Shown: piece by piece, positions 1 to 36,756 of the stretch
Layout of the letters: every line of letters begins with the position of its first letter
Position numbering within the stretch: position 1 is the stretch's first letter
Source of the DNA: Bacteroidales bacterium
GTDB lineage: Bacteria > Bacteroidota > Bacteroidia > Bacteroidales > PXBB01
Assembly: GCA_028698995.1 (NCBI GenBank)
Contig: JAQVVM010000047.1
Location: 1 to 36,756 of the forward strand
Direction of reading: 5' to 3'
DNA length: 36,756 nucleotides
Translations under genes and position numbers: made by a program
Notes under the pieces: model-generated
Database searches by the model: none
What the model saw: the letters and a program-made list of their open reading frames with translations, nothing else
What the model was told of the DNA's origin: nothing

Positions 1-415
1 TACTGCAGGCAGTCTGACTTTTGAGGAAGCTGTGATTCAGTATTCGGATGATCCCAGTAAAAATAATGCAGGCATCATTGTGAATCCCAATTCACTTTCT
101 TCAAAATTTGAATCTTCTCATCTGGAACCGTCTGTGTTTTTTGTAGTTGATAAAATGATTCTGGGTGAAATTTCAAATCCTGTCCCAATGCGTACAGAAG
201 AAGGTTTACAGGCTTACAGGATTCTCTATCTCAAATCAAGAACTGAACCCCACACTGCAAATCTTATAGATGATTACGACAAAATTCAGAATTTTGCATT
301 GACAAACAAACAGAACGAAACTCTTCAGAAATGGGTCAATGAAAAAATTAAAACCACTTACATCAATATCATTGATGACATGGAATGTGTTTTTAAACAA
401 AATTGGAATTTATAA
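1..415 (+). CDS. Parvulin-type peptidyl-prolyl isomerase / SurA-like chaperone, C-terminal part (5' end outside window)
   Basis: The reading frame is already open at base 2 and ends with TAA at 413-415, so only about the last 137 residues are visible. The early part contains LTFEEAVIQYSDDPS and later VDKMILGEISNPVP, which match the parvulin (PpiC/rotamase) pattern in which a 'sufFaeLAkqySdDpsa' stretch precedes an 'l.pGeiS.pv' stretch. This family (SurA, PrsA, PpiD) helps exported proteins fold; in Bacteroidota it is usually periplasmic and serves outer-membrane protein assembly. The end is rich in charged helix (NKQNETLQKWVNEKIKTTYI), as in SurA C-terminal helices. The MoxR gene starts 32 bp downstream on the same strand, so the two are probably co-transcribed. 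The N-terminus and signal peptide cannot be seen, so SurA versus PpiC-like cannot be settled. Confidence 0.8.
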   Translation, partial: TAGSLTFEEAVIQYSDDPSKNNAGIIVNPNSLSSKFESSHLEPSVFFVVDKMILGEISNPVPMRTEEGLQAYRILYLKSRTEPHTANLIDDYDKIQNFALTNKQNETLQKWVNEKIKTTYINIIDDMECVFKQNWNL

Positions 416-447
416 CAAACGAATTTTTATAAAAAGAGGAAATAAAA

Positions 448-1413
448 ATGACATATTCAAACGATGTTGAAGCCTTAGATGCATTTGTAAAAAAATACCA
501 TGCCCTCAAGTCAGAAATCTCTAAAGTTATTATAGGACAAGATGTGGTTGTTCAGAATCTTCTTATTTCGTTGTTCAGCAAGGGACATTGCTTGCTGGTT
601 GGTGTTCCGGGGCTGGCCAAAACCCTTCTTGTAAATACCACAGCACATGCATTAGGACTGAAGTACAGCAGAATACAGTTCACTCCCGATTTGATGCCAT
701 CAGATATTGTAGGGACAGAGATTCTTGATGAGAACAGAAAATTCAGGTTTATCAAAGGCCCAGTTTTTGCCAATATCATCCTCGCCGACGAAATTAACCG
801 CACACCCCCTAAAACCCAATCAGCGTTGCTGGAAGCTATGCAGGAGAAGAAAGTAACGGTAGCTGGCAATTCTTATAATCTTGAAGAGCCTTTTTTTGTG
901 CTTGCCACTCAGAATCCTATTGAACAGGAAGGCACTTACCCTTTGCCTGAAGCACAACTTGACCGCTTTATGTTTAATATAAATCTTGATTACCCTGCTT
1001 TTGAGGATGAAATGCGGATAGTGAATGAGACAACTTCGGATTTGACTAAAGAAACAGATATTATCCTTAGTTCCGAAGAGATAATTTACTTTCAGGATTT
1101 GATAAGGCGTATTCCTGTTGTTGACAATGTAATAAGATATGCTGTTGAACTGGTTTCTAAAACCCGTCCCAATACAGAAAAGGCAACAGAGCTGGCCAAT
1201 AAATACATTTCGTGGGGAGCAGGTCCTAGGGCCTCACAATATCTTATTCTGGGGGCTAAAAGCCATGCAGCACTGAATGGCAAATATGCACCCGATATTG
1301 AAGATGTTAAAAAGTCAGCTCATTTGGTGCTGAGCCATCGTATCGTTAAAAACTACAGAGCTGAAGCAGAAGGTATTAGTATCAATGATATCATTAACGA
1401 GTTGATGAAATAA
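448..1413 (+). CDS. moxR: MoxR-family AAA+ ATPase
   Basis: The 321-residue protein has Walker A GVPGLAKT at residues 52-59, Walker B ILADEINR at 111-118 (Asp114/Glu115) and a sensor-1-like ATQNPIEQEGTYPLPEAQLDRF segment (about 153-174) that is a MoxR signature; length is normal for the family. MoxR ATPases act as chaperones that help assemble or activate partner proteins, often with VWA-domain (Bat) proteins. The ATG is preceded by AGAGGA about 8 bases upstream, a good ribosome binding site. It lies just after a SurA-like gene, a common Bacteroidota order, but the DUF58 and BatA/B/C/D genes that usually follow are absent: the next gene is convergent and belongs to a glycan cluster. Confidence 0.93.
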   Translation: MTYSNDVEALDAFVKKYHALKSEISKVIIGQDVVVQNLLISLFSKGHCLLVGVPGLAKTLLVNTTAHALGLKYSRIQFTPDLMPSDIVGTEILDENRKFRFIKGPVFANIILADEINRTPPKTQSALLEAMQEKKVTVAGNSYNLEEPFFVLATQNPIEQEGTYPLPEAQLDRFMFNINLDYPAFEDEMRIVNETTSDLTKETDIILSSEEIIYFQDLIRRIPVVDNVIRYAVELVSKTRPNTEKATELANKYISWGAGPRASQYLILGAKSHAALNGKYAPDIEDVKKSAHLVLSHRIVKNYRAEAEGISINDIINELMK

Positions 1414-1521
1414 GCTTGCTCGAGTTAAGTTAAATGTTTTTGCCCTATTGAGCAAAGCGAAATATCTCATTTACAGGAATATAGATTCTTCACTTCGTTC
1501 AGAATGACACTTACCTTAGCA

Positions 1522-2631
1522 CTAGATTTCAGCAAATTTTATAATATTTTCCCATAAGACTTTTACATTCCTTTCAAGCGAAAAATTTTCGACGATATGT
1601 TTATGCGCTATAAGACCAGTTGTTCTGGCAATAAATCTATTAAGCGTCATTAAAACCATATGATTTGCCATTCCAATAATGTCATGTTCATTGACAAGAA
1701 AGCCAGTTTGATTTTCAACAACGATGTCTTTAATCCCTGCATGACGTGTTGCTATAGCAGGCAAGCCACAGGCACCTGCCTCCATGATGACCACGGGTGC
1801 CCCTTCCCTGTCTCCATCCGGGGCAGTTACAGAATGCAAGACAAAAGCCCTCGACTTTCTCATTTCTGCGGCAACAGCTTCAGGGCTTAATATTCCGACA
1901 AGTTCTATGCTTTGAGCCAGATTCAATGCCCTGATTTTTTCCTTAACTTCTCCGAGAAGCTTTCCGGTTCCAACAATCTTTAATCTGACTTCAGGGAAAT
2001 TTTTTCTGACAATGGCAAATGCCTCAATCAGAGCGATGGGATTCTTTTTAGGTTCAAGTCGGCCAACCATCAAAAAATGAGGTGGATTTGCAGCTACATC
2101 GGCATATTTAAAAACATTTAAGTCAGCCCCGCAGGGATTGTAAATTATTTTATCCGGTGGTGCTCCACAATTCTGAAGTTGCAGGACCATTTCTTTTGAA
2201 ACAGCAAAAATACCGGCAGCCTGTCTGAACATTTTTTGATATAAATGCATGTATTCTTTTATTTCGGCTTCTCGGTACAGATCATACCCATGAAAATAAA
2301 CAAATAATGGGATATTGGTTATTGCAGATACTTCTGTCATGGCTACACCCGAAGGACCATAATGTGCCAACAATGCTTTAATCTTATTTTCCCTGCAATA
2401 AGCTGCAATGTTATTAATAAGTTTCCTTTTCAAAATCGCAGCACCATATTTTAATAAAAGCCGGTTACTTATGGGTGGTAAAAAGCTTTGATTATGGTTG
2501 TAATAATAGGGCAGGTAAGCCCCATATAAATGATGAACACATGCAGGTAAATATTTATTCTGGTTATGAATAAAAGTTTCTGAATATTTGTCTTTACTTA
2601 CAGAAATAACTGCAATATGCTGTTTATTCAT
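1522..2631 (-). CDS. GT4-type glycosyltransferase (group 1)
   Basis: This GT-B fold glycosyltransferase transfers sugar from a nucleotide-sugar donor to a glycan acceptor. The C-terminal donor domain begins at FLMVGRLEPKKNPIALIEAF and contains EGAPVVIMEAGACGLP, the E-x7-E donor-binding motif of the GT4 family, followed by GFLV. The N-terminal half has the acceptor-domain strand HIAVISVSKDKYSETFI and the stretch YFHGYD. I place the start at the ATG at 2629-2631 (369 residues) because AGAAG lies just upstream and the Rossmann-like N-terminus follows at once. An in-frame upstream start at 2676 would add 15 residues inside the previous gene. The chosen start overlaps the SGNH hydrolase gene by 8 bp. 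It is the last gene of a six-gene minus-strand operon; donor and acceptor sugars cannot be read from sequence. Confidence 0.9.
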   Translation of the reverse strand: MNKQHIAVISVSKDKYSETFIHNQNKYLPACVHHLYGAYLPYYYNHNQSFLPPISNRLLLKYGAAILKRKLINNIAAYCRENKIKALLAHYGPSGVAMTEVSAITNIPLFVYFHGYDLYREAEIKEYMHLYQKMFRQAAGIFAVSKEMVLQLQNCGAPPDKIIYNPCGADLNVFKYADVAANPPHFLMVGRLEPKKNPIALIEAFAIVRKNFPEVRLKIVGTGKLLGEVKEKIRALNLAQSIELVGILSPEAVAAEMRKSRAFVLHSVTAPDGDREGAPVVIMEAGACGLPAIATRHAGIKDIVVENQTGFLVNEHDIIGMANHMVLMTLNRFIARTTGLIAHKHIVENFSLERNVKVLWENIIKFAEI

Positions 2632-3580
2632 ATCTTCTGAATTTAACCAAAGAGCTATCAAGCAAGTTTTTATCAAAAATCATCTGTAGTGCTTTTTCAG
2701 CGTAAAAATCATTCAGCCATTTTCCGGGGTGTGGATTTACAGGATTTGCCCATAAATCCTTATCATTTACATTTTGAAAAGCTTCTTTCATTTCAGGTTG
2801 CAGATTGTAGAAAGGGATTCCTGCTTCCTCTAACAAAGAACTTATGGTCGAAAAAAAGAAATCGCCATTGCCATTTAAGGTATTGGGTGTGAGCAGAAAA
2901 GCAGTTTTTAAATTATAATTATGCTCCAAAAGCTTGATTTTATTTAACAGCTTCTTGTACTTTTCCAAATTATCTTTTTCATAAAGAGCGTTAACCCACT
3001 TATCATAAGAATCTGCAAAAAAATAGCTAAGAACCTTTGTGGTCAGTCGGGGAAATAATTTATTAAGAACATGAAGTTTTTTTTCCCATCGGGTATCAAG
3101 ATGTTCAATATCACCCATATCGGGGTCATTGTGACAGAAAGCAAAGAGTAATAAATCAATAGCATACTCATTTCCTTCTGATACAAAAAAATTATATTGA
3201 TCAAGGGTTGACCAACCCCTGAGTCCCCATGAAAAAAGCTCCACATTTTGAAATGCGCTGTCCATTTTTGCCGCCAACTTATGACTCCAAGTTTCGCTGT
3301 ATGAAATACCATCGCCATAAATAAATGAATCACCCATAACAGCTATACGAAAAGTGCTGTCAGGTTTATCTTTGCTTCTTTTAATATCTGTAAACCCATG
3401 TGGATTTTGCCTTGCAAAAACATGATTGGTTTCATTAATACTATCATTAAAGGCTCTGAATTTTTTTTCAAGAACCATCTGTTCTTCATTAACTAATAAT
3501 AAGTCCGACAGAAAAAGTGCAAAAATGATTGCTCCCAGAACAACAATAATTTTAATAATATGTATCCTTTTTAACATCAT
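2624..3580 (-). CDS. Membrane-anchored SGNH/GDSL-like hydrolase (glycan-modifying esterase candidate)
   Basis: The 318-residue protein starts with a hydrophobic signal anchor (about residues 7-30) and then a periplasmic domain. RIAVMGDSFIYGDGI carries the GDS nucleophile block, FAFCHNDPD resembles block III (usually GxND), and NPHPGKW near the C-terminus supplies the catalytic His. The acidic partner normally found two residues before that His is Asn here, which may reduce or change activity. SGNH enzymes in glycan operons usually add or remove O-acetyl groups. Its start overlaps the upstream glycosyltransferase stop as ATGA (3577-3580), so the genes are translationally coupled. The fold call is good; the exact reaction is inferred. 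Confidence 0.8.
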   Translation of the reverse strand: MMLKRIHIIKIIVVLGAIIFALFLSDLLLVNEEQMVLEKKFRAFNDSINETNHVFARQNPHGFTDIKRSKDKPDSTFRIAVMGDSFIYGDGISYSETWSHKLAAKMDSAFQNVELFSWGLRGWSTLDQYNFFVSEGNEYAIDLLLFAFCHNDPDMGDIEHLDTRWEKKLHVLNKLFPRLTTKVLSYFFADSYDKWVNALYEKDNLEKYKKLLNKIKLLEHNYNLKTAFLLTPNTLNGNGDFFFSTISSLLEEAGIPFYNLQPEMKEAFQNVNDKDLWANPVNPHPGKWLNDFYAEKALQMIFDKNLLDSSLVKFRRYE

Positions 3581-4419
3581 TGATTTCTGTAGTTGGCAAG
3601 AGATTCATTATACCTGTTTAAAAAATCTTTTAAAAGAGGGTCTTTCCCGGATATGATAGACTTAATAAGATTCTTCGAGAAATGTACACATACAATAGGC
3701 CATTGACCATTGATAAGCACGTCTGTTCCACATAAAACTCTGGCATTTTCAATTTGATTCCAGTAAGCAACATTGCAGCCTCTGTGCTTTATGACAGCAG
3801 TCTTTTCGAAAAGAAGAGGAACAAAGTCAAGATATTTCTGATCGTCGAAGAGTCCCTTTCGAAGAACTTTTGCACATTTGAAAAGACAGACATCTGCCCA
3901 CCATTCGAGCATCTTGATACCATCAGCATTTGCGCCGATAAAACCTGCATTGTAAAACCCATCTGTAAAATTCACCAGGAACCAGTTTGTATTCTTATGG
4001 GGGTGGTTACACCTCCAGTGAGGGCACAAAAAGACGTTGTCTGTAATCAATGCTTCAAAAAGAAAGGAAAAATCATTGAAAAAGAAAATATCATTATCTG
4101 CATAAATAATCTGTTCATATTTTTCCTGACTTAATAAAAAGTGCATGAATACCGGCTTTAAACACCATCTGAGTTTATCAGCCGAATTTTTGTATTTTTT
4201 AATTATTTTAGGTGCGATGTAAGCATTCTTTACCTCATCAAGGCTAAAATAAAATGTGTTTCCCTTTGATTCGACATTAGAACTGACTTTATCTTCAGTA
4301 ATCAGGATGCAAAAATCTGTATCAGGACAATTTTTCAGAACCGAATCTCGAAGGGCTAAGGTATGTGGTAAATGGTCGGGTGTTGTAATAGAACAAACAG
4401 CTCTTTTTTTGGTAAACAT
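3577..4419 (-). CDS. Putative GT-A fold glycosyltransferase (nucleotide-diphospho-sugar transferase)
   Basis: The 280-residue protein starts with a beta-strand (AVCSITTPDHLPHTLALRDS) typical of nucleotide-sugar transferases. It has a metal-binding acidic motif in YADNDIFFFNDF, then FYNAGFIGAN and DQKYLDFVP, which match the order seen in GT8-like and related enzymes where the last two build the acceptor side. GCNVAYWN near the end is also a recurrent block in this group. I chose the ATG at 4417-4419; extending to 4443 would need a TTG codon and adds a poor N-terminus. It lies 28 bp downstream of another GT-A-like gene and overlaps the next gene by 4 bp. Sugar specificity is not visible. Confidence 0.8.
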   Translation of the reverse strand: MFTKKRAVCSITTPDHLPHTLALRDSVLKNCPDTDFCILITEDKVSSNVESKGNTFYFSLDEVKNAYIAPKIIKKYKNSADKLRWCLKPVFMHFLLSQEKYEQIIYADNDIFFFNDFSFLFEALITDNVFLCPHWRCNHPHKNTNWFLVNFTDGFYNAGFIGANADGIKMLEWWADVCLFKCAKVLRKGLFDDQKYLDFVPLLFEKTAVIKHRGCNVAYWNQIENARVLCGTDVLINGQWPIVCVHFSKNLIKSIISGKDPLLKDFLNRYNESLANYRNQ

Positions 4420-4447
4420 AATCTGAAAATTGTTAAAAAACAATTGT

Positions 4448-5635
4448 TTAATTTTCGCTCAAACTCTCAATATAATCCCAAACAGGCCAGCCCTTTCTTC
4501 CAAATTCATGATACACATGTAAAAAGTATGGTTTCATAAAAGTCTTCATATTATCCTTCGAGAAACCTCTTTCTATATCAAAAATAATATTCTTGTTGTA
4601 ATAATCTGCCAGAAAATTATATTTTTCCGATAAAGTTTTTTGTTTTTGCAATCCCATTTTCCATACAGTAGCAATAAGAGTCCCCTGATCTCGTGTACGC
4701 CATTTGCTATCGGCAAATATGACCATGGTCATGTTGTGCCAGTTTTCAAGAAAATCAATGGAATCTTTATCAAAAAGGAATACACCGCCGTTCCAATGTT
4801 GCCAGTTATAATCTGTAATATCAATATTAAACTTTATTTTAATAGTGTCAACAAGATGATCACAACTTGCTATATAGGCATTTTCATGAAGGTCATCCAG
4901 CCAGTACTTTTGTTTCTTATGCCATTTAAAAAAACTTTCCTTTTCAATCTTTTTATAAAATCCCCTTACATCATAGGCCACAATTGATCCATCTTTTGAG
5001 TGCCATATTTTCAATTTTTTATCATAATAAAATTCTTTATTAAAATGAAAAATCCTTTTAGACATAAAAAATCTTATGACCTTACACATATACTGCAAAG
5101 GATTTTTCTTTGATTCTAAAAGAGCTTTAACCAACAGATTAAGCTTTTCTTTAATGATGGGATCCGTGATTTTAAGATTGGGGTTATACTTTTCTTGTAA
5201 GCGGTTAAGAATTTCTGATTTATTTTTTTTATTTTCAAGACATCCACAAAAAATAGCCGAAGGACTGAAATTTTTAATATTACAATGATCGGGGGCGAAT
5301 GTAACCGGACCATAATTTTGCTCAAAGATACTGTCCACTTCGGTACTGACAGCGATTACATCTGTATCTAGATAACAATACCTGTATCGCATATCAAGAA
5401 ATTTATGGAGACCTGTTTTTAAAAAAATACTCGCTTGATGATGATCGAGATGTTCAGGGGTTTTAACATTCAAGATATGGTCGTGTTGAATATCTTTGGT
5501 ATTTCGAGAGAAATCGGTAACAACAATAATTCCATTTTTTGAAAAACGACGCAGGTAAGGAAGTGAAAAATTAAGCGTGTCAATATGTTTATCTTCACCA
5601 CAAACTACAAACACAAAAAATTTATCAGGGGTCAT
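4448..5635 (-). CDS. Putative GT-A fold glycosyltransferase, large variant
   Basis: This 395-residue protein has FFVFVVCGEDKHIDTLNFSL at the N-terminus, the metal/donor motif YLDTDVIAV near residue 90, and the pair WNGGVFLFDKDS and RDQGTLIATVWK in the C-terminal half, an order shared with GT8-like enzymes. A roughly 130-residue basic insertion (KKNKSEIL to WLDDLHENAY) separates the donor motif from the acceptor motifs, which makes it longer than its neighbour. HVYHEFGRKGW near the end may supply the His often found late in GT8 proteins. Its ATG overlaps the stop of the upstream epimerase by one base (TAATG type). It probably adds one sugar of the glycan made by this operon. Confidence 0.75.
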   Translation of the reverse strand: MTPDKFFVFVVCGEDKHIDTLNFSLPYLRRFSKNGIIVVTDFSRNTKDIQHDHILNVKTPEHLDHHQASIFLKTGLHKFLDMRYRYCYLDTDVIAVSTEVDSIFEQNYGPVTFAPDHCNIKNFSPSAIFCGCLENKKNKSEILNRLQEKYNPNLKITDPIIKEKLNLLVKALLESKKNPLQYMCKVIRFFMSKRIFHFNKEFYYDKKLKIWHSKDGSIVAYDVRGFYKKIEKESFFKWHKKQKYWLDDLHENAYIASCDHLVDTIKIKFNIDITDYNWQHWNGGVFLFDKDSIDFLENWHNMTMVIFADSKWRTRDQGTLIATVWKMGLQKQKTLSEKYNFLADYYNKNIIFDIERGFSKDNMKTFMKPYFLHVYHEFGRKGWPVWDYIESLSEN

Positions 5636-6645
5636 TACTTTTTCATGTTTAAAAACCAGTCAACCATTTTTTTAACGCCCGTATCAATATTTGTCTGGGG
5701 TTTAAATCCTATAAAATCGAATATTTTATCAACATTAGCATAGGTAGCTGTCACATCACCTTCCTGGAGTGGTTTGTTGATTATAGTCGTGTTTTTACCC
5801 ATGTGTTTCTTGATACAGTTTAAATAATCAACAAGTGTTACCGGCATGCTGTTTCCAACATTGTAAAGCTCATAAAGGGGAACTCTTGAGTCATCCTGTA
5901 TCATTTTCTCCATTATTAACTCTATACTGCGGGTAACATCGTCGATATAGGTAAAGTCCCTCAGTGAAAACCCGTTATTATACAGATTGATAGTATTGTT
6001 CTCGAGCACTGCTTTCATAAAAATATAAGCAGCCATATCTGAACGCACCCATGGTCCATAAACAGTAAAAAACCTCAAACCTATATTGTTGAAACCATAC
6101 AAGGAACTGTATGCTTTAGCCATCAGTTCATTTGTTTTTTTGGTAACAGCATACATTGAAACAGGATTATCAGTAATAAAATCCTCCCTATAAGGCATAT
6201 CGGGGTTTTCACCATAAACGGAAGAACTGGAAGCAAAGAGAATTTTCTTGATATTATATTTTCTGCATGTTTCAAGAATATTATAAAAACCGTTGATATT
6301 GTTTTTCATATAAATATCCGGTTGAGAAACAGACTGCCTCACTCCTGTCTGAGCAGCGAGATGTATGAGGATGTCACAAGGATTTTCCTTAAAAATTCTG
6401 TCTATTAAAGAGATATCGGTAATGTCTGATTTAATAAATGAACAATGACCCGACTTAATGGTATGTCCATAAATAATATCTTCTCTGCAAAAACCTAATT
6501 GTCCCAGTCGTTCAAATTTAAGATGCCCTTCGGGACAGTCCTGCAGATTGTCTAAGCCTAAAATATTATAACCTTTAGCAACTAATTTTTCTGTCAGGTT
6601 ATAACCAATAAATCCAGCTGCTCCTGTAACAATTATATTTTCCAT
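5635..6645 (-). CDS. NAD-dependent NDP-sugar epimerase (UDP-glucuronate 4-epimerase-like)
   Basis: This extended short-chain dehydrogenase/reductase has the NAD-binding motif GAAGFIG near its start, an IHLAAQTGVRQS block, SSSSVYG with the catalytic Ser region, and YAVTK (YxxxK). The ending GDVTATYANVDK plus a VDWF C-terminus is typical of UDP-glucuronate 4-epimerases, which make UDP-galacturonate. I chose the ATG at 6643-6645 (336 residues) because the family begins a few residues before GxxGxxG; the longer frame to 6720 needs TTG and adds 25 unrelated residues. AGAAGG lies directly before the ATG. It is the second gene of the glycan operon, downstream of the sulfotransferase, suggesting an acidic sugar precursor. 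UDP-glucose 4-epimerase activity cannot be excluded. Confidence 0.85.
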   Translation of the reverse strand: MENIIVTGAAGFIGYNLTEKLVAKGYNILGLDNLQDCPEGHLKFERLGQLGFCREDIIYGHTIKSGHCSFIKSDITDISLIDRIFKENPCDILIHLAAQTGVRQSVSQPDIYMKNNINGFYNILETCRKYNIKKILFASSSSVYGENPDMPYREDFITDNPVSMYAVTKKTNELMAKAYSSLYGFNNIGLRFFTVYGPWVRSDMAAYIFMKAVLENNTINLYNNGFSLRDFTYIDDVTRSIELIMEKMIQDDSRVPLYELYNVGNSMPVTLVDYLNCIKKHMGKNTTIINKPLQEGDVTATYANVDKIFDFIGFKPQTNIDTGVKKMVDWFLNMKK

Positions 6646-6726
6646 CCTTCTGATTTTCGCAACAAACCTAATGATTTTTTTTAAATTATGCGCTAGTGTG
6701 CTTCCTTTTTGATAAAACAAAACTCA

Positions 6727-7812
6727 TTAGTCCATATATCCTTTTAGTCTCATGTCCTCCCCCATTTCAGATTTAATGACTTTTATTTCCTCATCAGTAA
6801 GTGTGTGCGTATTTTTAACATAGCCCTTTTCAAATTCAATAAAATCCAATATTTTCTTTTCAAAATCTTGTGTATAATTGAGTCCGAGATGGGAATAAAT
6901 TTTTTTTATCTGTTCAGGCGTATTTTCTTCCAGATCTTCAAACTTTACTTCAATAAACCTATTCAAATCAATCCCTTTTAAATCGGTTTTAATTTTATCT
7001 GTCATTTTCCTGAGTAATGTTACTGTTTCCAAAACACCAGGTTTGTTCCATCTATTGTTGAGTTTGTTTTGGTTGGCAATAATGTCCCACATTCTGATGG
7101 TTGAGGGCACAAGCATAAGGGGGTTTCTGTAAATATGAATAAAAAGTGCATCCGGAAATATGCTGTTTATGATATCAATACGCATGGAGTGAAACGGGTT
7201 CTTAATCAGAATGCGTTTTTTGCTCATAAAGAATAACTTCTTATAGAAATAGACCATTGCTTTTTCCCAAATTCTGATACCGGACATATCAGGAATTAAG
7301 TTATCATTACAGCAAAGAAAATATGTTTTTTTCAAAGGGAAAATAATATGTTGTAAAGGTGAGTTTTGAGTAAGGCGAAAAAGGGCAAATTCATCTTCCT
7401 GAGGTGCATCCGGGCCAAATTTAACATTGTCCATCGGGCGTTTATTGTCCATTATTTTATACATGACCGGTTTGTAATACTTTTCGATGGATATAAAACA
7501 GCCGGGTACGGTTACATGAAAAACACTTGGTGTTATAAAGGTATCATCAAGAGACATCAACTGGTGTAAAAAGGTGCTTCCAGTGCGCCAATGACCTACA
7601 ATAAAAACGGGTTTTACAGGCAGGGGTAAAGCATCAATCTTTTTTTTATAACGAAAATGTTCAATTATTCCAAAAACTGAAGACCACACAGCAGCCTGAA
7701 AAAGTAAAAAGAACCGGAAAAAATATTTGGGATGCAAGGCAAAACGACCTTGCCAAAAAAGCCTGAAAAGCTTTCCTATAGCTGTACCTATGGTTACATA
7801 AGAATTATTCAT
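6727..7812 (-). CDS. PAPS-dependent sulfotransferase family protein
   Basis: The 361-residue protein carries the 5'-phosphosulfate-binding loop in PVFIVGHWRTGSTFLHQL (residues 73-80 GHWRTGST) and a 3'-phosphate-binding segment HIYRNPLMLVPSTIRMW, the two defining blocks of sulfotransferases that use 3'-phosphoadenosine-5'-phosphosulfate. An aromatic, basic N-terminus (residues 13-50) looks like a membrane-contacting segment. It is the first gene of the minus-strand operon, 82 bp upstream of the epimerase, so its likely acceptor is the sugar or lipid-linked glycan made by the genes that follow. A -7 promoter box lies 36-43 bases upstream of the ATG at 7810-7812. Acceptors in this family also include lipids and proteins, so a glycan target is an inference. 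Confidence 0.85.
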   Translation of the reverse strand: MNNSYVTIGTAIGKLFRLFWQGRFALHPKYFFRFFLLFQAAVWSSVFGIIEHFRYKKKIDALPLPVKPVFIVGHWRTGSTFLHQLMSLDDTFITPSVFHVTVPGCFISIEKYYKPVMYKIMDNKRPMDNVKFGPDAPQEDEFALFRLTQNSPLQHIIFPLKKTYFLCCNDNLIPDMSGIRIWEKAMVYFYKKLFFMSKKRILIKNPFHSMRIDIINSIFPDALFIHIYRNPLMLVPSTIRMWDIIANQNKLNNRWNKPGVLETVTLLRKMTDKIKTDLKGIDLNRFIEVKFEDLEENTPEQIKKIYSHLGLNYTQDFEKKILDFIEFEKGYVKNTHTLTDEEIKVIKSEMGEDMRLKGYMD

Positions 7813-7847
7813 TATGCCGAATAGAGATTATTGTAGAAATAAAAACT

Positions 7848-7855
7848 CAAAAGTA
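7848..7855 (-). promoter_or_regulatory. Bacteroidota -7 box for the glycan operon
   Basis: On the minus strand these bases read TACTTTTG, matching the TAnnTTTG -7 consensus of Bacteroidota primary sigma factor promoters, 36 bases upstream of the sulfotransferase ATG. I see no TTG at the expected -33 spacing. No other minus-strand promoter-like box was seen inside the tightly packed six-gene cluster, so this probably drives it. Confidence 0.4.
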
Positions 7856-8300
7856 TAAAAAAGATAGGTGCATTAGAAATGAAACCTTTGTTCTAATTAT
7901 AATAATTGCCAAAATTGCTTCAGTAAATATTGCAGGAGCACTTTGAAAAGGAAATTTGGAAATTTAAACAACAACTATCAAAAAAACTTTCTAAAATATA
8001 TATGTATCTAAAAATACAATATATTTGTGTGTAAAATTTAATCTTAAACATTTTTAAATACTTATAAACGTTTAGGGTTAGATTTATAAATTAGTGGCAA
8101 GTGTTGAAATTCTGACTACTTAAATAATTAAATAGTAAATTGTGAAAAGACTGTAAAAAGAAATATTTTAAGACAGAAAAGCCGACACTCATGCCGACCT
8201 GAAGTTCTTTATTTTTTTTGCCACCGCACTTTTTTTAGTATGTTTGTAAATGAATTTTGTAGAAAAATTTGTGAACTATATGAAAATATCTAATTATATG

Positions 8301-8394
8301 CCGACACACATTGCACACATTGCCAAAGCCCCACGAGCCAACGCTGTAACCAAAGCTTTGTCAAAGAGTGCAATTTTGTCGACACATAAAATAA
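8301..8394. repeat. Hairpin-forming intergenic repeat, left copy (flanks defence block)
   Basis: Two nested inverted repeats are visible. The outer arms are CCGACACACATTGCAC (8301-8316) and GTGCAATTTTGTCGA (8368-8382); the inner arms are TTGCCAAAGC (8320-8329) and GCTTTGTCAA (8355-8364). From 8329 onward the bases align with 16190-16290: CC-CAC-AGCCAA-GCT-TAA-CCAAAG, then AAAGAG, and finally TGCAATT followed by CGACAC and A-rich sequence. The two copies enclose the methylase-nuclease-helicase genes. Function is unknown; such paired elements may be recombination sites or remnants of cassette ends. Confidence 0.65.
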
Positions 8395-8443
8395 GTGTTG
8401 AAAACTTTTTAAATAATACTTCAATTTGTAAAGTAAAATTTAT

Positions 8444-8451
8444 TAAATTTG
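8444..8451 (+). promoter_or_regulatory. -7 box of the controller gene
   Basis: TAAATTTG matches the TAnnTTTG consensus. A TTG at 8426-8428 is 15 bases upstream, shorter than the usual 17-23 spacing. The box overlaps the left half of the palindrome at 8449-8465, so a protein bound there would block or modulate initiation. Transcription would start about 8457, leaving a leader of only about 0-17 bases. Confidence 0.45.
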
Positions 8452-8465
8452 ACATATTATGTCAA
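8449..8465. promoter_or_regulatory. Palindromic operator candidate for the XRE controller
   Basis: TTGACATATTATGTCAA is a perfect inverted repeat with 7-base arms and a 3-base centre. It overlaps the -7 box and the first possible ATG (8459) of the regulator. A further half-site ATGTCAA lies at 8474-8480, and the methylase gene also begins with TATTATGTCAAC (from 9130). This layout fits autoregulation by a restriction-modification controller protein. Confidence 0.6.
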
Positions 8466-8473
8466 TTAATATT

Positions 8474-8785
8474 ATGTCAACAGAAACTACAGGAGATAAA
8501 TTAAGGCACATTCGAGAAGAAAAGAAGCTTCCATTGCGGAAAGTTGCTGCATTGCTCGAAATTGATGTAGCTATTTTGAGCAAAATGGAGCGTGGCGAAC
8601 GGAGAATTACTAAAGAAGTCGTTCTAAAACTTGCCGGCATATACAATCACAACGCAGACGAACTTCTGGTTTCCTTCCTGAGCGATAAGATTTTGTATGA
8701 AATTCAAAATGAAGATTTGGGAATTGAAGCACTTAAAGTTGCGGAGGAGAGAGTAAAATATTTAAAAACTATGAAGAGAAAATGA
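8474..8785 (+). CDS. XRE-family HTH transcriptional regulator (controller-protein-like)
   Basis: The protein (103 residues from this start) has a Cro/C1-type helix-turn-helix: GDKLRHIREEKKLPLRKVAA forms the first helices, LEIDVAILSKMERGERRIT the recognition helix and turn, and VVLKLAGIYNHNADELL the closing helices. A 30-residue helical tail, rich in Glu and Lys, follows. Small proteins of this type act as controllers of restriction-modification genes. I chose ATG 8474 because related proteins that I recall begin MSTETTGDKL; an in-frame ATG at 8459 sits inside the operator and would add five residues. Its stop overlaps the next gene as ATGA (8782-8785), so the two are translationally coupled. 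It probably represses or tunes its own promoter and perhaps the methylase promoter. Confidence 0.88.
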   Translation: MSTETTGDKLRHIREEKKLPLRKVAALLEIDVAILSKMERGERRITKEVVLKLAGIYNHNADELLVSFLSDKILYEIQNEDLGIEALKVAEERVKYLKTMKRK

Positions 8786-8961
8786 CAATACAGGAATTAG
8801 AAAAAATGTGGTCAGCGTTTGCTGATATCCCAATCAATATAGATGATGAAATTGAATTAGATTTTTATTGTTGGAAAAAAGGTACAGATCGTTTTGAAAT
8901 TTGGCATTGGTTTGATGAGAAGCTGCCAAATGGTCTGGTTAAGGATTTTAATTTGGTTTAA
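8782..8961 (+). CDS. Small acidic protein of unknown function (59 aa)
   Basis: The 59-residue protein begins MTIQELEKMWSAFADIPINI and ends GLVKDFNLV. Its start overlaps the regulator stop by four bases, so it is likely co-translated with the controller. It is acidic and tryptophan-rich with a core EIWHWFDEKLPNGLV, which I recognise as a recurring pattern in small uncharacterised bacterial proteins; no known domain or catalytic motif is visible. No signal peptide or membrane segment is seen. A controller-linked antirestriction, immunity or partner role is possible but unsupported by sequence. Confidence 0.75.
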   Translation: MTIQELEKMWSAFADIPINIDDEIELDFYCWKKGTDRFEIWHWFDEKLPNGLVKDFNLV

Positions 8962-9097
8962 AAAGTCATGGCGTTACCTATCAATGTCTCGTAAGTTTAC
9001 AAAAGAGCCAGATTTTTGCCGACAGACTACCTAAATGGAGACTGAAAACACTGTTGAAATTTTGGTTGATTTTTTAAGAAACTTGCTAATAAAAATG

Positions 9098-9105
9098 TAC
9101 TTTTG
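9098..9105 (+). promoter_or_regulatory. -7 box of the methylase gene
   Basis: TACTTTTG matches TAnnTTTG and lies 27 bases upstream of the methylase ATG. No -33 TTG at consensus spacing is visible. Between this box and the gene lies an imperfect operator-like pair TTGATA ... TATGTCAA (about 9117-9139), which resembles the controller operator. Confidence 0.4.
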
Positions 9106-9132
9106 TTTTAGATATATTGATAAAATTATATT

Positions 9133-12042
9133 ATGTCAACGCAATTATTTGAACAACATATTATCGACTTAAATTTCTCTTTATTAGACGATAACAAGAA
9201 GAGTGGCGTGCTGTTGACAAATAATTTTGAATATTTGGATTCAAATTTGGCATCACCAGAGATACTTTTCGCACTGGAGACTGCTAAAAATAAATTTCAA
9301 GCTGATGCTGTCTATTTTAGACACTTCCAGGATGGCAGAGCTTACGTGCCTCAATTATATCTGTTTGATTATACTCACAAAAAAATTACTCATGAAGATA
9401 AGAACAATATACATATCCAAATGTGGAATGGCTATCAAGTTCCAGCCTATATAATAATTGAGCAATCGTCTGTAAGTATATTTGATTCGCGAAAAAAACC
9501 AAAAGAAGAAAAAAATAGTTATGCCGAAGAAATATTAACATGGTCGGGCGAGGCTATTAAAGACTTTAATGCAAAAGAATTTGACAGCGGAATATTTTGG
9601 GATGAGCAAAATGAGAAAAAGGATTTTCGTTTTGAGCAATCTGCAACTAAAGATTTGATTAGGGGGTTAAAAGAAGTTTTCAAAAGCTTTCTTGACGAAT
9701 CAGGATTGAATCGACACGTTGCCTTAAAGCTTTTAGTTCAAAGTCTTTTAATAAAATACCTTGAGGAAAGAGATATGAAAAGTGCCAGCGGTTATTTTGC
9801 AGGAACATATTTCAGGAAAAATTTCCAATGCTCTGATTTTTGCGAAACTATTCGGGAAGGCAAACTTCTTAATTTGCTTGACAAATTAGCAGAAGATTTT
9901 AACGGAAAAATATTCGAATGGGACAAAGAAAAAGAAGCTATAGAAAGAGAAGCCATTCAGCAATCAAAAGTCAAAACCCTAGCTCATTATTTGTACGGTA
10001 ATATCCAAAACAATCAGTTTGTAATCTGGCGATTATATTCCTTTACGCATCTGCCCGTTGAGGTTATTAGTTCGGTTTATGAAGAGTTATTGACGGATAG
10101 TAAAGATATTGTATATACCCCCGAAATGATTGTTAGCACTTTAGTGGATGAATGTATGCCATTAAAGATGCCCCAAAAAGATTTTAAAATAATTGATGTT
10201 AGCTGTGGTTCTGGAATTTTTCTTGTGAAAACCTACAAACGTATCGTTCAATGGTGGAGATATGAGGAGTGGAAGAAAACAGGAACACTCATTAAACCGT
10301 CATTATCAGTTTTAAAAGAGCTTTTATTACAAAGTATTCATGGTGTTGATATTGAACAGGATGCCATTCGTTTATCTGTATTTAGTTTGGCACTAGCTGT
10401 TTTAGATGAGGTTGATTTAGACCCACCAACATGGGAAAAATTAAAGTTTCCCGATTTAAGTAAAAATATAATTACTAAGGATTTCTTTGAATATATAATG
10501 AGCAAACCGAATGCGAATTTCGATTTGGTTATCGGCAATCCTCCTTTTAATTTACCCCCTGTAAATGGTAAAGAACCTAACAGAACAAAGTATTTTAAAG
10601 AATTTAAAGATAAAATAGGATACAAAAGTGAAATAAATATTCCTGATGAGAATCCTGCGTTTCATTTTCTTGTTCAATCTTTAAAGCTGCTAAAAGAAAA
10701 CGCTTTACTCTGTTTTATACAGCCATCTGGGCCGATTCTTTATCAAAAAGACCTGCGTTTTAAGCAAGATTTATTTTTTCAATATAATTTACTTCAAGTT
10801 ATTGACTTTACAAAGCTTTCAGATAAGCTTTGGGGCAGGAAAAATGTAGCTACAGCAGCGGTTTTTATTCAAAATTCGAAACCCGACAATAGGGATGTTT
10901 TGCATCTTGTTGCAAATCGTACCTTTTCAAATACGAATCGACTATTTTTAGAATTTGACCATTACGACTTTCATCTATTATCAAAAGACGCCCTTTTAAA
11001 TAACCCCCATGTTTGGAAGGCAAATTTGATGGGTGGTGGTAGATTAGGACAACTGATGGAAAGGCTTTCTAAAATTAGAACTTTATATGAGTTCTTAGAA
11101 GAAAAAATGATTCAAGGATGGGAAAAAGGAGAAGGCTTTATTGAAAACAAAAAAGGTAAAGAATTAGATTATATAACTGGACGAGAATTCCTTCCAACAA
11201 TTGGGTTTTCTGAAGATGGAATAAATTATTCCATGATTGAAAACTGTACAGTTGAAAAATTTCATAGAAGGACTAATCCTAACATTTTTAAAGGTCCTCA
11301 TTTACTAATTAGAAAAATTCTTCCACCCAGCAAATTAATTGTTGAATATGTTGAAAAAGACCTTGTTTTTAAAAGCGATATTTTAGCGATACATGCACCA
11401 ACTGAATCTGCAAAAGAACTAGAGAAATTAGAGAACTACATTAAGTCTAACAATCTATTATTACGTTTCTATATTCTAGCAACAAGCAGTAGGGTTAAAA
11501 TAATAAAAGCTACGTCCCTATATGATGAAGATATTCTAAATATTCCTTATCCTATAAACTTTAAGGATGTTAAGCTTTCAGAAGCGGAGGAGATCGTTTT
11601 AAATGACTCAATGACCTATTTTTTAAATTCTGGTTCAAAAAACATTCTTGAAATGAATATCTCTGAGAATGACATTTATGAATATTCAGTTATTTTCTGT
11701 AAAACGCTGAACAGCATTTATCAAAAAGAAAAATCATTTCAATTGTTTAAAATAATTGATGCTGGTAAGTATTATGCATTACATTTTGAATTCTCAGATG
11801 AAACAATAAATCCAGAACAAGAAAAAGTCTGCGATTTAGAGCAATACATTGAGGAAGCAATTCCAACACGAACGGAGAATCAGCAAAAAGCACATATACA
11901 AAGGATAATAAAGGCTTATGGAAAAGACTCTATCGTATTAGCCAAACCAAAACAACGTCGTTACTGGTTGCCGTCAATCGCATTAAGGGATGCCGATGAT
12001 ACTTTTGCGGACTACGTTAAAACCCGATACCACAATGCTTAA
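9133..12042 (+). CDS. N6-adenine DNA methyltransferase (Eco57I/type II-like) with C-terminal target recognition region
   Basis: The 969-residue protein has the SAM-binding motif I in IIDVSCGSGIFLV (Asp about residue 355) and the catalytic motif IV NPPF at residues 469-472, which defines N6-adenine methylases of the gamma-like order. An N-terminal domain of about 130 residues (with DAVYFRHFQDGRAYVPQLYL) precedes a helical segment. The region after about residue 620 contains GPHLLIRKILPPSKLIVEYV and ATSSRVKIIKATSLYDEDIL, typical of TaqI-like target-recognition domains. I see no PD-(D/E)xK motif inside the protein, unlike true type IIG enzymes; the nuclease appears to be the next gene, which starts within the last 8 bases (ATGCTTAA). 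Together they look like a restriction-modification pair. Recognition sequence is unknown. Confidence 0.9.
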   Translation: MSTQLFEQHIIDLNFSLLDDNKKSGVLLTNNFEYLDSNLASPEILFALETAKNKFQADAVYFRHFQDGRAYVPQLYLFDYTHKKITHEDKNNIHIQMWNGYQVPAYIIIEQSSVSIFDSRKKPKEEKNSYAEEILTWSGEAIKDFNAKEFDSGIFWDEQNEKKDFRFEQSATKDLIRGLKEVFKSFLDESGLNRHVALKLLVQSLLIKYLEERDMKSASGYFAGTYFRKNFQCSDFCETIREGKLLNLLDKLAEDFNGKIFEWDKEKEAIEREAIQQSKVKTLAHYLYGNIQNNQFVIWRLYSFTHLPVEVISSVYEELLTDSKDIVYTPEMIVSTLVDECMPLKMPQKDFKIIDVSCGSGIFLVKTYKRIVQWWRYEEWKKTGTLIKPSLSVLKELLLQSIHGVDIEQDAIRLSVFSLALAVLDEVDLDPPTWEKLKFPDLSKNIITKDFFEYIMSKPNANFDLVIGNPPFNLPPVNGKEPNRTKYFKEFKDKIGYKSEINIPDENPAFHFLVQSLKLLKENALLCFIQPSGPILYQKDLRFKQDLFFQYNLLQVIDFTKLSDKLWGRKNVATAAVFIQNSKPDNRDVLHLVANRTFSNTNRLFLEFDHYDFHLLSKDALLNNPHVWKANLMGGGRLGQLMERLSKIRTLYEFLEEKMIQGWEKGEGFIENKKGKELDYITGREFLPTIGFSEDGINYSMIENCTVEKFHRRTNPNIFKGPHLLIRKILPPSKLIVEYVEKDLVFKSDILAIHAPTESAKELEKLENYIKSNNLLLRFYILATSSRVKIIKATSLYDEDILNIPYPINFKDVKLSEAEEIVLNDSMTYFLNSGSKNILEMNISENDIYEYSVIFCKTLNSIYQKEKSFQLFKIIDAGKYYALHFEFSDETINPEQEKVCDLEQYIEEAIPTRTENQQKAHIQRIIKAYGKDSIVLAKPKQRRYWLPSIALRDADDTFADYVKTRYHNA

Positions 12043-12721
12043 AGATTCATTGCCAACATATCAAACGCCACGAGATAATGACCTTAGTGTAGCTCCAAAT
12101 TTTGAAGTGGATTTAGTGTTGTCATTTATTGATACGCATGTTCCGAATTTTTCTTCATATTACCTATCAACAAAGGATTCAGAAAAGGAAAATAGAATAA
12201 GTGATATTCTTGTTAACCATTTTGAATTATGTAAACATGAATCTGGTGGCTATTTTCCTTTTAGGTTTAGTAAAAATCCAACGCAAGCAGAATCGGATAA
12301 AGAAACAGATATTGGCGTATTTGTGATGACTCGAAATCAAACACCTCTCCCAATAATTGAATTTGAAGCAAAAAGATTTTCAGAATCATCAAATAATAAA
12401 GAGTACGTATGTGGGTTACGGGGAGGAATTGAACGTTTTAAAAGAGGGCACCATTCTTCACATCTTAAAGTTTGTGGCATGTTTGGATATATTCAAAGTC
12501 GTACTTCTCCTGATTGGATTGAAAAAATAAATAATTGGATTAAAGAATTGTCTGTTAGTAATGTTGACAACACAATAGATTGGACAGGAAGTGAAGAAAT
12601 GCTGACAAAAACAGATTCCTTCTCATTCGTTGATAAGCTGTATTCATTTCACACTAGAAAATCTACGGATGATAAGATTTTACTTTGGCACTACTTGATT
12701 GAATTGATAAGTAAGAATTGA
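12035..12721 (+). CDS. Putative PD-(D/E)xK restriction endonuclease
   Basis: The 228-residue protein contains TDIGVFVMTRNQTPLPIIEF followed by EAKRF: Asp92 then Glu111-x-Lys113, the spacing expected of a PD-(D/E)xK nuclease core. A preceding helix KENRISDILVNHF could supply the first conserved Glu. The chosen ATG at 12035 overlaps the methylase stop by 8 bases; an upstream in-frame ATG at 11990 would overlap by 53 bases and is less likely. The linkage suggests it cuts unmethylated DNA at sites protected by the methylase, or acts as an effector for the helicase protein downstream. Family assignment is by motif only; no close named enzyme is recognised. Confidence 0.75.
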   Translation: MLKDSLPTYQTPRDNDLSVAPNFEVDLVLSFIDTHVPNFSSYYLSTKDSEKENRISDILVNHFELCKHESGGYFPFRFSKNPTQAESDKETDIGVFVMTRNQTPLPIIEFEAKRFSESSNNKEYVCGLRGGIERFKRGHHSSHLKVCGMFGYIQSRTSPDWIEKINNWIKELSVSNVDNTIDWTGSEEMLTKTDSFSFVDKLYSFHTRKSTDDKILLWHYLIELISKN

Positions 12722-12871
12722 ATTCTGAGTGATGTGCCCGCACTTCGCAACCACACACATTGTCAAGTCGCTATGCTGCAAAAACAAAGGGTTGTAGCAA
12801 GAGATTATAGAAAATTGCAGATAGTATTTGGAAGAAACTTTCTGCAAGGAGATTAAATAGGAATAAATAAT
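12722..12871. other. Short intergenic region with repeat-like GC-richer stretch
   Basis: At 12737-12800 there is a GC-richer stretch (starting GCCCGCACTTCGCAACC, then ACACACATTGTCAAG) that resembles part of the left hairpin repeat at 8301-8330 (GACACACATTGCACA). It marks the boundary between the methylase-nuclease pair and the genes of the primase-helicase, which suggests that these two modules were joined separately. Confidence 0.4.
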
Positions 12872-13186
12872 ATGGACACAGACGATTTATCTATACCCAC
12901 TTATAATGGAATCATCATAGAAGCCGAAAAGTTTAATCACGATTTGACTTTGCAGTTTGGGGTATTAGCTTCTCAATGTAAAGAAGATGATGATTATTTG
13001 AACAAAGCAGAAGATTTGATTAAGGAATGGCTTATAAAGGATCATTTCGAGGATATCATTGATGATGTTTTCTATGGAGAATCTGTTAACGAAAAAGCGT
13101 TCAGAAAAATATTAGATATAATATTAGCTAATATAAGTGAAATTAGAAAAACACCAATGGATAAAAGGGAATTTGAAAACTGGTAA
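12872..13186 (+). CDS. Hypothetical acidic helical protein (104 aa)
   Basis: The protein is strongly acidic (many Asp and Glu), with no signal peptide or membrane segment. It reads as helices: IIIEAEKFNHDLTLQFGVLA, DDDYLNKAEDLIKEWLI, HFEDIIDDVFYG and KAFRKILDIILANISEI. I do not recognise a named domain. TAGGAATAAATA before the ATG gives a modest ribosome binding site. The primase-helicase gene begins 12 bases after its stop, so the two are probably one operon and this protein may be a small partner of the helicase. Confidence 0.7.
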   Translation: MDTDDLSIPTYNGIIIEAEKFNHDLTLQFGVLASQCKEDDDYLNKAEDLIKEWLIKDHFEDIIDDVFYGESVNEKAFRKILDIILANISEIRKTPMDKREFENW

Positions 13187-13198
13187 AAACAGTAAATA

Positions 13199-16158
13199 AT
13201 GGAACCATTCTCTGAAAACACGCAACACTTCCGCTCTCTTTTCAAAGGACGAGAAGACGTGTTTGCCATTCGTTGGGAAAAGGCTAACAAATCCGGTTAT
13301 ATGCCAGCAATGTTTTATGACCCGTATCGCTTAAGGGCTCATAAAATGAACGGCTGTACATTTCAGAACTTTTCCGAGAAATCGTATTTAAGGTTTGATG
13401 ATGAACAAATCCATAAACATTTGGATGGTTATCATCAAGTAGGTGTTTATCCGCTATTCAAGACAATACATCGTGGTTCTTAGCAGCTGATTTTGACAAG
13501 GCAAATTGGCAAAAGGAAGCTGTTACTTTTCTGAACGCTTGTAAAGAAAAGGAAATCCCAGCCTACTTGGAACGTTCCCGTTCGGGAAACGGTGGACACG
13601 TTTGGATATTTTTTGATAAACCCTATCCTGCTGTAAGAAGTCGTAAAATATTCATATACATTTTAGAGCAATCGGGTGCATTTTCAATGTTTGATAAAAG
13701 CTCAAGTTTTGACAGGTTATTTCCCAATCAGGATTTTCTATCGGGCAAAGGTTTTGGCAATTTGATAGCTTTGCCACTTTACAAGCCCACTTTTGAAAAA
13801 GGAAATAGTTGTTTTATTGACACAAAAACTTTTGAACCTATTAAAAATCAATGGGACTATCTAAGAAATATTCAAAAAGTTTCAACAGATTATTTAAACG
13901 AAATCTATTCAGGGTTATCATCAGACGCTCAAACACAAATTCCAAAAGATATAGGCGATAAGCTTTCTATAAGATTAAACAATAAAATAAGGTTAAGCAG
14001 AAATAGACTCCCTCCTTTACTTATCAATTTTCTTAAGGATGAGCTGAATTTTGCTAACTCTGAATTCTTCATCAAAAAGAAATCAGGCAGAAACACCTTT
14101 GAAACACCACGTTTTTTTAAAATGGTTGAAGAAACAGAGGGTGAAGTTATTATCCCCAGAGGGTTTATTGGTAAACTTTTAAGATTTTGCAAAGAAACCC
14201 AAATTAATTATGATTTTTTAGATGAAAGGAAACTAAAACCATTGTCAACTTTTGTTTTTAGTGCTACGCTTCGAAAACATCAGCACCAAGCAATAGAAGA
14301 CGTTAGCAAAAAGGATTTCGGAGTAATTGTTGCGCCACCAGGTGCAGGAAAAACAGTTGTCGGGATAAAAATTATTGCCGAGAAAAAACAGACTGCACTT
14401 ATTATTGTTCATCGAAAACAATTATTGGAGCAATGGACAGAGCGAATTGAAGCATTTTTGGGCATTCCTAAAAAAGATATTGGGGTAATCGGACAAGGAA
14501 AAGCAAAAATCGGCAAACAGATTACAGTGGCAACTATTCAAAGTTTGCCCAAACAAATTGATAATATTAAAAATCAACTCGGATTAATTATAGTTGATGA
14601 ATGTCATCACATTCCTGCTGAAACATTCAGAAATACTATAGAAGAATTACAAACTTTTTATCTATACGGATTAACCGCTACACCTTTCAGAAAGTACAAT
14701 GATGGGAAAATGATTTTCGCACATTTGGGTGAAATTATTGCCAACATTCAAACCACAGAAATTGAAAACTTTAAACAGGCTAAAATTATTATCAGAAATA
14801 CAGCATTAGAAGTACCATACAACTCCAAAACCGATAGTTTCGAAGCTTTATCAAAAATCTTGGTTCACGATACTGCCAGAAATAAACTGATTTTGGAAGA
14901 TGTAAAAACAGAATTGAATCAAGGTAAAAAAGCGGTTGTTATTACCGAAAGAAAAGAACATATTGATTCGCTGTATTTGTTTTTGAAACAGTCGTTTGAA
15001 GTCATCACCTTAAGCGGAGGAGATACAGAAATTTCCAAAAAGAACAAATGGAAATTTTTGCAAAATGGGAGCTTTCAAGTTTTAATAACCACAGGGCAAT
15101 ATTTTGGCGAAGGAACTGATTTGCAAAATATTAACTGTTTGTTTTTGGTCTATCCGTTTTCTTTTGAAGGTAAACTAGTTCAATATATTGGCAGGGTACA
15201 ACGCTCGGAAATCAACCCTGTCATTTACGATTATCGAGACTATAAAATTGATTATCTCAACAAACTTTTTTTCAGACGCAATGTTTATTACCGAAAAATT
15301 GAGAAGCAAGCAACTTTATTTGATGAACCAAGGGAGGAAAGCACAGTTTCAAATATCATTATTACTTTAGAAAAGAAAATTAAAATTCCAATTGATGAAA
15401 TGGAGTTCCACTACGGTAGTGTAGCATTCAATTATAAAGTGGTCGAATTGAATACAAAATTGCAATTTCATGTTGTAAACGGTGAAATTAGACCTGAATT
15501 TGAAGTCTTAAAATCATATTTTTCCAAAGAGTTGAAATCAAAGTTTTTAACAGTAGATGTATTTGTGGAATTTGAAAACGGGAAACCTGTGTCTCAATTA
15601 GCTTTATCAACTGATATTGAGCGTATTAATAAAGAGGTTATTGAGGGTGTTAAATTCCAGTTTTTAAATAAAACGTTGATGAAGCAATTCTCCTCCAAAA
15701 ATAAGAATGTACTGACTTCGGATGAATTACAAGGGCATGAAAAAATTTATCCTAATGCAGAAGACTTATTGAATGTGATTCTCAAGAATAAGCAATACAA
15801 ACATTCTCAGCATATTAAATATTTGGCAGAAAAACATGAAACCCAGATAATGAAAATCCGCTTCGTGTTAAATCCCTTTTCATTTGTTTTTCTACTTGCT
15901 GGGGAGAATAGTTATTTTATTGTTTTGGAAACATTGGACACAGAAGAAGCTACCTATATTTGGCAAACACAAAAAAATAGAATAGCTCTTATTGAAGAAG
16001 TTAAAAAAATTGACACCCAATTAAGCATTATTAGAGAAAAAGGAAGACAATCTTTTTTGGAAAACAGCCCTACAAACTTTACCCGTATTTTACACGATTA
16101 TTCTGATAACAATAAAGGATTTGTAATATGGAGAACGGTATTAAAAGAAATAATTTAA
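13199..16158 (+). pseudogene. AEP primase-SF2 helicase of TOTE conflict-system type, split by a one-base frameshift
   Basis: Two frames (13199-13483 and from 13462 to 16158) form one gene interrupted near 13460. The first frame encodes LFKGREDVFAIRWEK and HQVGVYPLFK, then runs into junk and TAG. The second frame continues as DNTSWFLAADFDKANWQ and SGNGGHVWIFF. Adding one A at 13460/13461 restores a 986-residue protein. The N-terminal third is an archaeo-eukaryotic primase domain with the metal-binding pair in ADFDK and the SGNGGHVW motif. The rest is an SF2 helicase with Walker A APPGAGKT (about residue 382 of the restored protein), DECH box near 467, TATPF near 493 and motif VI QYIGRVQRS. The long intact downstream frame argues for a very recent mutation or a sequencing error. 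An internal TTG start at 13567 could still give a helicase lacking the DxD motif. Confidence 0.85.
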
Positions 16159-16189
16159 TCCAACTTGCAATTGCAAGCACATTTAAAAA

Positions 16190-16290
16190 CCGCACCAGCC
16201 AATGCTTAATCCAAAGTTTTTAAAAGAGCTTGCAAAGCCATCACAAAGCTAGAAATTAGTTTTGCAATTACCGACACTTAAAAAATAAAA
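16190..16290. repeat. Hairpin-forming intergenic repeat, right copy
   Basis: CCGCACCAGCCAATGCTTAA followed by TCCAAAG, AAAAGAG and finally TGCAATTACCGACACTTAAA aligns with 8329-8394 with few changes, apart from an extra segment of about 30 bases at 16228-16258. Just upstream, CAATTGCAAG (16169-16178) can pair with TTGCAATT near 16262-16269, and AGCTTGCAAAG with AAAGCT gives a smaller stem. The copies bracket the methylase-to-helicase block. Confidence 0.55.
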
Positions 16291-16321
16291 AAACAGCAAA
16301 AAGAAATGAAACTGATAGCAA

Positions 16322-16392
16322 ACAGCATCAAAAATGGAAGTTTTGCACCCTGAATAAAAGTGAATTAAAACTGATTTAGGGTGAAATGCTGT
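16322..16392. repeat. Imperfect hairpin
   Basis: Outer arms ACAGCAT (16322-16328) and ATGCTGT (16386-16392) enclose inner arms CACCCTGAAT (16346-16355) and ATTTAGGGTG (16374-16383). The inner stem has one mismatch. No T-run follows, so it is a poor intrinsic terminator; it may be a repeat end. Confidence 0.4.
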
Positions 16393-16568
16393 CTGATATT
16401 GTTATTGCTGTTCGATTTCTAGTGGCTGCCTGAGAGTTTTGTGAACAAAAAAAATGACAAATGCGAATAAGTTTTTTTCAGTCCCATGCTGGCGTTTTTT
16501 ATAGTAAAGGCTGTCCGTAATTTGTTGACAAGGACATACCTGAATGAAAGTGCTGAGACGTGGCATCA

Positions 16569-16706
16569 GCCCATAACAAGCTGCGGGCTTCAGCGGCAGG
16601 AGCATCTTTCTTTGACATTTTTGGTGGTTAATTGGAAAATTCTATATCTTTGTGGGTAGGTTGGTGGGTAAAGTGCCGCCGAAAGCCAAAGCCTTGTCCG
16701 TTAGGC
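16569..16706. repeat. attC-like imperfect inverted repeat (138 bp)
   Basis: The left arm at 16569-16598 begins GCCCATAACAAG and ends GGGCTTCAGCGGCA. The right arm at 16674-16706 begins TGCCGCC and ends with GTTAGGC, which matches the GTTRRRY core of integron attC sites. The right arm read in reverse (GCCTAAC, ACAAGGCTTTGGCTTTC, GGCGGCA) pairs with the left arm with bulges. Total length of 138 bases is within the attC range. The left core is GCCCATAAC rather than GCCTAAC, so the match is imperfect; no integrase gene is in the window. Confidence 0.35.
16621..16652 (+). promoter_or_regulatory. Promoter inside the attC-like repeat
   Basis: TTG at 16621-16623 and TATCTTTG at 16645-16652 are separated by 21 bases, close to the Bacteroidota TTG-N17-23-TAnnTTTG pattern. 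It points towards the AAA/DUF4143 gene, about 210 bases downstream, but no gene starts soon after it. Confidence 0.4.
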
Positions 16707-16837
16707 ATCAATGTAATACGAACCGTCAGAGTAAAGACTTGCTCAAAATCGACAAAATAGATGAAACAAAAAAGGGAATACCGCTTATTTTTACAAAATA
16801 ATTAAATATAGATAGATTTAAATCAACTTATTATTAC

Positions 16838-16845
16838 TATTTTTG
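16838..16845 (+). promoter_or_regulatory. -7 box of the DUF4143 ATPase gene
   Basis: TATTTTTG matches TAnnTTTG and lies 17 bases before the ATG at 16863. No TTG is visible at the expected -33 distance. The short leader fits other genes in this window. Confidence 0.4.
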
Positions 16846-16862
16846 CAAATAAAAATGATTTT

Positions 16863-18311
16863 ATGGGAAGTATAAGTCTTATTCCAACAGAAAAAATAGT
16901 AGAACGCTTACGTTATGAAAATCCTTGGTGGATTAACAAACAAATACCTGAAGTCTACAGCAAAATGGCCAAGCGACTATATTTTAGTTTGTTTTATCCC
17001 TTTATAACTGAAAAAAACGTAAAAAGAGCTTTGGTTCTTATGGGACCAAGACGTGTTGGGAAAACTGTAATGTTATTTCACAGTATACAACAATTATTGA
17101 CTGAAAATGTAAATCCGCAAAAAATATTTTTCATAGGCATAGACAACCCAATTTATGTGCACTTAAGTTTAGAAGACATCTTAAATCTGTGCAAACAATC
17201 ACTCAATCAAGAAAATCTAAAAGATTGCTATGTTTTTTTTGACGAAATACAATACCTAAAAGATTGGGAACGCCACCTTAAAGTACTAGTTGACTCCTAT
17301 CCTGAAACGAAATTTATTGTATCAGGTTCAGCTGCTGCTGCATTAAAATGGCACAGTACGGAAAGCGGGGCAGGCAGATTTACAGATTTTATGTTGCCAC
17401 CACTTACATTTCAGGAGTACATTCATCTTAAAGAGATGAACCATTTAATGTACAATGGAAAAATAAGCTACGGAGAGAATCAAATTTCATATTGTCTTAC
17501 ACACGACATAAAAGTTCTAAATAAAGAGTTCGTACATTACTTAAACTTTGGTGGTTACCCGGAAGTTGTTTTAAGTGAAAAGATACAAAGCGATATGGGA
17601 CGATATGTAAAAAACGATATTGTTGATAAAGTATTGCTAAGAGATTTGCCAAGTTTATATGGCATAAAAGACGTGCAAGAGTTAAACCGATTTTTTACTT
17701 ATATCGCTTACAACACGGGAAATGAATTTTCTTATGAAACGATGAGTAAAGAAAGTGGTATACAAAAAGACACTTTGAAAAAATACTTAGAATATTTAGA
17801 AGCTGCATTCCTAATCAAAGTATTAAATAAGGTTGACGTAACGGCAAAACGATTAAAACGAATAACCAGCTTCAAAGTGTATTTGACTAATCCTTCATTG
17901 CGGACAGCCTTATTTTCACCCATCAGTGAAACGGACAATGAAATGGGGAATATGGTGGAAACAGCGGTATTATCACAATGGATGCACAGAGAAAAATTAA
18001 ATTTAACCTATGCCCGATGGAAAGAAGGGAGAAATGAGGGTGAAGTAGACTTAGTATTGGTTGATGATAAAATATATAAACCTCAATGGGGTGTTGAAAT
18101 AAAATGGAGTAATCGATATTTTGAAAAACCAAACGAATTAAAAAGTTTAATTCATTTTTGTAAGAGCAACAATTTTCAAAATGCTTTGGTAACATCAATA
18201 GACCAGCTAGGAATAAAGCAAATAGAAGGGTTATTATTTTCATTTTTACCAGCTTCGATATATAGCTACAATATTGGCGACATAACATTGAAAATGAAGA
18301 ATCAAATTTAG
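16863..18311 (+). CDS. AAA+ ATPase with C-terminal DUF4143 domain
   Basis: The 482-residue protein has Walker A GPRRVGKT in ALVLMGPRRVGKTVMLFHS, Walker B in CYVFFDEIQYLKDWERHLKV and a sensor-like KFIVSGSAAAAL, the order of the predicted COG1373 ATPases. A middle winged-helix region (SKESGIQKDTLKKYLEYLEA) leads to DUF4143. Near the end GEVDLVLVDDKIYKPQWGVE followed by IKWS gives an Asp ... Glu-x-Lys arrangement like a PD-(D/E)xK fold, as is usual for DUF4143. Function of the family is poorly known; members are scattered in accessory regions. It stands alone between repeat-rich DNA and folA, so it looks like a separate one-gene cassette. Involvement in defence is inferred only from location. 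Confidence 0.88.
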   Translation: MGSISLIPTEKIVERLRYENPWWINKQIPEVYSKMAKRLYFSLFYPFITEKNVKRALVLMGPRRVGKTVMLFHSIQQLLTENVNPQKIFFIGIDNPIYVHLSLEDILNLCKQSLNQENLKDCYVFFDEIQYLKDWERHLKVLVDSYPETKFIVSGSAAAALKWHSTESGAGRFTDFMLPPLTFQEYIHLKEMNHLMYNGKISYGENQISYCLTHDIKVLNKEFVHYLNFGGYPEVVLSEKIQSDMGRYVKNDIVDKVLLRDLPSLYGIKDVQELNRFFTYIAYNTGNEFSYETMSKESGIQKDTLKKYLEYLEAAFLIKVLNKVDVTAKRLKRITSFKVYLTNPSLRTALFSPISETDNEMGNMVETAVLSQWMHREKLNLTYARWKEGRNEGEVDLVLVDDKIYKPQWGVEIKWSNRYFEKPNELKSLIHFCKSNNFQNALVTSIDQLGIKQIEGLLFSFLPASIYSYNIGDITLKMKNQI

Positions 18312-18478
18312 AATATGAAAACAACGAACGCACAACACGCGGAATAAAAAATTGCAGGGACAGGCAATTAAGATGTATCGCCATTTTCAGATAATGTTCG
18401 AGAAATAAAATGCAACCTCTTTTGCTTGTGTTCCAATAGAATGTTAGCATTAAGAATGGGAATTTACTTTTATAAGAT

Positions 18479-18508
18479 TTGCACAATACCAAAAACATCT
18501 TAATTTTG
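18479..18508 (+). promoter_or_regulatory. folA-DUF502 promoter
   Basis: TTG at 18479-18481 and TAATTTTG at 18501-18508 are separated by exactly 19 bases, the best consensus Bacteroidota promoter in the window. The ATG of folA is 33 bases after the -7 box. Confidence 0.65.
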
Positions 18509-18541
18509 CATTGTAAAGTTGAATAAATACCATTTTCATAG

Positions 18542-19039
18542 ATGAAGTTATCAATCATTGTGGCTATAGCCAACAAGAGTGTCATAGGAAAGGACAATCG
18601 GTTAATCTGGCACTTGCCGGCAGATTTAAGGTATTTTAAAAACCTGACAATGGGTTATCCGATAATCATGGGACGCAAAACGTATGAATCTATTGGCAGG
18701 CCATTGCCGGGAAGGACCTCTGTTATCATTACACATAATATGAATTTCCATGCTGAGGGATGTATCATTGTTCATTCGCTTGAAGAAGCCATAAAACAGG
18801 TTGCTGCTTTTGAAGAGGCTTTTATAATAGGTGGTGCACAAATTTATGCACAAGCTTTACCCATTGCAGATAAACTGTATTTAACAAGAGTGTTTCACAC
18901 TTTTGACGGAGACACCTTTTTTCCTGAAATTATGGAAAAGGAATGGCAATTAATTGAGGAAACACAAATGAATGCTGATGAGAAAAACAATTACCCCTTT
19001 GCTTTTATGGTATATGAACGCGTAAAAACAAATCAATAA
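18542..19039 (+). CDS. folA: Dihydrofolate reductase
   Basis: The 165-residue enzyme reduces dihydrofolate to tetrahydrofolate with NADPH, needed for thymidylate and purine synthesis. Visible family blocks are SIIVAIANKSVIGKDNRLIW at the N-terminus, HLPADLRYFK with the catalytic acidic residue, GYPIIMGRKTYESIGRPLPG for NADPH binding and AFIIGGAQIYAQAL in the C-terminal half. Length is normal. It has the strongest consensus promoter in the window directly upstream and is followed 9 bp later by a DUF502 gene, so both are likely co-transcribed. It marks the return from accessory DNA to core genes. Confidence 0.97.
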   Translation: MKLSIIVAIANKSVIGKDNRLIWHLPADLRYFKNLTMGYPIIMGRKTYESIGRPLPGRTSVIITHNMNFHAEGCIIVHSLEEAIKQVAAFEEAFIIGGAQIYAQALPIADKLYLTRVFHTFDGDTFFPEIMEKEWQLIEETQMNADEKNNYPFAFMVYERVKTNQ

Positions 19040-19048
19040 AACCGAATT

Positions 19049-19702
19049 ATGAAAAATGACATGCCTGAAATAAAAAGAGACATTAAACGCCTTTTAAGAA
19101 AAATCCTTACTTTTTTCTTGCAGGGTCTATTGTATGTAGGACCTGTTTTTGTCATCTTGTTCCTTGTTTATAAGTTTTTTATCCTCATTGACGGCTTATT
19201 GCCTTTTAATGTGCCGGGACTCGGATTCCTTGTAATTTTTGCTTTTATCACACTGGCTGGTTACCTCGGAAATACCATTATTGTACGGCCTATTTATAAA
19301 TATCTGAAAAAGCTGCTTGCCCGTGTCCCACTGCTAAAAACCATATATGATTCTATAACAGAACTATTGTCGGCTTTTGTGGGAAACAAAAAGAAATTTA
19401 ATGCCCCTGTAATGGTTAAAATGAATATTGAATCAGAAGTTTACAAACTCGGCTTCCTGACTCAGGATGACTTATCCACTCTTAAAGTCAGGAAAGGCCT
19501 CGTAGCTGTATACCTACCCCATTCTTATAATTTTTCCGGCAATATGTTTATTGTTCCTATTGAGAATGTTACCCCTCTGGATTTACCCTCATCTGACGTC
19601 ATGAAATTTATTGTTTCGGGAGGTGTTGTGGATATTAATTTATTGGGAAAATCAGAAAAGGAGCCAGATGAAGACCCTCGTACCGAACAACAGGCGAAGT
19701 AA
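19049..19702 (+). CDS. DUF502 family inner-membrane protein
   Basis: The 217-residue protein has a basic N-terminus, then two membrane segments (about residues 25-50, FFLQGLLYVGPVFVILFLVY, and 58-78, GLGFLVIFAFITLAGYLGNT), an amphipathic region ARVPLLKTIYDSITELLSAF and a cytoplasmic or periplasmic beta-rich tail with RKGLVAVYLPHSYNFSGNMF. This order is the DUF502 signature. Its function is not established. The acidic end (KEPDEDPRTEQQAK) is variable. It starts 9 bases after folA and ends 32 bases before the convergent transporter gene. Confidence 0.9.
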   Translation: MKNDMPEIKRDIKRLLRKILTFFLQGLLYVGPVFVILFLVYKFFILIDGLLPFNVPGLGFLVIFAFITLAGYLGNTIIVRPIYKYLKKLLARVPLLKTIYDSITELLSAFVGNKKKFNAPVMVKMNIESEVYKLGFLTQDDLSTLKVRKGLVAVYLPHSYNFSGNMFIVPIENVTPLDLPSSDVMKFIVSGGVVDINLLGKSEKEPDEDPRTEQQAK

Positions 19703-19734
19703 ATCCCGTTGTTATTTATTTGAATTTTTCTTTA

Positions 19735-21213
19735 TCAATGAATATTAAAAATAATACCGCACCAAAAATACATCATCAGGGTAATAACGACTGCACCAAT
19801 CAAATTTAGGATTAAACCTGTTCGTGCCATTTGACCTACACTTATCCGAGAAGTCCCAAAAATAATGGCATTAGGAGGTGTTGCTACCGGCAGCATAAAA
19901 GCCATAGATGCCGACATTGTAGCCGGAATCATAAGTAAGAGCGGGTTAATATTTGAACTTATGGCAATACCTGCTAAAACAGGAAGTATCATTTCTGTAG
20001 TGGCTGTATTGGATGTTAACTCTGTTAGAAAGGTTATAATTATTGCAATGATAAAAATGATAATGATTGGATGAAATGAAGCAATCCCAATTAATTGATT
20101 ACCGAACCATAAAGAAAGTCCTGATTCCTTAAAACCGGTAGCCAGGGCAAACCCTCCCCCGAAAAGCAAGAGAATATGCCACGGTAGTTTTGATGCGGTA
20201 TCCCAGTCTAAAACCATTTTGCCTTTTTCTTTCTTTGATGGAATCAGAAATAAAATAACAGCCATCATAACAGCAACAGTTCCATCATTTATAAATTTGC
20301 TGGCCGGAAAAACATTTGACCATCCGGGTATTACAAAAAAACCAAAATTTAAGTCAATACGGAATAGCCATAACAGCGCGAGAAATGAAAAAGCCACGAA
20401 GACAATTTTTTCTTCAAAACTTGTCTGACCCATGGATTCCAGTTGAAATTTAAATGTGTTTTTGTCAATCGGTAACCACTCCCCTTTTTTAGGTCTGAAC
20501 ATTAAGTGAAGAAGAACCCATGTGAAGCCGAATAAAATGGCAGAAACCGGCAGTGCAAACATTATCCACATAGAAAAGGAGATTTCCTGTGCTTCAGGAA
20601 AATAGATATGAAATATTCTGACAAACGACAAGTTCGGAGGTGTTCCCACCAGTGTAGCCATCCCTCCTATCGAAGCACTGTAAGCAATTCCCAGCAACAA
20701 TCCTACGCTGTATTTTGCAGTGCTTTTATTATTCAAAGAATCGTCCAATTGGCTTATAATGGACATCGTTATCGGAATCATCATCATTACTGTGGCGGTA
20801 TTAGATATCCACATTGACAGAAAGAAGGAGGTAAACATAAAGCCGAGGAGTATCCTCGAAGGACTGACACCGGTAACACACAGAATATTAAGAGCAATGC
20901 GCTTGTGGAGATTCCATCTCTCCATGGCAAGAGCCACAAGAAAGCCTCCCATAAAGAGGAAAATCACATCATTAAAATAGGTTGATGAAACATCTTTCCC
21001 ATCCATGACACCAAAAAGGGGGAAAAGCACAACAGGTAAAAGCGAAGTTACTGCCAAAGGCACCGCTTCAGTTATCCACCAAACAGACATGAGTAAAGCC
21101 ACACAGAAAGTCATGGTAACTTTCGGATTTCCGGGTTCCAGATCGGCAAACAGAATAATACCCAATATCAGCAAAGGAGTTATGACAAAACTGATAATCT
21201 GCTTAATTTTCAT
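19735..21213 (-). CDS. SLC13/DASS family sodium-coupled anion (dicarboxylate) symporter
   Basis: The 492-residue polytopic membrane protein has about 11-12 hydrophobic segments and the paired motifs of the divalent anion:sodium symporter family: SNTATVMMMIPI in the first half and SNTATTEMILPVL in the second (the SNT sodium/substrate sites), with GTPPNLSFVRIF and ATPPNAIIFGTSRI after them. Relatives import succinate, malate, fumarate, citrate or sulfate; the substrate cannot be fixed here. The SMWWITEAVPL-type stretch (SVWWITEAVPLAVTSLLPV) is also characteristic. It is monocistronic and converges with the DUF502 gene; a -7 box lies 27 bases upstream of its ATG. Confidence 0.93.
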   Translation of the reverse strand: MKIKQIISFVITPLLILGIILFADLEPGNPKVTMTFCVALLMSVWWITEAVPLAVTSLLPVVLFPLFGVMDGKDVSSTYFNDVIFLFMGGFLVALAMERWNLHKRIALNILCVTGVSPSRILLGFMFTSFFLSMWISNTATVMMMIPITMSIISQLDDSLNNKSTAKYSVGLLLGIAYSASIGGMATLVGTPPNLSFVRIFHIYFPEAQEISFSMWIMFALPVSAILFGFTWVLLHLMFRPKKGEWLPIDKNTFKFQLESMGQTSFEEKIVFVAFSFLALLWLFRIDLNFGFFVIPGWSNVFPASKFINDGTVAVMMAVILFLIPSKKEKGKMVLDWDTASKLPWHILLLFGGGFALATGFKESGLSLWFGNQLIGIASFHPIIIIFIIAIIITFLTELTSNTATTEMILPVLAGIAISSNINPLLLMIPATMSASMAFMLPVATPPNAIIFGTSRISVGQMARTGLILNLIGAVVITLMMYFWCGIIFNIH

Positions 21214-21239
21214 TTATCCTTTAAAGATTTTAATTACAG

Positions 21240-21247
21240 CAAATTTA
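21240..21247 (-). promoter_or_regulatory. -7 box of the DASS symporter gene
   Basis: Read on the minus strand this is TAAATTTG, 26 bases before the ATG at 21211-21213. No consensus -33 TTG is seen. It lies about 40 bases from the divergent surE promoter box. Confidence 0.4.
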
Positions 21248-21284
21248 TAAAAAGTAATAATATGATTTTTCGGCAAAAAATTTA

Positions 21285-21292
21285 TATTTTTG
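21285..21292 (+). promoter_or_regulatory. -7 box of the surE-lpxB operon
   Basis: TATTTTTG matches TAnnTTTG, 34 bases before the surE ATG. AAGGAAGGG (21309-21317) gives a Shine-Dalgarno-like site between it and the gene. Confidence 0.45.
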
Positions 21293-21326
21293 TAGAATTG
21301 ATAATAAAAGGAAGGGTTACAATCAG

Positions 21327-22097
21327 ATGGGAAAACCATTAATACTGATAACAAACGATGATGGCTTTAATGCACCCGGCATAAAAAATCTAACCGAATT
21401 TGTAAGAGATTTAGGGGATATTTGTATTGTCGCACCGGAGCGTCCACAGTCAGCCATGGGTCATGCCGTTACAATTTCTTCACCGCTCAGGTTAAAAAAA
21501 CTGACCGAATCAGAATCTTTTACGGAATATACATGCAGCGGTACACCTGCAGATGCTGTTAAACTGGCTCTCGACAAAGTCGTACCACGAAGACCCGACA
21601 TCATTCTTTCAGGTATTAATCACGGTGCCAATTCATCGGTTAACGTTATCTATTCAGGAACAATGAGTGCTGCTATAGAGGGCTCTATGAGTGGTATAAC
21701 AGCCATAGGGTTTTCACTGCTCAACTTTTCCCATGATGCAAATTTTCTGCCTGCACGAAAATATATACGTTCCATTGTTTTGAGCACCTTAAATTCTGTT
21801 GAATTGTCAGGTAAATGTTTAAATGTAAACATTCCTGATGTGAGAGAAGATGAAATTAGGGGTATTAAAATATGCCGACAAGCCAAAGCTAATTGGGAAG
21901 AAGAGTTTGATGAAAGACTTGACCCCCACAATAACAAATATTATTGGCTGAAAGGAGTTTTTAAAAATAAAGACAACGGTAAAGATACAGACGAGTATGC
22001 CCTCTCTCAGAACTACATAAGCATAGTCCCTATCACTATAGATTTTACGGAACACAGCACAAAAGAAATATTAAATACCATCAATTTCAATGTTTAA
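21327..22097 (+). CDS. surE: 5'/3'-nucleotidase SurE
   Basis: The 256-residue metal-dependent phosphatase removes phosphate from nucleoside monophosphates. The N-terminal LILITNDDGFNAPGIKNL carries the double-Asp metal site (NDDG), IVAPERPQSAMGHAVTI follows, and ILSGINHGANSSVNVIYSGT contains the SGxNxGxN and YSGT metal/phosphate motifs. Length is normal for SurE. Its end overlaps the small membrane protein gene by 8 bases, and lpxB follows directly, an order common in Bacteroidota. The preceding AAGGAAGGG supports the start. Confidence 0.96.
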   Translation: MGKPLILITNDDGFNAPGIKNLTEFVRDLGDICIVAPERPQSAMGHAVTISSPLRLKKLTESESFTEYTCSGTPADAVKLALDKVVPRRPDIILSGINHGANSSVNVIYSGTMSAAIEGSMSGITAIGFSLLNFSHDANFLPARKYIRSIVLSTLNSVELSGKCLNVNIPDVREDEIRGIKICRQAKANWEEEFDERLDPHNNKYYWLKGVFKNKDNGKDTDEYALSQNYISIVPITIDFTEHSTKEILNTINFNV

Positions 22098-22356
22098 AAA
22101 AGATTACTTTTTCGTTGGTGTTGTTTTAGGAGCCTTATTACCACTTATAATATCGGTTATTATAAATGTTGTATATAAAATGCTGCTTGACAAAACAGAT
22201 TTTGACATTATGACTTCAAAACCAGCATTAATGGGATGCCTCATTCTTAATATTCTTTTGTTCAGGGTTTTTATGGTTAATCTTAAGAAATATACCATGG
22301 CTAAAGGATTACTTTTAGCGACACTGATATTTGCATTTTTAATTTTAATGAAATAA
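22090..22356 (+). CDS. Small membrane protein between surE and lpxB
   Basis: The 88-residue protein has three hydrophobic segments: VGVVLGALLPLIISVIINVV (about 9-28), ALMGCLILNILLFRVFMV (about 46-63) and GLLLATLIFAFLILM (about 73-87). No catalytic motif is visible. Its start overlaps surE by 8 bases and its stop is one base before lpxB, so it is translationally coupled to both. The same small membrane gene in this position is common in Bacteroidota. A link with lipid A or envelope functions is inferred only from position. Confidence 0.85.
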   Translation: MFKKDYFFVGVVLGALLPLIISVIINVVYKMLLDKTDFDIMTSKPALMGCLILNILLFRVFMVNLKKYTMAKGLLLATLIFAFLILMK

Positions 22357-22357
22357 A

Positions 22358-23464
22358 ATGCGTTATTATATTATTGCAGGCGAAGCCTCCGGTGATCTTC
22401 ATGCTTCAAACCTGATGAAGCAGTTAAAAATTAAAGATGCACTTGCAGATTTCAGATGTTGGGGAGGCGACTTGATGAAAGCACAAGGTGCTTTTCTTGT
22501 TAAACATTACAAAGATCTTGCTTTTATGGGTTTTTTGGAGGTGATAACCAACATCAGAACAATTTATAATAACCTCAAACTTTGTGAACAGGACCTATTA
22601 ACCTATAAACCCGATGCACTCATACTTGTTGATTATCCCGGGTTTAACCTGCGTATGGCAAAATTTGCAAAGTCCGAAGGGATTAAAGTATTTTATTATA
22701 TCTCTCCTCAGGTTTGGGCATGGAAAAAGTCAAGGGTGCATCTTATTAAAAAAGTTGTGGACAAAATGCTGGTTATACTTCCTTTTGAGAAAGAATTTTA
22801 TGCACAATTCAACTACATGGTTGAATTTGTTGGGCACCCCTTATTGGACGCAATAAACAGCGATTATTTACGGGACAAAGTTGAACCGGCGATTACCTCC
22901 GAAAAACCAATCATAGCGCTATTACCCGGCAGCAGAAAACAGGAAATAGAAAAGATGTTGCCAAAAATGCTGACTGTAAGACATAAATTCCCCGAATATA
23001 ATTTTGTGGTATGCGGTGTAAAATCAATTGATGTTGAAATTTACAATAAAATTATTAATAAGCAGGATGTTACAATTGTTTATAACAATACCTACAACAT
23101 ACTTCGTAGTGCATTTGCCGCTCTGGTTACATCGGGTACAGCAACACTCGAAACAGCTCTTTTTAAAGTACCGCAAGTGGTTTGTTATGATGCCAATTAC
23201 ATTTCGTATATTATTGCAAAAAACCTTATTCAACTTAAGTTTATATCTCTTGTAAACCTCATTATGGATAAAAAAGTTGTTACGGAGCTTATTCAGAATG
23301 ACTTAAACGAGGAAAATCTCATTGCCGAATTAAACCTCATAACCCGAGATACAAAAAACAGGGAAAGAGTTATGGAAGACTACTCAATACTTCAGACCAA
23401 ACTTGGAGGCATGGGTGCATCCGAAAGAGCAGCAGGTATTATACATAACAATCTGCTTCCTTAA
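22358..23464 (+). CDS. lpxB: Lipid-A-disaccharide synthase
   Basis: LpxB (GT19) joins UDP-2,3-diacylglucosamine and lipid X to form the lipid A disaccharide at the inner membrane. The 368-residue protein has the N-terminal GEASGDLHASNLMKQL signature, DYPGFNLRMAKFAK, PQVWAWKKSRVHLIKK and the donor-side motif LLPGSRKQEIEKMLP, followed by SGTATLETALF. Length is normal. It shows that the organism makes lipid A, so it has a Gram-negative outer membrane. It ends 2 bases before a small palindromic repeat. Confidence 0.97.
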   Translation: MRYYIIAGEASGDLHASNLMKQLKIKDALADFRCWGGDLMKAQGAFLVKHYKDLAFMGFLEVITNIRTIYNNLKLCEQDLLTYKPDALILVDYPGFNLRMAKFAKSEGIKVFYYISPQVWAWKKSRVHLIKKVVDKMLVILPFEKEFYAQFNYMVEFVGHPLLDAINSDYLRDKVEPAITSEKPIIALLPGSRKQEIEKMLPKMLTVRHKFPEYNFVVCGVKSIDVEIYNKIINKQDVTIVYNNTYNILRSAFAALVTSGTATLETALFKVPQVVCYDANYISYIIAKNLIQLKFISLVNLIMDKKVVTELIQNDLNEENLIAELNLITRDTKNRERVMEDYSILQTKLGGMGASERAAGIIHNNLLP

Positions 23465-23468
23465 ATAG

Positions 23469-23503
23469 AGTCTGCTTTTCCAATAGTTCAGATCAGCAGA
23501 CCC
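23469..23503. repeat. REP-like palindromic repeat, copy 1
   Basis: AGTCTGCTTTTCCAATAG followed by TTCAGATCAGCAGACCC forms a stem (GTCTGCT at 23470-23476 with AGCAGAC at 23495-23501). Nearly the same sequence occurs at 28673-28710 inside the 3' end of mutY. It may act as a transcription terminator or be a short mobile palindrome. Confidence 0.6.
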
Positions 23504-23573
23504 TAAATATACCTGAATTTTCACTTTTCATTTACCGTTGTTTAACAACTCAGAATTGACATTAAAATATTTG

Positions 23574-23581
23574 TAATTTTG
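23574..23581 (+). promoter_or_regulatory. -7 box of the FabH-like gene
   Basis: TAATTTTG lies 14 bases before the ATG at 23596. A TTG at 23556-23558 is 15 bases upstream, closer than consensus. The short leader suggests few or no ribosome binding signals. Confidence 0.4.
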
Positions 23582-23595
23582 CAAAAAACTTAACA

Positions 23596-24708
23596 ATGCC
23601 TATATCTGTCAAAATTACAGGAACAGGACACTTTTTACCGGGTAAACCAATACCCTTTGGTGAAGTTGACAGTTATTTGGGTTCTATTGAGGGTGCACCA
23701 CCCAAAACGGATAAATGGTTCAGGCGGATAAAACCCCTCATGTCCGAAATGCTTGACATCGATTTTTATCATTTTGCCATCGATTCAGAAACAGGTGGAT
23801 TTACTGAAGATAATGTGAGCATGTCGGTGAAGGCTGCACTCAAAGCCCTTGAAAAAGCAAAATTAAAAGCTTCGGATATTGATTTTATTGCATACGGCAG
23901 TGCACATCAACACCAGATGCCAACTGCAAGTGTTAGGATTCAGGAAGCACTTGGGATTGAACATTGTGCCGAGATATCCATACATGCCAATTGTACGTCA
24001 GCGTATAAAGCACTGATGGTTGCTTTCGATGGTATCAGGTTGGGCAGGTATAAAAAAGCACTTGTATTGTCTTCGGGGATGTCTTCTTCGGAACTGAGAA
24101 GCAGCTATTATAACATGGCCCTTGTTAGAAAAGAGGAGCTTTTTCTAAGGTACTTTTTAAGCGATGGTGCAGGTGCCCTTATTCTTGAAGCAGACGTAAG
24201 CAATCAGAAATCAGGGCTTTACCTCGAGCATTGCCACAATGAGTCAATCGGAGGAAAGAAACCATCAGCCATGGGCAATAAAAGACCCGCCTATTATCTT
24301 AATCCGAAATATGAATACGACCACGGCCTTCATCATCTGGCACAGATGTTCAATGAGGATTTAAGTCTTCATTTCAATGAGGCTGACGGTTCCGTCTTTA
24401 TAAAAGGGCTTAAACGCATGTTGGTTGATTACCCTATTGAGCTGAACCGGATTAAATATTTTCAGGTTAATTTCCCTTCAAAGCACATCTCAGAAATGAT
24501 TATGGATGAATGCGAAGGTATGGGCATCGGTCGGCATACACTTTATACCAAGCTGCAAACTATGGGATACACAGGCCCACCTATGGTATTTATGTGTCTT
24601 GATAAAATTATGAATGAGGAAGCTTTCAATAAGGGAGACATACTGATAAGTTTTGTTACCGAAGTCAGTAAATTCATGCAAGCAGGGTTCATTTGCAGAT
24701 ATTACTAA
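23596..24708 (+). CDS. FabH-like 3-oxoacyl-ACP synthase III homologue with altered catalytic residues
   Basis: The 370-residue thiolase-fold protein follows the FabH plan: ITGTGHFLPGKPI at the N-terminus, DIDFIAYGSAHQHQMP, and the nucleophile in SIHANCTSAYKAL (Cys133). In FabH the second half has HQAN with a catalytic His and a GNTSAAS with a catalytic Asn. Here these positions read YFQVN (Phe289 in place of His) and MGYTGPPM (Tyr325 in place of Asn). So the acyl-binding Cys remains but the decarboxylation residues appear lost. Length and layout resemble DarB-like and other specialised KAS III enzymes. It is monocistronic and has its own promoter. Likely role is acyl transfer or condensation without the classical malonyl decarboxylation, or a different acceptor; this is inference. 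Confidence 0.85.
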   Translation: MPISVKITGTGHFLPGKPIPFGEVDSYLGSIEGAPPKTDKWFRRIKPLMSEMLDIDFYHFAIDSETGGFTEDNVSMSVKAALKALEKAKLKASDIDFIAYGSAHQHQMPTASVRIQEALGIEHCAEISIHANCTSAYKALMVAFDGIRLGRYKKALVLSSGMSSSELRSSYYNMALVRKEELFLRYFLSDGAGALILEADVSNQKSGLYLEHCHNESIGGKKPSAMGNKRPAYYLNPKYEYDHGLHHLAQMFNEDLSLHFNEADGSVFIKGLKRMLVDYPIELNRIKYFQVNFPSKHISEMIMDECEGMGIGRHTLYTKLQTMGYTGPPMVFMCLDKIMNEEAFNKGDILISFVTEVSKFMQAGFICRYY

Positions 24709-24742
24709 AAGTCAAGATCAAAAGACAGCTTTTTAAAACAAA

Positions 24743-26062
24743 TTATTTTTGAACTGACAGTTTTTTTATTTGAATACGACCATTGCTATCCGTGATTTTC
24801 ACCATATACAATCCTGTTTTCAATTTTTCTGTATTTATTTCAACAGTATTAATACAATCTGACATACTTAAAACAGGGACTCCTGTCACACTATAAATTT
24901 CAAGGTTAAAATTATTATTACAGGAAACATTAAAAGAGCCATTTGCAGGATTTGGATAAATTGTCGGTTCTTTTGCCCCCGAAGAAAAATCCACAACAGA
25001 AGTATTACACATCACAGCATTCATTTTTTGCCATATTGTATCATTAAGCAGGCTGGCTATATCACCACTTGAAGGAGAATCCCCCATTCTTACCATTACA
25101 AGATTTTGAGAAGGAACAATATTCAATATCTGGCCATTTTTACCTAAAGCGGAAAACATGTCCGAAGGTGCAGCAGGGCTTAATGAACCATTAAATACAT
25201 ATTGAAGAGTCGGCATCATAAAAGAGTTCTTGCCGTTGAGCCACCACAAATATCCATACGATTCATTCAGCCCCTGCGATGTGTTGACCATCGCATTAAA
25301 ATAAACAGAGTCTGTCATCACCGGCGCAGCTGCCCATTTGCCTTTATTAAGTATCAGGATTCCAAAACGTGCCATACTTCTCGCTGTGCTGAAAAACACA
25401 TTGTTATATCCGACATTTACAAACATGCCTGTCATCCCCGTGTAAGCCTTAATTTTTTGATTAATATAGCTATTCAGAGTCTGCCCTGTAGCCACCTGTA
25501 TAACACCATCAAGAAGGGTATAAGGGCCGTTATGATAAGACCATCTGCTTCCTGCTGGGGCTAAATAATTCAGACATGTATCAAGGGTGCAATGATTATC
25601 AGAGACTCCATCATCCAGACCACTTGTCATTGTAAGCTGATGGCGTATTGTAATAAGTCCTTCTTGCTCAGGGAGGCAGGATGTCCACCCTGCCCCAAGA
25701 TATTTTGAAGTGCTGTCACCAATTGCCAGAAAACCTTCCTGCTGGGCAATTCCTACTGTAAAAGCGGTCAATGATTTACCTGCCGATGCCCAATACCAAA
25801 GACTATCTGCAACAAAACTTCCAAAATACTTTTCCAGTACAATTTTCCCGTCTTTGAGAACTATAAAGGCTTTGGTATTTACCTGATCAAGATAATTATA
25901 TAATAAATCAATTTCAGGCAAACACCATCCTAATGATTGGGGAGATATAGTATCCCATGTATTACCTACTAATGGTGGAAAATATAAACCCTGTGCTGAA
26001 GCACTTTGCTTAAAAGACAATACAATCAGTAAAACAAATAAAAAAAGTTTTATTTTTTTCAT
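24743..26062 (-). CDS. Secreted beta-lactamase-fold serine hydrolase with T9SS C-terminal sorting domain
   Basis: The 439-residue protein starts with a signal peptide (MKKIKLFLFVLLIVLSFKQS, then ASAQG). The catalytic domain has WYWASAGKSLTAFTVGIAQQ with the SxxK motif, a tyrosine block in RWSYHNGPYTLL (YxN-like) and later LWWLNGKNSF, as in class C beta-lactamase-like esterases and peptidases (COG1680). After about residue 355 come PTIYPNPANGSFNV, LEIYSVTGVPVL and LKTGLYMVKI with a KKLSVQK end, which is the T9SS type A sorting domain. The protein is therefore probably delivered to the cell surface or medium through the type IX system. Substrate is unknown. The ATG is at 26060-26062. No TAnnTTTG box was found upstream. 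Confidence 0.92.
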   Translation of the reverse strand: MKKIKLFLFVLLIVLSFKQSASAQGLYFPPLVGNTWDTISPQSLGWCLPEIDLLYNYLDQVNTKAFIVLKDGKIVLEKYFGSFVADSLWYWASAGKSLTAFTVGIAQQEGFLAIGDSTSKYLGAGWTSCLPEQEGLITIRHQLTMTSGLDDGVSDNHCTLDTCLNYLAPAGSRWSYHNGPYTLLDGVIQVATGQTLNSYINQKIKAYTGMTGMFVNVGYNNVFFSTARSMARFGILILNKGKWAAAPVMTDSVYFNAMVNTSQGLNESYGYLWWLNGKNSFMMPTLQYVFNGSLSPAAPSDMFSALGKNGQILNIVPSQNLVMVRMGDSPSSGDIASLLNDTIWQKMNAVMCNTSVVDFSSGAKEPTIYPNPANGSFNVSCNNNFNLEIYSVTGVPVLSMSDCINTVEINTEKLKTGLYMVKITDSNGRIQIKKLSVQK

Positions 26063-26216
26063 AAATAGCGTATTACAAACACATTGTAAATTTAGAAAAA
26101 AATGTGTTTCTAAAAGATAATTTGAATTTTCGGTTTCATCTTTTTATAAGGTGTTGATAAAATAAAGAATATGGAATTTTCACACTTCCAGAAAAATATC
26201 AGAGGCAGGCTGCAAG

Positions 26217-26820
26217 CTACGGTTTTGTCATGGAATTTGCTTTGCTTCGCCGCAAATTCACACGCCAAAACCATTTTCTTCTTTTCTTTTTGCCACGGGT
26301 TAAAACCCGTGGCTATTAACATTGTTCCCCGCTGGGGAACTTTGGGTTCATCACTGTAATATTTGTACGCCAAAACCAATAATCTTATTTTTTATACCAC
26401 GGGTTTCGCTTCGCTTCAACCGTGGTAACACATATAGCAGTCCTCCGGACTGCTTATTAGCACACTACAAATCTAAAAGGATAGAAAGAATCATTTGGCA
26501 TTCACGTTTACGAAGCGCGAAAACGGCCTATTAAAAATTTGCGTAAAAATTGAGGATTTCATTACACAACTTAAAAATCAATTTTTAGGTAGTTAAAGCA
26601 ACCAACGAGTGAGGGTGTTGTATTTATTTTCGTCAAAGAATTCATCCCCGAACGGCTTTGGTTGCGCCGGTAATGAAATCCGATTATTTTAGCAAATTTT
26701 TAAGCAGCCTTGACTTTTGCGTTACTTTGTGTCAAGACAAAGTAACAAGAAATAAAATAAATAACAGCTCTCACTTTTTTGTCGGCAAACTCCGATTCAT
26801 TTTTGAAACACAAACTTATG
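26217..26820. repeat. 604-bp tandem direct repeat, copy 1
   Basis: The same sequence recurs with an offset of exactly 604 bases at every landmark checked: the palindrome CCACGGGTTAAAACCCGTGG (26293 and 26897), CACACTACAAATC (26461 and 27065) and GTTACTTTGT (26721 and 27325). Hairpins in copy 1: CCACGGGTTAAAACCCGTGG 26293-26312; GTTCCCC/GGGGAAC 26324-26340; ACCACGGGTT/AACCGTGGT 26396-26426; GCAGTCCTCCGGACTGC 26438-26454; GTTACTTTGT/ACAAAGTAAC 26721-26746. The set resembles REP-like palindromes of Bacteroidota, though no transposase is near. Confidence 0.85.
26554..26681. repeat. 128-bp element with 12-bp inverted ends inside copy 1
   Basis: GGATTTCATTAC (26554-26565) and GTAATGAAATCC (26670-26681) are perfect inverted repeats. 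Inside them GCAACCAA (about 26599-26606) pairs with TTGGTTGC (about 26658-26665). The same arrangement occurs in copy 2 at 27158-27285. It could be a MITE-like insertion or a structured RNA; no promoter is evident. Confidence 0.5.
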
Positions 26821-27424
26821 CTACGGTTTTGTCATGGAATTTGCATGGCTTCGCAGCAAATTCAAACGCCAAAACCATTTTCTTCTTTTCTTTTTGCCAC
26901 GGGTTAAAACCCGTGGCTATTAACATTGTTCCCCTCTGGGGAACTTTGGTTTCATCAGTGTAATAATTTCACGCCAAAACCCATGATTTCTTTTCCTTAT
27001 ACTATGGGTTGCGCTTTTTTCACCCGTGTTAACAAATATAGCAGCCCTCCGGTCTGTTTATTAGCACACTACAAATCTAAAAGGATAGAAAGAATCATTT
27101 GGCATTCACGTTTACGAAGCGCGAAAACGGCCTATTAAAAATTTGCGTAAAAATTGAGGATTTCATTACACAACTTAAAAATCAATTTTTAGGTAGTTAA
27201 GGCAACCAACGAGTGAGGGTGTTGTATTTATTTTCGTCAAAGAATTCATCCCCGAACGGCTTTGGTTGCGCCGGTAATGAAATCCGATTATTTTAGCAAA
27301 TTTTTAAGCAGCCTTGACTTTTGGGTTACTTTGTGTCAAGACAAAGTAACAAGAAATAAAATAAATAACAGCTCTCACTTTTTTGTAGGCAAACTCCGAT
27401 TCATTTTTGAAACACTACCTTGTG
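26821..27424. repeat. 604-bp tandem direct repeat, copy 2
   Basis: The right part (27059-27404) differs from copy 1 at only a few bases, but the hairpins at about 26995-27058 have decayed: ACTATGGGTT ... ACCCGTGTT and GCAGCCCTCCGGTCTGT no longer pair perfectly. The GTTCCCC/GGGGAAC stem is kept with a changed loop. Partial copy 3 starts at 27425 and is lost after about 22 bases. Confidence 0.85.
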
Positions 27425-27581
27425 TTCCGGTTTTGTCATGGAATATGTAATGCATTGCAACAGATTTGTAAAATTATACAATTTTAACGCTATACCCTGA
27501 TGTTTTCAGAAGCTAAATATCTTTTATCTGACAGCCCTGTAAATGAATTTGTAAAGTCAACAACTGTAATCATTTTTTAGA

Positions 27582-27589
27582 TAATTTTG
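27582..27589 (+). promoter_or_regulatory. -7 box of mutY
   Basis: TAATTTTG matches TAnnTTTG and lies 20 bases before the ATG at 27610. No consensus -33 TTG is visible. Confidence 0.4.
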
Positions 27590-27609
27590 AGAAAAAATAA
27601 AACGTCAAA

Positions 27610-28737
27610 ATGTTTAAAGGTTTTCAAAAAGATTTGCACGAATGGTTTGATGAAAATAAAAGAAATTTACCTTGGAGACACACCTCAGACCCCTATATCA
27701 TTTGGATTTCAGAAGTTATTTTACAGCAAACTACCGTTGATCAGGGTTTAGATTATTTCAACAGATTTGTTGACAATTTCAAGAACGTATTTGAACTGGC
27801 TGCCGCTAAGGAACAAGATGTATTAAAGCTTTGGCAGGGCCTTGGTTACTACTCACGTGCACGAAACATGTATCAGACAGCAGGTATCATTGTCAGGGAA
27901 TACAAGGGTGTCTTTCCTGAAAACCATGAACAGTTAATCAGACTTAAAGGCATTGGACCCTATACGGCAGCAGCCATCCTGTCATTTGCTTTTAATAAAC
28001 CTTATCCTGTAGTTGACGGTAATGTCATGCGTGTTGTTTCACGTTTGTTTGGAATTACAGAACCAATTAACACTACTCTTGGAATAAAGGCAATTAAGGA
28101 AAAAACACATTTAATTTTTGATAAAAAAAATCCGGCAGCATTTAATCAGGCCATCATGGAATTTGGTGCGCTTCATTGCAAAGTTACTAATCCTTTATGC
28201 GATGATTGCTTTGCGAAAAAAACCTGCATCTCTTTCAATCAAAAAATTCAAAATCTTCTTCCGGTAAAGACACCAAAAAACATTAATCGACAACGGTTTT
28301 TTCTATATGTAATACCACTAATAAGGAAAGAATCAGAAGTTTATACTTTTATTAAGAAGAGGGATAAAAAGGACATCTGGTATAACCTTTATGATTTTAT
28401 ACTTTTTGAATCAGATAATGAAATTAAACCCCACAAAATTTTTAAAACCAATGATTTTTTGAACACTTTTAAATCTAACTTAAACAAAAAAAATATAATT
28501 CATACATCAAAAACAAACATTCACAAGCTGACACATCAGACCATAAACACCAATTTTATTGTTTTAGAAACCCCTGATTTTGAGCTTGATTCTCCCTATA
28601 TAAAAATTAAATTTTCTGAAATTAATAACTACCCCGTACCAAAACTGATAGAAAACATTGTGACTAAATTAGGGTCTGCTGATCCAATGGATTTCAGAAC
28701 AGCAGATCCCAATTTAATGGGGCTTTTCCACCCATAA
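27610..28737 (+). CDS. mutY: A/G-specific adenine DNA glycosylase MutY
   Basis: MutY removes adenine mispaired with 8-oxoguanine. The 375-residue protein has the catalytic Glu35 in WISEVILQQTTVDQ, the helix-hairpin-helix LKGIGPYTAAAIL, the catalytic Asp136 in VVDGNVMRV and a 4Fe-4S cluster loop at Cys190, Cys197, Cys200 and Cys206 (C-x6-C-x2-C-x5-C). A NUDIX-like C-terminal domain that reads 8-oxoG follows (from about residue 228). The last 22 or so residues (LGSADPMDFRTADPNLMGLF and HP) are encoded by a small palindromic repeat and look like an acquired tail; the core would end near PKLIENIVTK. Its 3' end overlaps convergent ispG by 24 bases. Confidence 0.96.
   Translation: MFKGFQKDLHEWFDENKRNLPWRHTSDPYIIWISEVILQQTTVDQGLDYFNRFVDNFKNVFELAAAKEQDVLKLWQGLGYYSRARNMYQTAGIIVREYKGVFPENHEQLIRLKGIGPYTAAAILSFAFNKPYPVVDGNVMRVVSRLFGITEPINTTLGIKAIKEKTHLIFDKKNPAAFNQAIMEFGALHCKVTNPLCDDCFAKKTCISFNQKIQNLLPVKTPKNINRQRFFLYVIPLIRKESEVYTFIKKRDKKDIWYNLYDFILFESDNEIKPHKIFKTNDFLNTFKSNLNKKNIIHTSKTNIHKLTHQTINTNFIVLETPDFELDSPYIKIKFSEINNYPVPKLIENIVTKLGSADPMDFRTADPNLMGLFHP
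28672..28710. repeat. REP-like palindromic repeat, copy 2 (within the mutY 3' end)
   Basis: GGGTCTGCTGATCCAATGG followed by ATTTCAGAACAGCAGATCCC forms a stem and aligns with the repeat after lpxB (23469-23503) at most positions. It begins 3 bases beyond the ispG stop on the other strand and is translated in mutY. It may serve as a terminator for ispG. Confidence 0.6.
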
Positions 28738-30522
28738 ACCGTCAGCTTTAATCAAAGTAATAAGTTTATCAATTGCATCGGTCTCGTCAATATTTTTCTC
28801 GACGGGGTTTTTGCCTCTGTAAAGATTTATTCTGCCGGCAGCATTGCCAACATATCCGTAATCAGCATCGGCCATTTCTCCAGGACCATTGACAACACAT
28901 CCCATAACACCAATTTTCAATCCCTTGAGATGACCTGTAGCTGCTTTAATTTTTTTAAGGGTATCTTCAATATTATATGAAGTTCTTCCACATGATGGAC
29001 AGGCTATAAAATCAGTTTTACTGATTCGTTTTCTTGCTGCTTGAAAAATTCCCAGAATACAACTTGACACAAATGCCAAATCTTTTCCTTCAGTTTGACA
29101 CAAAACACCGTCAATACTGTTTTCTAATATTAAATGGCCTAAAAATACAGTTTTCTTTATAAGCCAGATATCCTGCTCTTCAGCATCAAAAATGCATTTA
29201 ATAAAAACAGGCGTTTGAACACCCTGTTCTCGAAAACGTGAAATGTCTTTTAATAATTCCTTGGGATTATTATTGCTCAACACAAGACCAACATCATCTT
29301 TTTCCTTTAGCAAACCAATTAGAAATGAATTTTCACAATCATTTTTATTGCATTCAATAAAAATCTGGTTTGACGTGCTAATATGGGGGGTTTTAATAAA
29401 TGCATCAGCTTTAATTATTATGGCTGTTGAGACGTTTGATTTCCTATAATCGGTATGATTTTTTGAAAGTATATTTTCATAAGGTAAACACACAAAATCT
29501 GCAAAAGTATCTTCGGAAAATTCAAAATTTTTACTTTCTTTAGCTAATAAAACGGCTAAAGCAGGATAACATAAGGCTCTCTTCCACTTCTCTACCAAGG
29601 GACTTAGCTCAATTTTTTCAATAAAAACTTGTTCCTTTTCGGTTACATTTAAATATGTACCTCTAGGATAATTCTCAACAAGTTTTTTTGCAAAAGGTAT
29701 TTCATTTACAGGATCCTCTGTCAAAGATACCCTGATGGTATCTCCAATACCTTTTTGAAGCAATGTACCAATACCAAGAGCTGATTTAATTCTGCCGTCC
29801 TCACCCTGTCCTGCTTCTGTAACACCCAAGTGTACAGGGAAAAGCAGGTTTTCGGAAATCATTTTTTCAACGAGTAATTGGTTGGCGTTAATCATCAGAA
29901 GAGGGTTACTGGCCTTAATTGACACGACTGCATTACTGAAATTTTCTGCTTTCAGTATCTGCAGGAACTCCATGGTAGCTTCTGCCATTCCAAGTGAAGT
30001 ATTTCCGAAACGGTCAAGAATCCTATCCGACAAGGAGCCATGATTAGTTCCGATGCGAATGGCAGTTCCATATTCTTTGCAAATCTTTAAAAGAGGTCTG
30101 AGACGGGATGCCATTTTTTCAAAACCTGCAGAAAATTCTTCCTCAGAAAATTGTTTCGTATTTAACCTTCTTTTTTCTGTATAATTACCCGGATTTATTC
30201 TGACTTTTTCAATAAAACGGGCACAATATTCTGCTATATCAGGAAGGTAATGTACATCCGCTATGAGAGGAGTAATATAACCATCCTGACGTAATCTATT
30301 TTTAATTTTTAATAAATTTTCGGCCTCCTTCATACCGGGAACAGTGATTCGAACATACTCACAACCACTTTCAATGAGTGCTATGCACTGTCGAACAGTT
30401 CCCTCAAAATTCATTGTATTGGTATTAGTCATGGACTGTATCCTTACCGGATAATGTCCCCCCATATAAACACCACCAATATTAACCTCTGATGATTTAT
30501 ATGTTTTGTTATTTTTACTCAC
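28714..30522 (-). CDS. ispG: 4-hydroxy-3-methylbut-2-enyl diphosphate synthase (long form)
   Basis: IspG (GcpE) makes HMBPP from MEcPP in the MEP isoprenoid pathway and uses a 4Fe-4S cluster. The N-terminal TIM barrel shows VYMGGHYPVRIQSMTNTNTM, LIADVHYLPDIAEYCA and KVRINPGNY. The C-terminal cluster domain has FIACPSCGRTSYNIED (two Cys) and GVMGCVVNGPGEMADADYGY (third Cys plus Glu). At 602 residues it is the long version with an extra domain between barrel and cluster domain (about residues 290-500), as in Bacteroidota, Chlamydiae and plants. It overlaps convergent mutY by 24 bases and follows the lipoprotein gene by about 30 bases, so these may share a transcript. Confidence 0.96.
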   Translation of the reverse strand: MSKNNKTYKSSEVNIGGVYMGGHYPVRIQSMTNTNTMNFEGTVRQCIALIESGCEYVRITVPGMKEAENLLKIKNRLRQDGYITPLIADVHYLPDIAEYCARFIEKVRINPGNYTEKRRLNTKQFSEEEFSAGFEKMASRLRPLLKICKEYGTAIRIGTNHGSLSDRILDRFGNTSLGMAEATMEFLQILKAENFSNAVVSIKASNPLLMINANQLLVEKMISENLLFPVHLGVTEAGQGEDGRIKSALGIGTLLQKGIGDTIRVSLTEDPVNEIPFAKKLVENYPRGTYLNVTEKEQVFIEKIELSPLVEKWKRALCYPALAVLLAKESKNFEFSEDTFADFVCLPYENILSKNHTDYRKSNVSTAIIIKADAFIKTPHISTSNQIFIECNKNDCENSFLIGLLKEKDDVGLVLSNNNPKELLKDISRFREQGVQTPVFIKCIFDAEEQDIWLIKKTVFLGHLILENSIDGVLCQTEGKDLAFVSSCILGIFQAARKRISKTDFIACPSCGRTSYNIEDTLKKIKAATGHLKGLKIGVMGCVVNGPGEMADADYGYVGNAAGRINLYRGKNPVEKNIDETDAIDKLITLIKADGLWVEKPH

Positions 30523-30551
30523 CTAAAAAAATATTAGAAAAATTTAATTTA

Positions 30552-31364
30552 TTAACTGTAAATCAAAATCTTATGAGCTATCAAATTCATTAAACCATTA
30601 TAGCTCAGCAGCTTTACTAATTTTTTGTCTTCAAATTCATAGATATCTTTTCCAGAAAGTACAAGATTATGATTATAAACACTTTGTTCTCTTAATAAAC
30701 CATCACTATTAAATAAAAGAAGTTCATAACCCAGAAACACATCATTGCCATTGTAATGATCAATCCTTTTCACAGAATTATCAAACCACTCATGAATTTC
30801 ATATCTGAGTAATGCAGTTTCTCCCTTAAAATAGGATTTTCGCCAAAGTATGTCCATGCTGTCATATTCATATAATATCAGACTGTCTACAACACCTTCC
30901 TGATTTAAAAATTCCACCCTGTTACAAACTCCCGAATTATTATAAAAAAAATGAATTTCAGACGTAAGTGTTTCCCCTATATAATTCTTTGTTTGGGAAA
31001 GAAGACCGTTATTGTATGAATTTAATTCTTTTTCCAATTTGTTACTTTCTGAAATTAAAGTTTTCTTTTCAACAAGAAAGCCTTCTGAATCGTAAGAATA
31101 TTCAATCTTTTTTTTAACATTTTCATCAATATCAAAATATGTAGAAGTTAAAACAGAATCATTTTCTGTGTATTTATACCTGACATAACCTACACATTTC
31201 TGATCTTCGAATTGATAGGTTTTACAAAGCAAACCTGATTTGTCAAGATCGCAATCAAAAGCAATTACAGGATCTTTCTCACAATTTGAAAAAAAACAAA
31301 TATTGAGAAACAACAATAATATCAATATTAATAAACCCTTTCCCTTATGTTGAATCATATTCAA
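30552..31364 (-). CDS. Predicted lipoprotein with YD/RHS-like repeats
   Basis: The 270-residue protein has a hydrophobic signal segment (GLLILILLLFLNICFFSNCE) with a likely lipidation Cys in FFSNC followed by EKDP, a charged +2 region often seen on surface lipoproteins of Bacteroidota. The mature part consists of repeated short beta-strand units: IEYSYDSEGFLVEKK, LNSYNNGLLSQTKN, FFYNNSGVCNRVEF, LYEYDSMDILWRKS, LLFNSDGLLREQSV and YEFEDKKLVKLLS. These resemble YD/RHS-type repeats. No catalytic motif is visible. It lies upstream of ispG on the same strand with a 29-base gap. Function unknown, probably a cell-envelope binding or structural role. Confidence 0.8.
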   Translation of the reverse strand: MNMIQHKGKGLLILILLLFLNICFFSNCEKDPVIAFDCDLDKSGLLCKTYQFEDQKCVGYVRYKYTENDSVLTSTYFDIDENVKKKIEYSYDSEGFLVEKKTLISESNKLEKELNSYNNGLLSQTKNYIGETLTSEIHFFYNNSGVCNRVEFLNQEGVVDSLILYEYDSMDILWRKSYFKGETALLRYEIHEWFDNSVKRIDHYNGNDVFLGYELLLFNSDGLLREQSVYNHNLVLSGKDIYEFEDKKLVKLLSYNGLMNLIAHKILIYS

Positions 31365-31592
31365 ATCTTCAATTTAAAAAGAGCTAACAGCTCTGAAAAT
31401 GCGAATAAAATTAATAATTTTTCCCTAATATTAAGAAATCTGACTTTATTAAAAAAACTTATTGTCCTTTTGAAATTTTCAAAAACTTCTATATGATAAT
31501 GAATTTGTTCACTTCATAATCATTAAAATCATAGTTTGCACTTTCTTAACAGAAAAGATTTGAGGAAAATAAATCCTTTATCTAAAAAGAAT

Positions 31593-31600
31593 TACTTTTG
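31593..31600 (+). promoter_or_regulatory. -7 box of the 2-hydroxyacid dehydrogenase gene
   Basis: TACTTTTG matches TAnnTTTG, 48 bases before the ATG at 31649. No TTG is present at the normal -33 spacing. Confidence 0.4.
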
Positions 31601-31648
31601 TTAAAGAAATTTGAAACAGAGCAATAAAATACTTTCAACCATTTACTT

Positions 31649-32602
31649 ATGAAGGTACTTTTCATGGATACAGCCCATCCCATTCTTGAAGCAAAACTTC
31701 ATGAAATGGGCTTTGAGTGCGAACATTTATTATTAACAAAATTACCCATGCTTACTGAAATAATTGGTGACTATGAAGGTATCATTATCAGGAGCAAAAT
31801 AAAAATTGACAAATCCCTTTTGGATAAAGCACTTAAACTGCGTTTTATAGGGCGCATCGGTTCTGGTATGGAAAGCATTGACACAGATTATGCACAAAGT
31901 AAAGGCATCGTTTGCCTTAACTCACCTGAAGGCAACAGAATTGCTGTCGGAGAACATGCTGTCGGACTCTTGCTTTGTCTTTTAAACAAAATTGCTTTAT
32001 CCGATGGACAATTGCGCAGGGGCGTACGTATTAGGGAATCAAACAGAGGCACAGAAATTTACGGAAAAACCATAGGTATTATTGGTTACGGAAATATGGG
32101 CAGTGCTTTTGCAAAATGTCTTAGTGGTTTTAATGCCCAGGTTATCGCTTATGATAAATATAAAAGAAATTTTGGTTGTGAATGTGTTAGAGAAGTAAAT
32201 ATTGATGAGGTTTTTGAAAAAGCCGATATGCTGAGTCTTCATACACCTCTTACTGAAGAAACAACTTATATGTTTAATGACATTTTCATTCAGAAGATGA
32301 AAAAACCATTTTATCTTTTAAACACCTCCAGGGGGAAGGTAGTTGATACATCAGCCTTGGTAAATCATCTTAAAAAAGGGAAAATTCTCGGGGCAGCACT
32401 TGATGTCATTGAATATGAAAATATTTCTTTTGAGAGTTTCGAAGAATCAGATTTACCCGATGCTTACAAATTTCTTTTGGCCTCTGAAAATGTTGTAATG
32501 ACACCCCATATAGCCGGATGGACTGTAGAATCTAAAATTAAAATGGCTGAAGTGCTCGCTGAAAAAATTAAAGCCTTAGAGTTAATTCAAACTTCCTTTT
32601 AA
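31649..32602 (+). CDS. D-isomer-specific 2-hydroxyacid dehydrogenase (phosphoglycerate dehydrogenase-like)
   Basis: The 317-residue enzyme has the NAD-binding Rossmann motif in GKTIGIIGYGNMGSAFAKCL and an active-site Arg region LLNTSRGKVVDTSAL. The other family blocks are IGRIGSGMESIDTDYA near the N-terminus, LHTPLTEETTYMFN and TPHIAGWTVESKIKMAEVLA with the catalytic His. This order is that of SerA-type dehydrogenases, which oxidise 3-phosphoglycerate for serine synthesis, but lactate or glyoxylate enzymes share it. It lacks the regulatory ACT domain of longer SerA proteins. It is monocistronic. I would not fix the substrate. Confidence 0.9.
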   Translation: MKVLFMDTAHPILEAKLHEMGFECEHLLLTKLPMLTEIIGDYEGIIIRSKIKIDKSLLDKALKLRFIGRIGSGMESIDTDYAQSKGIVCLNSPEGNRIAVGEHAVGLLLCLLNKIALSDGQLRRGVRIRESNRGTEIYGKTIGIIGYGNMGSAFAKCLSGFNAQVIAYDKYKRNFGCECVREVNIDEVFEKADMLSLHTPLTEETTYMFNDIFIQKMKKPFYLLNTSRGKVVDTSALVNHLKKGKILGAALDVIEYENISFESFEESDLPDAYKFLLASENVVMTPHIAGWTVESKIKMAEVLAEKIKALELIQTSF

Positions 32603-32652
32603 TGCATAAAGGAAACAATATAAATTTACAATTCAATAAAAATAGGAATATT

Positions 32653-33105
32653 TTACCTTGCAATCGGTGAAAACTCCCTGTCAATATTTTTTTCAGGCAT
32701 CATTTCTGTTGGCTGGGGTTCAACTATTCCAGTAATTCTTAACACCACCGTAGGCTTGTTGATGGCATTCGATTGAACCACTGCGGTTTTATTGATTGTA
32801 TGGGGATGCTGTAACGTTGTGTATTTTAGAACCACTTTAGCTGTGTCTCCCGGAAGTACGGGTTCTGCATGCCAGTAAGGAGATGTGCAACCACAACCGG
32901 CACGCACATTGGTCAAAACCAAAGGCTCTTCACCAATATTTACAAAATAAAAATCAGCTATCCCATCATGACCTGATCCGGCTACAATTGTACCGTAGTC
33001 ATAAACCTCTGAAATAAATTCAATCTTAGGTCCTCTTTCATTTGTTTCTTGAGAAAATGCCAAAGAAACTTGTAGTACCAATAAAATCAAAATAAAATTT
33101 TTCAT
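32653..33105 (-). CDS. DUF1573 exported protein
   Basis: From the chosen ATG at 33103-33105 the protein has 150 residues with a signal peptide (MKNFILILLVLQVSLAFSQ). The mature part begins GPKIEFISEVYDYGTIVAGS and contains NIGEEPLVLTNVRAGCGCTS, which with PGDTAKVVLKYTT is the DUF1573 signature (an immunoglobulin-like ASH-type fold with a CGC motif). AAGGAGT lies just before the ATG, which decides this start over one at 33138 that would add 11 basic residues. Function is unknown; such proteins are abundant in Bacteroidota envelopes. It is divergent from the fibre gene. Confidence 0.9.
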   Translation of the reverse strand: MKNFILILLVLQVSLAFSQETNERGPKIEFISEVYDYGTIVAGSGHDGIADFYFVNIGEEPLVLTNVRAGCGCTSPYWHAEPVLPGDTAKVVLKYTTLQHPHTINKTAVVQSNAINKPTVVLRITGIVEPQPTEMMPEKNIDREFSPIAR

Positions 33106-33135
33106 ACTCCTTATATATTTGCCTCTAAGTAAACG

Positions 33136-33143
33136 CAAAATTA
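33136..33143 (-). promoter_or_regulatory. -7 box of the DUF1573 gene
   Basis: On the minus strand the bases read TAATTTTG, matching TAnnTTTG, 30 bases before the ATG. No consensus -33 TTG is seen. Confidence 0.4.
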
Positions 33144-33216
33144 GAGAAATATTTTTTTAAACTTATTTTTTTAGAAAATTTTAATTTTAAATATTTCATT
33201 GTTTTAAATAAACTTA

Positions 33217-33224
33217 TAAATTTG
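33217..33224 (+). promoter_or_regulatory. -7 box of the first fibre gene
   Basis: TAAATTTG matches TAnnTTTG, 31 bases before the ATG at 33256. A TTG at 33199-33201 is 15 bases upstream, nearer than consensus. It is about 75 bases from the divergent DUF1573 promoter box. Confidence 0.45.
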
Positions 33225-33255
33225 TTCTTAATAACAATATTAACACAACTCAAAT

Positions 33256-35745
33256 ATGAAAAACATAATTTTTATCGTTCCTTTATTTGTTTTATTGTAT
33301 GGTTTTAATAAAATACAAGCCCAAAATGTGACTATCACCGACGACTCAACATACTCTGCACACAGTTCAGCCATGTTGGATGTTAAATCAACTACCAAAG
33401 GCTTCCTCATGCCGCGTACCCATCCTGACAGCATCAGCAATCCTGCTCAGGGGCTCATGATTTTTGAGCCAAATTCGGCCAAATTTTATTTCTACGATGG
33501 CTCTGCTTGGGTTGATTTAGCAACCATTTCGGGAGGAGACTCCATCTGGACTCAAGATGGTTCTAATAATTATGTCTTTCTCACTATTGACACCAACCGT
33601 GTTGGTATTGGGATAGACACACCATTAGCAAAACTTGATGTGATGGGTGACGACTTCAATAACTCAAGCGACACGGTACCTCTTTTTGTGGTCAGAGATA
33701 AAGATGGCAATGAGGTGTTTGTGGTGTATCCCAAAGGTGTCTTTGTGTATGTGGATACTTTAAGCACCGGTACTAAAAGCACTACCAATGAGCAGCCCAC
33801 AGGTTTCCGTGTAGGAAGAAAAACGGATGTGGGCACCAAGGACTTTGAACATGAATATTTCACCATCAGCCCAAACCCCGAAGCCGACACCATGTCGTCG
33901 GTGGCACGCATACTCTGGTATCCGCTTAAAGAAGCTTTTATGGCAGGGCGCGTTATTGTGCAACACCCCGACAGCGTTGGTCTGAACTCGTGGGCTAGTG
34001 GTTTTGAATCGCGGGCACTGGGGAATTATTCTCAGGCATTGGGTTACAAATCCTCTGCCAGAGGGCACTATTCGACGGCTATTGGCTATGAATCTGTGGC
34101 AGACGGAGACTACTCCATGGCCATCGGTGACAGCAGCTGGGCAGGTGGCGGTGGGGGAGCTAAAGGTACTGCCGACAATTGTTATGCATTTGGGAAAAAT
34201 GCTGAAGCTACCGGTGAAGGAAGTTTTGCTTTTGGATACAATTCTGAAGCAAGCGACTCAGGCAGTTATGCATTTGGTAAAGGAGCAAGAGCCACAAAAC
34301 CTAACAGCTATTCTTTTGGCAAAACATCTTGGGCTAGAGGGCTATCGTCTTATGCCCTTGGCGATGATGTTATTGCAGGTAGTTTAAGCAATGGTTATGC
34401 TTACGCTTTTGGAAAAGGGAGCAGGGCAGTAGGAAGCAACAGTTATGCTTTTGGAGAAAATGATACTGCTTCAGGTGCAAACTCTTATGCATTTGGTAAA
34501 GGCAGCTACGCATCAAATAGTGGGAGTGTAGCCTTTGGGTATTTGGCAAGGTCAACAGGGGAAGATGCCTTTGCCTTTGGTACGGGTACAGAAGCCACCG
34601 GAAAGGGAAGCTTTGCCATTGGATTTATCGGCAGGGACTCTGCAAATGTTACCACTGGAAATACAAAAGCGACGGCCGATTATGCAGTAGCAATAGGCAA
34701 TGGTGCTCAGTCACTGTACAAAGGGGGTTGCGCCATGGGGACATCCAGTTTAGCCAATGCACCCTTTTCTATGGCACTTGGTTATAAAACAAGCTCTTCG
34801 GGATGGTATGCTGTTACAATTGGAAATCAGACAACAGCATCGGGTCCACATTCTGTTGCGATAGGAGCACTTAATGTAGCATCAGGAAATTCGTCCACAG
34901 CACTCGGAAATACTACAACGGCGTCGGGAAGTCTTTCAACATCAATGGGAGTAGCTACGGTTGCTTCTGGATATGCTTCTACATCATTAGGCAGTTATAC
35001 CAATGCAACAGGGACTACATCTACATCGATGGGAGGAAACACAATTGCTTCGGGAGAAAGTTCAACCGCAATGGGTAGCACCACAACCGCTTCAGGTTTA
35101 TATTCTACAGCAATGGGCTATACTTCCCGAGCTTTAGGAATAGCATCTACAGCACTATGTCATAATTCTGTTGCAAATGGAAATTTCTCAACGGCAATGG
35201 CGCATTCATCTTATGCAAAAGGTGATTATTCAATTGCAGCAGGATTTAAAACCACTGCATACTCTGCTTACGAAACAGTTATTGGATGTAACAGCATCAC
35301 CTATACACCCGCTGACACATTCAGCTGGAATTTGACTGAACGACTTTTTGTTATTGGAAACGGTAATCCCTATGGAGCTCAAAGCAATGCCATGACAGTT
35401 CTTAAAAATGGCAACACGGGCATTAAAATTGCAAATCCCACATCTGCACTTCATATGGGTGGATCTTTAGCAGCACCTATTATCACAACCAGCGATGAAA
35501 TAACACTTAACGATACACATTACACAGTCATTTGTCTGAATAGTCAGAATAAAACTGTCAACCTTCCTCAGGCATCATTATGCCAGGGACGTGTTTATAT
35601 CATTAAAAAGGCAGCAGCCGGCAATGTTGTAATAGACCCTTACTCAAGTGAAACCATTGAAGGCAGCGCCACCTATACTATTTCAACTGCAAACCAGTCG
35701 GTGGTGATACAATGCAATGGCAGCGCCTGGTTTAAAATTAATTAA
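33256..35745 (+). CDS. Secreted YadA-head-repeat fibre protein, paralogue 1
   Basis: The 829-residue protein has a signal peptide (MKNIIFIVPLFVLLYGFNKI, cleavage near QAQ), then an N-terminal module with SAMLDVKSTTKGFLMPRTHP, FYFYDGSAWVDL and VGIGIDTPLAKLDV, seen in tail-fibre-like proteins of Bacteroidota. Residues about 245-675 are a run of roughly 14-residue units such as SYAFGKGARATKPN and STAMGYTSRALGIA, the left-handed beta-roll head repeat of YadA/Hep_Hag adhesins, probably trimeric. The C-terminal part (from about 730) reads SALHMGGSLAAPIITTSDEI and GRVYIIKKAAAGNVVIDPYS, similar to a phage tail-fibre end domain. There is neither a YadA membrane anchor nor a T9SS sorting domain, so how it is held at the surface is unclear. 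A tandem paralogue follows 43 bases later. Confidence 0.88.
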   Translation: MKNIIFIVPLFVLLYGFNKIQAQNVTITDDSTYSAHSSAMLDVKSTTKGFLMPRTHPDSISNPAQGLMIFEPNSAKFYFYDGSAWVDLATISGGDSIWTQDGSNNYVFLTIDTNRVGIGIDTPLAKLDVMGDDFNNSSDTVPLFVVRDKDGNEVFVVYPKGVFVYVDTLSTGTKSTTNEQPTGFRVGRKTDVGTKDFEHEYFTISPNPEADTMSSVARILWYPLKEAFMAGRVIVQHPDSVGLNSWASGFESRALGNYSQALGYKSSARGHYSTAIGYESVADGDYSMAIGDSSWAGGGGGAKGTADNCYAFGKNAEATGEGSFAFGYNSEASDSGSYAFGKGARATKPNSYSFGKTSWARGLSSYALGDDVIAGSLSNGYAYAFGKGSRAVGSNSYAFGENDTASGANSYAFGKGSYASNSGSVAFGYLARSTGEDAFAFGTGTEATGKGSFAIGFIGRDSANVTTGNTKATADYAVAIGNGAQSLYKGGCAMGTSSLANAPFSMALGYKTSSSGWYAVTIGNQTTASGPHSVAIGALNVASGNSSTALGNTTTASGSLSTSMGVATVASGYASTSLGSYTNATGTTSTSMGGNTIASGESSTAMGSTTTASGLYSTAMGYTSRALGIASTALCHNSVANGNFSTAMAHSSYAKGDYSIAAGFKTTAYSAYETVIGCNSITYTPADTFSWNLTERLFVIGNGNPYGAQSNAMTVLKNGNTGIKIANPTSALHMGGSLAAPIITTSDEITLNDTHYTVICLNSQNKTVNLPQASLCQGRVYIIKKAAAGNVVIDPYSSETIEGSATYTISTANQSVVIQCNGSAWFKIN

Positions 35746-35788
35746 TTTTTTATTACTTTTTTAACCTGAATAATTTACACCAATCATT

Positions 35789-36756
35789 ATGAAAAAACTT
35801 TACTTTGTCTTTATTGCTGCAGGGATATTAATGTTTAATGTGGCTATTTATGCCCAGAACGTTGCCATCACCGACGACTCCACCTATTCGGCACACAGCT
35901 CAGCTATGCTCGACGTAAAATCGAACACCAAAGGCTTCCTCATGCCACGTACTCATCCTGACAGCATCAGCAATCCTGCTCAGGGACTCATGATTTTTGA
36001 GCCAAATTCGGCAAAATTTTATTTCTACGATGGCTCTGCATGGATTGATTTGGCAACCATTTCGGGAGGAGACTCCATCTGGACTCAAGATGGTTCTAAT
36101 AATTATGTCTTTCTTACCATTGATACCAACCGTATTGGTATTGGAATAGACACACCACAAGCCAAGCTCGATGTGATGGGTGATGACTTCAATAACTCAG
36201 GCGACACGGTGCCTCTTTTTGTGGTCAGAGATAAAGATGGAAGGGAAGTTTTTGTGGTGTATCCCAAAGGTGTCTTTGTGTATGTGGATACCTTAAGCAC
36301 CGGTACTAAAAGCACCACCAATGAGCAACCCACTGGTTTCCGCGTGGGAAGAAAAACGGATGTGGGCACCAAGGACTTTGAACATGAATATTTCACCATC
36401 AGTCCAAATCCGGAAGCCGATACCATGTCGTCGGTGGCACGCATACTCTGGTATCCGCTTAAAGAAGCTTTTATGGCAGGGCGAGTCATTGTAGAATCCC
36501 CCGACAGTGTGGGGCTGAACTCCTGGGCTAGCGGTTATGAATCACGGGCACTGGGCAATTATTCACAGGCATTGGGTTATCAAGCCGTGGCACGGGGGCA
36601 TTATTCAACTGCTATCGGTTACGAAGCCGTGGCAGACGGCGATTATTCATTTGCATTGGGAGATAGCACCTGGGCAGGTGGTGGTGGTGGTGCCAAAGGT
36701 ATCGCCGACAACTGTTATGCGTTTGGAAAAAATGCTGAAGCAATAGGTAATGGCAG
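35789..36756 (+). CDS. Secreted YadA-head-repeat fibre protein, paralogue 2 (3' end outside window)
   Basis: The frame starts at ATG 35789 and stays open to the window end, 322 codons. It begins with a signal peptide (MKKLYFVFIAAGILMFNVAI, then YAQ) that differs from paralogue 1. From NVAITDDSTYSAHSSAMLDV onward it is almost identical to paralogue 1, with about 20 substitutions in 300 residues, including VGIGIDTP changed to IGIGIDTP. The first head repeats (SWASGYESRALGNYSQALGY) are seen, after which the window ends. No TAnnTTTG box is visible in the 43-base gap, so it may be transcribed with paralogue 1. The near identity at the N-terminus with different signal peptides suggests duplication plus gene conversion. 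Confidence 0.85.
   Translation, partial: MKKLYFVFIAAGILMFNVAIYAQNVAITDDSTYSAHSSAMLDVKSNTKGFLMPRTHPDSISNPAQGLMIFEPNSAKFYFYDGSAWIDLATISGGDSIWTQDGSNNYVFLTIDTNRIGIGIDTPQAKLDVMGDDFNNSGDTVPLFVVRDKDGREVFVVYPKGVFVYVDTLSTGTKSTTNEQPTGFRVGRKTDVGTKDFEHEYFTISPNPEADTMSSVARILWYPLKEAFMAGRVIVESPDSVGLNSWASGYESRALGNYSQALGYQAVARGHYSTAIGYEAVADGDYSFALGDSTWAGGGGGAKGIADNCYAFGKNAEAIGNG

Follow-up and report, generated by a model that had tools for sequence, protein, structure and literature searches.

A primase-helicase gene of a Bacteroidales defence island split by a one-base frame change, probably a recent inactivation

TOTE conflict systems (TPR, OB, TBP, Effector) are named in PMC12458937, which cites Aravind, Iyer et al. 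2022; by the features given there, TPR-OB (cold shock) and TBP genes lie close to an effector, which may be an AEP or another protein. We analysed a stretch of 36,756 nucleotides from a Bacteroidales bacterium (hereafter the window), one gene of which encodes the AEP domain to which Pfam gave the name of these systems. A Pfam scan of the reading frames of the surrounding island matched HTH, methyltransferase and helicase domains only, and no TPR-cold-shock or TBP partner was recognized among them. The gene is a member of the AEP-TOTE family, but it is not a TOTE system as defined. An homologous AEP core is found in the CRISPR-associated primase-polymerase (NCBIfam NF040561; PADLOC PDLC01465). 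Against NF040561, however, the two fragments of the window gene score 67.0 and 34.9 bits, below the curated cut-off of 200, and the window protein has an XPB-like helicase fused instead; no cas gene was recognized among the window reading frames scanned. The helicase core is like that of XPB/Rad25 and RadD (PDB XPBII, E 2e-23; NF045503, NF053632), but the window scores are far under the equivalog cut-offs and the protein carries an N-terminal AEP domain. Proteins encoded by a Gelidibacter MAG (locus L003), Belliella kenyensis (L004) and Alkalitalea saponilacus (L005) combine AEP-TOTE and SF2 helicase domains in the same order and at the same length, with 76–78% protein identity. These three copies are in one frame, whereas the window copy is split. 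The features of the island and of the split gene are as follows.

8459–8785, forward strand: HTH (Cro/C1-type) regulator of the island, with homologues that are 87% (L004) and 81% (L026) identical.
9133–12042, forward strand: Eco57I-type N6-adenine DNA methyltransferase, type IIG-like, intact.
11990–12721, forward strand: predicted PD-(D/E)xK nuclease of 243 aa, overlapping the methyltransferase gene, with invariant D107, E126 and K128 and no Pfam family.
12872–13186, forward strand: 104-aa reading frame directly upstream of the primase-helicase gene, a position that its homologues also occupy in L004, L012 and L027.
13199–13483, forward strand: 5′ fragment, the first third of the AEP-TOTE primase domain (PF22548 positions 3–83, E 1.9e-22).
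13459–13462, forward strand: frame-change point, CAAG, at which the profile positions meet without loss and the homologue alignment is unbroken.
13462–16158, forward strand: 3′ fragment, with the remaining AEP domain, an SF2 (XPB/RadD-like) helicase core and a C-terminal extension (AEP-TOTE 84–229, ResIII, DEAD, Helicase_C).
13489–13497, forward strand: DFD, putative AEP metal-binding DxD motif, present only in the second frame and conserved among aligned homologues.

An earlier note on this DNA had described a first frame that ends at a TAG at 13481–13483 while another frame continues, and re-reading the sequence confirmed it. The reading frame at 13199–13483 (forward strand) encodes 88 native residues followed by 6 out-of-frame residues and the stop codon, ending in ...HQVGVYPLFKTIHRGS. 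From 13462 the second frame reads DNTSWFLAADFDKANWQ and remains free of stops for 898 codons, until 16158; it is open from 13417 to 16158 on the same strand, and the two frames overlap at 13417–13483. PF22548 scores 80.4 and 190.8 bits in the two frames (positions 3–83 and 82/84–229), both above the gathering score of 27 bits that defines membership, and a whole-genome search agrees. The two matches abut with every domain residue accounted for, so the break is explained by one single-base frame change at about 13459–13462. The matches to AEP-TOTE (PF22548) and SF2 helicase domains also bear out the identification of the gene as a primase-helicase, and the frame change does lie, as proposed, just 5′ of the DxD motif, with DFD downstream of it. 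The 'A run' placed at the site by the note is not there: the sequence is CAAG, an A2 dinucleotide rather than a long run. By the pseudogene criterion of a frame disrupted relative to intact homologues, the primase-helicase gene is disrupted.

The closest relatives of the gene are from Bacteroidota. A search of the genome collection returned 27 loci, 13 of them from Bacteroidota with 59–78% identity over most or all of the protein and a continuous site, and further relatives were added by order-wide and class-wide searches. Close Bacteroidota relatives run in one frame through the site and encode about 985–1004 aa, which agrees with the length of about 986 aa that had been expected. None of the relatives examined is broken at the same place. 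The assembly, when searched, held no second or intact copy of the protein or domain, and thus no intact variant contig. The exact break site was absent from the viral contigs searched, the island was not found in plasmids by megablast, and phage records gave nothing beyond helicase-level similarity.

Our preferred explanation, which we consider probable, is that a defence-associated primase-helicase was inactivated by a one-base frameshift in its primase domain, probably recently. A sequencing, consensus or assembly error, in which case the organism's gene would be intact and the break would mean nothing biologically, is a serious possibility that falls short of an even chance. The earlier note had named both inactivation and error as possible causes, and these are the right candidates for a one-base frame change in an otherwise intact gene. 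Error would fit a lone one-base change within 986 otherwise intact codons and the little decay downstream of it. It would also fit the state of the assembly, which contains runs of N and, within repetitive genes, two suspect breaks; the source genome is a 4.47-Mb draft in 119 contigs, 98.3% complete and with 3.37% estimated contamination. The site is only A2, however, and much longer runs are in frame: the gene itself has 11 A/T runs of 6–7, and the window's coding genes have 12 of length 8. Homopolymer error therefore does not seem to be a weakness of these data, which makes the suggested error in an A run less likely. Comparable breaks were also few elsewhere in this assembly: a codon-usage scan of 615 coding regions in 947 kb gave 23 loose candidates. 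The threshold had missed the known site when strict and was relaxed until it was recovered, so that its sensitivity is tuned to that case. Judged by eye alone, only the primase-helicase site and two places in long repetitive genes look like breaks within a gene; most of the 23 are instead explained by a run of N, by open frames lying opposite genes, or by neighbouring genes that do not start with ATG. Taken together, the A2 site, the intact long runs and the small number of other breaks favour a real mutation over an error.

In the very long repetitive surface-type genes of this genome (L091:237-13259), one frame break and a stretch of N were noted; faulty assembly of the repeats is the probable cause.

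The inactivation, if real, is probably recent. Walker A, DECH and other helicase motifs are still readable downstream of the break. We estimated pN/pS at about 0.21 for the window gene against its relatives, compared with 0.14–0.19 for the relatives among themselves, a slight rise that could come from saturation or from a fast-evolving lineage. Of 193 columns that are otherwise invariant, the window gene deviates at 6; most close relatives deviate at 0–3 and distant ones at up to 16. Relative-rate tests were mixed, with no difference for L012. Old neutral decay was considered as well and is excluded by the 898 stop-free codons, the readable helicase motifs and the low pN/pS.

Under inactivation, ribosomes would stop at 13483 and yield a 94-aa fragment that lacks the DxD motif, so that neither primase nor helicase would be made at a useful level. 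The adjacent methyltransferase and nuclease, a restriction-modification (R-M) pair that occurs elsewhere without the primase-helicase, would be expected to keep working. Judging by its domains, the intact protein would combine a helicase that translocates on DNA with a primase that carries out primer or gap-filling synthesis. The most likely significance of the break is the ordinary loss of an accessory defence gene, and the mutation would then belong to the usual turnover of such genes.

Two further readings would leave the gene with some function. That an internal start (TTG 13567 or ATG 13687) still gives a helicase-only protein with part of the function seems to us quite improbable. There are 863 open codons from TTG 13567 and the helicase motifs are retained, but this TTG is internal to the AEP domain and its primase fold, and no in-frame ATG occurs before 13687. 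Re-initiation would need a second-frame start codon close to the TAG, and there is none; promoter signals are not above chance (16 found, 12.6 expected) and pN/pS is slightly raised; none of the points tested supports the product from TTG 13567 that the earlier note had suggested. Programmed frameshifting or phase variation that gives full-length protein part of the time is hardly credible. In its favour, a downstream hairpin is slightly stabler than shuffles (z −1.5), but this is unexceptional (11 of 200 shuffles are equally stable). The overlap at 13417–13483, read directly, has no X XXY YYZ slippery heptamer, 13455–13465 has no simple repeat or invertible element, and the homologues encode the protein in a single frame with none broken at the site; the lack of a heptamer, a repeat, a near start codon or a relative broken there disfavours recoding and slippage-type phase variation, and with no second copy either, the switch that had been raised is unlikely.

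We return to the preferred reading, the inactivation of an accessory gene, and to the setting in which this gene occurs. The methyltransferase and nuclease were together in all ten order-mates with a readable methyltransferase side, and the primase-helicase was absent within the 1.5 kb examined at each of these ten loci. Because the pair recurs without the primase-helicase, it represents a separate R-M module, the genes of which are intact in the window. In L005, an M.Eco57I-like methyltransferase, the Gabija genes GajA and GajB, and the primase-helicase form one apparent operon (L005:547-8697), the last gene starting 4 bases after GajB. The primase-helicase follows AbiEii in L003, SIR2 and HerA fragments in L002, and a Schlafen AlbA_2 protein in L004. 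Given that the defence operons vary and that it lies at their 3′ end, it is apparently an accessory gene. Away from contig ends, 6 of 41 primase-helicase genes, window included, are broken, at different places and by different means.

Window: one-base frame change in the primase domain.
L002 (Lacinutrix neustonica): in-frame stop.
L026: truncated gene.
L027 (Brumimicrobium oceani), L027:5716-7223: residues ~115–938 replaced by a gene for a 304-aa DUF6602/NucC-like PD-(D/E)xK nuclease, with both old ends left.
L039: late frameshift.
L075: 5′ end lost, and stops.

Set beside these breaks, a control gene gives a third argument for a real mutation: among 34 matched genomes, many of them with the primase-helicase, IspG showed no internal stop. 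The comparison is rough, as IspG is shorter and essential, and in many genomes only part of it could be aligned. The SIR2 and HerA genes beside the primase-helicase in L002 (L002:1444-4476) have each been split into several fragments, a sign of either decay at the locus or noise in its sequence; for this reason we do not weigh the in-frame stop there as strong evidence.

A broader reading, which we put forward tentatively and regard as rather unlikely, is that a portable AEP-helicase serves as a 3′ add-on to unrelated defence operons (R-M, Gabija plus methyltransferase, AbiE, SIR2-HerA and Schlafen-type) and is costly or dispensable and repeatedly lost, with the replaced interior in L027 as one outcome and the window as one fresh loss. 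If confirmed, the wider pattern of a primase-helicase located behind various unrelated defence systems, and frequently broken, would be important: it would suggest that different systems share a repair or amplification step and that carrying the gene has a cost. Of all the results, only this repeated pairing with defence genes and repeated loss deserves further work. The break in the window is of minor consequence on its own: annotators should note that the window copy is split, and tests of the system should use an intact relative. Possible split genes, or else errors, were also seen in distant homologues (33–38% identity), in the form of stops or shifted frames close to where the primase domain ends, at L015:865, L021:6388 and L024:6400-6540.
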